From assembly GCA_025617375.2 (NCBI GenBank), contig JAMYGW020000002.1:2666001-2730000 (forward strand): DNA of 64,000 nucleotides. The letters are read 5' to 3'. Position 1 is the stretch's first letter; every line of letters begins with the position of its first letter. Made by a program: the position numbers and the translations under genes. Shown here in pieces: positions 1 to 64,000 of the stretch. The notes below the pieces were generated by a model. It did not search any database and had not been told where the DNA came from. It saw only the letters and a program-made list of their open reading frames with translations. Source of the stretch: Acarospora socialis. Lineage: Eukaryota; Ascomycota; Lecanoromycetes; Acarosporales; Acarosporaceae.

Positions 1-692
1 GAGCGACTATTTGATTTCGGTCCGCCAGCCCGAAGAAGGAAATGGCGTGGGGTAACTCCATTAATGGCGTTTGATAAGGTAAAGTTTACTCCGTACTTTT
101 GGGTGGAAAGTGACTTGGCCCCAGGTACAGTGAGAGGTCACTTCCTGGAGTGATTGGTAACCTACGTGACCTGACGAGTACTCGAGGGGACGTTCTGCAT
201 GTCTGTCACATGTGATTCCACGCCTCGCGAAGGGCCTTACTTGACGACGCTTTTGTCATTCAAAGGAGATAAGAGTTATCAATCCTCAACAACCCCGGGG
301 AGAGGGCCTGATACCTTCAGGGCCAACATCTGGCATCTAAGGTATGAACACTTTCGTAGCACGTACCATTTCGGCCGCTTCTTGCCCTTGGTCTATGTAG
401 GGCGTGGCCCGGGACTCTACAGTTTGAATAGATAGTTGCCTTTTCGTGAAATTTCTATAGCCATGCATTATATCATTCCTATCCCTTTCCTAATATCTAA
501 CCGCTCATGTCGCTGGCATAAAGCTGAATCGATTCCCCCTTATTTTTGCCATGCACCCTGTGCCCTGATCCACGCCTATCTGCCTTTGAAAGCCTGATCT
601 GCGCCCTTGTTGTCCTCCGTCTAGCAAAAGTGCCCATGAAACATGGATATCAATATGACGTTTCAAGCTGTAATGAACAAGCTAATTAGTTG
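1..692. other. Intergenic, no gene seen
   Basis: This is the left edge of the window. No ORF here resembles a known protein. One copy of the recurrent 9-mer TACTCCGTA lies at 88-96. The stretch from about 430 to 692 should contain the 3' UTR of the MFS gene on the minus strand. Confidence 0.5.
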
Positions 693-2849
693 TCAATCCA
701 CTTCCGCCGCGATCTTGTGCTCATGTATCGAGTTGGTGGCCCTGGCCGAGACGGTATCCGTCGGAGAATTAGTGGCCCCACCAGCCGCAATGATTGCAGC
801 ATCAATGGCGTTGGGATCTATAAAAGGCTCGCTGAGTAGTGCCTCTTCGTCCTCAGACGCCTGCTGATCCATTCGGCCCTTGACTTCCTCCATCCATAGG
901 CTCTCAATGGCACCCATGATACACATCAAGCCGCTCGCCCACCAGGCAAGTCCGGCGTACCCCATACGAAGACCGGCCGAGTGTATCAAGCCTGAGACGG
1001 TAGGCCCGAAAGCCCGACACAAGCTCGCGGTAGAGGCAGCGACCCCGTTGATAGTCCCAAGAACCAACAACGACGGGGCTGAATTGGTCAATAAGATGGC
1101 ATTGGAGGGATAAGCCAGCACTTGAGCAGTGATTCTCCAGAAGAGACACAAGTAGATCCCAGGCATTTGCAGATACCTCGGGAGAAGCACAAGATATGGC
1201 ACACCAAAATATAAGACAGGCCAAGACATGACGACGAAGCGGAATGTTTTGAGAGTACCGAAACGCCGAACCACGAACGGAAATAGGAATATCTGCGCAA
1301 CCATGGAATAGGTGCCTTGGACAGACAACATGATCCCGATTGTCTTGGTCGTCAGAGCGAAGCCTCCTGTGAATTTGAAGGGCAATGAGGTTGGGTCATT
1401 GGAATGGGGAGTACTGAGGAATACTGGCATTAATTGATCAAACGAGATGGTATGGCTATAGTTTGATCGTCAGCAACAGAAAGTCTCATGTGCCAAGCGA
1501 TCGACTTACTAAGCAAGGATGCCGTAACCGATGATGTTAAGAACCACTTGTTTGTTGAATGCCTTCTGGACTCCACGATGTTTGTGCGTTCTGAGACCGT
1601 TGCTGCTGTTCGAGGAACATTCGCCTTTGCGAGGCAAGGGCGACAAAGCACGCGAAGAAGGATGGATTGGGGAACCCTCGGTAGTCCTGTACCCAGGTGG
1701 TGGCTCGTCATCCACCAAGGCATGCGACGCAGCGAGGTTGGCACCTGCAGCTTTCCTATCGTTTGTTGCATCGTGACTCGTTGTTCTGAATTTCCTCAAA
1801 ATCCACTTGCCAGCCTCGAGCCCTACGTCCCTGTTGTACTTCTTCGTTTCGTGCGTCTCCTCTAAGAAGAGAATCCCGATGGCAACTCCGCACGCCAGTA
1901 TAAGTGAACAGACAAGGTTGGGTAATAGGAATGGATATCGGTCGAAAAGGGTTCCGCGCTTGAATATCGAAGGATAGCTCTCACACGGTTGTGCTAAAGA
2001 GCCGCCCAGTGCTGGACCCAGGATTGATCTGCTCTCTTAAATCAGAAAGTCCAACATATGGCCTCAGACGTTCATGTGACGTACCCAAGACACCATACGA
2101 AAGGCATGATTGCATAGGCTCGGGCTGTTCTATATCAGCCAATACGTCACTGTGAGTGGGCTGTGCCACTGATCAGTTGCGACTCACGCTGGTGCTCCTT
2201 CACGGTTATCATTTCCGCAACCGTAGTTTGGAGGACGCCGATGTTACTGAAAATGCAGGTCCAGTAAGTTTCCGTCGCTGCAGTGTTGTCCATACACGGA
2301 AAGAGTTGCCCTACCCGTTGAGCAAACCTCCTAACGCTCGAGCGAGCAGTGCCACCGGTAGACTCGGTGCGAAGCCGAATATCAGCATACTCAACCCTGT
2401 CCCAGCCAAGCCGGTCAACAATATGGGCTTCCGGCCAACCCGGTCACTCAGCCTTCCCCATAAGACGCCCGTGGAAAATTCTGCGAAGGCGAAAGCCGAA
2501 GTTACCATTCCCGCATATATCGCGATTTGTCGGCTATCTTCCGTAATGTGAAAGGACGAGATCATGTAGTATACGTATGGGAAGATGGACATGAAAGCAA
2601 TCGGCTCGCAGATTCGACATAGTGCTAATGTTTAGAACCGTCAGCTTCTCCGAGTACACCGACTGCACCAAAGCAAAGATTGAAAACTAAGAAGCATATG
2701 CCCGATACTGATGCACCTCCCTTGAGGACGAATTTCAGCTAAGGAGAGTGCATACCTAAGATGAAGAGCTGTTGTGACGGAAACGAGGGCGTCGCTGTTG
2801 CTCGCACAGTCGGCCGGCCACGGACCTGAGATTTGATGGTGGGGAGCAT
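693..2849 (-). CDS. MFS transporter, DHA1-like, six exons
   Basis: This is a major facilitator superfamily permease of the plasma or vacuolar membrane; its substrate cannot be told from sequence. Six exons join in phase: 2756-2849, 2315-2624, 2188-2246, 2085-2124, 1510-2028 and 693-1455, giving 594 residues. The first exon ends in LFIL and the second continues ALCRICEPIAFMSIFPYVYY, the usual first helix of fungal MFS drug/sugar-type carriers. The loop signature GRLSDRVGRKP between helices 2 and 3 is present. A long hydrophilic central loop rich in Ser/Arg/Pro follows helix 6, and YHTISFDQLMPVFLSTP opens the second half, as in the yeast YCR023C-like group. The start ATG at 2849 is the first in frame. 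No disabling change is seen. Family assignment is firm and substrate unknown. Confidence 0.88.
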
Positions 2850-5800
2850 TTTGTGCGACTAATGAGGTTGTGGAGAGTTAGGCACTGAGAATTGGCGGTG
2901 GGGAGGCGGAGCAGGCACTCTATCAACTGAAGGAGGATTGAGGCTCCGCGACGACGGAGGGTGAAGCTGTCCGTGACCAAAGCGCCGGGAAGAACGGGCG
3001 TAGGTGTTAAGGCATCCGCTTGGAGACGGGACACCGAAATAGCTGCTAGGTGGCGTAAGGCAGTGAAGAATGACCCAGGAGAGCTGCAGGTTAGGTCGAC
3101 TGCATGATGCACGTTGAGAGCACTAAGACTGTGTGAGGGAGGAGGAGAAGTTATGTGGATCCGTTCTGCATATCATCTTTTTCCTCTAGGATTTCCATTC
3201 CTAAGAAAGTGGGTGACGACAGCAACAGCAACATCGGCGGCGCCATCGCCAAGAAACATCAAACGACAGGGATTACTTTCATTGAATGAGGCAGCAATTT
3301 CGACCTAGACCAAATAAGCGAAAAGGAGAAGGAGTAAGAAGACTGCAGGTGGTAGGTAAGGTAAAGGTAAAGGTACTCAGGTAAGGTGAAAGCAAGTTGA
3401 GCAAGAGCCGTGGTCAGTCACAGCTTATCCCTCTTGCTCTCACCTTGCCCAGGAACCTTAGCTTTCCCATCATAAGGTATTTTGATGAGCAATTAGACCA
3501 GTCCGATGAGATTAGTTACATCTACTATGCCTGCGCCCTCATCTTGACCGAAGCCAAAAGTATAAACAAAATAATATCGCTCATCTTTTATCTTTCCAAA
3601 GTACGGAGTATGCGGTGTGTTCATCCTTGTTCGGGCATGAGGCCAGGGGGATGGAAGATGGGGAGAAAAACCGACAAGGCGGGTCACTACGAGTATAGGG
3701 CCACACCAACATCCCGTTGACATCTGTTTCCCTTCCCTTTAAACCCGGCTCATTGCTTTGAATGAGCCTGCCTACCTAAGGTACCCTTACACCATATGTC
3801 ATAGGTGACTTTAGCTCGCTGTGGCTTTGCTTGAAAGAGTTAGCGGTGAGTTTCGGGGCACAGAGCGTCGGGACTCGTTTCCGGGGGACCGGTCCGGGCT
3901 GAGGCAACACATGGAGGTACCTAAGTTGATCGAATAATCACCAAAGGATAAGGTAGAGATGAAATGTTGAAGCATATACCTTATCCTTTCTCTTTACATG
4001 TAATAGCTCAACCATCATAAATATACCGAACTGAAAACATCATCGAACACTGTTGCTCATCTTGTGACGTGGTTAGCATGAACAAAACCTAGTCACATCG
4101 GCGGTGTGGTATAAGGCACACGTATCTACTCGTACTGTTGGCGTATGAGTACAGTACAAGGTCCATGTCCAGTGCTCGTAACGACTGACCCTGGTAATAT
4201 TAGGGAAACAAACAAACCCATGACACGGCCTTCGGACGGGATATCAATTGACAATCAAGATGATTGGCTCCATGGCCAGAAAGGCGGTGAAAAAGGTAGA
4301 CATGATCTAGCCGTCGAGGTCAGTCAGTACCTTATAGTAACGTTACTGTATGTTATAAACTTCCCCAAGACCGTTGGCAGCCACGACAAAACAAGGCAGG
4401 TCCTGCAAGTCGTCCACTCTCATTCGAGGAGGAAGAGGGAAAACAAAGTTGCCTTTTTTGCCTTGATGAACTTTACCTTTGACCTTTCTAGCATCCCCTG
4501 TGTGACTGAGACTACACAGTACTACCGGCAACGTGGTCCTTAGTTCGGACTATAATGTCTTTTGGGCGCTTGCGGCCCAAGTACCGTGGCCCGAAAGGCA
4601 AAAGAGCAAAGATTGAAGACTGCAGAAATGAGAGAGGGGGAAGAGCACCGTTCCGTTATTAGGGATTAGAAAGCATTGACAACTTTGTAAGTTATTCCTA
4701 CCTAAAAATAAGAACCCCAATGAAGTATACCACACTATTCGGCTCGAAGAGGGCCATAGATCAGAAGATCTAGGAAGAAATGACGGGATCTGTTCAATAT
4801 GATCCTCCACCGGTCCCGGTGGATCTGGTTGGGTAACAGTGCCGTCCCGGGCAAAGTACACATAAGCATCGAAATCGGCTTGGGCCATGAAAGGCGTTAT
4901 CGACCCTTGCAAAAGGCCACGCGAGCAAGCCACATCGAATCCTGCGAATCCTGCATAGCGAGCGTCACAGGATTCTGGAGATCCGGCTAACTTACTCTAC
5001 CTCAACGCCGCCTCTCAGTTGGTCTTAGCCTCGAGCTTGAGATGAGGGTTGTGAATTGTATCTGGACGGCTCAGGGGCCACTGGGGTGAGACCTAAGAGT
5101 ACGGAGTAAGTCAGGGTCGATTCCAACTCGTACCTGTTGCGACGGTTCAAACTCTGAGTTGAAGGTTTGCTGCCAAGTGTCCACCGTCGGACGCCTTTTC
5201 TGTCATCTGTCATCTGCCCATCGGCGCCACCGTTTCGAAGGGAAGCTTCTACTCCGTACAGTAGCTCGTACGTTGCGGGGTTACTTCGCCAGCCACATAT
5301 CGATCGGACTTTGTTCTTCTGTCGAATGGCAACAAGGCGATCTCAAAAGTAACACCACTCTGGGGCGGACTGCCGTGCCTCAATTGAAGCATCTGCATCT
5401 TAGCCTTCGGTCGGGGTTGAGTCCCACTTCCGTTCTCTATTGGTTGCAATTGATGCCGTTGTGTGTATAGGACATGACAGTTGCGGAGCTAAGAGTAACA
5501 GGCTGCCAGCTTAACACGAAGGAAGAGGATATCATCACAGTGCAGACGTTGTGGAACGAGGCTCGGTGTCGCCCGATCAATGCACCTACGCGCGGTCCGA
5601 ATCCCCATCGCTCTTGGAGTCATACGGATGGCGCTCGTGCCAGGTGACTCCTTCCTGTGCGACGATCCTGTCGTGCCAGGGGTATACTCCCAACTGGATA
5701 ATGATGGCTTCTGCAACCCTGGTGAAGCTTCCCATCCTCGACCGTGGTCGGCAATTGGCCCACTGTGATTGGCCGATATATGATTTTTCATCCTCTTATT

Positions 5801-7146
5801 ACTATTGGCTTTGTATCGCCTTACAAAACCTGCAGCGGTGGGAGATTAACACTGCATAATTGCGTCTCCCTGCGCTGGGGTCCCTTCAACCTCGTCGGTG
5901 CATGCGTCTCGCTAGGCTTGCATCACTCTCTTCTCTCGCAGCCAACAGCACTAGAAATGGTCAATCTCCCGAAGACCGACATCCGAAGATGTCGTGCAAC
6001 TTGAGCCCTTGGAGCACTACATCAGCCTACATGATTTGAAATCCCAGGCCAGTGTTCAAAGAACACATCAAGCTTGTTGCCATCCTCGACGATGCTGAAC
6101 AGTGGAGCCCCAGAAACTTATTCGGAACTTATCAAGTTCATTATTGGGGGTTTCTGCTGCGATGGGCTGATGTCACACGACAGTCACGCAGTAAGACTCT
6201 GGGCGAGACCTGGCATGATGGACTAAGTGATTTGATCGAGGCCCTGTCGCATTCGTCAACTGACGCTTACTTGTCGAGTTGTAACACCGCAAATAACATT
6301 CTTCCTGCCCTGGGATGGGCAGCCATGTTGGCGCCGAGATTAGGCTTTTGAGAGTTTTCCTGCACGCCGCCATCCACATCACCAGATCTCTACACAGTAT
6401 ACCAAGACTGGCTCCAAGTCAAGGCTCCTTCACTCGGACCTTTCATTCGTCACTTCTCAGAGCAGCAGCAAGGCAGCCATGCCCGCCGAGTCTTGAATCC
6501 TACGTCGATCAATATGGGAAATCCATCCCACGGAGGTCACTTTACACTAGCACCTCAGTTCAGTCTTATATCAGGCCTAATATGACGAAACCACGATGGG
6601 CTCCAGGCGGCAACCAGACTGCGGCTTCTAGTCTTAATGCCTGAGCTTGACCTACCGTAAGCCACAGGTGGTCGGTATCAGGTAACAAGGTTCTGTGACC
6701 GTGATGCTCGTTTCAAGGCTGCTTGATCATACCTTACTTGACTTATTATAGGTGCTACCCGATTCAGTAGCGGTTTGTCACCTTAGAAGAGGAAAGTGAC
6801 TATATCAGGGGCAGCTAGATGATATGATAATCAGTAAAGGCTACAATTCGTCATTCACTAAAAGCATACCATTCCGAGCCGCGCGAGTAGTAGTCCCTCA
6901 CCTGTTCTATGAGGAGCACCAGGTCTTCACTAGACTTGGCCAGATGTTGATTTGCAATCAGTGGAGGAAGGTCGAGGGCTTAGTCATACTCTCCCTTCCA
7001 GAGTACCCTGTCGGTCCGGCGAACTGTAGAGCACATTAGTGCGCTTTAGTCCAACTGCACGTAGGGCAACTTCAAACTCTGAGTCAACAACAGCCATACA
7101 ACTCCCGAGTACTTAGCATACTACTACTATAAGCTGGATTACCTCA
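2850..7146. other. Large intergenic stretch, no recognisable gene
   Basis: About 4.3 kb separate the MFS gene from the Obg gene. The ORFs present are short, lack codon patterns I recognise and overlap on both strands. Three copies of the 9-mer TACTCCGTA/TACGGAGTA lie at 3602-3610, 5100-5108 and 5250-5258. An AGGTA-rich tract lies at 3351-3390. A stretch at 6050-6640 has moderately long plus-strand ORFs in different frames and could be a decayed gene, but I cannot name it. Confidence 0.5.
3351..3390. repeat. AGGTA-rich simple tract
   Basis: The tract is made of repeated (A)GGTA/AGGTAA units in a purine-rich context. Similar AGGTA/TACCT runs recur near 3770-3790, 3915-3960, 21950-21990 and 34230-34250. 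I see no coding potential here. Confidence 0.5.
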
Positions 7147-7182
7147 ATGGCGGAGATATTTGATCTTTTTGGTGGGCAGTGA
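7147..7182 (+). promoter_or_regulatory. Upstream ORF before MTG2
   Basis: ATG at 7147 opens an 11-codon ORF (MAEIFDLFGGQ, then TGA) that ends 16 nt before the main ATG at 7199. Its context (tcaATGg) is acceptable. If transcribed, it could reduce translation of the GTPase. Whether the mRNA starts upstream of it is unknown. Confidence 0.4.
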
Positions 7183-7198
7183 AAGTACTGCCGTTGCC

Positions 7199-8878
7199 AT
7201 GGCGCGTACTAACGGAACGTTGATGCCATTCCTATACCCATCTTTGACGCGGTCCACTATCGCTCTCACACAACGTCCTATATGGATCAATGATACTTGT
7301 CGCCGGAAACTGCATGATGTGGCTCTAGCAGCACCGAGTCCCGAGTCCCCATCCCCCATACCCTCTTTGCCCGCTTCGAGTCATCTCAACCCCTCCCCAA
7401 CCGACTACTCCCTCACACCCTTCACCGACCGGTGCACAATTAGTCTGCATGCTGGCTCTGGGGGACATGGTTGCATCTCCTTCCTCCGAGAGAAGTTTGT
7501 TGCAGCCGGACCACCGAATGGTGGTAACGGAGGGAGCGGGGGCAACGTCTACATCCAAGCCGTCCGCGGCGAGACCAGTCTCCATAAGATTGCCCGTCGC
7601 GGCATCATCAAAGCTGGCAGGGGGAAGAACGGGCAAGGACGGAGCAAGGGAGGAGAAAGAGGGGAGGATATAGTGCTGCAAGTACCAGTAGGAACCGTGG
7701 TGCGGGAACTCTCACGCTACGATCCTGTGGTTGAAGAGGGAGTTGGACAGAGGTCTGCGGCTGCAGGGGTGGAGCCAGTCGAAGGTGACGGCAAAGGACA
7801 TTGGAGACGAGACAAGTGGCTTCTGTACCCATCCGCCGTGCCCTCGAATTTCTTGAATGTCGAGTTTCCTGTGCTGCCGAAAGCAAGGAAGTCGAATCTC
7901 ATGCTCACGCAACTCTCCGCGCCTATCTCCCTCGATCTCTCCGAGCCTACGGAGAAGCCTGTTTTACTCGCTGCCGGCGCAATGGGTGGATTAGGGAACC
8001 CTCATTTCGTAACGAGATCGATCCCTCGCCCAAAGTTCGCAACAAAGGGCGATGCTGGCATGAAACTGAACCTCGAGCTCGAACTGAAGCTACTTGCGGA
8101 TGTGGGACTTGTCGGGTTGCCAAACGCAGGGAAAAGCACGCTCCTACGAGCTCTGAGCCGCAGTCGGGCCCGAGTAGGCGACTGGCAGTTTACGACACTG
8201 CAACCAAACATCGGAACTGTAGTATTGGATAACAATCAGGGACGGCCGAGACTAAAGGCAGATGGATCAAGAGGGATACCGCGGACGAGCTTCACAATTG
8301 CTGACATACCTGGACTTATACCGGATGCACATCTGGATAAAGGCTTAGGACTTGGCTTTCTCAGACACATCGAGCGTGCCGGCGTCCTAGCGTTCGTTGT
8401 GGACCTCAGCGCCGGGAACGCCGCCGAAGCATTACAGAACCTTTGGAAAGAGGTCGGGGAATACGAGAGTCTGCGAAACAGGGAGGTCAACACCGAGACC
8501 GAACAAAGGATGGTGGACTGGCAGCCACTGGGCAGCTCGGGATCCTCGCCATTGGCTCGGGATGCTGAACTTATACGCGGTCAAGAATCCATTGTCGTCG
8601 ATCCTGCAGCTTCACGGCCATTACCGGCCCTGACGATGCGTCCGACGTCGTCGAAACCCTGGTTTGTGATTGCCACGAAAGCAGATCTTGTCGATACGCC
8701 GGAGACCTTTGCGAGTCTCCAGGGGTATTTGGACGGCGTGTCAACGGGAGCAGTGGAGCATCCGAGTGGGAAGGAAAATGCCTGGAGAGCTGGGCTGAGG
8801 GCCATACCGGTCAGTGCTATTCGAGGCGAAGGCGTTGAGAGAATTGTAGACCTGACTATTGGGCTGTTAAATGGTTGA
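7199..8878 (+). CDS. MTG2: Mitochondrial Obg/CgtA-family GTPase (MTG2-like)
   Basis: This is a ribosome-associated GTPase needed for assembly of the large mitochondrial ribosomal subunit in yeast (Mtg2). It is a single exon of 559 residues. The ATG at 7199 lies in a strong context (gccATGg); the frame stays open upstream only to a TTG. The N-terminus is Arg/Thr/Ser-rich and fits a mitochondrial presequence. The Gly-rich Obg fold follows (PNGGNGGSGGNVYIQ, then AGRGKNGQGRSKGG). The G domain shows G1 GLPNAGKST, G2 region TTLQPNIG, G3 DIPGLI, a G4-like TKAD where NKxD is usual, and G5 SAIRGEG. Insertions between motifs are typical of fungal orthologues. Family assignment is firm; mitochondrial location is inferred from the N-terminus and family. 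Confidence 0.93.
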   Translation: MARTNGTLMPFLYPSLTRSTIALTQRPIWINDTCRRKLHDVALAAPSPESPSPIPSLPASSHLNPSPTDYSLTPFTDRCTISLHAGSGGHGCISFLREKFVAAGPPNGGNGGSGGNVYIQAVRGETSLHKIARRGIIKAGRGKNGQGRSKGGERGEDIVLQVPVGTVVRELSRYDPVVEEGVGQRSAAAGVEPVEGDGKGHWRRDKWLLYPSAVPSNFLNVEFPVLPKARKSNLMLTQLSAPISLDLSEPTEKPVLLAAGAMGGLGNPHFVTRSIPRPKFATKGDAGMKLNLELELKLLADVGLVGLPNAGKSTLLRALSRSRARVGDWQFTTLQPNIGTVVLDNNQGRPRLKADGSRGIPRTSFTIADIPGLIPDAHLDKGLGLGFLRHIERAGVLAFVVDLSAGNAAEALQNLWKEVGEYESLRNREVNTETEQRMVDWQPLGSSGSSPLARDAELIRGQESIVVDPAASRPLPALTMRPTSSKPWFVIATKADLVDTPETFASLQGYLDGVSTGAVEHPSGKENAWRAGLRAIPVSAIRGEGVERIVDLTIGLLNG

Positions 8879-9538
8879 ACATCAGCATCAGGGCTATAGA
8901 CTATGATAATGTAAAGAGCTCTTGGAATGTAAATATATAACTCTCACAAAGCCGTAACAGCGTCAAAATAGCTAAGGGTTAGCTGCCCGGGGCACATGTA
9001 CTTTACCATGAACATAGTAATCCAAGCTGTTTCAAATTCTCGTGACTATAAAATGAGCGGGCAAAAGAAAATATAATCCTGGAATTCATCCATCCAATGA
9101 TAGCTAGATGGTCAAGCCCACCCAGACGTGAAGTGTCTGTGTCTACAACACCGATAGCTATGTAGCAGAATAGCAGAAACACCTGCTTTCGAAAGTAATA
9201 CCTAGATGGAGATACAAATCATGATCGTGATCTGACAATGGCTATAGCCTAAGTCACGACTGGGCTTCTCTCCTCTGTATCAAGGTGTGACGCATTTCAG
9301 GCTACCCAAAAATATTCAGATCAAGCAAACCACCAGTGAATAGGCTGATAAGTCTATCTTGAAGCTTGACGAGAAGCTAAGAGCCAAACGTGCGGCTTCA
9401 CGGAACTACCGAGTTCCTGTCAAACTTTCCCTGTTCGCCACATGTTGCCCAAAGTGTGGTCTCATACATACTTCAGAGTGTGAGGTCTGTTCTATGGAAG
9501 TCGCCAGATTTGGGTTGAGCTGTTATCAGAAGGCGACC
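8879..9538. other. Intergenic, MTG2 3' end and SDR promoter
   Basis: No gene is seen. The sequence after 8879 is AT-rich and should hold the MTG2 polyadenylation region. The stretch before 9539 is the likely promoter and 5' UTR of the dehydrogenase gene. Confidence 0.5.
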
Positions 9539-10733
9539 ATGGGCAACATTCTCAGTCAGAGCTACTTCATCGCCGAACCAGCCCTCACCGAGAAGAACCT
9601 ACCTGATCTGACAGGCAAGGTGAGTCGTGACCCATCCCTGCTGGCAAAAGAAATCGAATTTGAACCCTCGCGCAGGTCTTCATAGTCACAGGCGGCAACT
9701 CAGGCTGCGGGTTCGAGCTCGTGAAGCTCCTTTACCAGAAGAACGGGACCGTCTATGTAGCGGGACGCTCGACGGAAAGATGTACGACGGCTATTGAGAA
9801 GATCAAAGCCGAGTTTGCCGAGTCGGGTGGGCGACTTGAGTTCTTGAAGGTCGATCTGGGAGATCTGACAACGGTCCCAAAAGCCGCAGATGAGTTCATG
9901 GGCAAGGAGCAGAGGCTCGATGTGCTGTGGAATAATGCTGGGGTTATGGAGCCGCCCAAGGGCAGTGTGACTGCACAGGTACGTTGCTCTTCCGCATTGG
10001 GCGAAGGAAACAACACGAAAAGGCTTCTCACGTTACCACGGATTGCAGGGCTACGAGCTTCAAGTTGGGACCAACTGCCTCGGTCACTTTCTTCTCACCC
10101 AGCTACTTCACCCGATACTGAGGCAGACCGCCGCCACGTCGCCCGCGAACACAGTAAGAGTGGCATGGGCTGGTTCTCTGGCAATTGATTTCTACACACC
10201 AAACGGTGGGATCGACTTCGACGAGAAAGGGGGTGTAAAGTACGAGAGCCAGAAAAGATCTTATGGTGTGAGTAAGGCGGGCAACCTGTTCTTGGCCTCA
10301 GAGTTTGGCAAACGGGCCCGAGATGAAGGCATCGTGAGCGTGGTCTTCAACCCGGGAAACCTGAAGTCGGAACTGCAAAATCATATGTCGACCATTGAGC
10401 GGTACTTCGTGGTATGTCCGACTCCATGGCCACGTGCACTGTTTCTATCACCTTGCATTCTTTGTCAACGTGTCTAACCAGTGCCTATGACACCCCCAGT
10501 GGTATACGATGTGCTACCACGCCAGATACGGCGCCTACACCGAGCTCTATGCTGGTCTGTCACCTGACCTGACTACGGAGCATAACGGGCGTTATATTGC
10601 ACCATGGGGCCGGCTAGGTTACAATCGAGTTGATATTGAAGCGTCTCTGAAGAGCGAGGCCGAAGGCGGATCGGGGAAGGCAGAGCAATTCTGGCAATAC
10701 TGCGAACGAGAGACGAAGCAGTACGTGCAATAA
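9539..10733 (+). CDS. Short-chain dehydrogenase/reductase
   Basis: This is an NAD(P)-dependent oxidoreductase of the classical SDR fold, closest in style to fungal retinol-dehydrogenase/WWOX-like enzymes; the substrate is unknown. Four exons join in phase: 9539-9619, 9676-9978, 10049-10411 and 10500-10733 (326 residues). The cofactor loop is VTGGNSGCGFE (TGxxxGxG), preceded by a short N-terminal extension. The conserved NNAG appears as WNNAGVM, a Ser lies in WAGSLA at the catalytic position, and the YxxxK pair is YGVSKAG. All active-site elements are present, so the enzyme is probably functional. It stands alone, with no biosynthetic cluster partners nearby. Confidence 0.9.
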
Positions 10734-10950
10734 CAGGCATGATAAGGGTAGAGATATGGGCTATATGCTGGGTAATAGCTTAGAATAAGCCAATGTATAC
10801 ATGGCCTGTGTTGGCGATTGCCATAATAGTAACAATGATTTCCATCCATACGAGCAACCATTGAGATCTGTGAGGGAACAACTGCGCCTCCGGGGTTTGA
10901 AGCACGCCGTAGCAACAGTCACTATCAACATACTCCGAGTTACAAGCAGA

Positions 10951-12074
10951 ATGTCAGCAGAAGGGGCTTCTAAGTGGTCTTCCTTTCGGAAGCAACAGCT
11001 TCTATTGGAGTAGTAAGAAGGCTCTCCAACCCTTTGCAGGGTTGAGTGTTGCTAACAGTGGCTGTCCTGCGCCAGTGCAAGCTTAAAACATACCTGTCCC
11101 TCTGGAGTCTATTTGAGCCTGACGCCCGGGAACCCAAGTCTATGGGCTGGGGTTCTCTTCGTGCGCAACGGTACACAAAGGGCTCTCACGGTAGTGGCTA
11201 AGGTTTGAATCCATGCTAAGATCTCAATGGCAATCTAGGGCCTTATGCCCCGGCGATCCTGCGTTTCCAGATATCTTTCCCGTCCACTTACCCAGACTTA
11301 CCACCAGTCATCACCTTCACAACAGATATCTTTCACCCATTGCTCACGCCTCTGACCACATACACCTACACGACCGGATCTTCAGACAGTGATCCTGTCA
11401 GCGCCACAGACGAAGAACGTCTGCCACCAGGAGGCTTCAGCCTTCGACATGGCTTTCCGCACTGGTTCCAGCGCGCGAAACGGAGCGCCGCCAATTCGGG
11501 AACCTCATCACGGAATGTTAGCGGTTCCCAAGGGAGTCAAGACGAGCAGGCGGGGCCAAGATTTGGAATGGCGAACTCAACCCTTTCGATGCTTGGACCG
11601 TCTTCCCGTGTTGGGCAGCCATCAGCGGACCGCTCACTTTTGACTGGTGCCATCATAGGAGGGGGCCGAAGAAACGTCACTATCGTCGAGGTCTTGCACT
11701 ATATCCGCTCTGCTTTTACCGATCATACGGCGTTGGACTCTGTTCCGCTCGAAGCAGCAGGCAACCCAGGGGCATGGCATGCGTGGCGTGCGCATCGTCG
11801 GCGGTATCAGCAGCTTTCGCCTTCGCCATCACTTCTTGAGGTCTCCGACTTGCGGGTCGGTGATGGCACTAGTGCAGCGGTTCCGCGGTCAGATCAGCGA
11901 ACCACTAGAACTCCCTCAGACGGTGTTGCTAGGCAACCTGGCGAGTGGAATTGGGAAGGAGTATGGGAGGAGAGAGTCAGGCGAGGGGTAGAAGCTAGCC
12001 AAAGTGAAGCGGTCTTGTATGGGCACGCTTCAAGTAGGGACGACTTAGTAAGGCTTCTCTCTGGTACATGGTGA
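10951..12074 (+). CDS. E2 (UBC)-fold protein lacking the catalytic cysteine
   Basis: Three exons (10951-11012, 11076-11170, 11239-12074) give a 330-residue protein. The N-terminal part reads as a ubiquitin-conjugating fold: QQLLLEYASLK, a strand GVYLSLTPGNPSLWAGVLF, then the conserved PY..AI-RF-I-FP--YPDLPP block and FHPLLTPLTT where active E2s have HPN. The single cysteine in the protein is in HTCPSG, well before the active-site position, so no thioester cysteine exists. This is like UEV/AKTIP (FTS)-type E2 variants, which act as scaffolds. The C-terminal half is Ser/Arg-rich and includes a motif around LEAAGNPGAWHAW. I infer a non-catalytic role; the partner is unknown. The start ATG is the only one that leads into the E2 fold. 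Confidence 0.82.
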
Positions 12075-12575
12075 GGATAGGCTACTGATCAATACTAGAT
12101 ACGGTTCGTTCAGATGGACGGCAATTTGGTTGAAGACATCAAGCAAGATATGGAAAGGAGCGCTGAGAGACAACATGTTACATGAGCGGATCTGTGATAG
12201 TTCTTTCTCAATTCATAATTTGCTACTTCGACTCGGAGAACGTTGTGACTAGCCGATGTTCCTCGTTGATACCACTGTTTGTGGAAGGCGCGACACCTCG
12301 CAGTCACTACTCAGTTTACTCCTTCCCACCAAGTGTCGATGGGCAGAGTTGATCTTTTTCCAATTCCTCTCTTATAAATAAACGCATTTCCACCCGCCCA
12401 TCCTTTTCCTTTCTCTTCCCAACAACCATCCACGACCATTCTGGAGACCACCATTGCGAACACCACATCAGGTACGTCGAGACCCTCATACTTCTCACGA
12501 CAGTATATCTATACATGTAGTTGTCGTAGGTCATCGTCCTCCCAGTTTGTGTGCTAAGTTCGCCCTCAAGAGACG
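12075..12575. other. Intergenic, no gene seen
   Basis: There is a pyrimidine-rich stretch at about 12340-12470 (repeated TTCC/CCTTTTCC), as often found just upstream of fungal start sites. It probably forms the promoter and 5' UTR of the next gene. Confidence 0.5.
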
Positions 12576-13699
12576 ATGACGGTCACCATGCCGTCGACGA
12601 GTGCCCCTCGAGGGTTGAAAGTCCCTGCAAAGGGTCCCCTGGCTGCGCTGAATCACAGCAGGGTGACATCGGGCAAGGCCACCATTTCCGCTCCGGCGGA
12701 AAGGGTTACGGGAGACCTACGATCCCATGTAGGTACTCCCAAGGCTGCCGCCCGTAGATGGGGTGACCTCGTGGTGCGGAAGCACCGTAGGCGTGATCCG
12801 ACGTCTGCGGTGCCAAGCACCGTCCACAGCGAGGGCACCCCTGCCCCGTCGGAGCCGCAGCGACGGCTTTCGTCCTTGCGAGGGTTCTTCTCGCGAATCC
12901 TGGGTGGTTCCAGGTCGCGAGCGCATGGGGCAAAGTCCCCTGTTAGCGGCGATAGTGTCAAGGAGTCAGAGAAGCCCCCCCCATGTAAACATCCATCAGC
13001 GAAGCTAATCAACCGTGTAGCACCGGAAGGTCGACCTCTCCCAGCTCGGCGGCGACGCCTCCCATCGTCACCGAGCAACCATTCTCTTCCGCAGCCACCG
13101 TAAGTCAGGGTGAGTCCTCAGAGTACAATACAGTCTAACGCTGGCAGCCCACATCTACTCCGACCGTCACCGAGGCGCCACGGACGCCATCACCAACCCG
13201 CCGTCGCCCGCTGACAGTCACCCAGCGCGACGAGAACACTCCCTCTCCCGACCCGACGCGCGCCATCTGGCGACAGATCCGTCGGGTTACACAACCCTCA
13301 TCCGGCGCGGAGGACCTCGACTCCCCGGAGAAGCGCATGCAGAAGACGGCGCTGGCGAACAAGCGGAGCCTCGGGGCGCTGACGTTGCGGAACGTCCGAC
13401 GGAACGACGAGTGGCACGAGGAGGAGAGGAGGGTCTCGGGCGCGCTCCTCGACGGCACCACCACCACCACCACCACGCCGTCGCCGGATCCCGCGCGCGG
13501 GATCTGGATGCAGATCAGGAGGGTGACGGGAGCGGGGGCCGCTGAATCGGCCCCCTTGGGGTCTCCGGCGAGGCGCGCGCAGCTGGCGGCGCTGAGGAAC
13601 CGGAGGAGCCTCGGGGAGATGACGGTGCGCGACGAGGCGCAGAACGACGCGTGGAACGAGATGGAGAGGTGGTTTGCGAGCCAGGGGTTCGTTGTTTGA
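12576..13699 (+). CDS. Ser/Pro/Arg-rich protein with a tandem ~65-residue duplication
   Basis: I do not recognise this family. The first exon begins at ATG 12576 and is Ser/Arg/Pro-rich (RGFFSRILGGSRSR). A clear intron (GTAAGT at 13100, CAG ending at 13147) leads to the last exon 13148-13699. The last exon contains two copies of one unit. Each starts PSPDP(T/A)R(A/G)IW, continues QIRRVT, and ends with (A)L(A/R)N(K/R)RSLG followed by NDEWHEEE or NDAWNEME. The frame of the first exon does not run into the last one: between 12985 and 13099 the frames disagree next to a run of eight C (12975-12982). A possible short intron (GTAAAC at 12985, TAG at 13020) is there too. The exact middle of the model is therefore uncertain. 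Confidence 0.55.
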
Positions 13700-14854
13700 C
13701 GCGTGTTTTTGTATCTTTTATCCATGTTATTTTTTTCATTGTATTTTAGAGCAGCATCGTTATGCTACAGCTGCTAGGACATGCCTTTACCCCAGAGTTG
13801 GGCATGATACAAAGCAAAATAGAAGTTGATCATCACGAACTCCGTTTTTTCTCCGCAATGGCATGATCCTTGTGCGTTGCGAATCATTCGCTGAATTGTT
13901 CTTAAACACATCAGTAGGTTCGCTTTCGAACCTGTTTTCAAACGTCCGGCCATCCGTCGCATGCATAAAAGCTGGAATTCTTCGGTTTGGCTGAGGGAAC
14001 TCTTCAGCTTGCATGTACCTGATCAGGTACGAGGTCCCTCCACGGAGGCGAAGGTATTGACACTTACCTGTGAAGGCTAGGTTAGTTAGATGATGGTAGA
14101 AGTGCGTATGCAGACAACCAACAATGACGGCGAATAGCAAGGGTCCCGCTCGTATGCACGGGGGACAGAAGAAGCTGGGGATGATCTTCTATTCGAGGAA
14201 GAACATTAGTGTGGTTGGAGAACGAAAAAAGAGGTAGGGAATACAGTGTGAATCTCTGGCTCAGATAACTACCAACTATTCATTTCTGGTTTACCACAGT
14301 TTTGGGATTGCTCCTCGACCTCTGGCGATCATCTGGAAGATGCCCTCATCAGCTGAAAGTCATGTCATTCAACTCCCAGGTAACTGGCATCAAAGCATCT
14401 AAGTTGCTTGTGAGGAACCTTGCTGTTCACTTCAGGTGGATGCTCTTTGGAAGAGGTAAACTGACCGCAAAGTACATAGGACTGCCATGTCTTCATATTA
14501 ATACGAGAAGGTCATGGTGATCAGAGGTCGATGAGTAAAACCCCCTCGTTGTAAGCTTGTTGTGTTCGGTTTGTTTTGCTTGGCTAACTATGTGATTTTT
14601 TAGAACATTGCTTTTGCTATAGGATACCTATATAATTGCAAGAGAAAAGAAAGTAAAATTAGAAGGAATGTAATAACAAAAGGTAAGACTGTATTCGCTT
14701 GACCCGTGAAGCGTACCTAAAGCCTCTAAGGCCTTACAACGCCTGGAGACCGTTAGAAAGGTCGCCTGCCTGGTGTGGTCTCCTTGCCAAGACTAAATAC
14801 ACGAAGATGGCCAGATCCCAGATGAATGCATCTACAAAAACACATTGGGGGAGA
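13700..14854. other. Intergenic, no supported gene
   Basis: A minus-strand ORF at 13787-14140 has no features I recognise and no clear start or splice partners. The rest is AT-rich. The end next to 14855 should hold the PEX7 3' UTR. Confidence 0.45.
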
Positions 14855-16033
14855 TCAAGGCCCCATAATAGCCCTCACATCCCAAACCAACACCCTCTCA
14901 TCCCACCCACAACTCGCACACCAACCCTCCGCTCCAAACAAGCACCAATCCACCCCCGTCACAAACTCCGTATGCCGTCCCATCCTGCCCTCTTCTCTCC
15001 CTCCGTGTCCTCCGGCCCCATCGCTGCCGCCACCGTCCGTCCACACCCGACACGTCATGTCATAGCTCGCGCTCAATAACACATCGGGTAAGTGCGGGCT
15101 CCAGCTTATCTTCCGGACCGCATAATCGTGGCCAGCTAGTACCGCGACAGCCCCCTGCGTCGGGGCGCGAATGTCGAAGGTGCGGATGAGGCGGTCGACG
15201 CCGGCGGTGGCGATGGTGCTGGGCCGGTACTTGTTCCAGTCGTGCGTGAGGGCCTCGGAGGGCGGCGAAGCAGGAGTGTGGGTTATGGTGGCGGATTTGA
15301 AGGGAGGGGTGGGAGGGGTGTGGATTGGGACGGCGAGGGTGAGGTGGTTTGAGGCGGAGGGCGGGGTGCGCAGGTCGAAGACACGCAGGTGTGAGTCGGA
15401 GGAGACGGAGGAGAGAATTGAGGGTGAGTGGGGAGAGAAGGAGGTGCTGTATGTGCAGGAGTGTGTTGGGAGCGTGAGAAGAGAGTCAGTGCGCTCAGGG
15501 GACCACTGTGTAGCCGCGGGCAGAGTGAGCAGATTTCTTTCTCGGAAACGGAGGGAAAGTAGGAGGAAGGCTTACGATCTTGATGGTGCCGTCCCACGAA
15601 CTGGAGCAGAACGTGTCTTTCGACACCAAGTTCCAGTGGACGGAGAAAACTTCTCGCTTGTGTTCTTGCCAGGAGCGCACGGGGAAGTTGTCCAGGCCGA
15701 TGTCGAACAGCTTGATGGAGCCGTCACCGGAGGCTACGACCGCTTGGTTCTCGTGCGCTTCGGACCAGGAGATGTCGAAGAGAGAGTCTTGCGTGTCGAA
15801 CCTGCGTGCAGAAGAGTACAGTAAGCAATGAGGTTAGACAGCAAAGAGGCCAAGGTGGGGAGAGGATACCATTTCTCGGCGACGATGCCATTGGGTGTCA
15901 GACCCAGAATATAAAGGCGTCCGTTGCCTACCAGACCAAAGTTTGCGGAGGCGGCGACGGCAATTCGGGAGTCGAAGAATGGCGAGTATTTGACGCTGTA
16001 GCCATTGAAGCCCTCGGTGCGGAACTCGAGCAT
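14855..16033 (-). CDS. PEX7: Peroxisomal targeting signal 2 receptor Pex7
   Basis: Pex7 is the cytosolic WD40 receptor that binds the PTS2 signal and, with a co-receptor, delivers cargo to the peroxisome docking complex. Three exons (15870-16033, 15576-15801, 14855-15505) join in phase to 346 residues, a usual length. The N-terminus (FRTEGFNGYSVKYSPFFDSR) and the second block (DISWSEAHENQ) are Pex7 hallmarks. WD repeats follow: SGDGSIKLFD, SSSWDGTIKIW, SSDSHLRVFDLR, TAGVDRLIRTFDIR, SASYDMTCRVW, and a last blade CGWDERVLVWDVR. A Gly-rich insert lies before the last blade. The gene is divergent from the AlkB-like gene, about 325 bp away. Confidence 0.93.
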
Positions 16034-16358
16034 TATATCGAGAGTGCGTAGGGTGTTGACGTAGAAGTGGGTAGGTGGTCGAAAGTACGTTTCCTCATAC
16101 TATCAGTGTTCTCAGCATGAAATGAGGCTTCCAGTATCTGCGAACATCAATTGAAATCGAGATCTACTGTAACCGTGGACCATCCGCAACCACCTGAACA
16201 TATGACGTGCCGAGGTGTTTTGCAATCTAAAGGCGGTGAGTGTAGCGGTGGTATTCTGCCACTTATCAACCGTCCACGTTACTGAGCGACGCCCTTCAAG
16301 TACATACTTCAGCTAGAGTTGAGAGTAACCGACAAACTCCTACTGAATTGTCAATCAT
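16034..16358. promoter_or_regulatory. Shared divergent promoter, PEX7 / AlkB-like gene
   Basis: This 325-bp gap separates two genes transcribed away from each other, so it must hold both promoters. No specific operator can be named from sequence alone. Confidence 0.5.
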
Positions 16359-17903
16359 ATGGAAGCATTCACATCTGGGAAGCGGCGGCGTCTTAGTCCG
16401 CCAGCCACTGATTGCGTTTCTGCAGTCTGCAAACCGGAGGCCGCCGATGAGGACTCCACCGATCTCAAACTAGCAATACTTTCGTCTCTGTATCCCCACT
16501 TAGCCCAAGATACTATTCTCGACTGCCTGGTCACATCAGAAGGCTCGGTTCAAGCAGCTTCTCGATGTCTAGCGCCCACAGGAGTCTGCTTACCTCTATC
16601 CCTGTCGCCGAGAAAGAGGTCTACCGTAGGCTATCAAAGCTCCTTATCGAGTTTTGCAGCACCGAAAGCATCCACAAGTCAAACTGCATCGCTGAGACCG
16701 ATCACTGCTCGACCCCTTACTAGGAAAGGAAGAACGTTGCATCTTTACTCCCCCCAGGATATTGCAGCGCATACGCCTTGCTCGATCATCCACAACTTCC
16801 TCCCAGCCAAGGAGGCGGAAGACCTTCTAAAAGAGTTGTTAGAAGAGAGTCCCACGTTTGAGAAACAGGTTTTTAAGCTGTTCGACAATGTTGTACAGAG
16901 CCCACACTCGGCATGTTTCTATGTGCACAGTCTGGATGAACAGGAGAGGCAGAGGAGGGAATACTTGTATAATGGGAGCTATCTAACTGTGGGTGGATAT
17001 CGATCTGCTATAGTAGGGCCTTGCGCCAATGGTGTATTTAGGACATCCGCCAGAGTACCCCTCACATGCTGCGGATCTCATCCAAAGTGCAGACGGCTGT
17101 CAACAGCGAAATAAACGCGCGAATCCGTACTTATTACCCGAACGGGAAGAAATTGGAATACCAGTCACCCAAGGAATGGATTCCCAACGCGGCTTTCGTC
17201 AATTGCTATAATGGCGGTAGCGAGAGTGTGGGATACCACTCCGATCAGCTCACATACCTTGGTCCACGTGCAGTAATTGGGAGTCTTAGTCTGGGCGTTG
17301 CCAGAGAATTTCGCGTACGGAAGGTTGTGGCGCGAGACGACGAGAACGATACTGGTGGTGACGGAGACAATGAGCGCAGACAGGAAACCAAGGACAAAGG
17401 GGACATCCTCCGCGCCGACGCAGAAGGTCAGATCTCGATACATTTGCCGCATAACTCGCTGTTAGTCATGCATGCGGAGATGCAAGAGGAATGGAAACAC
17501 AGCATACATCCTTCGCAAGCTATCGACCCGCACCCGATAGCTGGGAAGAAACGAATCAATATCACTTATCGCTGTTACCGAGACAGCTTCCACCCGAGGT
17601 ATACCCACCTGATTCAATGCGCACCCCTTCGATCGAATGAGCTAAGCATAGACCAGGTACACACCAAGATGCAGATGTGGCATTGCCACAGTGTTGAGGT
17701 GCGTACAAAGAAAGAAGGAGAACAGAGGCCGGTACATGTGGATGTGCCATGCCGGAAACAGCCCAGGCAAAGAAAGGTATGGCCTTCGTATGAAACAAAT
17801 CTGATGCCCAAGCTTATATGAAATCAGCTGTACATTTTTCCAGTGGGCGGAGTTTGATGACGACGGAGAGCCGCCTTGGACCCAAAAGACCATAGACGGC
17901 TAA
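16359..17903 (+). CDS. AlkB-like 2OG-Fe(II) dioxygenase with CUE and GRF domains
   Basis: Four exons (16359-16988, 17042-17598, 17657-17776, 17828-17903) join in phase to 460 residues. A CUE-like ubiquitin-binding helix set lies near residues 35-75 (ILSSLYPHLAQDTILDCL...SVQAASRCL). The AlkB core follows. Iron ligands are HSD in VGYHSDQLTYLGPRAV and the later H in EEWKHSIHP; the 2-oxoglutarate arginines are in RINITYRCYRDSF. The last two exons encode a GRF-type zinc finger: PRCRCG, a Cys in VLRCVQRKKENRGRYMWMC, then SCTFFQWAEF. The family removes alkyl groups from nucleic acid bases; the GRF finger suggests a single-stranded nucleic acid substrate. The final 76-nt exon is easy to miss, because the preceding exon stays open past its real donor site. 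Confidence 0.88.
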
Positions 17904-18539
17904 AGGCTAAAAGCAGCATTGGCTGTTCAGTAACAACTCGGATGACCATGACGATCTATCCATAAAGCCTACCGCGCCGAGTCCGACATACTGTCAAGGA
18001 ACTTCGGTTGACACTGCTCTGCTGGTTGTTTTGGGAATCGATAGGCATTGAGGTTGCCATCTGTCTGCTTCACATGTAGATGGATCCTCAGAAAAGGGCC
18101 TGCTAAAGGGCCTGCGAGCTTGGCTAGCCGAGCAGTGCAGTCAGGCGCTCAAAGGCTATTTCGTGCTGCATAGAATCGATGCAGTCGTCTGCAGCAAGGA
18201 GTTTTATAACAACTGCGGTAATTCCCACCATTTGCCCAAAACCGGTCCTTGGACATGGTCCCAGCACATTTCCAGCCCTGTTTTCGACTGGCAGCCGGTA
18301 ATTCTCGCTGATGGCATACCCAATGGCCTTGGGGTCTGGCCGGCTAAATAGCACGGAGTGATCACCAGTGACCGTCAACATAGTCAATTCCAAAAGCGTC
18401 CTCAGTCGTAATTTGTGTGCCGCCCTGTGCACTGTCTTATGTGTGCCGTTGTAAAGTTCATGTTGGGATCGCTCATCTGGCCCGCAATAGAAAGGACACC
18501 ACAACCCTAGTGACTGTTCTAGATTCCGAGATACTCTCC
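17904..18539. other. Intergenic between convergent genes
   Basis: The AlkB-like gene and the JmjC gene converge here. A minus-strand ORF at 18124-18621 runs into the JmjC coding region in a different frame and has no recognisable content, so it is treated as chance. Confidence 0.5.
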
Positions 18540-19826
18540 TCAATTCCACCAGAAACTGACGCTGAAGCTGATCGTTAGGCTCCGAACGTAGTGCCACCAG
18601 CCAACCGGTATATAGAGGCACTCCCCTTCCTTCAAGATCCCCTCAACGTAGTTTGCTTCGTGAAAGAGCGGAAAGGCCTCTCCCGCATCCTCATCGTCGC
18701 CCTTCTCAATTGCCGCCACATCCACCTGACTCGTATTCCCCATATCGACACCCCCCTCCTCCACCCCCCTCGGATAAAGCTTCCCACTCTCCAAAGGACT
18801 ATACAACCTCACATACTTCCTCCCCACAACCTGACAAAGCACGTTATGCCACGGATCCGTATGCAGCGGACTCACCGTCCCGGCAGGCCCAAACCACGCA
18901 TTGACCAACGGCTCCTCCAGCTCCTCGCCCTCCCTTCCCGCCAACGGCGTACCCTCGGCCGCCGGCGGCGGACACGTATAGCAGTAATCCGGAATCGCAA
19001 TATCGTTCCGCAGGCCTGGGATCTGCGAGAACAGATCGTGCTGCGCCAAATACCCCATGGCCCCATCCTCACCCGCTTTCCCGTCCCCATCACCGTTCCC
19101 GTGCACGAGATACCGATCCAGAAACTCCCCAAACGTAATAATCGCCTGCCCCCACCCCTTATCCGTGTAGCTCCGCCCCAGCTCGACGGGGACCAGCCGC
19201 CGGCCGCCGAACGTCCGCGACAGCAGGTACGACGGCGACTTCCACGGCCGCTCCGCCAACGCCGGCCAGTGGTCCAGTGCCTCTGTCAAGATCAGCGGCG
19301 TCGTTTTCTCCGTGAGGTGGGTCTGGAACGCCGCCATCGAGAGGTGCGCGCGAGGTAGCGGATAGCGTAATTTCGGAGTCTCCAGAGGCTCCGAGGCGTC
19401 GAAGTCCTGCATCCGCTGTCGTTTGCGTGGAAGCCGTGCGTCCGGGTCTGAGTCCGAGTCCAGAGCTTGCAGAGCGGAGAGGAGGTCCTCGATCATGGGC
19501 CCCCGGAGCGGCGCGCCGGTCATGATGAGCGCCATGTCTAGCGTCTTGACCACGTCTTCTACCCAATCTTTCGTCGTAGTGGGATCCTTGAGGTTGGCTT
19601 TGATGGTTAGCACGGCTTTGGCGATGCTGGCGTCGGTGTAGAGCCGGCGCCAGCATGCGGGCACTTCTTTGAAGGGGTAGGCGTGCAGTTTAGCGTGGGC
19701 GAGGTGGATGAGGTCGTCGGGGCGAGTGGGGAGGAGGTGCAGGACGGGGTTGCCGCAGCTGTGGATGGGGTCGTTGAAGTCGGGTTGAGTGAGAGTTTGT
19801 AGGGTGGTGGTGCATAGGGTTTCCAT
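18540..19826 (-). CDS. JmjC-domain protein, JMJD5/KDM8 type
   Basis: This is a single exon of 428 residues from ATG 19826. The C-terminal half is a JmjC double-stranded beta helix of the JMJD5 type. Iron ligands are HTD in [20 protein letters not shown] and the distal H in [20 protein letters not shown]. The block GNTSQVDV and the terminal FWWN match the JMJD5 end. The N-terminal half is helical with no named domain, also as in JMJD5. Animal JMJD5 is a protein arginyl hydroxylase (histone demethylase activity is disputed), so the substrate here is open. All metal and 2-oxoglutarate residues I can check are intact. Confidence 0.88.
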
Positions 19827-20301
19827 ATTCTGTTGAGCCGAGGTGCAGAAGCCCTAATAATGACAAGGGCAAGGTGGCTGTTCGCCTTGGAGTTCACGCA
19901 ATATGGACTCGGTTTGGCTAGGAGACTTCTTTTGTGGATAGTCTTTCAGCATGGATCCGTGGCTTTTGAGCTCCTGTTCATTGGTACATACTAAGCACAG
20001 GGCCAGGACCGGTTGGATTGATGGTTACGGTGCTACAGCGGCTCTGAGGCCCACTGTGCCAGTCAGTTGTGAATTGCTGTAAATGATTACGGCCATTTGC
20101 TGCACCAGGAGCGAGTAGTTGACGTGAGGAATATGCGGGTGGCTGAATTAACCACCAAAGTCTACTCAAGATACCACAGCATGTATTGTATTTATTTGCA
20201 CCTAAGAGTGGACTATGTCTTGGCATTCCGATCGAATATCACCGTCAATACCCACGCATATATAAAGCTTCATCGCTCACTAACAGCATCCTGCGCGTTT
20301 C
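19827..20301. other. Intergenic, no gene seen
   Basis: This gap holds the promoter of the JmjC gene and the 3' UTR of the phosphatase-like gene, both on the minus strand. No other signal is seen. Confidence 0.5.
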
Positions 20302-21784
20302 TCATGCCTTCACAGCCACAACACTCTCCCTCAGTACAGCTTGCTGATCTACCCGCCTCTTACTGACGAGCCTGAAACCACCGAGCAACAGTACCAATGC
20401 CTCAATTCCCAGAATCACCGTCAGCGTGACCATCGCACCGATGACACCTGCCACCGGTTTACTAATTCCACGGTCCGTGGAAGGCGACGACCCAGCAGAC
20501 GAACCGTCTGAATTTGAAGAAGCCGGGTTGGCGCATATGCCAGTGGTATTTCCGCAAGCGGAACACCACTGCTGCTGCGATCCAATGGCGAACCTGTTCA
20601 TCCCTTCGACGAACGCTTTCCATGGCAGGGTTGTCTGCTGTTGTCCGAACAGCGGATAAGCGGTCGGTACGCTACCGCTTGACGTCGTGCCGTTGTGAAA
20701 CAGAAACCGCACGTTGACGTCGGCGGTAGAGGTAGGAAACAATGGTGCAGAGCTGGTAGTGAAGAGCTCGAACACCATGGTTGAGGCGTAGTCTGGGATG
20801 CCGTAAAAGTCCGAGTTGGCGGCGGGGAGTTGAGCGAGGCCGAAGAAGGATTGGAAGGTTCCATAGGCGCCGAACTGGATGTTGAGTTTGGTCTTCCCGG
20901 CACTGGTTAGAGTGTTGTTCAGGGCTTGGACGACTTGAGCGGCGAGCGTAGAGCCTGCTACCGCGCGAATCGAGTCGGAGGCATTGTATGAGAGGGCCCA
21001 CTCGTGGCGATCAGCTAGCGCGCGGGCTTGCAAAAGAACGTCGTTGGTGAGTATCTCGGAAGAGCTTATGGTAGTGTTGTGGATAGACGCTACGTTTAGT
21101 AGATCATAGACTAGCAGTGTTAACTGGTGGTTGTAGCTAGTCTCGAGGATAGAACTCACTGATGTAGGCGTTCTTGTAGCTGATCTGATCTCCGCTGAAA
21201 ATGCCATTGATGACTGGGCTCAGGCTCCTGTAGAAGTCTGCTGTGCTGTGCAGCAAATCCTTGTACTCCTGGCTCTGAAAGTACTCATTCGAGCTGACCG
21301 TCGCCTTGGCGCAATTGCTTGCTCCTTGCAGCCATGCGGAGTCTTCACTGCCCGTGCCGGCCGTGACTTGCTGAACCGGGATCAATTGGTAGCCGTTCAT
21401 AGGCGCCTGTACTACGGTGCCATTCCTCAATTTGTTTGAGGCCAGGGTTGGACCAACTGGTGGATACAGTCCTTGTAGAAAGCCTTGCGCTGAATTCATC
21501 AGGACAGTGTCCAATGGCGCCGAGACAGAGATCTGTGACTGCTTTACTAGGTCACTGCTGATGCCGGCAATCTTGGCCGATGCTGTAGAAGAGACATAGC
21601 GGTCGCGAAAGTAGCTGCCTGAAGTAAAGATCTCTCGATATCCCAAGTCGGTCAAATTGGCCGGAGGGAGCGACTTTGGTGTACGGTCTCCATGGCGAGA
21701 GAAGATGTACACACCGAGGATAGTCTCGGCAGCTTGAGTAAGTGGGAGGGCAAGAGACAGAAGAAAGAACCCTGGTGAGCGCAT
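20302..21784 (-). CDS. Histidine acid phosphatase-like type I membrane protein
   Basis: Two exons (21160-21784 and 20302-21110; a 49-nt intron) encode 477 residues. A signal peptide (SPGFFLLSLALPLTQAAE) precedes the branch-2 histidine phosphatase motif SRHGDRTPK, which carries the nucleophilic His. Several N-glycosylation sequons follow. The C-terminal His-Asp pair of active acid phosphatases and phytases is not seen; the equivalent place reads IQFGAYGTFQSFFGL. A Ser-rich stalk, one transmembrane helix (VIGAMVTLTVILGIEALVLLL) and a basic tail (SKRR) end the protein, so it should be cell-surface anchored. Catalysis may be altered or absent. Family call is firm and activity uncertain. Confidence 0.87.
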
Positions 21785-22351
21785 CCTTGCTTCAGCTGAG
21801 AGAGAAATGACCGAGCTGGGAAGTCAAATTCAATTGAGATGTGGAGACTTTCGCATATCAAGGAATACGTGGGAAGGCCTTACCTTATAATATACCGGAA
21901 GGCTTGGAAAGAGCTCGCCTTTCTACTCGTATTTCACCCCTCAGCTACCACGATAAGGTAGCCGACCCCTCACTAAGGTAAGGTAGCTACTGTTAGCTCC
22001 CAGGGTATAACTGCGCCGATATCCAGCACAAGCTTTGTGTAGCCTCTGGGCTAGCCATTTGAAATATTCCGTACAGGAGAGCTCCACCTTCGTTGATAAG
22101 GAGGCCCAACATGAGTCAGTTCCCACGTTGTATAACGCACAGCTAAGAGATGGCAATTCGATAAAAGTTTCTAGCCATATAGCAGCAGAGGAATAATGCT
22201 CAGTACTTGGAACTCTTAGGACTCCGGTTCACCCGTACGAGTATGTGCAGTGGAAAGTCCTCGGTGTCTTGGAGCCCGGGTGTACCGCTTACGTAAGGAC
22301 TGTGACGAGGAAGAGAAGGAGAGCTACAGCTAACATCCAACAAACGAAACA
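21785..22351. promoter_or_regulatory. Divergent promoter region, phosphatase-like gene / PIG-P
   Basis: This region separates two genes transcribed outward. It contains an AGGTA-rich cluster at about 21950-21990 of the type seen elsewhere in gene-poor parts of the window. Confidence 0.45.
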
Positions 22352-23479
22352 ATGGCACCTCAAAGTAGAGGCAAGAAGCCGCAACGGGCTTCATTTTCTC
22401 ACTCATTATCAACCCCGAACTTACCATCCTTCCGGCCCTTCGAAACATCCACCCCAACCAGTCCCGAAGAGCGAACACCGACCGCGAACATCGCCAACGG
22501 GCACAACCACAACCCCCTGAAACCCCGCTCCGATCCCGACCACGATGACCTCGAAGAAGACGACGACGCCGATTTCCAATCACACTACTCCCTAGACGGC
22601 CCATCCTACTCCCCCACCTCATCCTCCGCATCCTCCGACAACGACGACCCCCAATCACCCACCAGCACCACCACCCTCCCTACCAACCCCAACCACCCGC
22701 CCAACAACCGCCGCCCGCCCCTCAACCACTCGACCTCCTCCCTCCTCAGCACGCACGCCTTCGCGCCCCCATTCTACAACCGCCCCCCGACCCCACTCCC
22801 GCCCTCCCCATCCCTAACCTCCCTCCTGCGCCCCCCCTTCTCAACCACCACCTCGCGGCCCACCACCCCGGACAGCTCCGACGTCGAGACCCCCAACGAC
22901 ACCGAAGCCGCCGTGGCCAAGTCCGCCCGCACCGCCACCACCGTCCCGCGCGCCTCGCCCAAGGTGCCGACGTACGAGTACTACGGCTTCGTGCTGTACC
23001 TGACGTCGTCGCTCGCCTTCCTCGGCTACGTGCTGTGGAGCTACCTCCCGTCGCCCTTCCTGCACCAGCTGGGCATCTACTACTATCCGAACCGCTGGTG
23101 GTCGTTGGCCATCCCCTCGTTTCTGGTCATGGGCATCGTGTATATCTACGTGGCGCTGGCGTCGTATAATGTGGGCTACTTGACGCTGCCGATGGGGAGT
23201 GTGGAGAATGTGGTGGACGAGGCGGCCAATGTGGCGGTGGTGGATGCGAAGGGCAGGGTTGTGGCGAAGAGGGGGAGGAGGGGGGAGAAGTTGGTTGGAG
23301 GAGGGGGGAGGGGGTTCCAGGGGAAGGCGGGAGCCGGGGGGACGTTGGATTGGAGGGCGCTGTGGAGTGAGGGCACGGATGCCGTGATGGATGTGCCGGT
23401 TGGTGGCGTCTGCGAGATCCTTTACGGAGAGGGCAGGGAGAGTGATGGGACCGACAGCGTTGATAGCTTTGATGCATGA
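22352..23479 (+). CDS. PIG-P, GPI N-acetylglucosaminyltransferase subunit
   Basis: PIG-P is part of the ER enzyme that adds GlcNAc to phosphatidylinositol, the first step of GPI-anchor synthesis. It is a single exon of 375 residues. The PIG-P domain is at about residues 205-285. It starts PTYEYYGFVLYLTSSLAF (first membrane helix), continues YYYPNRWWSLAIPSF, then the second helix MGIVYIYVALASYNVGYLTL. The first ~200 residues are Pro/Ser/Asp-rich and look disordered; human PIG-P is much shorter, so this is an extension. A Gly/Arg-rich cytosolic tail follows. The start at 22352 (acaATGg) is the first in frame. Confidence 0.9.
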   Translation: MAPQSRGKKPQRASFSHSLSTPNLPSFRPFETSTPTSPEERTPTANIANGHNHNPLKPRSDPDHDDLEEDDDADFQSHYSLDGPSYSPTSSSASSDNDDPQSPTSTTTLPTNPNHPPNNRRPPLNHSTSSLLSTHAFAPPFYNRPPTPLPPSPSLTSLLRPPFSTTTSRPTTPDSSDVETPNDTEAAVAKSARTATTVPRASPKVPTYEYYGFVLYLTSSLAFLGYVLWSYLPSPFLHQLGIYYYPNRWWSLAIPSFLVMGIVYIYVALASYNVGYLTLPMGSVENVVDEAANVAVVDAKGRVVAKRGRRGEKLVGGGGRGFQGKAGAGGTLDWRALWSEGTDAVMDVPVGGVCEILYGEGRESDGTDSVDSFDA

Positions 23480-23971
23480 TCATATACCCCGCAGAGGCTG
23501 ATTGAAGTATTTGTGTTCTCTTGCCCAGTGAGGACTGACGACGAAGCGGCCTGAAATTCGTTTACAATAGGTATGACCCACGGATCGGGGCTGCACTTTT
23601 CTGCCAGGAGTTACACCTTATCCTGGAGCCCTAAGGTAGTGATAAATATCTGATTTACATGCCACCATGATACAATGGTGGTGTTCTGTGGTGCTCATTA
23701 TCGGGCAAAGGTGTACTTATACAGCAAGAGGGATGAACACATCGACGAATAGGATACACGTCCCGTCCCAAAATACGGACCACAGTTGTCCTTAGCGTAA
23801 AAAATCCATGCCAATCATGCAGTGGTGGTATCTTCGAGGACCCGGAGAATGCAAATGCGACGCTCACGAACTCTTCTGAAGATGCCGATAGAAAAGGAGG
23901 TACAGGAAGAGAATTCTTTAAGGTCGCGATACGAACGCGATCTAAGGTAAGATTAACGGGACTCCAGTCTG
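23480..23971. other. Intergenic between convergent genes
   Basis: PIG-P and the striatin gene converge here. Only 3' UTRs are expected, and nothing else is seen. Confidence 0.5.
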
Positions 23972-26738
23972 TCATCGAGCGAAAACTTTGACGACGCCAT
24001 CGCCACCTCCGCTCACTACCCATCTGCCATCTTGGCTCCAGACGACTGCGCAGACGCCTTCGCCGCGCATGAGTCGGTGGCTGGTTATTTCTTGGGTACA
24101 GCTGCGTTTTTCCAAGGACCAGTATCGCAGACTAGCGTCATGTCCAGCTGATACCATTTCCCGGCCATCTGGGGACAAGAATAGCGAAGAGATGGCCGAT
24201 GGGTGTGCGAGCATAGTGTAAGTGCACTGGCCTGGACGATTGATCAGCAAGATTCCCGCAGCTCATATCCCGTCGTACAAAGCTATACTTACCACTATTG
24301 GCGTCAAAGAATCGAATATACCCATCTTCATGACCACTAATAACAACGCCTTCGACTCCACCACTTGTGCCAGTAGCACCATGCACAATGCCTTCGTCCT
24401 CTGACAAACCTCTGCCAGAATCCAAGCTCAGAGTTCCGTCTAACCCCACAGTGGTCGCGACCACAGCATTCACCCCTGTCGCCGGCGTGCCGTCGTATGT
24501 TTCTAAGCTTGCCATGCCAACCACCTCCTCTCCTGTCCGAGTGTCGAAGATTAGAACCGAAGCGTCATTGTACGACACAACGAAAGCATGCCCAGTCATG
24601 GATAAAGGACTTATACACGTCGGGGCTGGATGGTCTGCCCGCTCTATCCTGTGAAGCAGGCAATAATGGAACGACATAGAGCTTGCTGTGTTTGGTTGCG
24701 GCGACGACGGGAAGTTCGACCCTGAAGACACCGAGTTCGCCCTCCGGCTGCCTCCTGCTCCTCTCCGAGAGCCTTGGTGTGGAGAAGTCAGTTGCGGCGG
24801 CGCACTCACAGCCCATATCAACACAGTCCCATCGGCTGAACCAGAAACCAGTATGATTCTTTCCGGACCACCATAACGGTTGCATTGGTCACCCAACACT
24901 GAACCTGAATTACCGGGTAACACGCAAATTGACCAGACGGCATCGGTATGACCGTCTAGAGTCGCCTTTGGATCCACTCTTCCTCGTTCCCAGACCCGCA
25001 CCATCGCATCTTGACCACCCGAAAACACCCACCCATCCCCTAGAGCTCTCCCTCCATTTGAGAAGTTCTGGGATGCGGGACATGCTGCCAGTGACATGAC
25101 GGCGCCGGTATGGCCTCGATGTGAAAAATAGCTGGGGACGTCTAGATCGTGGCTGTGATTGGGGCCGTGTGGGCCAAAGCTTCCATAGCTTGCTGGTAAT
25201 ATCCATCGTTTGATCACGCCATCATCTCCAGTAGTGCAAATTTCCGGCTCCGATGGACTTCCTCCACCTGTAAATATCACGGACCTGACCACATCCAGAT
25301 GGCCTCGGAGGGCGAAACGCACTTTAAAAATCGATGCGTCGCTTTTGGAGCCTCCTCCCACTTGTGATGATGACAGCTCGCGAAGTTCATGACTTCCGTC
25401 ACTCGGACGTCGGCGGGAAGATGAGCTCTTTCTTCGATGCGATCCTAGTCCTCCACGTGGTGGAGATTTTGCAGGAACAAGATTGACATTCGGAAATAGG
25501 TCATTATCAGGTCTTTGTCGGATGGGGAACTCTGAGGGATGATCCTCCACAGTTTGCGGCTCCGGAGGCTCATCGAAGTTCCAGCCCCCTGTATCTGCGT
25601 TATCCGGCTCCTCAGATATCCGGGGGCTGTCATCTTCTTGTTTTGGGGGTATTGGGCGGCCGTGGATATCGTAGCTATGTGTAACTTTTTCAACCTGATC
25701 GTCCGGTGTAGCGCCAAACTCGGATGCGGACAGACTTCTGTCGTCCGCAGCGGTGACTGGATGATTTGGTTGTAGGTTATTCTGGTTAAACAGGGTTCGA
25801 GACATGAAAGATGCTTGTTGTCCATGATTAGTGGTATGGGAGAGGTTAGGGACGTCGGAAATCGAAGGAACTGATGAAAGCTGATGATTTGGTAATGGTG
25901 TGGGATTTAACATTCCAGATTGCTGTTGTTTTTGGCGTTGTTGCATGTACACTTCCTCTAATGACTGTTGGTGTGGGTGTTGGTTAGGATAGTTGTGATT
26001 CGGAGGAAGATCCTGCTGGCTATCGTCGGCCTGTAATCCAGGGTGAACCGGGCGTACAACATGGTATGTGACTTCCTGGACACACTTTCCAAGGAATGAT
26101 TTGGACTTGTCGCGGTCGCTTTCTTCACGTAAATCAGAGGTGAACAGATCATCGCCATCCGTATCCAGAAATGAGTTGTGCTGCCTCAATGGTTTGGCTG
26201 AAAGCGTGTCAGTAACGCTTTAAGCCCACGGTCAGTAAAGCTCACGCTTATTGATAGCCTTGTATAATTCCTTGGCCATGCGCTTTTCTTCCTTCTTCTC
26301 CTCAGTCTTGTCACCCTGAGCCAACGACTTCGTCTTCTCTCGTTCTTTCTTTAAAGCGTTCTCTAAGATCTTCACGTGCTTCCCTAATGATTCCTGCAGC
26401 CTCTTGCTCGTCCTGCCATCCCCCTCTAATTTACCTATCCTGGACTTCATCTCGGCTCTTTCGATCTCCCAAGCGTTCCTGTCTCGTTCATGCCGATGCC
26501 ATTCGGTTTGAAGGAAGCGCATTACTCCTAAGAATCAAATAGTTAGCTTAATTGTATTCCAGCCCACGATATGTAGTGGAAAAGCACGTCATAGGTGGGA
26601 TTCAGCACACGCTTTGTACGCACCTTGTAACGTGTATTCCGTTCCCTGCGGTTGCCCTGCCCCATTGTTACCGCCATCTCCCGCTCCTCCACCTGCCCCA
26701 CCATTGCCAGTCATGGCAGACTGAGACTGCCAGGCCAT
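23972..26738 (-). CDS. Striatin-family WD40 scaffold (STRIPAK complex)
   Basis: Four exons (26624-26738, 26246-26527, 24293-26197, 23972-24231) join in phase to 853 residues. This is the fungal striatin (Sordaria PRO11, Aspergillus StrA, yeast Far8), the scaffold of the STRIPAK phosphatase/kinase complex that controls cell fusion, septation and sexual development. The N-terminus is Gly-rich, then the diagnostic [20 protein letters not shown] leads into a coiled coil ([20 protein letters not shown]) that binds PP2A. A long disordered middle is Pro/Gln/Ser-rich. The C-terminal half holds WD repeats: [57 protein letters not shown], and the last blades spanning intron 3 ([16 protein letters not shown]). 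No damage is seen. Confidence 0.94.
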
Positions 26739-27539
26739 CCAAGCCTCCAGACCGATCCTGTATGGCGAACCGGATCTTTATACACAAGGGAGCTTCTTAA
26801 GCTGACAGCGAAGCCTGACGGTAATAGCGATAGGTTGTATTGACTGTCACATCCGTCAAAGGTGCTTGGGTTAGGGGGTGCTTAAGGTAAGTAGGCCATG
26901 CCCATAACATCCCAAGCTAAGAGAGCGTACCAAGGAAGTCGACCGCTCCAAGAAGTGGAAGAAGAAGAGGCGTCATGGGTAAAGGAGAGGGGTCCAAAGC
27001 CAAGGGCCGCAATGCGCGAAACTTGTCGGGAGCAGTGAGGTCCTCCACGCTCACATTCGACGCTTCGAGTGCATGCTTCGCGCTTACCGAAAGGATCGAC
27101 CACTAACCACTTTGGGAGTTGCACAACGCTGCTTTATCTCACTTTTCTGAATGCATCATTTAACATCTGTAACAGCATTATCTCAAGACTATTGTAGTTC
27201 TTCACAGTCTGATTGCTGAGGCTAGTTTGTTCTTAGGATTCTTTATACGCAACTGTACAGTTATGTACTGTCCCCGATTGCCTTCACTTTCATGGGGTTT
27301 TTTTTCTATTGTTTGACTATCACTACATGAAACTGTTTGCTTGACCACCCTTCATTATTGATCTGAACTGAACAGCTGTCTTATGTTGATAGTATTTTAA
27401 TCTCCATTGTGTGGCCATGAAAAAGTTGGTATTTTAGAGGAGAAACAACAATAACGCACTGTGAAGCACCAACACCCAAACGCAATAGCAAAGGCGAATC
27501 ATCCTGCCATGCTACAGTATCTCATGCTCGATGCCAGCC
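26739..27539. other. Intergenic, no gene seen
   Basis: This is the promoter side of the striatin gene, then an AT-rich, gene-free stretch. It is the start of the gene-poor part of the window. Confidence 0.5.
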
Positions 27540-28510
27540 TCAGCTTTGCACCACCTCCTTAATTGCAATCTTTGCACTGCGTGCAAGTCTCCCATTATTG
27601 GGAGATTCATAGTCTGAAGATGTCGGACTAGTTGTTGTGGGCGATGGCACGAATGAGCTGCTAGTGCTCATTGAGGAGATAGTTGAGCTTCCTGAGGAAG
27701 CGTTCGCACCTGCTGATGAGGTGATCATACTGAATGATGGGGTGGTTGTACTTGTTGATGATGACAGAGCCGCTCGATGGAGTGAGAGGACGTCAGAGTC
27801 GCCGGCCTTATGGGCTACGAAGACAGGCTTTACATAGATCTGATACATGTCAGTGGAACACTGGTGAGTATTAGGGCTCTTGATTCAGAGACTCCTGACC
27901 CAGTAACATAACGGATGGTAAACGGAGTGCTCGGGATAGCTTCAAAGCAGTATACCGAGATATAGTCTTCACAGGTCAGTTCGCTGTGAATAAATGACCA
28001 GCCAGAGCCAATTTTTGATTATGAAAATACAGTCTGTCTTGAAAAGAGAGGTTAGATAGGAAGGGCAGCATTGGGAACTTGTCATGGAGCCCGTCCAGAT
28101 ATCATTCCCATTCGAAGTGAGTGTGCAGGTGCTTGTCCACCCTGAAGATACCAGAATGTCCTCTGAAGTACTTACTTAGATTTTGGGTGATCCAGGGAGT
28201 GAAAATTGTTCATACCATTAGGACATACTCCGGGAGAGTATACAATATATGTGGCGAAATTGGGAGGACAGGAGAGGGCAGGAGAGGGGTCGACGGTAAA
28301 TGCTGTGGCACCCAAAGCAAAACTAAGTGCACTCTCCGCAAGAACATCCGAGCAGAGGACACAAGCAAGCTCACCCTTTATTTCGCCAGTACTCCGTACA
28401 ACTTCAACCAAAGTGTGTAAGGACTGGTGCATCATCCGCCGGCGCGAGGGGCTGCCCCGTAGGTTGCGGTCGGCACGGGGCTCTTCAGTTTCGAAAGTTA
28501 CGGCGCTCAT
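27540..28510 (-). pseudogene. Damaged or unmodelled secreted Cys/Ser-rich protein gene
   Basis: The pieces of a fungal surface-protein type can be read in order on the minus strand. They are an N-terminal segment from ATG 28510; SPALSCPPNFATYIVYSPGV; across a likely intron, CPNGWTSTCTLTSNGNDIW and SQCCPSY; then SGWSFIHSELTCEDYISVYC; and a Ser/Thr-rich stalk (27550-27780) preceded by YQIYVKPVF. Such proteins usually end in a transmembrane helix after the Ser/Thr stalk; here the frame stops soon after a short LARSAKIAIKEV segment. I could not find one splice model that joins all pieces, so the gene is probably decayed, though a missed intron remains possible. Function is unknown. Confidence 0.45.
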
Positions 28511-28599
28511 CGAGCTGCAAGCGGGTAGGGTCCCTAATCTTATACCTGTTTTAATTAAAAAGGCAGTGGATATGAAATTACCCAAATAAAAAGGAAAAT

Positions 28600-28735
28600 T
28601 GCGGGTTGTGTGAATTGAACGCACGACCTTCAGATGTTTGATAGACTTCAGTCTCTGAAGAACAGTTGGTAGTTTATCAAATTAAATAAGACCAAATTAG
28701 AACTTACGACGTTCTCCCGACTAAACTAAACCCGC
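28600..28735 (-). tRNA. tRNA-Phe (GAA) with an extra 53-nt insertion
   Basis: Read 28735 to 28600. The acceptor stem GCGGGTT pairs with AACCCGC, and discriminator A73 follows. The A box TAGTTTAGTCGG fits TRGYNNARNNGG. The D stem GTTT/GAAC still pairs, with a G-T wobble at its end. The anticodon GAA lies at 28647-28649 in the loop CTGAAG/A, interrupted after position 37 by a 10-nt segment at the canonical tRNA intron site. The T loop is TTCAATT; its stem has one mismatch (C52-A62). A run of T (TTTTCCTTTTT) follows at the 3' end as a Pol III terminator. A further 53 nt (28655-28707), beginning GTAAGT and ending TTCAG, lie between anticodon-stem positions 28 and 29. Without both insertions the gene closely resembles fungal tRNA-Phe. 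Whether it is functional is unknown. Confidence 0.72.
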
Positions 28736-30149
28736 TGCATTTATCAAAATGCTGATTATTGATATACTTAAAGGCAAAGTTGTACAGCTAGTGCGCCAAC
28801 AGGCGCCGAAGTCATTTCTACAAAGTACAGATTAGGTAGGTACATCAGTACACAACGCCGTGGAATAGTGAGAAGGCAACGCGGGTAATCAGATTTAAGG
28901 GAGCAAGAAAGTAAGTATCATCACTATCGACTAGTTACGAGCTTGAATGACTGGAATGATGGGTGTTGTGCCTCGCCGGCTCACAACACATGTAACCGAT
29001 GGGATCACTTCCACTCCCGCTTTTGCAAGGAGCCGTCGAAGGGTATGCAACCGCGCCTGTCCAATAAAGGGACAAATTCCGGCCTCAACTCCTGATTCTC
29101 ACCAGTGTTCCGCTGAGTTAACTAGATGAAGACTGGGAAACTCGCAGACCGCCGTCTGCTCCACTACGTTGAGGACAGCTCCATACGGCAGTGCCCTGAT
29201 TGAACAGAGTTTAAGGATCCACAGTGTCGGCAACATGAGCTTGACTAGGGTTTCGCCATGATCCGGGGGTTCTCAGGGTATTGCTTGTAGACCGTCTCTG
29301 TGCTCAGGGTCAGGGTCTCTAGCCTTTCAAAACCCTCGAGTGATTTGATCAGTCTGAATTCTGAAGGCATTGTGTACTCCGAGCCGCGGCGACTCGTACT
29401 TGCCTGAGCGTCAGCCAAGGCGGTTCCAGAGCCTTGGGAATGTCGGCAGCATGGAGTTCGTTGCCAGTCAACAGGGTGATAAACGGGCGACCAGAGCGAT
29501 ACTAGTACTTTTTGATTGCCGTGCAGTGCTCCAGCAGCATCTTGAGGTTCAAGGCGGCAGCTCAGCCCAGAGGACGTCTAGATCTGTCAGTTTGTTCCAA
29601 GAGCGAAGTCGCTTTCCGATGCTGCTGCAGAGTGAAAAGAAAAATTCTATATAAAAGTTTAGACTTTCAAAGTTGGATGATGCAGAAAGCAGAGCTACCT
29701 TGAGTTCTCTAAGATATGTCCGACGGAAACCTTCTGTGGTCATAGGCAGTCGTGCTCAATTTTAATTGTCAAGTGCTGCTGAAGCGGCAACTTACTCTAT
29801 TGAATCTGCAAATGATTCCAACAACTCATCGGAAGTACGAGTATTTCATGACTAATGCATGCTGAAGGCAGAAGAGCGCGGCTTCCATGAGTGCTAGGTA
29901 TCACAACAAAGCAATCACCACGGAGGCGGTTCAAAGACGTTCATCCGGTGCAAGTCTACTTATTCCGTCAAACGTATATGGTTTGCTTGAAAGGTGGCCC
30001 GGGCCCCGGATCATAGGGTTTCCCGAGTTCTAAGTGCTCGATGAATAATCAGTAGACCCGCTTAGTACTGGAGATGACAGAGATAATTATGGGTCGAACC
30101 ATTATGGGTCGAACCATCGCTTGGGAGGAGCGGCTGTCGAATAAATACC
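28736..30149. other. Gene-free stretch
   Basis: No ORF here resembles a known protein and no repeat is evident. A pair of adjacent short repeats (ATTATGGGTCGAACC, twice) lies at about 30086-30115. Confidence 0.45.
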
Positions 30150-32696
30150 TCAAGATGTATAAGATATTTTCGTCCTCCCTCGAAACTTATTCCTGTCGAG
30201 GAATCGCCGAGGCTGCCGTTCTGTCCATTCCTCATCCTTACCCTCCAAGAAGTCAACCAGTGAGTTCACCTTCTTCGTGTTGCATTCGCCTCCGAGCATT
30301 GCCCAGAGTTCCTTCTCTTCTTTGTCAACCTTGAAATTGAATCGTATCTTAATACCGAGGCGATTCGCAGGATCGTCCTCACGAAGACTGGTAGCACACG
30401 CGTTGGAATGGCGTAAACCATCTGGGGCCAAGTCGCACTGAATAAAGACAGTCTCGAAGTCAGCTTCCTCGGGCACAAGCAATTGTACGCCTCGGAAGTA
30501 GACTCTGCCCATCTCAGTCCCGTTATTCATCCGAGCGCATGGAAAGGTGCTGCCGAGGCGAAGCCTCCTCTTAAGTTCACCATTCTTCCAGCTAGTCCCG
30601 AGACGGCTATCGTGGGTTGGTACCACAAGCTCGTCTCCCGGATATCTCCGCTTTAAGTCATCTGCTGGGGTCAACTTTCCTTGAAGGGCTTCTAGTTCAT
30701 GGACGATCTGGATGAGCCATTCGGCTCCTTCTACTGACGCCAGCAGTCGTTCAATCGGTTTCCGGTATACGATGTGGTCGTCAATACGAAGGTTGACCTC
30801 ATGGGGAGAGAAATGAACCGTCGGGTCCTTTGCCAGCCCTAGGATCCGCTTTGCCACCTTGTTACCAAGGTGGAATCGTAACAGATTGTGACGCGAAGGC
30901 GCAATAAGCTTAACCACTCCAGACCCAAGTACAACGACCGTTCTTCCATGGAAAAGAGTTGGGCCAGAAATCTGGTCATCGTCTGCCTCATTTTCAGCTT
31001 CAGAAGAAGCTTCTCCGTCACTATAACCTTCGTACTGATCATCGATCGGTATGGGAATATCAACTTCATCTATGGACGGGCGATGACCAGGAACTGGTTG
31101 GAAAGCTTGATTGTCGCCAGCGTCCTTGTCGCTGTTAGCCCAAATAGTCGTTGAAGTCACCTCGTCCGCCTCCCCAGGAACTGATTGAAAAGCTTGATCG
31201 TCGCCAGTGTCCTTGTCGCTGTTAGTCCAAATAGTTGTTGAAGTCACCTCATCCACCTCCCCAGAAACTGGTTGAAAAGCTTGATCGTCGCCAGCGTCCT
31301 TGTTGCTGTTAGCCCAAATAGTTGTTGAAGTCACCTCATCCGCCTCCCCAGGAACTGGTTGGAAAGCTTGATTGTCGCCAGCGTCCTTGTCGCTGTTAGC
31401 CCAAATAGTCGTTGAAGTCACCTCATCCGCCTCCCCAGGAACTGGTTGGAAAGCTTGATTGTCGCCAGCGTCCTTGTCGCTGTTAGCCCAAATAGTCGTT
31501 GAAGTCACCTCGTCCGCCTCCTGTTGATATTTATCGTCGGCAGATGTAGGAGCCTTGGTGTCTCGCTGGGCCTTCCGATGCCGACCCCTGAGGCCTCGAT
31601 TCTTTGGAGGGCCTGGAATCAGCATTTTGCTGCTATTTGCCGCGGTCGAGTTCTTCTTTGAACGTCTCTGGCGAGAAGTGCTTATCTTTCTGCCGATCTT
31701 CCTGACGGCCGCGCCGGCGAGGGAATCTCCTCTCGAAAGAACAGCAACCGGATCCTCCCGCAAGTATCTGCCGGCCCAGCACCGAAAACAAGGTGCATAT
31801 TCTGCCAGATGCAGCAGTCTCTGTTCTTCGCGCTCCTTCTTGACATAAGCATACATCTCAGAAAGTGGTGCAGCCTTTCTGGAACGGGGACGGCGTTGAG
31901 AGTATGCTCGACAGAAGAAATCAGTGTCGTACTTCCTGCCTGTCAACCATAGAAAAAAGTTGATGTCTGCGTCAATCTGGGCAGCCATTCCAGGCTTGCA
32001 CATTGCGTTAGAGAAGAACCCAGAACTTGGGTGGTGAACGTGGAGAATCATGCGACGCAATATACCGCGCCTGAAATCGAGGTCCAGTTTCAAAACACCA
32101 GTGGGCGGTACGATCGTAATTTCTAAGCGTTTGGTGGCTTTGCTGAGGTTTCTGCAAAGATTTTCTCGGGTGCAGCTGGATCCAGTGATAAGGAACGGCA
32201 ATGGTAAAATTTCCAGAATATCAGTGGACACTTTATCATGGAGAGCTCTGAGATCTCGGCTCCATCACATCGCAGGGCAGGTGGTCCTGCCATGGAATGT
32301 TTCTTCTGCTCGCCAATGCCAGTCATATCCGAAACTGAACTCGTCGCTGATTCCCTTCTCTTCGAGTAATCTGATTGTCGCACTTCAAGGGTCCCAGAAA
32401 TTACCAATAGCATCTTCCTCACTCTGGAGATGCAAGATAATCCCTAGGTCGGCATCCTCAGGCCCTCCTGGGCTAGCAAGCCTGTCGCGGCCTTGGCCAG
32501 AAACCTGCACTTCGGTCGAATAAAATTTCTCGAGCCTCTCCGTGAGCTGTTGATGTAATTGCTCTTTGGTGTCGCTCCAGCCGGTTTTCGGGGCCATTAA
32601 AAACTCGAGTAACTGGGCGAGCTCGTCTTGGGACAGGCTCCTTGTTGCCTCCTGAGCAAATCGGCTGGCAATCCAGGGTCCAGACAAATCATCCAT
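30150..32696 (-). pseudogene. Long unknown gene with two in-frame TGA codons and 87-bp repeats
   Basis: From ATG 32696 (MDDLSGPWIASRF) one frame runs to 30150, about 848 codons, interrupted only by TGA at 32385-32387 and at 32265-32267. Reading across both gives natural protein sequence (NFWDP, stop, SATIRLLEEKGISDEFSFGY; then TFHGRTTCPAM, stop, WSRDLRALHDKVSTDILEIL). Both TGA codons could come from CGA (Arg) by one C-to-T change. No intron that removes either stop and keeps frame was found. The centre holds five 29-residue repeats (core EVTSTTIWANSDKDAGDNQA). A basic Ser/Arg/Lys block precedes them. No known domain is recognised. It may be a recent pseudogene, since the rest of the frame is intact. 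Confidence 0.6.
31088..31522 (-). repeat. Five tandem 87-bp coding repeats (minisatellite)
   Basis: Copies begin at about 31088, 31174, 31261, 31348 and 31435. The period is 87 bp (29 codons), so copy-number change keeps the frame. Copies differ by a few bases, for example TGATTG versus TGATCG and GTAGTC versus GTTGTT types. The repeats lie inside the pseudogene described above. Confidence 0.88.
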
Positions 32697-33291
32697 TGTC
32701 GTAGTCTCTAAATTTCCGGCAGTCTGAGTTGTGGCGTTTCGACAAGCCTACTCCGCATGGCATCGTACCAATGCTCGAAAGCATTCATTAGCATCCATAT
32801 TGACAACACCCTATTCGTTTATCAGCCCAACTATTTCTAGGTTCAGGAAATAATGAAGTGATTATTACATAAATTATCTTGGAATTGGATGCTCAAAGAT
32901 CTTAATATTAGGTGTCTTATCTTCTTGTCATAAGTCTTGAGTCTTAGAATTTAGAACACACAAGAAGAAACTCTTTAGGTGTGCACTGACTAAGCAGCAT
33001 CACATGACACAGAGATATCTGAAGCTAAGACTAGGGCTGAACCCCTGAGAAAATTTTTCATTTATTCAACACTCCTCTCACAGCACATAACTCAGTGAGA
33101 CCGTAGGTCATGTGCAAGTTCATCAATCATATTCCACGCTCAATATTCCATTGCTCAGAACAGCACAAAGAGAACTCCTCCACCAACCAGGCAACTCAAA
33201 AGCGGGTCAATGGCGTACTGCAATGTTCAGTTCAGCATAGATTCCACGGTTAAGGCACACTGCATTAGACTCTTACAGAGCGGTCTTGCTG
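32697..33291. other. Intergenic, AT-rich
   Basis: No gene is seen. The stretch is AT-rich and probably holds the old promoter of the pseudogene. Confidence 0.5.
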
Positions 33292-33730
33292 TCACCATGA
33301 CTTGACTTCGCGGTTGCAGAAGTTGCAATTGTAGCACCTGGCCTGAGCTGGTGCCGCCGAAGAGCCAGCGGAAGGACCAGATGCCGCAGCGGCAGTGCCA
33401 CTGGACGCTTTGCTAGTACTCGGAGAACTCGCAGCAGTCTGTGAGGGCGTCAAGGTCGCTGATGCCTCCGGTGTGGACTGATCGCTGCTAGTGCATGTAG
33501 CCAACGAGAAGGTCAGTCCTGTGGGCGCGGGGACATTGTTGAGCAAGGACTCGACACTCGAAGGGAAATGCGCGGTCGCCGTGAAGAGGGATGATCTGTA
33601 TAGTATGCAGTTGTCGTTCACTATCCTACCCTGACCCTGTTGTCATCTCTCAGATCAGTCCCTCCTATCCTCTCTCATTGTTAGCGAGAAGAGCAACTCA
33701 CAGCGGGACCTTCACACATATTCAAGTTCA
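33292..33730 (-). CDS. C-terminal part of a small Ser/Thr/Ala-rich protein, uncertain
   Basis: The ORF reads IVNDNCILYRSSLFTATAHF, then PAPTGLTFSLATCTSSDQST, a Ser/Ala-rich linker and a Cys-rich end (RCYNCNFCNREVKSW). A likely intron (GTGAGT...CAG, about 33636-33701) joins an upstream piece ending NLNMCEGPA. I could not find a convincing start exon further upstream. It may be a secreted protein gene whose first exon is missed, or a fragment. The family is not recognised. Confidence 0.35.
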
Positions 33731-34669
33731 GCGGAGCATTCGATTGATAGGACAGTCATTCGAACTGCGAACCGGCCGTCGCGCAGCTAGAGTCGCCTAC
33801 TTTGGCAAAGAAAGATCGATTAATCATGAGACTCCTGGACGACAAAAACTAAATCAACCACCGCCCAAAAGGAGCTTCTCGGAGCTTCTCAGCTCGCACC
33901 ATCATGGAGAATGGTACATTGAAGTTCCACACAGGATGCCGGACAGAACCTCGTACCAGCTACCTAGTGCCCCTGCCAAGCGCGGGCGCTACCTGCATGT
34001 CAAGGAACAGGGCGAGAAAACGGAAGGTATGAAATCTTCGGACAGGACGATGTGACAGGTCCTGCTAGCTAATTCAAGCATGGAGGAGGGAGTCATGCAG
34101 AGAACATGGAGGGCTTAGTGACTGCTATCACTGCCGACTGCTGGATCTGGTCATGATAACGTTGTCCACGAGGGAGGCGAAATCCGCGAGCAAACGAAGA
34201 GTTTTGCTCGTAAAGCTCGGATGGGCATAAGGTAGGGAGGTAAGGTAGGCTTGTCTTAGTCATCCCGGCCAAGAAAGCGTACCCTATCTTGCGCGTGAAC
34301 TGTGCCGTTGGGGCATGTCAGTGTACAAAGAACGAGCAATGGACGCCACCTTGCACGTCAGGTAGATTGCCTAGGTAGGTCTCCTGAGCCTTGTGTGAGA
34401 ATAACTCCTCGGCACATCGTGTAAAAGATCGGTCAAGAACTCCTTTGGATCTCCGAGGGGAAGCTCGCGAGGCTGAGGAGCTGCTTGGAACGAGGCTCAA
34501 GTTACGTGTTTGCACTGTAGAGTAACTCAGTACTGTAATTCATCGATTCTCGAATATTCTGTTTCGTAAAGTACCGAGTTCCATCTCGATCCACAAACAT
34601 CAGCAAGAGTCTCTAAGATACCTACCTGACCCTGCCACACTCGGGATTGCGGAGGTGAAAGTAATGTGC
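33731..34669. other. Intergenic, no supported gene
   Basis: Plus-strand ORFs here show no known features. Another AGGTA-rich cluster lies at about 34230-34250 and 34370-34380. Confidence 0.45.
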
Positions 34670-35959
34670 TTAGAATTCTAATTCTTCCACCTCCATACCA
34701 CACTCAACGCAGGTCTTGACAGCGATACCGGTTTCCTTATCTTCTACCGCTCGACCCCACTGATGCGTGTGCTTTCCACCCCTGCCCAGATCGTCACCAA
34801 ACTCGCCGCCGCCTTCTCCCCTGCGATTTCGACGATACGCCTCGACCCTAGTCCTCTTCTTCAACTCTTGCAGTTTACTCTTGAACTTGTCCTCCTTCCG
34901 CTTCTTCTTCTCCGACTCACGCTTGGCGAACTCCGCATCCAACGCTTCGGCGGAGCCCCACTTCGTCGAGAAGGCGTACTCCTCGACCTGGTAGCGTAGA
35001 TAGAGCATCATGTTGTTCCACGTAGACTTGTGCGGATTGGGTCGCTCGAGATGCGGTAGGAGCTCATTATCCTTGAGCTCAGCTGTCACGCACCGTTCGT
35101 TAGCATCCCCGACCCCCAGAAACGCAAACCCGGGATGAACATAGAGAGCCAGCACATACGATCCGTCAACAAGTAGTCCTCCTTCGCCTCCGTCTTTGTA
35201 AGCAGACTGTACTTCTCCGGCACCTTCTCCTTACACGCATTGCACACGGCACACCCAAACACCTCCTCCCACTTCCAATCGACCTCCAGGCTCCCACATT
35301 CCCGACACTTGACGCTCTCGCCTTTTTCCCTTTTCAGCACGCTCAGGCCGGGCTCGAAGGGACCCGCCTTCTGCTCCCTCAGCGACCGCAGTAGCTGGTG
35401 CCGCTCCCACTCCTTCAACGTCATGTGCGCCGGCTTCTCGTCCGCGGACCCCGGCGCGTGCAGCGCTTTGTTGTGCGGATCGTCTTCGGCCGTCAGAAAG
35501 CCGCCTTTCGTGTCGGTCATCTTGCTGAAGTCATACTCAACGTATTTCGCAAAGTTCCGCGCCGGTTGGATCGAGTCGAGGGGTCGGTTGAAGCCGCCAT
35601 TTTGACTGGCCGCGTCGGTGCTGCGGCCATCCCGGAGAGTTGCTGGTACATTCGAGGTCGAGATGGAGGAGTATGGCCGTTTTTGACCGGCGGCGACATT
35701 GCTGGAAGAAGCGGAGCGGTTTAGGGAGGGGGCGTTGGCTTGGGCCCGGCGTGCTTCGGCTTCGCGCTGGTCGCGGAGGGCTTTAGCTTTCAGGCGGCTG
35801 AGTTCCTTGAGAGTGGTCGGTTAGATATTCGCGTTCTCGAAACTCGCTGAGTCTTACGATCTTACGTGTCTGTTCAGGTGTGAGTGGTGATCTTGGAAGC
35901 ACGCCTGCGTTTGAGGCGGCTCCTCTGGGGGGAGGCGTCGAGGGTCTTTCTGCGTTCAT
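34670..35959 (-). CDS. RAD14: DNA repair protein Rad14/XPA
   Basis: This is the nucleotide excision repair factor that verifies damage and organises the incision complex in the nucleus. Three exons (35858-35959, 35160-35805, 34670-35082) join in phase to 386 residues. The N-terminus is disordered and Pro/Arg-rich. The conserved start of the core (NFAKYVEYDFSKMTDTKGGF) leads to the C4 zinc finger (VKCRECGSLEVDWKW then FGCAVCNACKEKV). The DNA-binding part follows: KTEAKEDYLLTDPELKD, PHLERPNPHKSTWNNM, YLRYQVEEYAFSTKWGS, then a Lys/Arg-rich helix. The C-terminal extension with CVECG is typical of fungal Rad14. No defects are seen. Confidence 0.95.
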
Positions 35960-36873
35960 GGCAGTGGTCTCTTAGCTAGAGGGAGATGTATCGCAATACA
36001 AACGCGATCGAGACCGAGGTTCAAGGTTTGAAGCCTCTGGTCGCACAGGTAGGTGTGGTAGTGGGCACAGATTGCGGGAGGTCGATGACATGCTCCGGAA
36101 TCGGTGCCAAGATGACAGGAAAATGGGGTGAGCGCCGCCCTACCGTCGCGCGACGCGGGTGACCATCGCGCGAGCCTGGGTGATGCGGGGGACCGAATTC
36201 TCCAGCCTGCATACTATTTTTTGCACTAGAAGACAAAAGCAGTATTTATACTAGAATCCCTGTAAATATGTTGATACCAAGGTCCAGGAAATTCGTGGTC
36301 TTGATATCAGCGGATGGTGTTTGCCTATTCCTGAATACAGCCAGCCTTGGGTGGACAATCGAAATGCTGGTTATTCTTTCATTTACCGCTTCCATAGGTA
36401 TTACATCCAAAAACACTAATGGTATGAGTCAATGAATCAACGATGGTCCGGGTGAGGGAGCTATCGGTTTTGGGGCTTTAGGGTTATTTGACTTATTTAT
36501 AAGAGGGTCAAGAACAGCGGACTATTGGTGTATAAGTAAGTCTTATTTGATAATATGTGTTGAACACACCGATCTCATAAAGGGAACGTGTGTTCTAATG
36601 TTATATATACTATGGTATGAGCTCACCGAGCTCAGAGGCCCGCTCGGCCTGAAAAAGACGTCGGAGCGAAGCTCAAGAAAAATTTCCGTGAGAGCGACCT
36701 GCAACATATGCCCAACGAGTACAATCAAGATTGTATACGGTGCAATAAATGCGTTATTTGTATTTTTTAAAAGATACTTATCATTATAGTCGTGAAGGCA
36801 TCAAATTCCCTCTGGGATCGCCGTTCCACCCAATTAAGAAAGAAAACCTTGATCAGCAACGCCCCAGAGAGCG
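35960..36873. other. Intergenic, with a GC-rich segment
   Basis: This holds the RAD14 promoter and the 3' side of the E2/U-box gene. A GC-rich block at 36128-36190 contains the 18-mer GTGAGCGCCGCCCTACCG (36128-36145), found again at 43451-43468 on the other side of the next gene. The 36470-36840 part is AT-rich with no gene. Confidence 0.55.
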
Positions 36874-39800
36874 TTATTTATCCTGCAATATTTCTTGTCT
36901 CCATTGCTCTCTGGACTTTGTGGCATGTTTCTTGATGTGCTTCTTCACCTCCTCTGAAAATGCTACTTCATCCCAGTGAAAGTCTAGGGCAACAATGGTG
37001 TTGCTTCGTCATATCTTGTTAGTCACCTCATCTAGCTCAGCCATACACCATCGAATTTGATGAACTTACACTGGGTCGCTGAATTCCGGTACCAAAAACA
37101 ACGAGTAGATCGTGTTCAAAACCTGCGAGTTTGTCGTATCCATAGTCCAGTTTCCTGTTGTACGGCAGCCGTTACACCACTTCTTCAGAGTTTGGCAGAC
37201 GAGAGACTCACTATCCAGAATACTATGACATATCCGCCCATGCCGGTTGATGTTTGGATGGAACGTGGGCGTCAAGAACCTACCTTTGGGAGGAAATGCA
37301 GGGTATCCATCCTCCATGTCCAAGTAGAGAACAAATACGCCCTCGGAATAATAGTTATTCGGAGGCTACCGTATGTTAGCACCTTCTGTAACTCGTCATG
37401 ATATTGAGATTTAGCACGTACTCCCTGCATTACAATCTTCCAGAACCCAATGTTGGATTCAGAGACATAGACGTCATAATGAGGGTGAACATTTGCCGCC
37501 ATATTCCTAATCTGTAATGATGTCAGCATCAACAACAACGATCCACGATTGCACAGTCAGCGCTAGAACCTACCTCCAAGAGTAGACGCGTGGATCGCAC
37601 GCTAGAATTTGTCCGCATTTCGGGTACAGCGGTCGAAGCGGACGAGATATCTTTGCCCGGTCCATTTGCTCGAGCCACGGCTGAGACTTGGACAAATGAA
37701 TCTTGCAGGTTAGGATGTTGCCTCCGCTGTGGGAAGATGTCTCGGGTGACAATATCCGGTTCCTAGGTTGCGATTAGTACTAGATTTCAAATAGCAAGCG
37801 TGAGACTGAAAGCTGGTCACGTACTGCATAGAAACTTGGAATACAAGATTGCAATCCGCTGCCGATTAGTATTTCGTCGTTGCCTAAGCAGAAGAGTACT
37901 TACGAGGTCGAATGTTTGTGTGCAACTTCTTGTCTTGGAGCTCTTTCCAGTTGGTTGAGGACGGGCTCCATCTCACAGATTGACATTGCTTGTTCAAGTG
38001 TGTTAGGGACAAACTTGTAGCCACCAGAGCTGTTACTTAATCAGCAAAGCTTACTGAGTTGGACCTCAGAGCCATTGGGACGCACAGATATGAAATTTTA
38101 CGAAGATCTTCATTATCCTCGTCGCCTATGCAAAATGAATCCAAGATTACTTTGCCTTCCTGTCTGCACGTTAGCACTGCGCAGATATACAATACCAGAT
38201 GTATAAATGCTACTCACGCTCAGGATTCTTGATATATCGTCACTACGTTTGAGAGACTTGGTATCGGCCCCATCGGAGAGGCAAATGATTCGCTTCTTTG
38301 CATGCGGAAACTTCTGAGAATACTGCAACAGCTGATCATTTGCTAGGGCAATTGCATCCCACAATGCAGTGTCGCCATTCGGTTCCATCTGATTGACAGC
38401 ATCTCGAAACTTTTCGATGACGTGGGTGAGCGGTTGAGAAACTTTCGGAGTGGATTCAAAGGTGACGAGGCCTGCAGGGGCATGAGCGTAAGACTTGAGG
38501 GAATGTTTGGCAGAGTTCTTACCAACATGGGTCGAGTAATCATAGGCAAGAGTTCTGTTAATGTAAGCCTCGAATATCTGTTTGCAAACATCCAGCTACG
38601 TATCATGTGTTAGTCAAACGTATAGATGGTGGACAAATCAGTTCTTCACCCTGGAAAGACCCCGTCTACCCCTTTTCTCGTCCCGATCTCGGTCTCCTTT
38701 AGATTATGTGGGTTCATCAATACTTTTAGAACCAAAGGGCCCGTTCCCGAAGGCTCAGTTGACGTGCCACACAAAGTCTCCTCGCCAAGGCTTCCCTTGG
38801 CATATAATGGAGTGAAGAAGTTGGATAAATGTTCCCAATGCTGCTGAGCATGGCCAACCCGTAATCCATCGCCCGAGTCGCGTAGGCGGGTCCAGACTTC
38901 CATGTCATGCGCCTTCCAGGACCGTTGATGCTCTCGATTAAACCTCCAATACCGGAACACTATCGAAATTAAAGATTTGGGGGTATTTCTGGGAACCCAA
39001 TACGAGAATTGAGCGCAGTTATAACCGTCGTACACTTTGACAAGGCACATGTCGTTGACCAATATGCCTTTATTTTTGGTCGACGAAGCTTCCGAGGAGT
39101 TATCGCAGATGTTGATATGAATCACTGCGCCGTCCACAATATTCTTCGATTGAATAGTGTCTCGGGATATTTCCAGTGCACTGCCATTGTAATATAGACC
39201 AAAGTGTGCGTGCGATCCTCTAAGTCCTTGGAAAGAAAGCCTATAGAGGTCTGCAATTGAGAGCGAGGGAGCAACTTTTCGTGTAAAGGTGCTCAGGCGA
39301 CTAAAGAATTGAATATTCATCTTCAGGTCCTGAGTAGAACTCGAACGCAGTTTCTTCGGCGATCGGGTGGAAGCTCCAGTAATTGCTTCCCCATTAATCC
39401 ACTCTCTGACTTCGATCATCAATTGCCGATTGTGTCTCAGAGTAGTGTGCGGAAGATTCAGTCCGGTGCAGGGCGACGACTTGCGAATTTGAAACCATCT
39501 CTGAATGGCCCTTCTTTCGTATGTGATGTGATCACCGGCGACAACGGGATCTAACGTTAAGATCAATGGGTATACTAAGACAAGTTATCTTATTTTAAGG
39601 AACTCTAACCTTCAAACACCTCGTGGCTGATGGGGCAGACAAACGCCTAATCGAAGAATAATTAGCCATGAAATCGGTAATCTTGTGGCAGCATCATACA
39701 CGTGGAATCAACAGGGTCTCCACCAGACCCTGAGAGGCAGACTCCCCCAGACTGGGACATTTCGGAATTGCTTCACCAATATTCCATGTCCACGCTTTAT

Positions 39801-42800
39801 TTTCAGCAGTAGAAAGTCCAGCACTGAAGTTGAGAAAATCACTAAGTGCCTTCTTGTGAGTATCAAGTCCCGCAATCTGCCTTTTCAGCATTGAAATCTG
39901 GGGTTGTTGCGAAATACATCGCTCCGAGTACAGACGCGTTGTAGCCCATCTCTTCAAGGATTGCAACTCGCTTACATGATGCGAAAGCTCCCGCGAATAT
40001 AAGGTGCTGAGGTGCTGCAAGACACTAGAAACAAGTGCGGGCCTTTGATTGGCGTGTGCGCTTCGAATGATTGCAAGGATATCTTCGAAACACTCATGAT
40101 TCGAAACGTATCCTAGTAGATCATACCACCTTTTATCAGCTTCATTCCCATGTATATTATAAATGCCACTGACCTTTAATATCGTCGAGGGAAACCTCTA
40201 AGAATCCATCCATGTCGCCGAAGGGATCATCCACAGTGAGTGATTCTTCGCATTTGTCTTGATCGGTTTCATCAATTTCTGCCTTCTTGTGTTCCTCGAA
40301 ATCGGACGACCTCTTCATACTTTGACTGCAATCTACACAGAACATGATAATCTCATCAGGATTTTTCTCCCTCCGCTGCTGGACTGCACCAAATGAGTCA
40401 AACACAATGGTACCGTCGTCCTCGCGTTGCTGAAGTATAGGTGCGAGGAGCTGGCTTATGATTGCCACATCAACGGTTTCTTCACCGTACTGCGTCGGAC
40501 GGAAAATGGTGATGTCCTTGCCAGGTACGGCGCACGGAGCTCGACCGACATAGACAGCGAGAAGGCCATTCCTGTCCAAAGTGAGAGCAGGCACACTTGA
40601 TGAGGGTAGGGCTAGAGGTGCCGCTACTGTGAGTCCATTCCGCTCACAAAGAGCTGCTAGTGAGGAGAGGTCGCAGAATTTATAAGATTCAACCAACGAC
40701 TCCAGATCTCTCGTGTGTTTGGGCTGGCAAAGAGAGTTCAGGCAGTCAAACTCGAAGTAAATGATCTCTGAACATATACCTCCACTTTGCAATGCCAAGC
40801 GTCGTATTTGACCGTCAATGGTTCTTGCTACTGACGGTTGCTGACCACCGGACCAGCTCAATATTCCGTCTTCTCGACAAGCGTTGTAGTACCCTTCTTC
40901 GCTCAACCCATAATCGGTTTGGATCGGATAGGTTATTGGCTCCTGTGTTTCCGGATCCCTCAAATCCAAAGTCTTGAATGACCGTAGGTACGGAAGTGTT
41001 TCAGCTGAGCCTTTCAGATGCCTAGCTTTTTCCAAGAGGAGTCCGAAGAACAGCCGGGATGCTTCGAAGAGCCTGCTCATGTCATTTCGAATGACTCCCG
41101 GAGGAATTATGTCCTTAATGATTTCGAACACTGCCATGGCAAGGGCAGCGCATTCGGAAGCACGGGGACACTTGCTCTCCATGAGTATGTAAACCGCTCT
41201 GAAAGCAGGCGGAAAGCGAGTCATCGTATGCACAAGACAAAGAACCATGTTTTGGGTTGGCTCGTCCATTTTCTTTGCATTGATGAGATCCGTGAAGATC
41301 CAAAGGGAGGACAGAAATGCCGCCTTACCCCGCTCTGATTGACGGACAGGATGTTCCTAAATGAAAAAATTAGATAAGTTGTTGATGCAGAATGGACAAG
41401 GTTTCGACGAACCCAAGACTCAGCTGCCATGAAAATCCCTTCTTTTGCTGGCGCCCTTGGCCGGTCGTTAGTAGAACAACTCCTCTCCACTACGTAGATG
41501 TTGAGGATCCCTTCGATTGCACAATCTGTCAATCCAAGTTGATTGATCGTGAGGTCCAAGTCTGCAGTCTCGATAGGAGCCTCCGAGGTATGAAGGTCGA
41601 GAACTTTTCCAAGTTGAGCATCGGGCTCAGCTCGTGACCTCGATTCTGGCTCGAAAGTGTGGCGCTGGCGCGAACATATTGAAATAATGGGCAGTCTGAA
41701 CTGTGAGGAATATCCTTCGACATCACGGATGAAATTGATGGCCTTAGTCTGCTCTATATGCTGCCCAAATCTGTCCTGAATGCTGACCAATATCAAGGCT
41801 CTCTCGGCAAGAGCGGAGCTCAAGCATTCAACTTGACTCTTCCCAAACACGACGAGAAACTTACATGGCGCTCGCTCAGAGGGAGTAGAATTGGATTCAA
41901 CCCCTGATGGTGGTACTATACACATTATCAAATGTTATCAAGAGATGTAGACAAGACCACAGCACGTGAACACGGCACCACTTCAGACTTACAAGAATTG
42001 CAGCTCTCTGGACACGTCCATTCATTTCCCAGCCTCATGCAATTACTATGTAGCAAATGCTTGCATGGCGAGTCGGTGCGAAGAAAGACCTTGGCGGCAC
42101 AACGAAACACACCATCATCTGGTGCATTCCCAATGGCCTGACGATCTGATATAGACTTGGAGCATACTGCGCAAGGGTGGGATGATAATATTGAATGATG
42201 ATCCAGGGAAAATTCACAAGGTCCTGTTCCAACGTCTGGCCTTTGTGAGCTGTTGTGACCATGGCAGTCCAACTTCGTCCAAATACCACGTCTGTGAACA
42301 CGCCGCGCCAAGGCACAATTGCATTCCTGACATTCATGCTCTTGATGTTGACCATTCAACGACAGGCCAAGTAGATCAGCAATCTGGACCTTGATCTCGC
42401 GAAGAGTTGTACTGCCATCGATCCTTTTCCCATTGTGGAGTAGTGGCATCGAACTCATGGCCCGGTTAGCTCGAGCGAGAGATGGCGTAATGACCCTGAT
42501 TCTAATTCCTTCGTCATCCGTAGACGCTGACGTGTAAAGTGCCGCAGCCTTGCACATTTTCGAAGTTAGGCAATGTTTACTCTCCAAAGTAATTGAAGTG
42601 CCGTGAATGATTCTTACCAAGTTGATCTGCCTCTCTTCCTTCTCGCCACCATGGGCGCCCCGCCACGTAACAAAAATCCTTTCATCCTGGGGTTTGATGA
42701 TGACTTGACTGAGAATATCATCAACATCAAGGAGAGGCCCATTTTCTCGGCCAAGGCAAAGGAGTGGATCTTCCTGAGGCAGAGACGAGGTATGTTTGGT

Positions 42801-42920
42801 GGCACGACGACGAATCTCATCGACAAACAACGTCAGTTTCGACAAAGGTGAAAAAGGTATTAGCATCTGAAGTTTCGTTTCCGACCCCGGAGGAATGACT
42901 GTAACCGTGTACCTCTCCAT
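36874..42920 (-). CDS. Giant single-chain E2 + U-box protein with RING-like, vWA and UBL regions
   Basis: Sixteen exons, all phases consistent, give 1,724 residues. They are 41993-42920, 41398-41915, 40170-41356, 39700-40129, 39610-39646, 38661-39550, 38523-38595, 38218-38471, 38086-38159, 37904-38029, 37825-37858, 37574-37762, 37422-37511, 37212-37341, 37070-37154 and 36874-37003. Order by residue: a UBL-like segment (~170-200); a RING-like Cys/His cluster (~250-308, HPCAVCSKS to EWTCPESC); a vWA MIDAS motif (~820, FCVDCSQSM); a U-box (~1020-1090, FVCPISHEVFEDPVVAGDHI); a second UBL (~1120-1180); the remaining vWA elements (~1330-1440, LDVCKQIFEAYINR, DTALWDAIALAND, IICLSDGADTKS); and a UBC domain (~1580-1724, FPPKGRFLTPTFHPNINRHG with catalytic Cys in RICHSIL). 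E2 and E3 functions in one chain suggest self-contained ubiquitin transfer. Introns of 40 and 41 nt (40130-40169, 41357-41397) and the exon 6 donor are the least certain joins. Confidence 0.82.
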
Positions 42921-43746
42921 TGTGGTGTCCTTGCGAAGAATATTATGAAGAGATGAGACAATTTGAGATGAGCCAACGAAGTGAGGCTGCGTACACAGGC
43001 ACAGACAGGACGTAATTATTTAAATGGGTAATGGAGGCCTTATCTACTCATGGTATGGTATCCGGCGAAACAGTTGTTAGCGTTGATTTGTTTTGGCAAC
43101 AACCATGTTCTGGGTGTGCCTCCGTACGCAGCCTTGCCTCGTTGGCTCATCTGTCAACACCAGCTTGACTGGCAGCTTAGGTACCTTAGTGGCTGATACA
43201 GATGAAGAGCTTCCATCGCCAGCCTAATTCGTCACAACTGTCTAGAAAGTGTCCAAGACCTGAAATCTTAAACAGAATTGATGATATATTATTGTTTGTT
43301 TTTATATCTCGTCATACCGATATTCTTCTAAATAACTTAAGCAGGGCTGTGTGAGAAAGTGTGAAGACGCGCGTGCGCTTTTCTGAGTGAAAGGACGGGC
43401 ACAAAGTGTTCATCACCCCCCGATTACCTTACCCAGCTCGAGGGATTAGAGTGAGCGCCGCCCTACCGCCTACCCCCGCACGACACGGATCACCGTCGGG
43501 GCGCGACTGAGGCCTGCGCGGCACACATACGAGGGATAATTTCTACAACTACCGTACTAAATAGGCCCTTAGTGATGGCTTGACCTGAACAGCGTGGGGG
43601 CGAGGGGCTGCTGCCTGGTCCACGTCTTGTACATAGTAACTGACTATTGTAGCCCAGAGATCACTCTCAGTTCCTTATGTACCAACAATAATGCTCCCGT
43701 GACACTCTACCATCGGTGTTCAGGTGATTGACCCAGGGATAGCACG
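42921..43746. other. Intergenic, with second copy of the GC-rich segment
   Basis: This is the likely promoter of the E2/U-box gene (right side of that gene) and of the GST gene (+). The 18-mer GTGAGCGCCGCCCTACCG lies at 43451-43468, followed by about 30 bp that resemble 36146-36175 with mostly G/A and C/T differences. Confidence 0.55.
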
Positions 43747-44682
43747 ATGACTACAGAGCAAAGCTCACGGCCTCATTTGACGCTCTACCGCGGCTGGGAA
43801 GATAGAAAATGTTATGTGTGGTCCCCCTTCGTCACCAAACTCGAGTTACGCCTGCGTCTGTCCAGCTTTCCATACACCGTAGAGTCTGGGTCCCCGACCA
43901 CAGCACCAAAGGGAAAGATTCCCTACGTTGAACTCAGAACCAAGGAAGGGTCATCATCGGTCCTGGGTGACTCTACACTCATCATAAAGCATTTGGTGGG
44001 CCTTGGTTATCTTGAAGATTTATGCATCTCGAAGCCCTCCACCACAAGAGCGCACGATGTTGCTATTCGCGCCCTGCTAGAAGACAGACTTTATTTCTAC
44101 CATGTGCGTTTCATGTAACGGTTCCGAAAAGAGGACTCGTACGTCGTTGTGATGGCTGACGTCTCGGCGGTTCTCATCGTGCAGACACGCGAGCGGTGGC
44201 TTGAAAACTACTACGTCCAGCGCGACAAGGCTCTTTGGTCGATACCGTACCCTATTCGTGTCATCGTTGGACTGCTTGTGCATCGCAGGCTCAATCAAAT
44301 GTTGCAGGCCCAAGGCACAGGGCGTTACACGGCTGACGAGATTCGACTTTTCAAGCAAGAGATATGGGAAGCCGTCGATGAACTCCTGCAGTCGAGCCTG
44401 CGACAATTGGGGCAGAAGGCTCAACAGAGTGAGCCCTTCTGGTGCCTTGGAGGTGCGGGCCCGACAGAAGCAGACATGGTACTCTTTGGCTTCATTGTTT
44501 CAGTGCTTGTCAGCAGGTCGTGAGTCGAACAACTAGAGATCAGGTATTGATCCTACTCTGCTAATGTGAACATTGTTAGGGGTCCCGAGTCGAAGAAGCT
44601 TGTAAAAGGTTTCCCGGTGATCATGGATTATGCTGAGAGGATTCATTACAAGCACTTCCCTGATTACCAGAAGTGGGAATAG
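43747..44682 (+). CDS. FaxC/metaxin-like glutathione S-transferase fold protein
   Basis: Three exons (43747-44103, 44185-44516, 44580-44682) join in phase to 263 residues. The N-terminal thioredoxin-like part reads LTLYRGWEDRKCYVWSPFVT, KLELRLRLSSFPYTV and the cis-Pro block KGKIPYVEL, the pattern of the FaxC/metaxin branch of GSTs. The C-terminal helical part includes TADEIRLFKQEIWEAVDELL and the conserved FWCLGGAGPTEADMVLFGFI. The end, GFPVIMDYAERIHYKHFPDY, is also typical. Members are poorly characterised; some bind glutathione, others act at the mitochondrial surface. No signal peptide is seen. The first exon runs past its donor, so the splice at 44104 matters. Confidence 0.87.
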
Positions 44683-45195
44683 TCAGATGAGGGTGGACCA
44701 TCACTGTAATTATGGAGACATTGTCATAAATACTGATTTCAGTTAGTGACTGAGCGTGGGGCATTTCTTGCTTACCCAGAATAATGTTGCGACTCGAAAC
44801 AAAGCTGACACGTGCTGACACAAGTGCTGACAATGCTCTTACCATGCCTACCCAGCATCTATATCGCCTCGCAACGCCCTCATATTTTACAGCTCTCTTG
44901 TAGACCAGCGAGTGTTGAGCATAGGGAAGAAGTGTGGTTCATGGTGCTGCCGCTTACTGTACGGCTCATGGCTTCAAATTGAACCCTCTTGTACAGTTCC
45001 AGATGCAGCATGGACAACGCTCTCCAGCGGCATATTGAGGATGCGTAAATAGATTGTTCAATTCAAGAAATCTATCTCCTCCCTAGAGTTCGGACGTCTG
45101 ATATACAGTATCCAGTCTCTTTCCAAACCGAGCACTGAGCCCTGCATACACGACGGAGTCATATATCTCCCAAGAATATATAACCGTCGACTCCT
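44683..45195. other. Intergenic between convergent genes
   Basis: Only 3' UTRs are expected between the GST and PHO88 genes. Nothing else is seen. Confidence 0.5.
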
Positions 45196-45895
45196 CTACT
45201 CCTCCTTGGCACCTCCTCTTCCTGCCCGTTCCGCCTCTTCAATACTCTTCTTGTCCCCCTTAGGATCCGAGCCACCCATCCCCATCATCCCACCGGCAGC
45301 CTTCCAAGGCCTCTTCAGATCTCCGATAGCCGGTTGCCCGAAAAGGTGAATCTTGGCCAGATTCCCCTCGAAGGCGCCCTTGAGCGGGATGATCGACTGG
45401 ATCAACAGCGGGTTGGTGAACTTGAAATAGAGATGCATAACCGCCATCATGCCAACACCCATGAGCTGTGACTTCCACAGCGCACGTACTTGCTGGAGGT
45501 CGTAGGAGTGGATGGTTGTGGTGATCAGTTTCGGCTCCTCAGTTGAGCCCATCGGTGCTGGCTCAACGTATTTGAGGGTCGTCATATCTAGCGGAGGTCA
45601 GCAAGCCTGGACGAATGAGATAGCCTGGAGTTTCTCACCCTTCTTCTTGTTGACTTGTTGCTGAAGGTACAAGTACACGCTGGCGATTATGACGTTGGTT
45701 GCGATGTAAAGTATCCGGACGTACATCAGGACCTGCGGGTCGTCGAAGGGGATCTTCTTCGACACTTGCATCATCCCGAGGATGATCACCAAGTTGGTGC
45801 TGTTGGTGAGACAGGTCAGCTTCTCGGTCAAAGATAAGAGCAGCACGGTTTGGGGCTTAACGCTTGGAGGAGGCTCACATTTGAGGATTGGGCAT
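45196..45895 (-). CDS. PHO88: Pho88/Snd3 ER membrane protein
   Basis: Pho88 (Snd3) is an ER membrane protein of the SRP-independent (SND) targeting route and was first found through phosphate transport. Three exons (45879-45895, 45639-45799, 45196-45587) join in phase to 189 residues, the usual length. The 17-nt first exon gives MPNPQI; the second opens TNLVIILGMMQVSKKIPFDD (first membrane helix) and continues with a second helix around VRILYIATNVIIASVYLYL. The third has TTLKYVEPAP, then LMGVGMMAVMHLYFKFTNPL and the cytosolic tail LKRPWK ... GMGGSDPKGDKKS. The tiny first exon is easily missed. Confidence 0.95.
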
Positions 45896-46542
45896 GGTGA
45901 GCGATGTCAGGACGTCAAAAGTTCTTAGAGTTAGGTGACCGGATCGATGAGAAGAGCTGTGACCGCTGAATTATCCGTTCTTGAAAAGATGAAGCTTTGC
46001 GGTGCTGGGCTGTAAGTAATCGTTGGTTTGAATCAGAAAGTCTACGAAGCAGTTCGGCAGAAAGTGGTGCCGAAAGGACACGAGTTTCTCCGTCCAATGT
46101 CTACGGCTCTAGGCTCGAGTAGGACATCAAGCCCTTTTGAAGTATTTCTGAATTAGATAACAGTTTCCATATCCATCGGCATCTTTGTCAATCTCGAGTG
46201 TACAAACGTGTGTCGCCAACATAATCTCTTGAACGTCTTTTCGGTTTACGAAAGTACAGATCAATGTCAAAGCCCTATCGAGGAATATGCAGCCAGGCAA
46301 GCTGCTGTTTTAGAGACTACCTACCTAACTTGAACTCATTAGCTTTCTTAAATTTCTTTTTGTTCATCAATCATGGTTCCTTCGCGCTCACTTATTCGCA
46401 TGCATTTGGGTCTAGGTTCCACATCCAAAGCTTCTTTCATTATATATAATCTGATAACGAGCGCCATTATCTGATTACTCTCCTCATCCGCTAGCTGTCG
46501 ATTCATATTCAAACTCTGCAGTCGTCCTCACCTAGTCAGTCT
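45896..46542. other. Intergenic, no gene seen
   Basis: This is the PHO88 promoter region and the 3' UTR of the next minus-strand gene. No other feature is supported. Confidence 0.5.
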
Positions 46543-46845
46543 TCAATAATAAGAATATCTCCCGCCCCGTTCCCTGCTGCTCCTGTTGCTCGAATGCCTG
46601 CCACTGCTGCCACGCGAGTGCCCATGGGAGTGGGAATGGCCATAGTCATCCGAAGAGGCATGATCGTGGCTGTGATGGTCCCTGCCGGAAGGCGCAAAAG
46701 GGCCCAAGCAGTGGTCGCAGAAATTCTGGACCACGCTGTCGACAGGGTAGAAGTTGTCGCAGTTCTCCCAGTTCGAGCATGGCTCAACCCAGGTGCGCCC
46801 AGTGTGGCCGCAGAAGGCGAAGTATTCGGTAACCTGGTTGCACAT
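46543..46845 (-). CDS. Small Cys- and His-rich protein, 100 residues
   Basis: This is a single exon from ATG 46845. The first half holds seven cysteines in MCNQVTEYFAFCGHTGRTW, VEPCSNWENCD and VVQNFCDHCLGPF, with a CxxC and nearby His. The second half is low-complexity His/Ser-rich (DHHSHDHASSDDYGHSHSHG) then Arg/Ser-rich. Such composition suggests metal binding, probably zinc, but the family is not one I can name. There is no signal peptide or membrane helix. The pattern resembles short fungal proteins with the same C-x-F-x-C-G-H start that are conserved but uncharacterised, so it is likely a real gene. Confidence 0.65.
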   Translation of the reverse strand: MCNQVTEYFAFCGHTGRTWVEPCSNWENCDNFYPVDSVVQNFCDHCLGPFAPSGRDHHSHDHASSDDYGHSHSHGHSRGSSGRHSSNRSSRERGGRYSYY

Positions 46846-47393
46846 GGTGTGCGGTAGGATCGAGAGGGTGACGGAGCTGGTGGTGATGATGTCCTAAGTT
46901 GTTAGTTTGCAGAAGATCGAGGTGGTGGGAGAAGGCTGATCTGCTAAGTCGAATATTCTGGAGGTTGAGTTATGAGTTACTTCTGAATGTGCGCAGGCGC
47001 TGATGATTATTTACACGATTTGTTGCCTGTTTTATGCCGCTTGCGAGGCATTGTCTCCCTGGTCGTGCTGCGCACAAAAGCACCTTGTTCGTTCGATGAC
47101 CTGCTTTGTCTCAACAAGTCTCTGTAACAGTAATAATGCCATTGTTCAATAATATCAATGGTTCTTTGAAGATGGACCTTCCAAAATCTTCGTGTTGAAA
47201 CACAATGACGGATCTGAAGATAAAGAGTCCTGCAACAGCTCCCAACCTTGAGAAGGGCTTGGAGTCGTTACGAAATCAGTACTCAGTACAAGTCAAAGCA
47301 CAAGGGAGATACTGAACGCACGACTCGTAGACGGTGAATGTTGCGACTTAGTACCATTCCACAGCTCCAACAAAGGGACCTTGTAACAGCATC
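46846..47393. other. Intergenic, no gene seen
   Basis: This is the upstream region of the Cys/His-rich gene and the 3' side of the next gene. Nothing else is supported. Confidence 0.5.
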
Positions 47394-47999
47394 TCAATGC
47401 CGCCTCCGCTCTATGTACAAGCAGCTCGGCTCCCTCCCAGTCCGTCTAACCACAGACGCCAAGCGACCATCACGAGGCATCTCCTCCACGAGCGAGCCAC
47501 CCCTCCACGCAATCACAACGACGTATCCGGAATGCCTCCGAAGCCCGACCGCAGCCAGAATTTCATTGGCAGTCAAGCTCGACGGGACGGCAGCTCGGAA
47601 CACCTCTCCATGATCGCCATGGCGATTGACGTGCACCGTAAGATGGAGTATATGTTGCGGAAACAGAAACACCTCGTCGAGATCGACTTGCGGCTCTGGC
47701 GCTCTTGAGGGGATGCGTAAAGCCAGAGCCCTCATGTTGTGGCCCATGTGCAGTCCATGACCTCTGTCTAGGTCCGCGCGTCTCATTCGATGGCGACCGC
47801 CGATTCCCAGACCCATAGCTCGACGTATGCCATATCCCTCGACGCCGCTGGGAAAGTACTCGCCGTCGTAGTCATCGGAGCTCCACGGGTCGGGTCTAGC
47901 TCGTCGTTGACGGCCTCGGGCACGGTGCGGTAGACGCTCGAAGTCGAATAGGTTGTCTTCAAACACGCCGTGACGGTGGTGTCGACCGTTGTGAAACAT
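47394..47999 (-). CDS. Hypothetical Arg/His-rich protein
   Basis: This is a single exon of 201 residues from ATG 47999 (MFHNGRHHRHGVFEDN). The frame is open upstream, but only from a GTG, so an upstream exon is possible. The N-terminal part is Arg/Gly/Asp-rich (PHRARGRQRRARPDPW). The C-terminal ~80 residues look folded: HILHLTVHVNRHGDHGEVFR, SSLTANEILAAVGLRRHSGY, VVVIAWRGGSLVEEMPRDGR. That layout, strand then helix then two strands, recalls a ubiquitin-like or PB1-like fold, but this is only an impression. The function is not recognised. Confidence 0.5.
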   Translation of the reverse strand: MFHNGRHHRHGVFEDNLFDFERLPHRARGRQRRARPDPWSSDDYDGEYFPSGVEGYGIRRAMGLGIGGRHRMRRADLDRGHGLHMGHNMRALALRIPSRAPEPQVDLDEVFLFPQHILHLTVHVNRHGDHGEVFRAAVPSSLTANEILAAVGLRRHSGYVVVIAWRGGSLVEEMPRDGRLASVVRRTGREPSCLYIERRRH

Positions 48000-48579
48000 G
48001 GTCCGGTTGGTATTGGAGGGCCGATTTTTGTTACCACTTTGAGGCAGTCGAGCATCTGATCGTGACAGAGAATGATTGCGGATCTCAGAGCCCTGATCGT
48101 GATGCCGGTGAGCGATCGATCTTATAAGGTCTGTAGATCGAGTCCTTGTGAACGTGACTGATAGTTTGCTCACACGGTCACTTTGAAAGCAAACCAGTTA
48201 CCGCTGCCCTTGAGCCAATAATACCTGCAGCAAGTTTGACATAATTCGCCAACAAGACATGAGCATTGCTTGATGGTAGGTGTCGCAGTTGCAAACGTGA
48301 ATTGGTACTTTTAGGTCGCATCGAACTTGAGCGTCACTTGTCCGATGACATTGAGCTTGCACTATCAAATTCTTCAATGAACACATCGCTTGTGATCAGC
48401 AACTGCTTGTTTTGTACATGAACCTCGCCTTTTATGTATGAGCTGTTGACCGTCCCTCGGAAGAATGCGCCATGCTCTCCCTCAGGATCGCTGGCACCAC
48501 ATGTCTAGGTTTGAAAGTCATGCAACGCCCACCTCCCCCCCACACAAACTTCCTCTGACCTAACCTATTCCTGGCCCTG
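48000..48579. other. Intergenic, no gene seen
   Basis: This gap holds the promoter of the hypothetical gene and the 3' UTR of IWS1, both on the minus strand. Confidence 0.5.
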
Positions 48580-50134
48580 CTATCTCTTCCGTTCTCCGCC
48601 AGCCTTACCCATTTGCCGAGCCTTCATCCTCCTGAACGCGTCCTCCCCGCTCGCGCCTAGCGGTCTGGCAAATTGGCTCTGACTAATAGGTGCGTTCCTC
48701 GGTACAATGCTGTAACTGGTTGGTCCGCTCTGAATCCTCGCTCTGTTGGCGTTGCGGACGGGTGGAGCTAACGCCCGCTCACGGGCTTCGGCTGCGGTCT
48801 CAGCTTGGGTAGATGGGCGGGCCGAGGCGCGAATCGGGAGTTTACTAATCTTAATGTCAGTACTGATGGACCAGAAATTGGTTAAGAATCGGAGCAGTTC
48901 TTAGGATGAAGGCGTACGTAGGATCGTATTCAGCATGCACGTATTCCCTCTGCCGATAGTCATCGCTGCGTTTGAGAATGGGTCTTGTCCATTCCCCAAG
49001 CAACTTCTCCGCCTGTCGTTTGATCCCCAATTCTGGCCGTTTGCTCTTCGTGTAGAACAGCGTGACTTTCCCGATCCCGCTAGCAATCAAGGCTTCCTTG
49101 CCAATTGGTAGCTTTGAGAGAATGGCGAACATTTCTCTCTGAATGTTGTATGCTGGTAGACTGCCATCGTCCAGTGGTTCGAGGAAAAATCGCACCGACC
49201 GTAGGATACTGCATTCGGGATCAACTAGCGTCTGCTGCAGGTGGTTGCGGTTGAGAAGTGAAATAACTTCGGGCAGCATCTTGAGTTTGTGCATGGCGGG
49301 CCTTGGGGGCTTGGCTTTGCGTGCGTTGGTGTCCGCCTCGGCGGCTTCAGCCATACGGCGGCTGACATCTTCTATTTCAGCGTCTGCCGCTCCTTCAAGG
49401 TCCTAAATAAACAGTAAATATCATACTTTGTAGAAACCTAAAAGCATGGCTTACAATGCCATCCATCTTGCGCCTCCGCTTGTTTGGATTCCGTAAAGCT
49501 TCGTCCATAGCCCTATCAAGCGCTCGCCTCCGTCCTGACAGACATGAGAATTAGTCGCCGTGTCTTGAACAGTCTTATGATTGCAGAGTACGTATTCCGG
49601 AGTCCACCTACTCGTCTCCGGATCCAAGGCCTCCTCATTCTCAGGGGTCGCCTTCCTCGGCCTAGCCTTCTCTCTCCTCTCCCCACCCTCCTTCTTCTTC
49701 CTGACCCTCTTCCCTTCCAGCTCCTCTCCACCACTGAAGTTATCATCCTCATCTCTCTTCTTCCTCGACTTCTTGGGTTTGTCCCTCTTCCCCTCCCTTT
49801 TTTTCTTCTTGCCCCCTTCACCATCAACATCCCCATCGGCCGGCCGCTTCCGCTTGTGACGTCCAAGTAACTTCACAGTGTCTTCATCGACAGCAATTTG
49901 AGGTCTATCATCGATGGCTACATTGGCGGGGTCGAAATCTTCGAACTGTGCCTCATCGACCTCGGACAGAATGGAGTCGTTATCCGAGACATCCTCGTCC
50001 ATGTCTGCAGTAGGGTTGGCGATAGGTGCAGAAGGTGGGTCATGATCTTGATACAAGGGTTGATTTGGGTCTCCGGGGTCATGGCCGGCTTCTGGGAGTG
50101 GAGTGGCTGGAAGAGACTCTGATGCTGAGGACAT
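48580..50134 (-). CDS. IWS1: Transcription elongation factor Iws1/Spn1
   Basis: Iws1/Spn1 binds Spt6 and RNA polymerase II during elongation. Four exons (49612-50134, 49455-49534, 48918-49402, 48580-48844) join in phase to 450 residues. The N-terminal half is acidic then strongly basic (KKKKREGKRDKPKKSRKKRD) and disordered. The TFIIS N-terminal-like (TND) helical domain follows, about residues 220-370: HKLKMLPEVISLLNRNHLQQ, SVRFFLEPLDDGSLPAYNIQ, LSKLPIGKEALIASGIGKV, ELGIKRQAEKLLGEWTRPIL. The tail is basic and ends RRMKARQMGKAGGERKR. The gene is head-to-head with TOM5, 313 bp away. Confidence 0.95.
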
Positions 50135-50447
50135 GACGGCGTAATTCTGGCTGTGATAATTGTGTCAATTATTATGAAGAAGGCGTTTCCTGATCCGCGG
50201 TTAAAGGCTCCGACTGATGTCCTTGGTCTGTGACGTGAGGTGCTACTCCTTGATCTTATATTTGTGGAGGGAGAGGGAGTGTTGCATTGCAAGTAGTAAA
50301 GTTCCAGTCGCTCACAATTGCCTCGTCCAACGCGCGCTCGCTAAAACTTGCCTCATTCGCTGCAAGCAATCCTCAAAGCGCGTCACTGAGATCTTTGAGC
50401 CTCACTAAAAGTCAACATTCCTCAGATAAACGATCCAACCGCAAAAG
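50135..50447. promoter_or_regulatory. Shared divergent promoter, IWS1 / TOM5
   Basis: This 313-bp gap between outward-facing start codons must hold both promoters. No named element is claimed. Confidence 0.5.
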
Positions 50448-50778
50448 ATGTTCGGAGGTCGTAAGTATCGCTACAACCTTTAGCTATTCATATAAGCTAA
50501 CAGTCACTCATTTAGCTTCCCAACCACCTAGCAAGGCTGAGCTGAAGGTACGCTCGCAGATGTGCAAGAACATGTTAACCGGTGCAGCTATTGACCTCCG
50601 CGTTAGGCTCAGGAAGAGGAAGCCATGGTTACGGTGCAGAGAGTTGCTATTGGCAGCATACTGCTGTACCTATGTAAGACACCTCCGCTATCATGATGTG
50701 CTGGAAGGGGTTATCAAGGCTTACTTTCGTCTTTTCGTAGCTCCGTTTGCGGTGGACTACATCAAGAGACTTGTATAG
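50448..50778 (+). CDS. TOM5: Tom5, small subunit of the mitochondrial outer membrane translocase
   Basis: Tom5 is a tail-anchored subunit of the TOM complex that helps pass preproteins to the Tom40 pore. Four tiny exons (50448-50460, 50516-50547, 50607-50673, 50741-50778) join in phase to 49 residues. The protein reads MFGGPSQPPSKAELKAQEEE, then AMVTVQRVAIGSILLYL and SPFAVDYIKRLV. The length, the acidic AELKAQE segment and the single C-terminal helix with SPFAVD match fungal Tom5. None of the exons stands out as an ORF, so automatic annotation could miss it. No other gene fits this place. Confidence 0.88.
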
Positions 50779-51044
50779 AAGGTGGCCAATATGGTTTAGG
50801 GTTGTACAATATGGTATCGGAGCGAGCATAGTGCACGCTTGATATAATGCTCCTGCGCAGTCTGGTGTACATCTAAGACTCTATCAGAAGAATCCATAGC
50901 TTCGTCTACCACGCTTATGAAGGTATATATACGCTGTTGATATGCTTCGAAGCCTCTATGCGCAGCGTCCCAGCACGCGGAAACGCTTTTCGTAAGGTCG
51001 ATGCTTATTGGACCAAGAAATGTCACGCTCTCTTACCCTTCCCA

Positions 51045-52482
51045 TTACCGTTTAACCCCGCCGTTCGAACTACCCTCCCACTCGGCCAGGTCCTTTTGAA
51101 TTTGCGTAAGCTCCTTCGTGAGATGCGACAGCTGGGCGTCATAGTCTTCCAGAATCTGTACCACTTCATCAGCACAAGAGGTCTGTGACATGCGGGATAT
51201 TCTAATTACCTTCTTAGCCTTCTTGGCTACTTCCTCATCCAACTCAGTGCCGGACACGTTCGACAAACCCTTTCCGGACTTGTCAAATTCAACTTGCAAC
51301 TGCTTCGCCCTTTTCCTGACCCCTAACAATCTAGCCCAGATCTCTTCCTCTCTACCTGTGAGTGCGGAATCGAAGACACCTCTCTCCAGTGTCATTAGCT
51401 TTTTCCTCAACTCCTCCTCGGCACTGTCCATCGCGTACCCGCGATTCCTCAGGATCTGCACTTTCGTTGCGAGAGCTAAACATCTTTGACTCAGCACCAC
51501 ATGCTTCCTCCGACAATCAGCTGCCCGTATCGAAATGACCAAGTCATGATTTTGCAGCATGACAGTCAGACTGTTGTTGATCTCGTGCAACCGCCCTTGT
51601 AGGACATCCAAGTGCCGTTTTTGGATCAGAAGCCGTTGGCCAAGCTGGAAAAAGCCCTTGTAAAGCACTGGAATAGCCCCCGGACTTGGCTTTTTCTGGA
51701 GCGCTTCTTCCCATTTCGCCTCGTCATCCTGAGGTCCAGGGCGGTAGAACGGGGCTTGGTCTTCGCTGACGTAGTTGTAAAGGTAGGTCTGGAAAACGGT
51801 GTTGGATGAGTTGGGATCCCATTTCTCAGCCACCAGCTTGATCTGCTCTGGGATAGTCTTCTGTCCTACCTTAAGCTGTTAGTTGCCAAGCCATAGCACG
51901 TTGGTTATGGAGAAGCTTACGCGGGCTGAGTCCACTTCCTGGCTGCCATATTGACCCCAAGCTCGGTGCCTGTGACTGGCCTAGAAAGCTACCCGTCTGT
52001 GGCTGTTGTAACTGCTGTTGCTGTTGTGTGCTCTGCCCCAAACCACCAAACAGCCCCCCCGTCTGCTGTTGTTGCGTGCTTTGCCCAAGGTTGCCGAAGA
52101 GGCCTCCACCTTGTTGTGGTGGTTGTTGCTGCTGCGTACTTGCCCCAAGTCCACTGAACAGGCCCCCACCCTGTGCTTGCTGCGTACTCTGGCCCAAGTT
52201 CCCGAAGAGACCACCACTCTGTTGCGGTTGCGACGAAGACCCAAACAGACTACCACCACCCTGGGTCTGCTGCTGTGTCGTGCTTCCGAGATTTGAGAAA
52301 AGACCACTAGACTGCTGTTGTTGAGGTTGACTGGTATGTGTAGGTGTGCCCAAAGCTCCAAAGAGCCCGCCAGTCTTGTTTTGGATATTTGACGTAGAAA
52401 GTGAGGAGCCGAATGGGTTCGAGGATTGTTGCTGGTTCGAACCAAAACCAGAGTTCGTAGAGTTCCCGAAGAGACTAGACAT
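51045..52482 (-). CDS. NUP57: Nucleoporin Nup57 (Nup54 family)
   Basis: This is a central-channel nucleoporin that forms a coiled-coil trimer with Nsp1 (Nup62) and Nup49 and binds transport receptors through FG repeats. Two exons (51921-52482, 51045-51865) give 460 residues. The N-terminal ~180 residues are Gly/Gln-rich with GLFG/SLFG repeats (GGLFGNLGQSTQQ and variants). The rest is helical: EQIKLVAEKWDPNSSNTVFQ opens the Nup54 core, PGAIPVLYKGFFQLGQRLLI and LHEINNSLTVMLQNHDLVIS form coiled coils. A final coiled segment ends ELTQIQKDLAEWEGS. A Gln-repeat tract (51990-52140) is prone to length change. The gene is divergent from NDUFA8. Confidence 0.94.
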
Positions 52483-52908
52483 GATAATGCTGTACTGGCG
52501 ATTACTACCCGGGCGGAGGTAAATAGCGACTCAGACTTGTACGCAAGACCGCTGCTAGGCCACGTTTATGGGAAGCATTCAACGCGTATAACAACCAGGG
52601 AACGCGATTCGCGCAACCATATGGGATCTGGCCTTTGTATTAATCGTACAGTCTCGACCCAGCTTTTATGATGCCGAACAAAAAATGTCCTTAACTGGAT
52701 CGTGGCAGCTCCGTACTGCTATTGCACTCTGCCTCGTACCGTGTTGTCCCAAAATACCCTTGGGGTGGCCTAAATCCACACCCGAGAAGCTGCGAAGGGA
52801 ACGCGCCAATCAGAGCGCTCGGCGGGATCCGAGCTGCTTCACGATCAACTTCACCTCTACACTCCAAATCCGCTCTAACTCCCCGCAAAGGCATTCTCTG
52901 CGCCCACC
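52483..52908. promoter_or_regulatory. Shared divergent promoter, NUP57 / NDUFA8
   Basis: This is a 426-bp gap between outward-facing start codons. The plus-strand ORFs inside it do not resemble known proteins. Confidence 0.5.
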
Positions 52909-53604
52909 ATGTCGGCGCGACAGCCCAGGTAAATAGTATTCATCTGAAATCGTCAAGGCTTACAGCTGACGATCCAATAGATTCAATCAACAAGTCCTTC
53001 TGGACACCACACCCCTCCCAGACGACATCCCAAAGGTGGCAGAAATCGGGGCGAGTTCGGCTCCGTTGCTGAGCGCATCCTACTTTATCGGAGCACGGTG
53101 CAAACCCTACAATGATGACTACATGGTGTGTAAGACGGAATCGAATGGGAGAGGGGAGCTTGATTGCTTGAAGGAAGGCCGGAAGGTTACTCGATGTGCT
53201 GCGAGCGTGTACGTCACCCCTTGATAGTGCTTGCGTGGGGCGTTTCCGTGTGCAGGAGGTGGAGGTTCTGCGTCGATCAATCAGAAGCTTTGATTGTTTT
53301 ACCTGAACTGACTGGGACCGCAATTGTAGTATAGACGACATTAATAAGAATTGTCTTGCGGAATTCCGGAGACATTGGGCGTGTCTAGACCAGAATAATC
53401 AGCAGCTATGGCATTGTCGGAGACCGGAACGGCAGCTCAACGCTTGTGTGTTCGAGAAGCTGGTGAGTGGAAGCCCTAACTCCTGCAATGCTACCATGCT
53501 GATATCCTGGGCGCCAGAATCTAGAGAAGACTATTCCTGGGACGCCTGCAAATGAGGTACCGGTTCATCTGCGCAAACGGCAGATATACTCTCAGAACTA
53601 TTGA
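52909..53604 (+). CDS. Complex I subunit NDUFA8 (20.8 kDa type)
   Basis: This is an accessory subunit of mitochondrial NADH:ubiquinone oxidoreductase on the intermembrane-space side. Four exons (52909-52928, 52981-53208, 53330-53462, 53518-53604) join in phase to 155 residues. Four Cx9C pairs make two CHCH folds: CKPYNDDYMVC, CLKEGRKVTRC, CLAEFRRHWAC and CRRPERQLNAC. This double twin-Cx9C layout is specific to NDUFA8 and implies import and oxidation by Mia40. The end, GTPANEVPVHLRKRQIYSQN, also fits. The first exon is only 20 nt (MSARQP plus part of Arg). Confidence 0.95.
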
Positions 53605-54152
53605 AGGAGATGGTTTAGGCGTAGAGATTACTTTGTACATAGGCTAGGTGTTGTCTGAGAAGGATCGCATCAGCAAGCTATCAATGCTGTCTTCGAAATT
53701 TCTCCAGCGTCTGACGGAATTGAGACTTTGAACACTCCTGACGCATGATCGCCGGGTTATCAAAGAACTCATGAGGAGGTGCTCAAAGTGAATCACGTTC
53801 ATATTGCTATAGACAGTACTCGTAAATAAGGAGCATGTCTCGACCCTATATCTCGGTCCCAATCCAGGCATCGAAGTTTTCCAAAGGTGAAGCTGGTGGA
53901 GTTAAGGCAAATACACCCGCACGCCTGTAACCTCTCGGCCCTTGAAACCACTCACATCCCAGGCTCAAGCAGTCCTGCTAGTCGCTTGCTTTTGTTGATG
54001 AAGCATGATTTCTCTGAATATACAGCAATCTTGAGAGCAGTGTATTGTACAAGAAAGGTTCCAGCGTCAATGCTATAAGCAAGAAGAGGAGTGGTAGTAT
54101 AACCCCAGCAGCGCCCCAAACTCCCTGATCGCCTTGATCACGCATAGCCCTC
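53605..54152. other. Intergenic between convergent genes
   Basis: Only 3' UTRs are expected. Nothing else is seen. Confidence 0.5.
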
Positions 54153-55105
54153 TCAAACCACCCTCTTTCCCTGATTCCTCCTCTGCACGTCCGCCTCACA
54201 ATACCCCAGCGCCAACTCCGGCACCTCCTCCTCCTTCCTCCTCTTCGCCTTGCCCAACAACCAATCCGTCACACTCACCACCCTCGCCATCTTATCCCAG
54301 CTCCCGCCCTCATCCGCATGCTCGATCGTATGCGTCACGATCCTCCCCTCCTCATCAAACTCAAAAATGAACAAGCCGCAAAACTCCTCGTCATCCCTCG
54401 CGTCCCCGCCCAACCACTCCGTGATCTTGTCGACCTGCTCGCTCGCCCCGATGCCCCGGTACAGCGACCCCATCCCCTTCCCTTTCGTCTTCCCGCACGT
54501 CTTCCACCGCACAATGAGCTTCTCGTTCCCCGACGCCGACGACGACGTCCCGCCGTTCTTGACCATCCGCTCGGACTCGATGATCAGGCGCACGTTGCCG
54601 ACGATGGGCACGCGGCCCCACGCCATGGGGGCCGTCCAGAGCGCCGCGCGGTAGGCGACTCGGCCCGAGACGGTGGGTAGGTGTGGGTGCGTCGAGGGGA
54701 AGAGGTGCAGTGTTATGTGGGGCGAGAGGATCTCTTGCGGGAGCGGGGTGGCGAGCAGGGTAGGGAGATGTTCTTGGAGGATCCGGAGGGCTGGAAGCAC
54801 GGCGTTTAGCGTCTGTCCGGGAGGTGATGGGTAGGCAAAGGGGGCAACTCACTCTTTCCGAGCTTGAGAGTCCGCTCGTCCGGCGGCTTGCCATTGTCAG
54901 CACCGCATTCCTCCGGTGTCCGCCGTGGACTGGAAGCCGTGAACCAGATCTCGGAAAAGATGTCACGCCCGGATTGGACTTGCGCGAGTGAGCGGCATGG
55001 CGAGAAGAAGGTGGTGCGTAGAGCTATCTGGACGGACTTCGAGGTGGGATGGGTCACAGGGAAGCGGTGGCCACGCAGTAAAGTTGATGGCGATAGCTTC
55101 CGCAT
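54153..55105 (-). CDS. Conserved fungal protein, probably mitochondrial
   Basis: Two exons (54853-55105, 54153-54790) join in phase to 296 residues. The acceptor at 54791 (TTCCAG) is chosen because it restores KLGKTLRILQEHLPTLL; an upstream CAG would break the frame. The N-terminus is basic and Ser/Leu-rich (MRKLSPSTLLRGHRFPV), fitting a mitochondrial presequence. The body shows a single mixed alpha/beta domain with HITLHLFPSTHPHLPTVSGR, AYRAALWTAPMAW, NVRLIIESERM, EKLIVRWKTCG and CGLFIFEFDEEGRIVTHTIE. The last block recalls SnoaL-like/NTF2-type folds. Yeast Mco32 may be related, but I cannot confirm that. The biochemical function is unknown. Confidence 0.68.
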
Positions 55106-55430
55106 CACCTTTGCGGTCGTCTACAACCTGTTTGCAGGCATGGGTCACGCCCAACGAAGTTTGAAGTGTCGGTCATACGAAAGTCTCGGTGCTTCTTCGG
55201 CAGAGGAAAGTTCAGCGATTGCGGTCTAAGTGTGACGTAACGCGACAGACAGTGAATTGTTGTGTCAAGAACAATTCTTATGATAAGGTAGGTGCTTGCA
55301 TATTCATTTTTGATGAGACTTATTGTTTAGGAGGACAGCGTGCTAATCTACAACAGCGAAATGTGAAATATGAACGACCCCGAATACCTTTAAGAAGCCA
55401 TAACCCTAACGCCGACGCTCCCATCCTACA
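55106..55430. other. Intergenic, no gene seen
   Basis: The promoter of the 54-kb gene and the 3' UTR of CTF4 lie here. Confidence 0.5.
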
Positions 55431-58308
55431 TTATGCAATTTCATCCTCCAAGCCCATCAATCTCCTCTCGGCCAACTCCCTGATCTTCTCTTCCAGTACG
55501 GTTCTGCCATACCTCGAAGCAACTTTACCAGCAGCTTCAAGCATTTTCCCACTCCTATCCTTCATCAGACCCACAACCTCCAAAGCTTTCATTCCCTTCT
55601 CCTCGCCATCTCTGCACTCTACGTTGAGCAGCTGTAACAGGACTTTGTCCACTTCGAGCTCCTTTCTCGCGAGTTCGGCACGTTGTGCATGTGTCGCGCT
55701 GGTCGCCGACACGAGGTCCTCCAACAAGCCCAGCGTGAGCGAGTTCCGCACAAAAGACTCTTCCAGTTTCGAGCTTTCGGTGCCAACTCCTTCCTCCGAG
55801 TTGTCATTCTGTGCTGGTGACGAAAGCGGTACTTTGAAGTCAAACTCGCTCAGCAACGGTCTGGGAAAGTAAGGATACCGGTCTCCACCCTTCAGAATGA
55901 TGCAGTGGAATTTATCCTGGGCGACCGCTACTGGCCAGTAGGATTCTTCCTTGCGGCCACCGACTAGCCGCTCGAGATGGTTCGTGTCGAGTAACGGTAC
56001 CCACCGAGCCTGACCGAGTATCCTCCAGTGGAGCAGAATCAGAAGCACGCCTGAGGAATCGTAAATGCAAGGATCGCCATTATCTGTGAAGAAGACATTC
56101 TTCACACTTGCGCCTTCGGTCAAGGCCACCACGTCTTCGCTTTGGCAGACTTCGTCCCGCTTCACGTTCTCGATGGAATATACAAGCCGCATCGAGCCAT
56201 TGCCGCAGACTGGGCCATTGCCCATTGTCAGGACATAGTCCCGCCAGGAAGCGCAGGTGACTGTAGGTGAACTCTTCTGGCGGTATATCCTGAAAGGCGT
56301 GCCGAACAGAGTGAAGATTCGAACGTAGTCCATTGTTGTTGTGACCACGATATACGAGTCACTAAGAGAGATGGCTAGCACAGAGTAAGTGTACTGAGGT
56401 CTGGACACACTCGAGGACACTTACAGGTCACCTTCTCTCCGTCTGGCAGTCGGGTTCGCCAGTCTGCTCTTGATGTCCACGTCTCATGAGGTCTGTAGAA
56501 TATCATCGCTGGGTTGCCATTCGCAGGTTGACACGAAAACAATGTGCCATTCTCGTCTGAACCCTGTTAGCCTGGGCCCTTGTCTATGAGAAACTTAACG
56601 CCTACTTAGACACGCTTTGTCGTATAAATAAGGGTCAGTGAAGTGAAAGTCTCTGTGAAATTCTCGGTCGTAAAATTCCACAGTAACTGTATGATGTGTC
56701 TCTTGATCGACAGTCCATACGATTCCTGTCAAATTAAGGCCTGTCTTCGGTCAACAAGCTGAAATGTAATATAACTCTACCCTACACTTACAAAGATATC
56801 TCCTATTTCCTCTCCACGGGGTACTGCCAGGCTGGAATGATTGGTGCAGCTGTGGTTGCCCGCCATAGCCGGTGGCTCTTCGCTTTGCATCGGTTGTGTC
56901 GTACGCATCGAGGTGGCCGTTCGTTCGTTTGCCGTACCCATTGACACCGTCCGCATAGCCAGCACCATCGTCATCGCTGACAAAGTCGTCCTCGTCGTTG
57001 CCCATAATGTCCGAGCCCAAGAGGTCATCCAGCGAGTCAGGTGTCCCTCTGCGTCGAGCACGCCCTGCTTCAACGTCTTTGAGGCCATTGGTGAGCTCTT
57101 TACGCGCATTGCTCGACGTTTCTGCTAGAGGATCATGGATGAAAGGAGCTGGCTGTAGGCTCTTTTCTAGGAGATGCACATGCTCGGTAGGAACAAAGTC
57201 TGTGTATATGTACAGTTCACCATCAGAAGTAGTGAATGACATGATGTTTTCTGTTGGGTGCCAGGTGAGGTTGATGACATTGGCGTAGTCGTATCTGTAG
57301 GTAGGGTTAGATCATATTTTCTACTTTAGACGCAGGTATCTTACCGTGCAATAATCTTCTGAGTGTTTGTCTCCCATAGAAGTATCTTCCGATCAGCGCC
57401 AGCACTTGCCAAAAGAGCTCCATTAGGGCTCCATGCAACAGCAGTAATGCCTCCCATGTGCCCGGAGGTGAACGATCGCTGTCTCCCCCCATCGCTTCTA
57501 GAAAGCACTACAATATCTCTTGTCGCCGTCGGAGCAGCGAAAGCCCTGCCGTCCGGATGCCACACCGCCCTCGAACTTGCTTCTGCGTCAGTTTCCAAAA
57601 TACGAATCAGGCCGTCAATCTTTCGAACCAGCTGAGGTTCCTCGGTGCTCAATGAGTAAATATATATAATCCCGTCGCTACAGGACAGGGCCAGATATGT
57701 GCCGCTCGGATCGTAAGAGAGATGTTTGACTGGCTTTGGTTGGTTACGCAGGTACAGGACACGGCTCATATCCTGGGTATTGACGACCTTGACCGTAAGC
57801 TCGCTATGAGGTGTTAGTAGGAATTCCTCGGTCCACTATGTCCAGTACTCACTCGCTGGCGACAGCCGCCCAAGACCCATCGGGCGACAGCGCAACGTCG
57901 CGCACTGGCAGCGTGCATCGTACGAGGATCTTCTCTAGAGAATTGGTCTCCAAGGAGTACATGCACACGGTGCCATCTTCGGAGCCGGTGATAAAGAAGT
58001 CATTCTATAAATTTCTCAGCCCAGTACATCGATTATATGCCCTGCCCTACCTACCGCGGCCACAACAGCAAGGTTATTGTCCTGACAGTCGTCGAGATTC
58101 GTAGGTTCGCCATCTGAGCCGGTGGAGTAGATCCTTATCGAACTGTTTGAGCCCGCTGTGATCAAGCGCTTGCCGTCCGGCGTGTATGTAAGGAATGTCG
58201 GTCCTTGTGGGTCTATATTGCCTGAATGTCAACATCGCTCAAGTAGTTAGGTGGGATAAACCTACGAGCAGGCCGACCGCGCAATCGTTGCTGGATCACC
58301 GTCGCCAT
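55431..58308 (-). CDS. CTF4: Ctf4/Mcl1 (AND-1) replisome adaptor
   Basis: Ctf4 links the CMG helicase to DNA polymerase alpha and supports sister-chromatid cohesion (Aspergillus SepB, fission yeast Mcl1). The first exons are 58266-58308, 58055-58221, 57853-58004, 57345-57803 and 56792-57294, all in phase; further exons run to the stop at 55431. WD repeats fill the N-terminal third: GPTFLTYTPDGKRLITAGSN, FFITGSEDGTVCMYS, VRDVALSPDGSWAAVAS, VKHLSYDPSGTYLALSC, ITAVAWSPNGALLASAGADR, VINLTWHPTENIMSFTTSDG. An acidic linker (GTPDSLDDLLGS) precedes the SepB trimerisation domain, with CLNLTGIVWTVDQE, HRDFHFTDPYLYDKACL and the helical end EKIRELAERRLMGLEDEIA. No fungal HMG box is expected or seen. Confidence 0.92.
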
Positions 58309-59043
58309 TCGTTATGGTTCCAATTGAAATTTTGTATTTCACGGGCTGATCTCGATTGACGGACTTCGAGGTCGTTGTTGTGCTCCGGCAACTACCTTAG
58401 ATGGGAAGACGCGTTAATTGATTTCGCGTTGCGACGCGAGCCTGCATGACGCTAGAGGTGACAGGCATTCCTGAACCGGCATTCCTGAACCAGCACCATT
58501 ATTCCCAGAACGTCGATATGATCTTCTTGTGGCGCCGTAGCTGCAATGTCTATGCTGTACCTATGTCATTAAATACTAGTTAGGGCTAAGATAGCACATA
58601 ATCCGTTGAGTTCTAGGATCTAGCCTTGATTACATGGTGGGCAGATTCTGTCATGGTAGGTAATGGGCGGGGTCCGGGGGCGTTGAAGATGGGGTAGTTG
58701 GGGTGCGTCGCTGTTCGGGGTTTGGGAGTGGAAGTGGAAGACGCTGTGAGCCTTCACTGGCCCTCGAGGGTAGGGGGGCTAGCTATCAGGGCAAGGGCAC
58801 GCTCTAGCGTCATCGGTGATTCGAATCTGAGGTTCTCGCTGATGAACGTGATAGCTAGATTACAACGCATGGGTAATAACATGCGAGAACAGAGCGGAGT
58901 AGACAACTCTTATTTGTACACGCTTCACATGCCAGGTGACCAAGAAAAAGTATTTGCATACGTACTCGAACAAGATATACAAACCACACCCATGCACAAA
59001 TCCCGCTAAACCGCAGCAAGGGCATCCACGACAGATCTTCCCA
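58309..59043. other. Intergenic, no gene seen
   Basis: This is the CTF4 promoter, then a stretch without supported coding sequence, ending in the YME2 3' UTR. Confidence 0.5.
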
Positions 59044-61756
59044 CTAATACTCCGCCTGCAGCACCTTCTTCAACGTCCCGCTTTCCCGCTCATAATCCTC
59101 CACCATCTTCTGACAGCCTTGCAACTTCCCCAACAACCACTTGATCCTCGGCGCCAACTCGCCCGGCTGCCTCGGGAGCCCCGCCAACAGATTCAGTTCG
59201 GCCTCATACTTATCGATACTGGCCGTCTGGATCTTGATCAGCTCGTTTGTGATCGCCAGATCTAGTCTGGACTTCAGAACGCGGTCTTCCGTTAACAGGC
59301 GGAAGGCAGCTTGGTAGACGGGCTTGCCGGGGCGGATGGAGTAGGGCCGGCCGTTGCTGGAGATGATGGTGATGAGCTCGGCCTGTTCGAGGGCTTGCAG
59401 CGTAGATTCGCCGCCGGATTTGTAGATGTCGGAGAGGAGGATCTCGTTGTAGCGGAGGACGTCGGTAGTGGCGAGCTGTTTGATGAGTAGCCAGGCTTGC
59501 TCCGGGCTCCATTTCCGTTGGGCTTTGTCGACGTCGAGGATGTACATTTTTAGAATTTCGGAGGCACTTTGTTCGATGATTTGGTGGACGGCTTCTGTGG
59601 GTTTGTATGTCAGTCGTGCTGTTTTGAGGATGTGTCGGGCAATCGCCAACTGGATGTGTGCTTACTTTTGGGTGTTTCGCCTGTCTTGATTCTGCGCGCG
59701 AGGAACTCCAGGTCTGTCAGGCGCCCACCGATGGTCTCGATGCACTCATCCAGCTCAACTAGATCGTTGCGCCTTTGCGATGTCGGCAGCTTCTGATCAC
59801 CACTGGAGCTCTCGTCTGAATCAGCATCAATGTGATTGACGACGAAGCGCTTCGCTACTTCCGGAGAGCAGTCCCCTAGAGAAATTTGGCGGAAGACGCG
59901 ATCTGGCAAGGCCTTGCTTAAAGATTTGGAGAACGACACATCGTTAGTGAGAAAGATGACATGAGCGATGTTTCCTGTCGTCAGGGCAGCAGCCCATTCC
60001 GAGATCTTATCATATACCACACTACTTTCCTGACTCTTGTGTAGGAAATTATCAATCACAACAACAGGTCTTTTCTCTGGATGAGCTTCCAGATACTCAT
60101 CGGCCCCGAGGTCGAAGTCTTTATCAGTCTTCTTTCGGCCCTCGAGAGCTAGTTGCTTCAGCGCAGTCGCGGTATTTTGCCATATCTTAGCCAACTGAGT
60201 GTCGAGCGTCTCGGAAAACCCAGTCTTGGTGCCTATGGTGCCCTGTGCTGCCAAGTCGATCAAACTGCTCATGCTATTCATCCATGAGAATACCGGCCTG
60301 TAGCCGACTTCTGCTGCTGCGGCGCGAATAGTTGCGCTGTCTCCATGAGCTTCTTGTATGGGTTTGCAATCAATGACAAGAACCGGTTTTCGATCCTTGA
60401 GCGCTTGGTCAATAACCAACTCTTTCTTGCCCGAGCCTCTAGACCCCTGCACTACAATAAATGTATCAGCAGTCTCCATAAGCCAAGTCCGAATCTGTTC
60501 AATGTCCCCTTTTCGATCATCCCAGATGGCATTGAGGCCTGCATCTTCAGTCCGTTGCTGCCTTATCCTTAAGATATCATTTGCTCGATTTGCCTGAGTT
60601 GCAAACCATTTGTAGACCTTGTTGTCAGTGATATGAAAAGAATGTGTGACGTGCGCTTTGATGAAGAACGTCCGGATACTAGGTCGTAAATTCGTTAGCA
60701 CTGGGAATCCGGGAGCAACTGGTCCACATACGGATCGAAAACTGCAACTGTAAAGGTTGCAATAAGCGCTGCCAACACTGGAATTACGAATCTTGGGTGA
60801 TTGACCAGCCAATCTCTGATCCAATGCGCTTTGACCTTCGGCTCATAGAGTAACTTGAGCACCGTGCCCTCTTTGCCTCCGCCTTCCGCCGGTGGTACCA
60901 CAATTCCATGCATGCAGTTCTTGGCCATGATCGCTTGCCTGACTCTGATGAAATTCAAAATTGCATATTTTGGTAGCACTTTGGAATCGGTCGGCTGAGA
61001 GACTATGTCCGCAAGCTTGCCGTACCTCCGGAAAATAGAGTAGAGAGTCTCCTGTGAGAGTTCTGCTGCCTGTTCACCAGGAGCGGTTGGTATAAATTCG
61101 ACCCTTAATCGCGAACTCGGGAATCGGTAGAGATCCTCCAGCCACGGTTTGCCATGCACCAGGAACGTCTTGACCCTCGTGAAGGGACTAAACCATGGCT
61201 TGACAGGATTTGTTTTCAGATACTCTCTGAGAGTCCCTTCAATCTCGGTGGCAGTAATGCCTGGGTCGTGTGAGAACTTAACAAATGCGCCGCCTTCTTT
61301 TAGGCGTGGTAGAACTCCCGTAACTTTGATTGGAGCTTTGGGGGGTATGGAGCGCTGAATGATGCTCATAGGATCAGCGGTACCGATGTGAGGGTTATTC
61401 AGGCGCTTGATCAACTCGGGAATGGATCTATCCGCATGGACGTATGGCAAGCGCAATAGCCAGCGAAGCTTGAGGGGAAAGACATCTGTACGAATGTACT
61501 ATCAGCGTCGCAGACATTTACTGTAGGTGTAACGTCACGTACTGTCAAAGAATAATATTCCCTCATTTGGACCAGCGTCTATATGTCCAGAGTTTTCTTC
61601 ACCGGCTTCCGTGGTGGCCTGCCTACTACCCTGGACCCTCCGCCAAGTATAAGGATGTAGCCGTGGGCGGAACCCATTCGCAGTGAAGAAGTACTGTCTT
61701 CGAGGAACGGCGCGCAGCGGCAGGGCTCCGCCCAAGGGCTTTGAGAAGCCAGACAT
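59044..61756 (-). CDS. YME2: Mitochondrial inner membrane protein Yme2/Rna12
   Basis: Yme2 is an inner-membrane protein linked to mtDNA maintenance and nucleoid organisation. The start ATG at 61756 is followed by an Arg-rich presequence (RAVPRRQYFFTANGFRPRLH). Coding then runs through at least four exons to 59044. Between introns the blocks are continuous: FPLKLRWLLRLPYVHADRSI, an RRM-like region (RLRVEFIPTAPGEQ to LNFIRVRQAIMAKNCMHG), one membrane helix (RFVIPVLAALIATFTVAVFD), then an intermembrane-space P-loop region with Walker A VVQGSRGSGKKELV and a Walker B-like stretch RPVVVIDNFLH. The C-terminal helical part ends GTLKKVLQAEY. This order is that of fungal Yme2, and no break is seen. Confidence 0.93.
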
Positions 61757-61995
61757 AATGCAAAACGGCGATATTACCACTTCAACATGTCTCGAAGATC
61801 GTGCAGCATAACGGACGCGGAGTCAACAAAAACATGCGGCAGCCATGAACAGGGTCTCGTCTAAAATTACCCGGTGACGTCGGTCCCGAATGTTAGGTAC
61901 CCTGGAAAAGCACGTGCGTCAAATATCCGAGTCGCATCACCCATCGAAGAAGCACATTCAGGATCGCACTTCATAATTACCTCATTATCAAGAAC
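61757..61995. promoter_or_regulatory. Shared divergent promoter, YME2 / DUF3128 gene
   Basis: The two start codons are only 239 bp apart and face outward, so both promoters overlap here. Both products are mitochondrial by family or motif, which suggests, but does not prove, shared regulation. Confidence 0.5.
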
Positions 61996-62670
61996 ATGGG
62001 ATGGTGGTGGAGCTCGTCCCAGTCCACTGATGACCAACCTACACCACCACCACCACCATTACCATCACCGCCATACAATGAAACCTCCGCCCCGGAACCC
62101 CCAGTTTCACCACCAGACATCGCCAACACGCCCCGCCAGCTCACGCGCGACGAACAAGCCGACGCCGACCTAAAAGAGCTCCTCGCCCAATTCTCCACCG
62201 AAATCGCCACCCACACCAGCACGCGCGCCTCGCGCACCGACGGCAGCGACCTCCCCCCACCCAACAACACCACCACCCCCACCCCCACCCCCACCGCCCC
62301 ATCCACCATCTCCCCCGACTCGCTCTTCCCAACCAGCATGTCCTGCCGACAAGCCTTCGACAGCGCCTTCTACTGCCAGTCGCTGGGCGGGCAGTTCAAC
62401 AACATCTACCGGTACGGCGAGATGCGCGACTGTTCGGCCAACTGGTCGCAGTTCTGGTTCTGCATGCGCAGCAAGTCGCAGCAGGAGGAGAAACGTCGGC
62501 ACATGATCCAGGAGCACTATCGGCAGCGCGCCGTCAAGTATAAGGTGGGTCCGAGCAGCGAGGATGTGTGGGAGGTCAGGACGGAGCCGGTGGTGGGTGC
62601 GTTTCAGGGCGATTTGGAGGCGTTGGAGAGGGAGGAGGAGCAGAAGGTGGAGAGGGAGGGGTTGGTTTGA
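61996..62670 (+). CDS. DUF3128/Emi1-like twin-Cx9C protein
   Basis: This is a single exon of 224 residues from ATG 61996 (MGWWWSSSQST). The first ~110 residues are Pro/Thr-rich and disordered. The conserved domain (about 115-165) has CRQAFDSAFYC and CSANWSQFWFC, a twin Cx9C pair, separated by LGGQFNNIYRYGEMRD. Twin-Cx9C proteins are usually imported into the mitochondrial intermembrane space by Mia40. Yeast Emi1 belongs to this family and was found in a screen for early meiotic gene induction; its molecular role is unclear. The C-terminus is charged and helical. The family call is good and location is inferred. Confidence 0.88.
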   Translation: MGWWWSSSQSTDDQPTPPPPPLPSPPYNETSAPEPPVSPPDIANTPRQLTRDEQADADLKELLAQFSTEIATHTSTRASRTDGSDLPPPNNTTTPTPTPTAPSTISPDSLFPTSMSCRQAFDSAFYCQSLGGQFNNIYRYGEMRDCSANWSQFWFCMRSKSQQEEKRRHMIQEHYRQRAVKYKVGPSSEDVWEVRTEPVVGAFQGDLEALEREEEQKVEREGLV

Positions 62671-64000
62671 TGGTGCCGAGAGGGGGGTTTGCATGGCAGT
62701 GGTGTTGGGAATGGTGCTCCGGCGCTGTTCCGGGATCTGTTGAGGCGTATAGAAGGTGGCCGTGAGGACGGCTCCTCTGTGCCGGTGGACCGGGACGAGC
62801 CATGGGAGCATTGAGGTGTAGGATAGAACAACGGTCGAGCAGTTCAAGCTCAGATCCGACGGTGCCTGTCGCTGTTCTCCCATCGAAGAGTAGCTCCTCG
62901 GCTTCTACTTAAGCATAGCGTGTTGGTCCATTTGCTGGGATATCATTTGCAATATGCATACTACACGACGACATATTCTATCTAAGAAGGCTACTTTGAA
63001 CAGTTTCTCCATGCTAAGTGGCGTGACCTGCGAAGAATTTTTGCGCTGTATTAGCAACCACACCAAACATGTGGTAGTACCTATGTACGACAGTATCATA
63101 CCAGGCCAATGAGTGTCCCATGCTCCAATGCAGGCCCATATCTGCGCTACGTCGAAGAAACCTGGCACTCCGTATTAGTGAACACCACCCACTCGAAAGG
63201 GTTGTACAACATCAACCCGCCGTCCTAACATACTACTGGATAAAATACCCAGCCTTCGTATGAATGCCAACAAGGACGACGCTGAAAAGTTTATAGGTTG
63301 TGAGGATGAGAGAGCGTGGCTTGGATTTGAAGTCGGAATCCCCGTTCTTCTGCTCCCTTTTATCAGACCCAATGACTAAAGTCGAAATAGTACGCTTCTG
63401 AAGACCTCTACAAGTATGGGAAAGATGAGTTTGGAAGAGGTTGCAAGCTTGATTCCAAGACCGCTTGGAAAAGCTTGGACCCAGAGAAAAAAGAGACGAG
63501 TATTCGAATGATGGATGAGCTGTGTAAGGAAAGAAAGATACATCGTGAAGGGGGGAACCTGGCTGAGTGGAGGGTGTATCAGCTCCATCGAACATCCACA
63601 AAGGTGAAACCCAAAGAGCAGGGTACAAGTGCAATTGGTATTCAAAGCTTTTGACCCGCAAGAGATCAACAAGCGCTGATTTCTGTGCTTATGAGTTGCT
63701 GGCCCCTCTCAGGATACCGCTACTCTGCCATATGATCCAGTCAAGGAGGCAGTAGAGCGCATGGAGTGACAAGTGGATGCGCAGGAGAGGATTACAGAAA
63801 TGTGCTGCGATGCAACTGTTCTTGACGTTACTGTACTACTTCGCCACCACTCGCTCTGCCTGTTAATCCAATGAAAAAGCATTGTACCACAATTGGCCCC
63901 TCCTATCGAGTGCTTCATTCTTAGTCTGTTGTGGCATTAGGTGAGTAATGTAGATAATGGAGATTATTGACTTGTTTGAATTGAGGCACGATTTCGTGCA
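62671..64000. other. Right-hand gene-free stretch
   Basis: A minus-strand ORF at 63233-63661 and its neighbours have no recognisable domains or splice partners. The window ends without another supported gene; a gene could begin just beyond it. Confidence 0.45.

Follow-up and report, generated by a model that had tools for sequence, protein, structure and literature searches.

The question raised by this locus is whether an E2 and a U-box E3 are built into a single protein chain and, if they are, whether the two could work together. The DNA analyzed is a window of 64 kb from a fungal genome of 31.1 Mb in 38 contigs, and an earlier note on the same letters had proposed one spliced chain of sixteen exons that carries both. 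We find that the gene is very probably real and that its E2 and E3 parts are arranged in an unusual, nested way.

The gene model and its surroundings

Our splice model runs along the minus strand from an ATG at 42920 to a stop codon ending at 36874 (whole coding region 36874–42920), joining 16 exons into a frame of 1,717 residues. All 16 exons are free of internal stops in the chosen frame, which closes on its terminal stop; exons 1, 3, and 6, the longest of the set, have 7 to 20 stops in each of the five alternative frames. All 15 introns have GT-AG borders and measure 45–77 nt, and a gene built with such short introns resembles those of filamentous fungi. The model upholds the proposal of an E2 and a U-box in one sixteen-exon chain, with no internal stop and with Pfam matches above cut-off. 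It shortens the protein, previously given as 1,724 residues, and slightly shifts the borders of three introns whose joins had been flagged, all of which are present (41412–41357, 40173–40113, and 38669–38596).

A codon-preference measure trained on nine long open frames from other parts of the window puts the chosen frame at the top of the six in 9 of 16 exons (3, 6, 7, 8, 10, 12, 14, 15, and 16) and lower in the remaining seven, exon 1 among them, and for this reason lends the model weak support. Automatic splice searches at single settings were dropped: a lightly penalized search called 24 introns and encroached on conserved parts, and searches with heavier penalties missed the beginning of the U-box in three of three settings and shifted the vWA frame in two of the three. 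The final model combines joins from both kinds of automatic search with domain homology, and because homology guided the joins, the domain homology depends in part on the model. Introns 2, 5, and 6 have poor donors (GTTCGT, GTTAGA, and GTAGAC, respectively) and intron 15 a poor acceptor (GAAG). Introns 7 and 14 each have a length divisible by three and contain no stop, so that their retention would leave the frame intact; we treat both as spliced out, since neither the vWA nor the E2 match calls for extra residues at those points. These weak splice sites and retainable introns alter few residues and leave the domain order as it is.

Several repeats lie around the gene. An exact 18-nt direct repeat flanks it (36128–36145 and 43451–43468, 7.3 kb apart); six copies occur in the genome at up to one mismatch, three of them exact, and a reversed control finds none. 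Flanks were compared for the copies on the strand of the locus (L044, L045, and L048), leaving out those on the other strand (L046, L047, and L049). Among the three compared, similarity stops after 18–27 nt, and we claim no mobile-element origin from this repeat. A 65–67-nt stretch around the first 18-nt copy recurs at two other places (86–87%). Just upstream of the start codon lies an imperfect inverted repeat (42966–43152) with 55-nt arms that are 78% complementary and 77 nt between them; in a genome search with 42921–43620, the only other matches were those of the arms with each other. Elsewhere in the window, an array of 87-nt direct repeats (31000–31608) falls within a 704-residue open frame on the minus strand (30150–32264) and therefore corresponds to a 29-residue protein repeat. 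Additionally, a UBC-like stretch on the plus strand (11220–12074, UQ_con E-value 5.8e-6 over profile positions 40–75, 284-residue open frame) is perhaps a non-catalytic E2 relative.

A U-box within a divided vWA domain

The profile matches expected by the earlier note are found for U-box, UQ_con, and VWA, each above the Pfam cut-off, and fall short for RING. Exon 1 (41993–42920, residues 1–309) is a long open frame whose end encodes a RING-like Cys/His cluster (residues 250–307, 42000–42173) with the spacing C-x2-C-x31-C-x-H-x2-H-x2-C-x9-C-x3-C, in which the last Cys pair is spaced 3 rather than 2. The best Pfam RING model, zf-RING_11, reaches E = 0.0052 and 16.9 bits against a cut-off of 27. 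None of 5,000 shuffles of the protein reproduced the Cys/His pattern, which had been loosened to fit the cluster by allowing a last pair spaced 2 or 3. The cluster reported previously is thus present, and its assignment to a RING profile is not borne out. Nor do we find support for the two ubiquitin-like stretches described alongside it: at residues about 152–185, PF00240 reaches only E = 0.16–0.21 and 11.8–12.2 bits (cut-off 25.4), and residues about 1095–1180 have no ubiquitin-family match.

The U-box is clear. PF04564 matches the full conceptual protein with an E-value of 3.9e-12 and 46.6 bits (cut-off 21.4), as the earlier reading led us to expect, and places the domain at residues 1007–1074 (39393–39708), which span the end of exon 4, exon 5, and the start of exon 6, with introns 4 and 5 inside it. 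Among solved structures it aligns with U-box domain-containing protein 12 (PDB 7xed_C, 1.3e-11). Of the positions that may contact an E2, the domain keeps the CPI motif and has Asn where U-box protein 12 has its second-loop Pro.

Both vWA profiles also exceed their cut-offs on the full protein, VWA_2 at residues 1317–1407 (2.1e-11, 44.8 bits) and VWA at residues 1327–1449 (6.6e-11, 43.2 bits). These matches start at profile position 22 or 28, so that the first strand and the DxSxS motif of the MIDAS are missing from them. The missing start is found 491 residues upstream, on the far side of the U-box, as DEIIMFCVDCSQSM (residues 811–824, exon 3, 40316–40357), with D819, S821, and S823 forming the motif. 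Between it and the remainder of the domain (residues 1316 to about 1490, exons 7–10, 37904–38595) lies an insertion of 491 residues (825–1315, 38670–40315, with introns 3–5 inside). When the halves are joined without the insertion, the score rises from 43.3 bits for the second half alone to 62.1 for VWA, a gain of 18.8 bits, and from 39.3 to 59.0 for VWA_2. The joined domain starts at profile position 2 (VWA) or 1 (VWA_2), and VWA covers positions 2–154 of 174. The second half with its natural preceding sequence shows no real gain (43.2 bits for VWA, 39.7 for VWA_2), and joins to nine other pieces of the same protein gave at most 46.9 (VWA) and 43.9 (VWA_2) in nine of nine cases. The join also completes the MIDAS set, since T1374 and D1406 are supplied by the second half.

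Scored apart from the rest, the first piece matches VWA_2 positions 1–24 with E = 0.1 and 13.7 bits, below the cut-off. It carries the sole DxSxS of the protein, placed after a hydrophobic stretch; this combination appears in 76 of 5,000 shuffles and is therefore weak by itself. Compared by sequence with solved structures, the joined domain has 27 weak matches at E up to 1, the best of them to complement C2 (E = 0.0073) in an alignment that spans the join. Against NCBIfam it matches several VWA-bearing families, the best at 2.6e-7 and all far under the whole-protein cut-offs; the U-box and E2 pieces match no family in that library, which is built for prokaryotes. An exon-by-exon VWA search of the genome gave four matches, this gene not among them. 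A single-sequence AlphaFold2 prediction of residues 1085–1305 had a mean pLDDT of 33, too low for use.

From these sequence comparisons we conclude that the U-box sits inside the vWA domain, after the MIDAS motif. The von Willebrand A elements described earlier are accordingly the two halves of a single vWA domain, one on either side of the U-box, a division that the earlier note had missed: the profile matches stand, and the division is added here. In itself the divided vWA is instructive, as an example of a domain that interrupts the binding-site loop of a different one.

Searched in its own genome with residues 804–1478, the gene finds only itself (six of six matches) and is a single copy. 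Viral contigs scanned with residues 811–1480 gave no match, prokaryote genomes scanned with residues 1–872 gave 24 pattern matches of which none was confirmed, and phages searched with the U-box yielded nothing. None of these collections covers fungi, so the absence of relatives from them says little; a fungal gene would be expected to give this outcome. Many fungi may well carry unnamed members of the family.

The E2 domain and the possible route of ubiquitin

At the C-terminus, UQ_con (PF00179) matches residues 1562–1697 (36937–37585; end of exon 12 and exons 13–16) with an E-value of 7.6e-28 and 97.3 bits against a cut-off of 27. An alignment to yeast E2 13 (Ubc13; 6zhs_B) at 2e-20 extends over 124 query residues and covers the HPN motif, the catalytic Cys, and the C-terminal part; HPN (residues 1631–1633) and Cys1641 are both kept. 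The lack of a significant UBC or U-box profile match had been named in advance as the result that would speak against a fused E2 and E3; both profiles exceed their Pfam cut-offs, and the UBC domain with its HPN and catalytic Cys stands as described. Where the loop of yeast E2 13 reads SPA, the residues here are TMD, so that the usual residues of the E3-facing loop are absent. The SPA loop of an E2 faces the E3, and some active E2s lack it. An exon-by-exon UQ_con search of the genome returned 34 matches, the gene's own included, and the nearest of the other E2 loci compared (63.5 bits, 35% identity) is not close.

The poor splice sites noted above, together with the other joins chosen by automatic searches at other settings, leave room for the view that two or three neighboring genes have been misread as one, for example a RING-like gene, a U-box gene, and a vWA-E2 gene. 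We consider this highly improbable. The vWA domain needs exon 3 as well as exons 7–10, with the U-box exons between, and since it needs sequence on both flanks of the U-box, both flanks belong to one protein; judged by profile scores, nothing speaks more strongly than the divided vWA for a single protein across exons 3 to 10. The Pfam match to the E2 starts in exon 12 and crosses the join to exon 13. The chain is unbroken by stops, with exons 1 and 2 tied to it less tightly. It is also improbable that the gene is a decaying or inactive relic with recognizable domains and no remaining ubiquitin conjugation. Such decay could be read into the GC content of the gene (46–49% in 2-kb steps, lower than most of the window), into a codon preference that favors the chosen frame in only 9 of 16 exons, and into the substitutions in the E2 and U-box loops, but 1,717 codons without an internal stop and the retention of HPN, Cys1641, and all five MIDAS residues argue against such decay.

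The same loop substitutions, TMD for SPA in the E2 and Asn for Pro in the U-box, also speak for a reading in which the protein is one multidomain chain whose E2 and U-box are not partners. The U-box would then recruit free cellular E2s, which the other UQ_con matches indicate are available, and the C-terminal E2 would act alone or as a regulatory module. The E2 of UBE2O probably acts on its own, and a UBE2O-like gene occurs in the same genome. Against this, a single shared chain would seem needless if the U-box and the E2 never meet. We regard the non-partner reading as somewhat unlikely.

On balance we lean towards the reading that the product of the gene is a hybrid E2/E3 ubiquitin ligase, in which the vWA domain would pick targets and the U-box would activate the tethered E2. 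The E1 of the cell would charge Cys1641 with ubiquitin. The vWA domain would bind a target at its metal site, or sense a ligand there; acidic residues on ligand proteins are known to be bound by some MIDAS sites (PMC10539598). The U-box, presumably lying at the same face as the MIDAS, would then position the tethered E2~ubiquitin towards the bound target or towards the protein itself, and the RING-like N-terminal region might serve as a second E2-facing or oligomerizing element. Internal transfer of ubiquitin is plausible. The changes from SPA to TMD in the E2 and from Pro to Asn in the U-box loop count against simple in-chain activation, and the E2 may have evolved to suit the U-box of its own chain, or it may work alone.

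A bolder version of the hybrid-ligase reading, which we put forward as an unlikely conjecture, takes the U-box to be inserted in the MIDAS loop of the vWA domain in such a way that a target or metal bound at the MIDAS would shift the U-box and thereby gate discharge of the tethered E2, making a ligand-gated, self-contained ligase that would need only E1 and ubiquitin. Because the surfaces of an E2 that contact E1 and E3 overlap, its meetings with an E3 are usually brief. A natural chain of E2 and U-box, with the U-box nested in a recognition domain, would let the alternation of charging and transfer in cis be probed directly. If the hybrid reading is true, the protein would unite a compact ligase and its receptor in one chain, perhaps one that chooses and tags its own targets.

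Comparison with known systems

Multidomain E2s offer the nearest precedent. In the passages cited, UBE2O is termed a hybrid E2/E3 (PMC12635394), and UBE2O and BIRC6 are counted among the multidomain E2s (PMC11354881). Both resemble the protein described here in being large multidomain proteins with a UBC domain. We know of no U-box or vWA domain in either. With the full protein as query, the Pfam families listed up to E = 1 do not include SH3-B_UBE2O, which sets the protein apart from the UBE2O type, and the UBE2O-like gene of the same genome (L016, G000 C2:1833806; UQ_con 1.2e-17, SH3-B_UBE2O 6.9e-6) is distinct from it. Fungal PARPs of clade 6A (PARP-UBCc) are described in the passage cited as multidomain proteins with a C-terminal UBCc that keeps its active Cys (PMC2964712); they share with the present gene a fungal, multidomain layout with a C-terminal UBC, whereas the partner domain is PARP instead of U-box and vWA. 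A second locus in this genome (L033, G000 C2:1893277; PARP 3.2e-9, UQ_con 7.4e-7) seems to be such a PARP-E2 gene. With L016 and L033, multidomain E2s are evidently no rarity in this fungus.

The pairing of U-box and vWA also has precedents. In the choanoflagellate Monosiga, the U-box protein Mb_UBOXa also has a VWA domain (PMC3087547), and the U-box proteins of Chlamydomonas (CrPUBs) include VWA among their added domains (PMC4378952). Both pair the two domains as here, and the passages cited mention neither an E2 nor a U-box nested in the VWA. Plant RGLG proteins are RING domain ligases (PMC12647413). They resemble the present protein in joining a vWA domain to an E2-recruiting finger, and differ in that the finger is a RING rather than a U-box, no E2 is known to be attached, and the finger is not nested. 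The RGLG layout combines the two in one ligase, with the RING finger outside the vWA domain. A survey of ubiquitin systems across eukaryotes discusses architectural rearrangement in general terms (PMC4327156).

Among the matches listed from open-access literature, none names a protein that combines U-box, vWA, and E2, and to our knowledge no described ligase has a U-box nested in a vWA domain. To call the locus an undescribed system, as the earlier note did, is nonetheless too strong, given the hybrid E2/E3 UBE2O, the two other E2 fusions in the same genome, and the U-box and VWA proteins of Monosiga and Chlamydomonas. As far as sequence can indicate, the parts are of known kinds, their arrangement is unusual, and the vWA domain split by a U-box is what appears to be new here.
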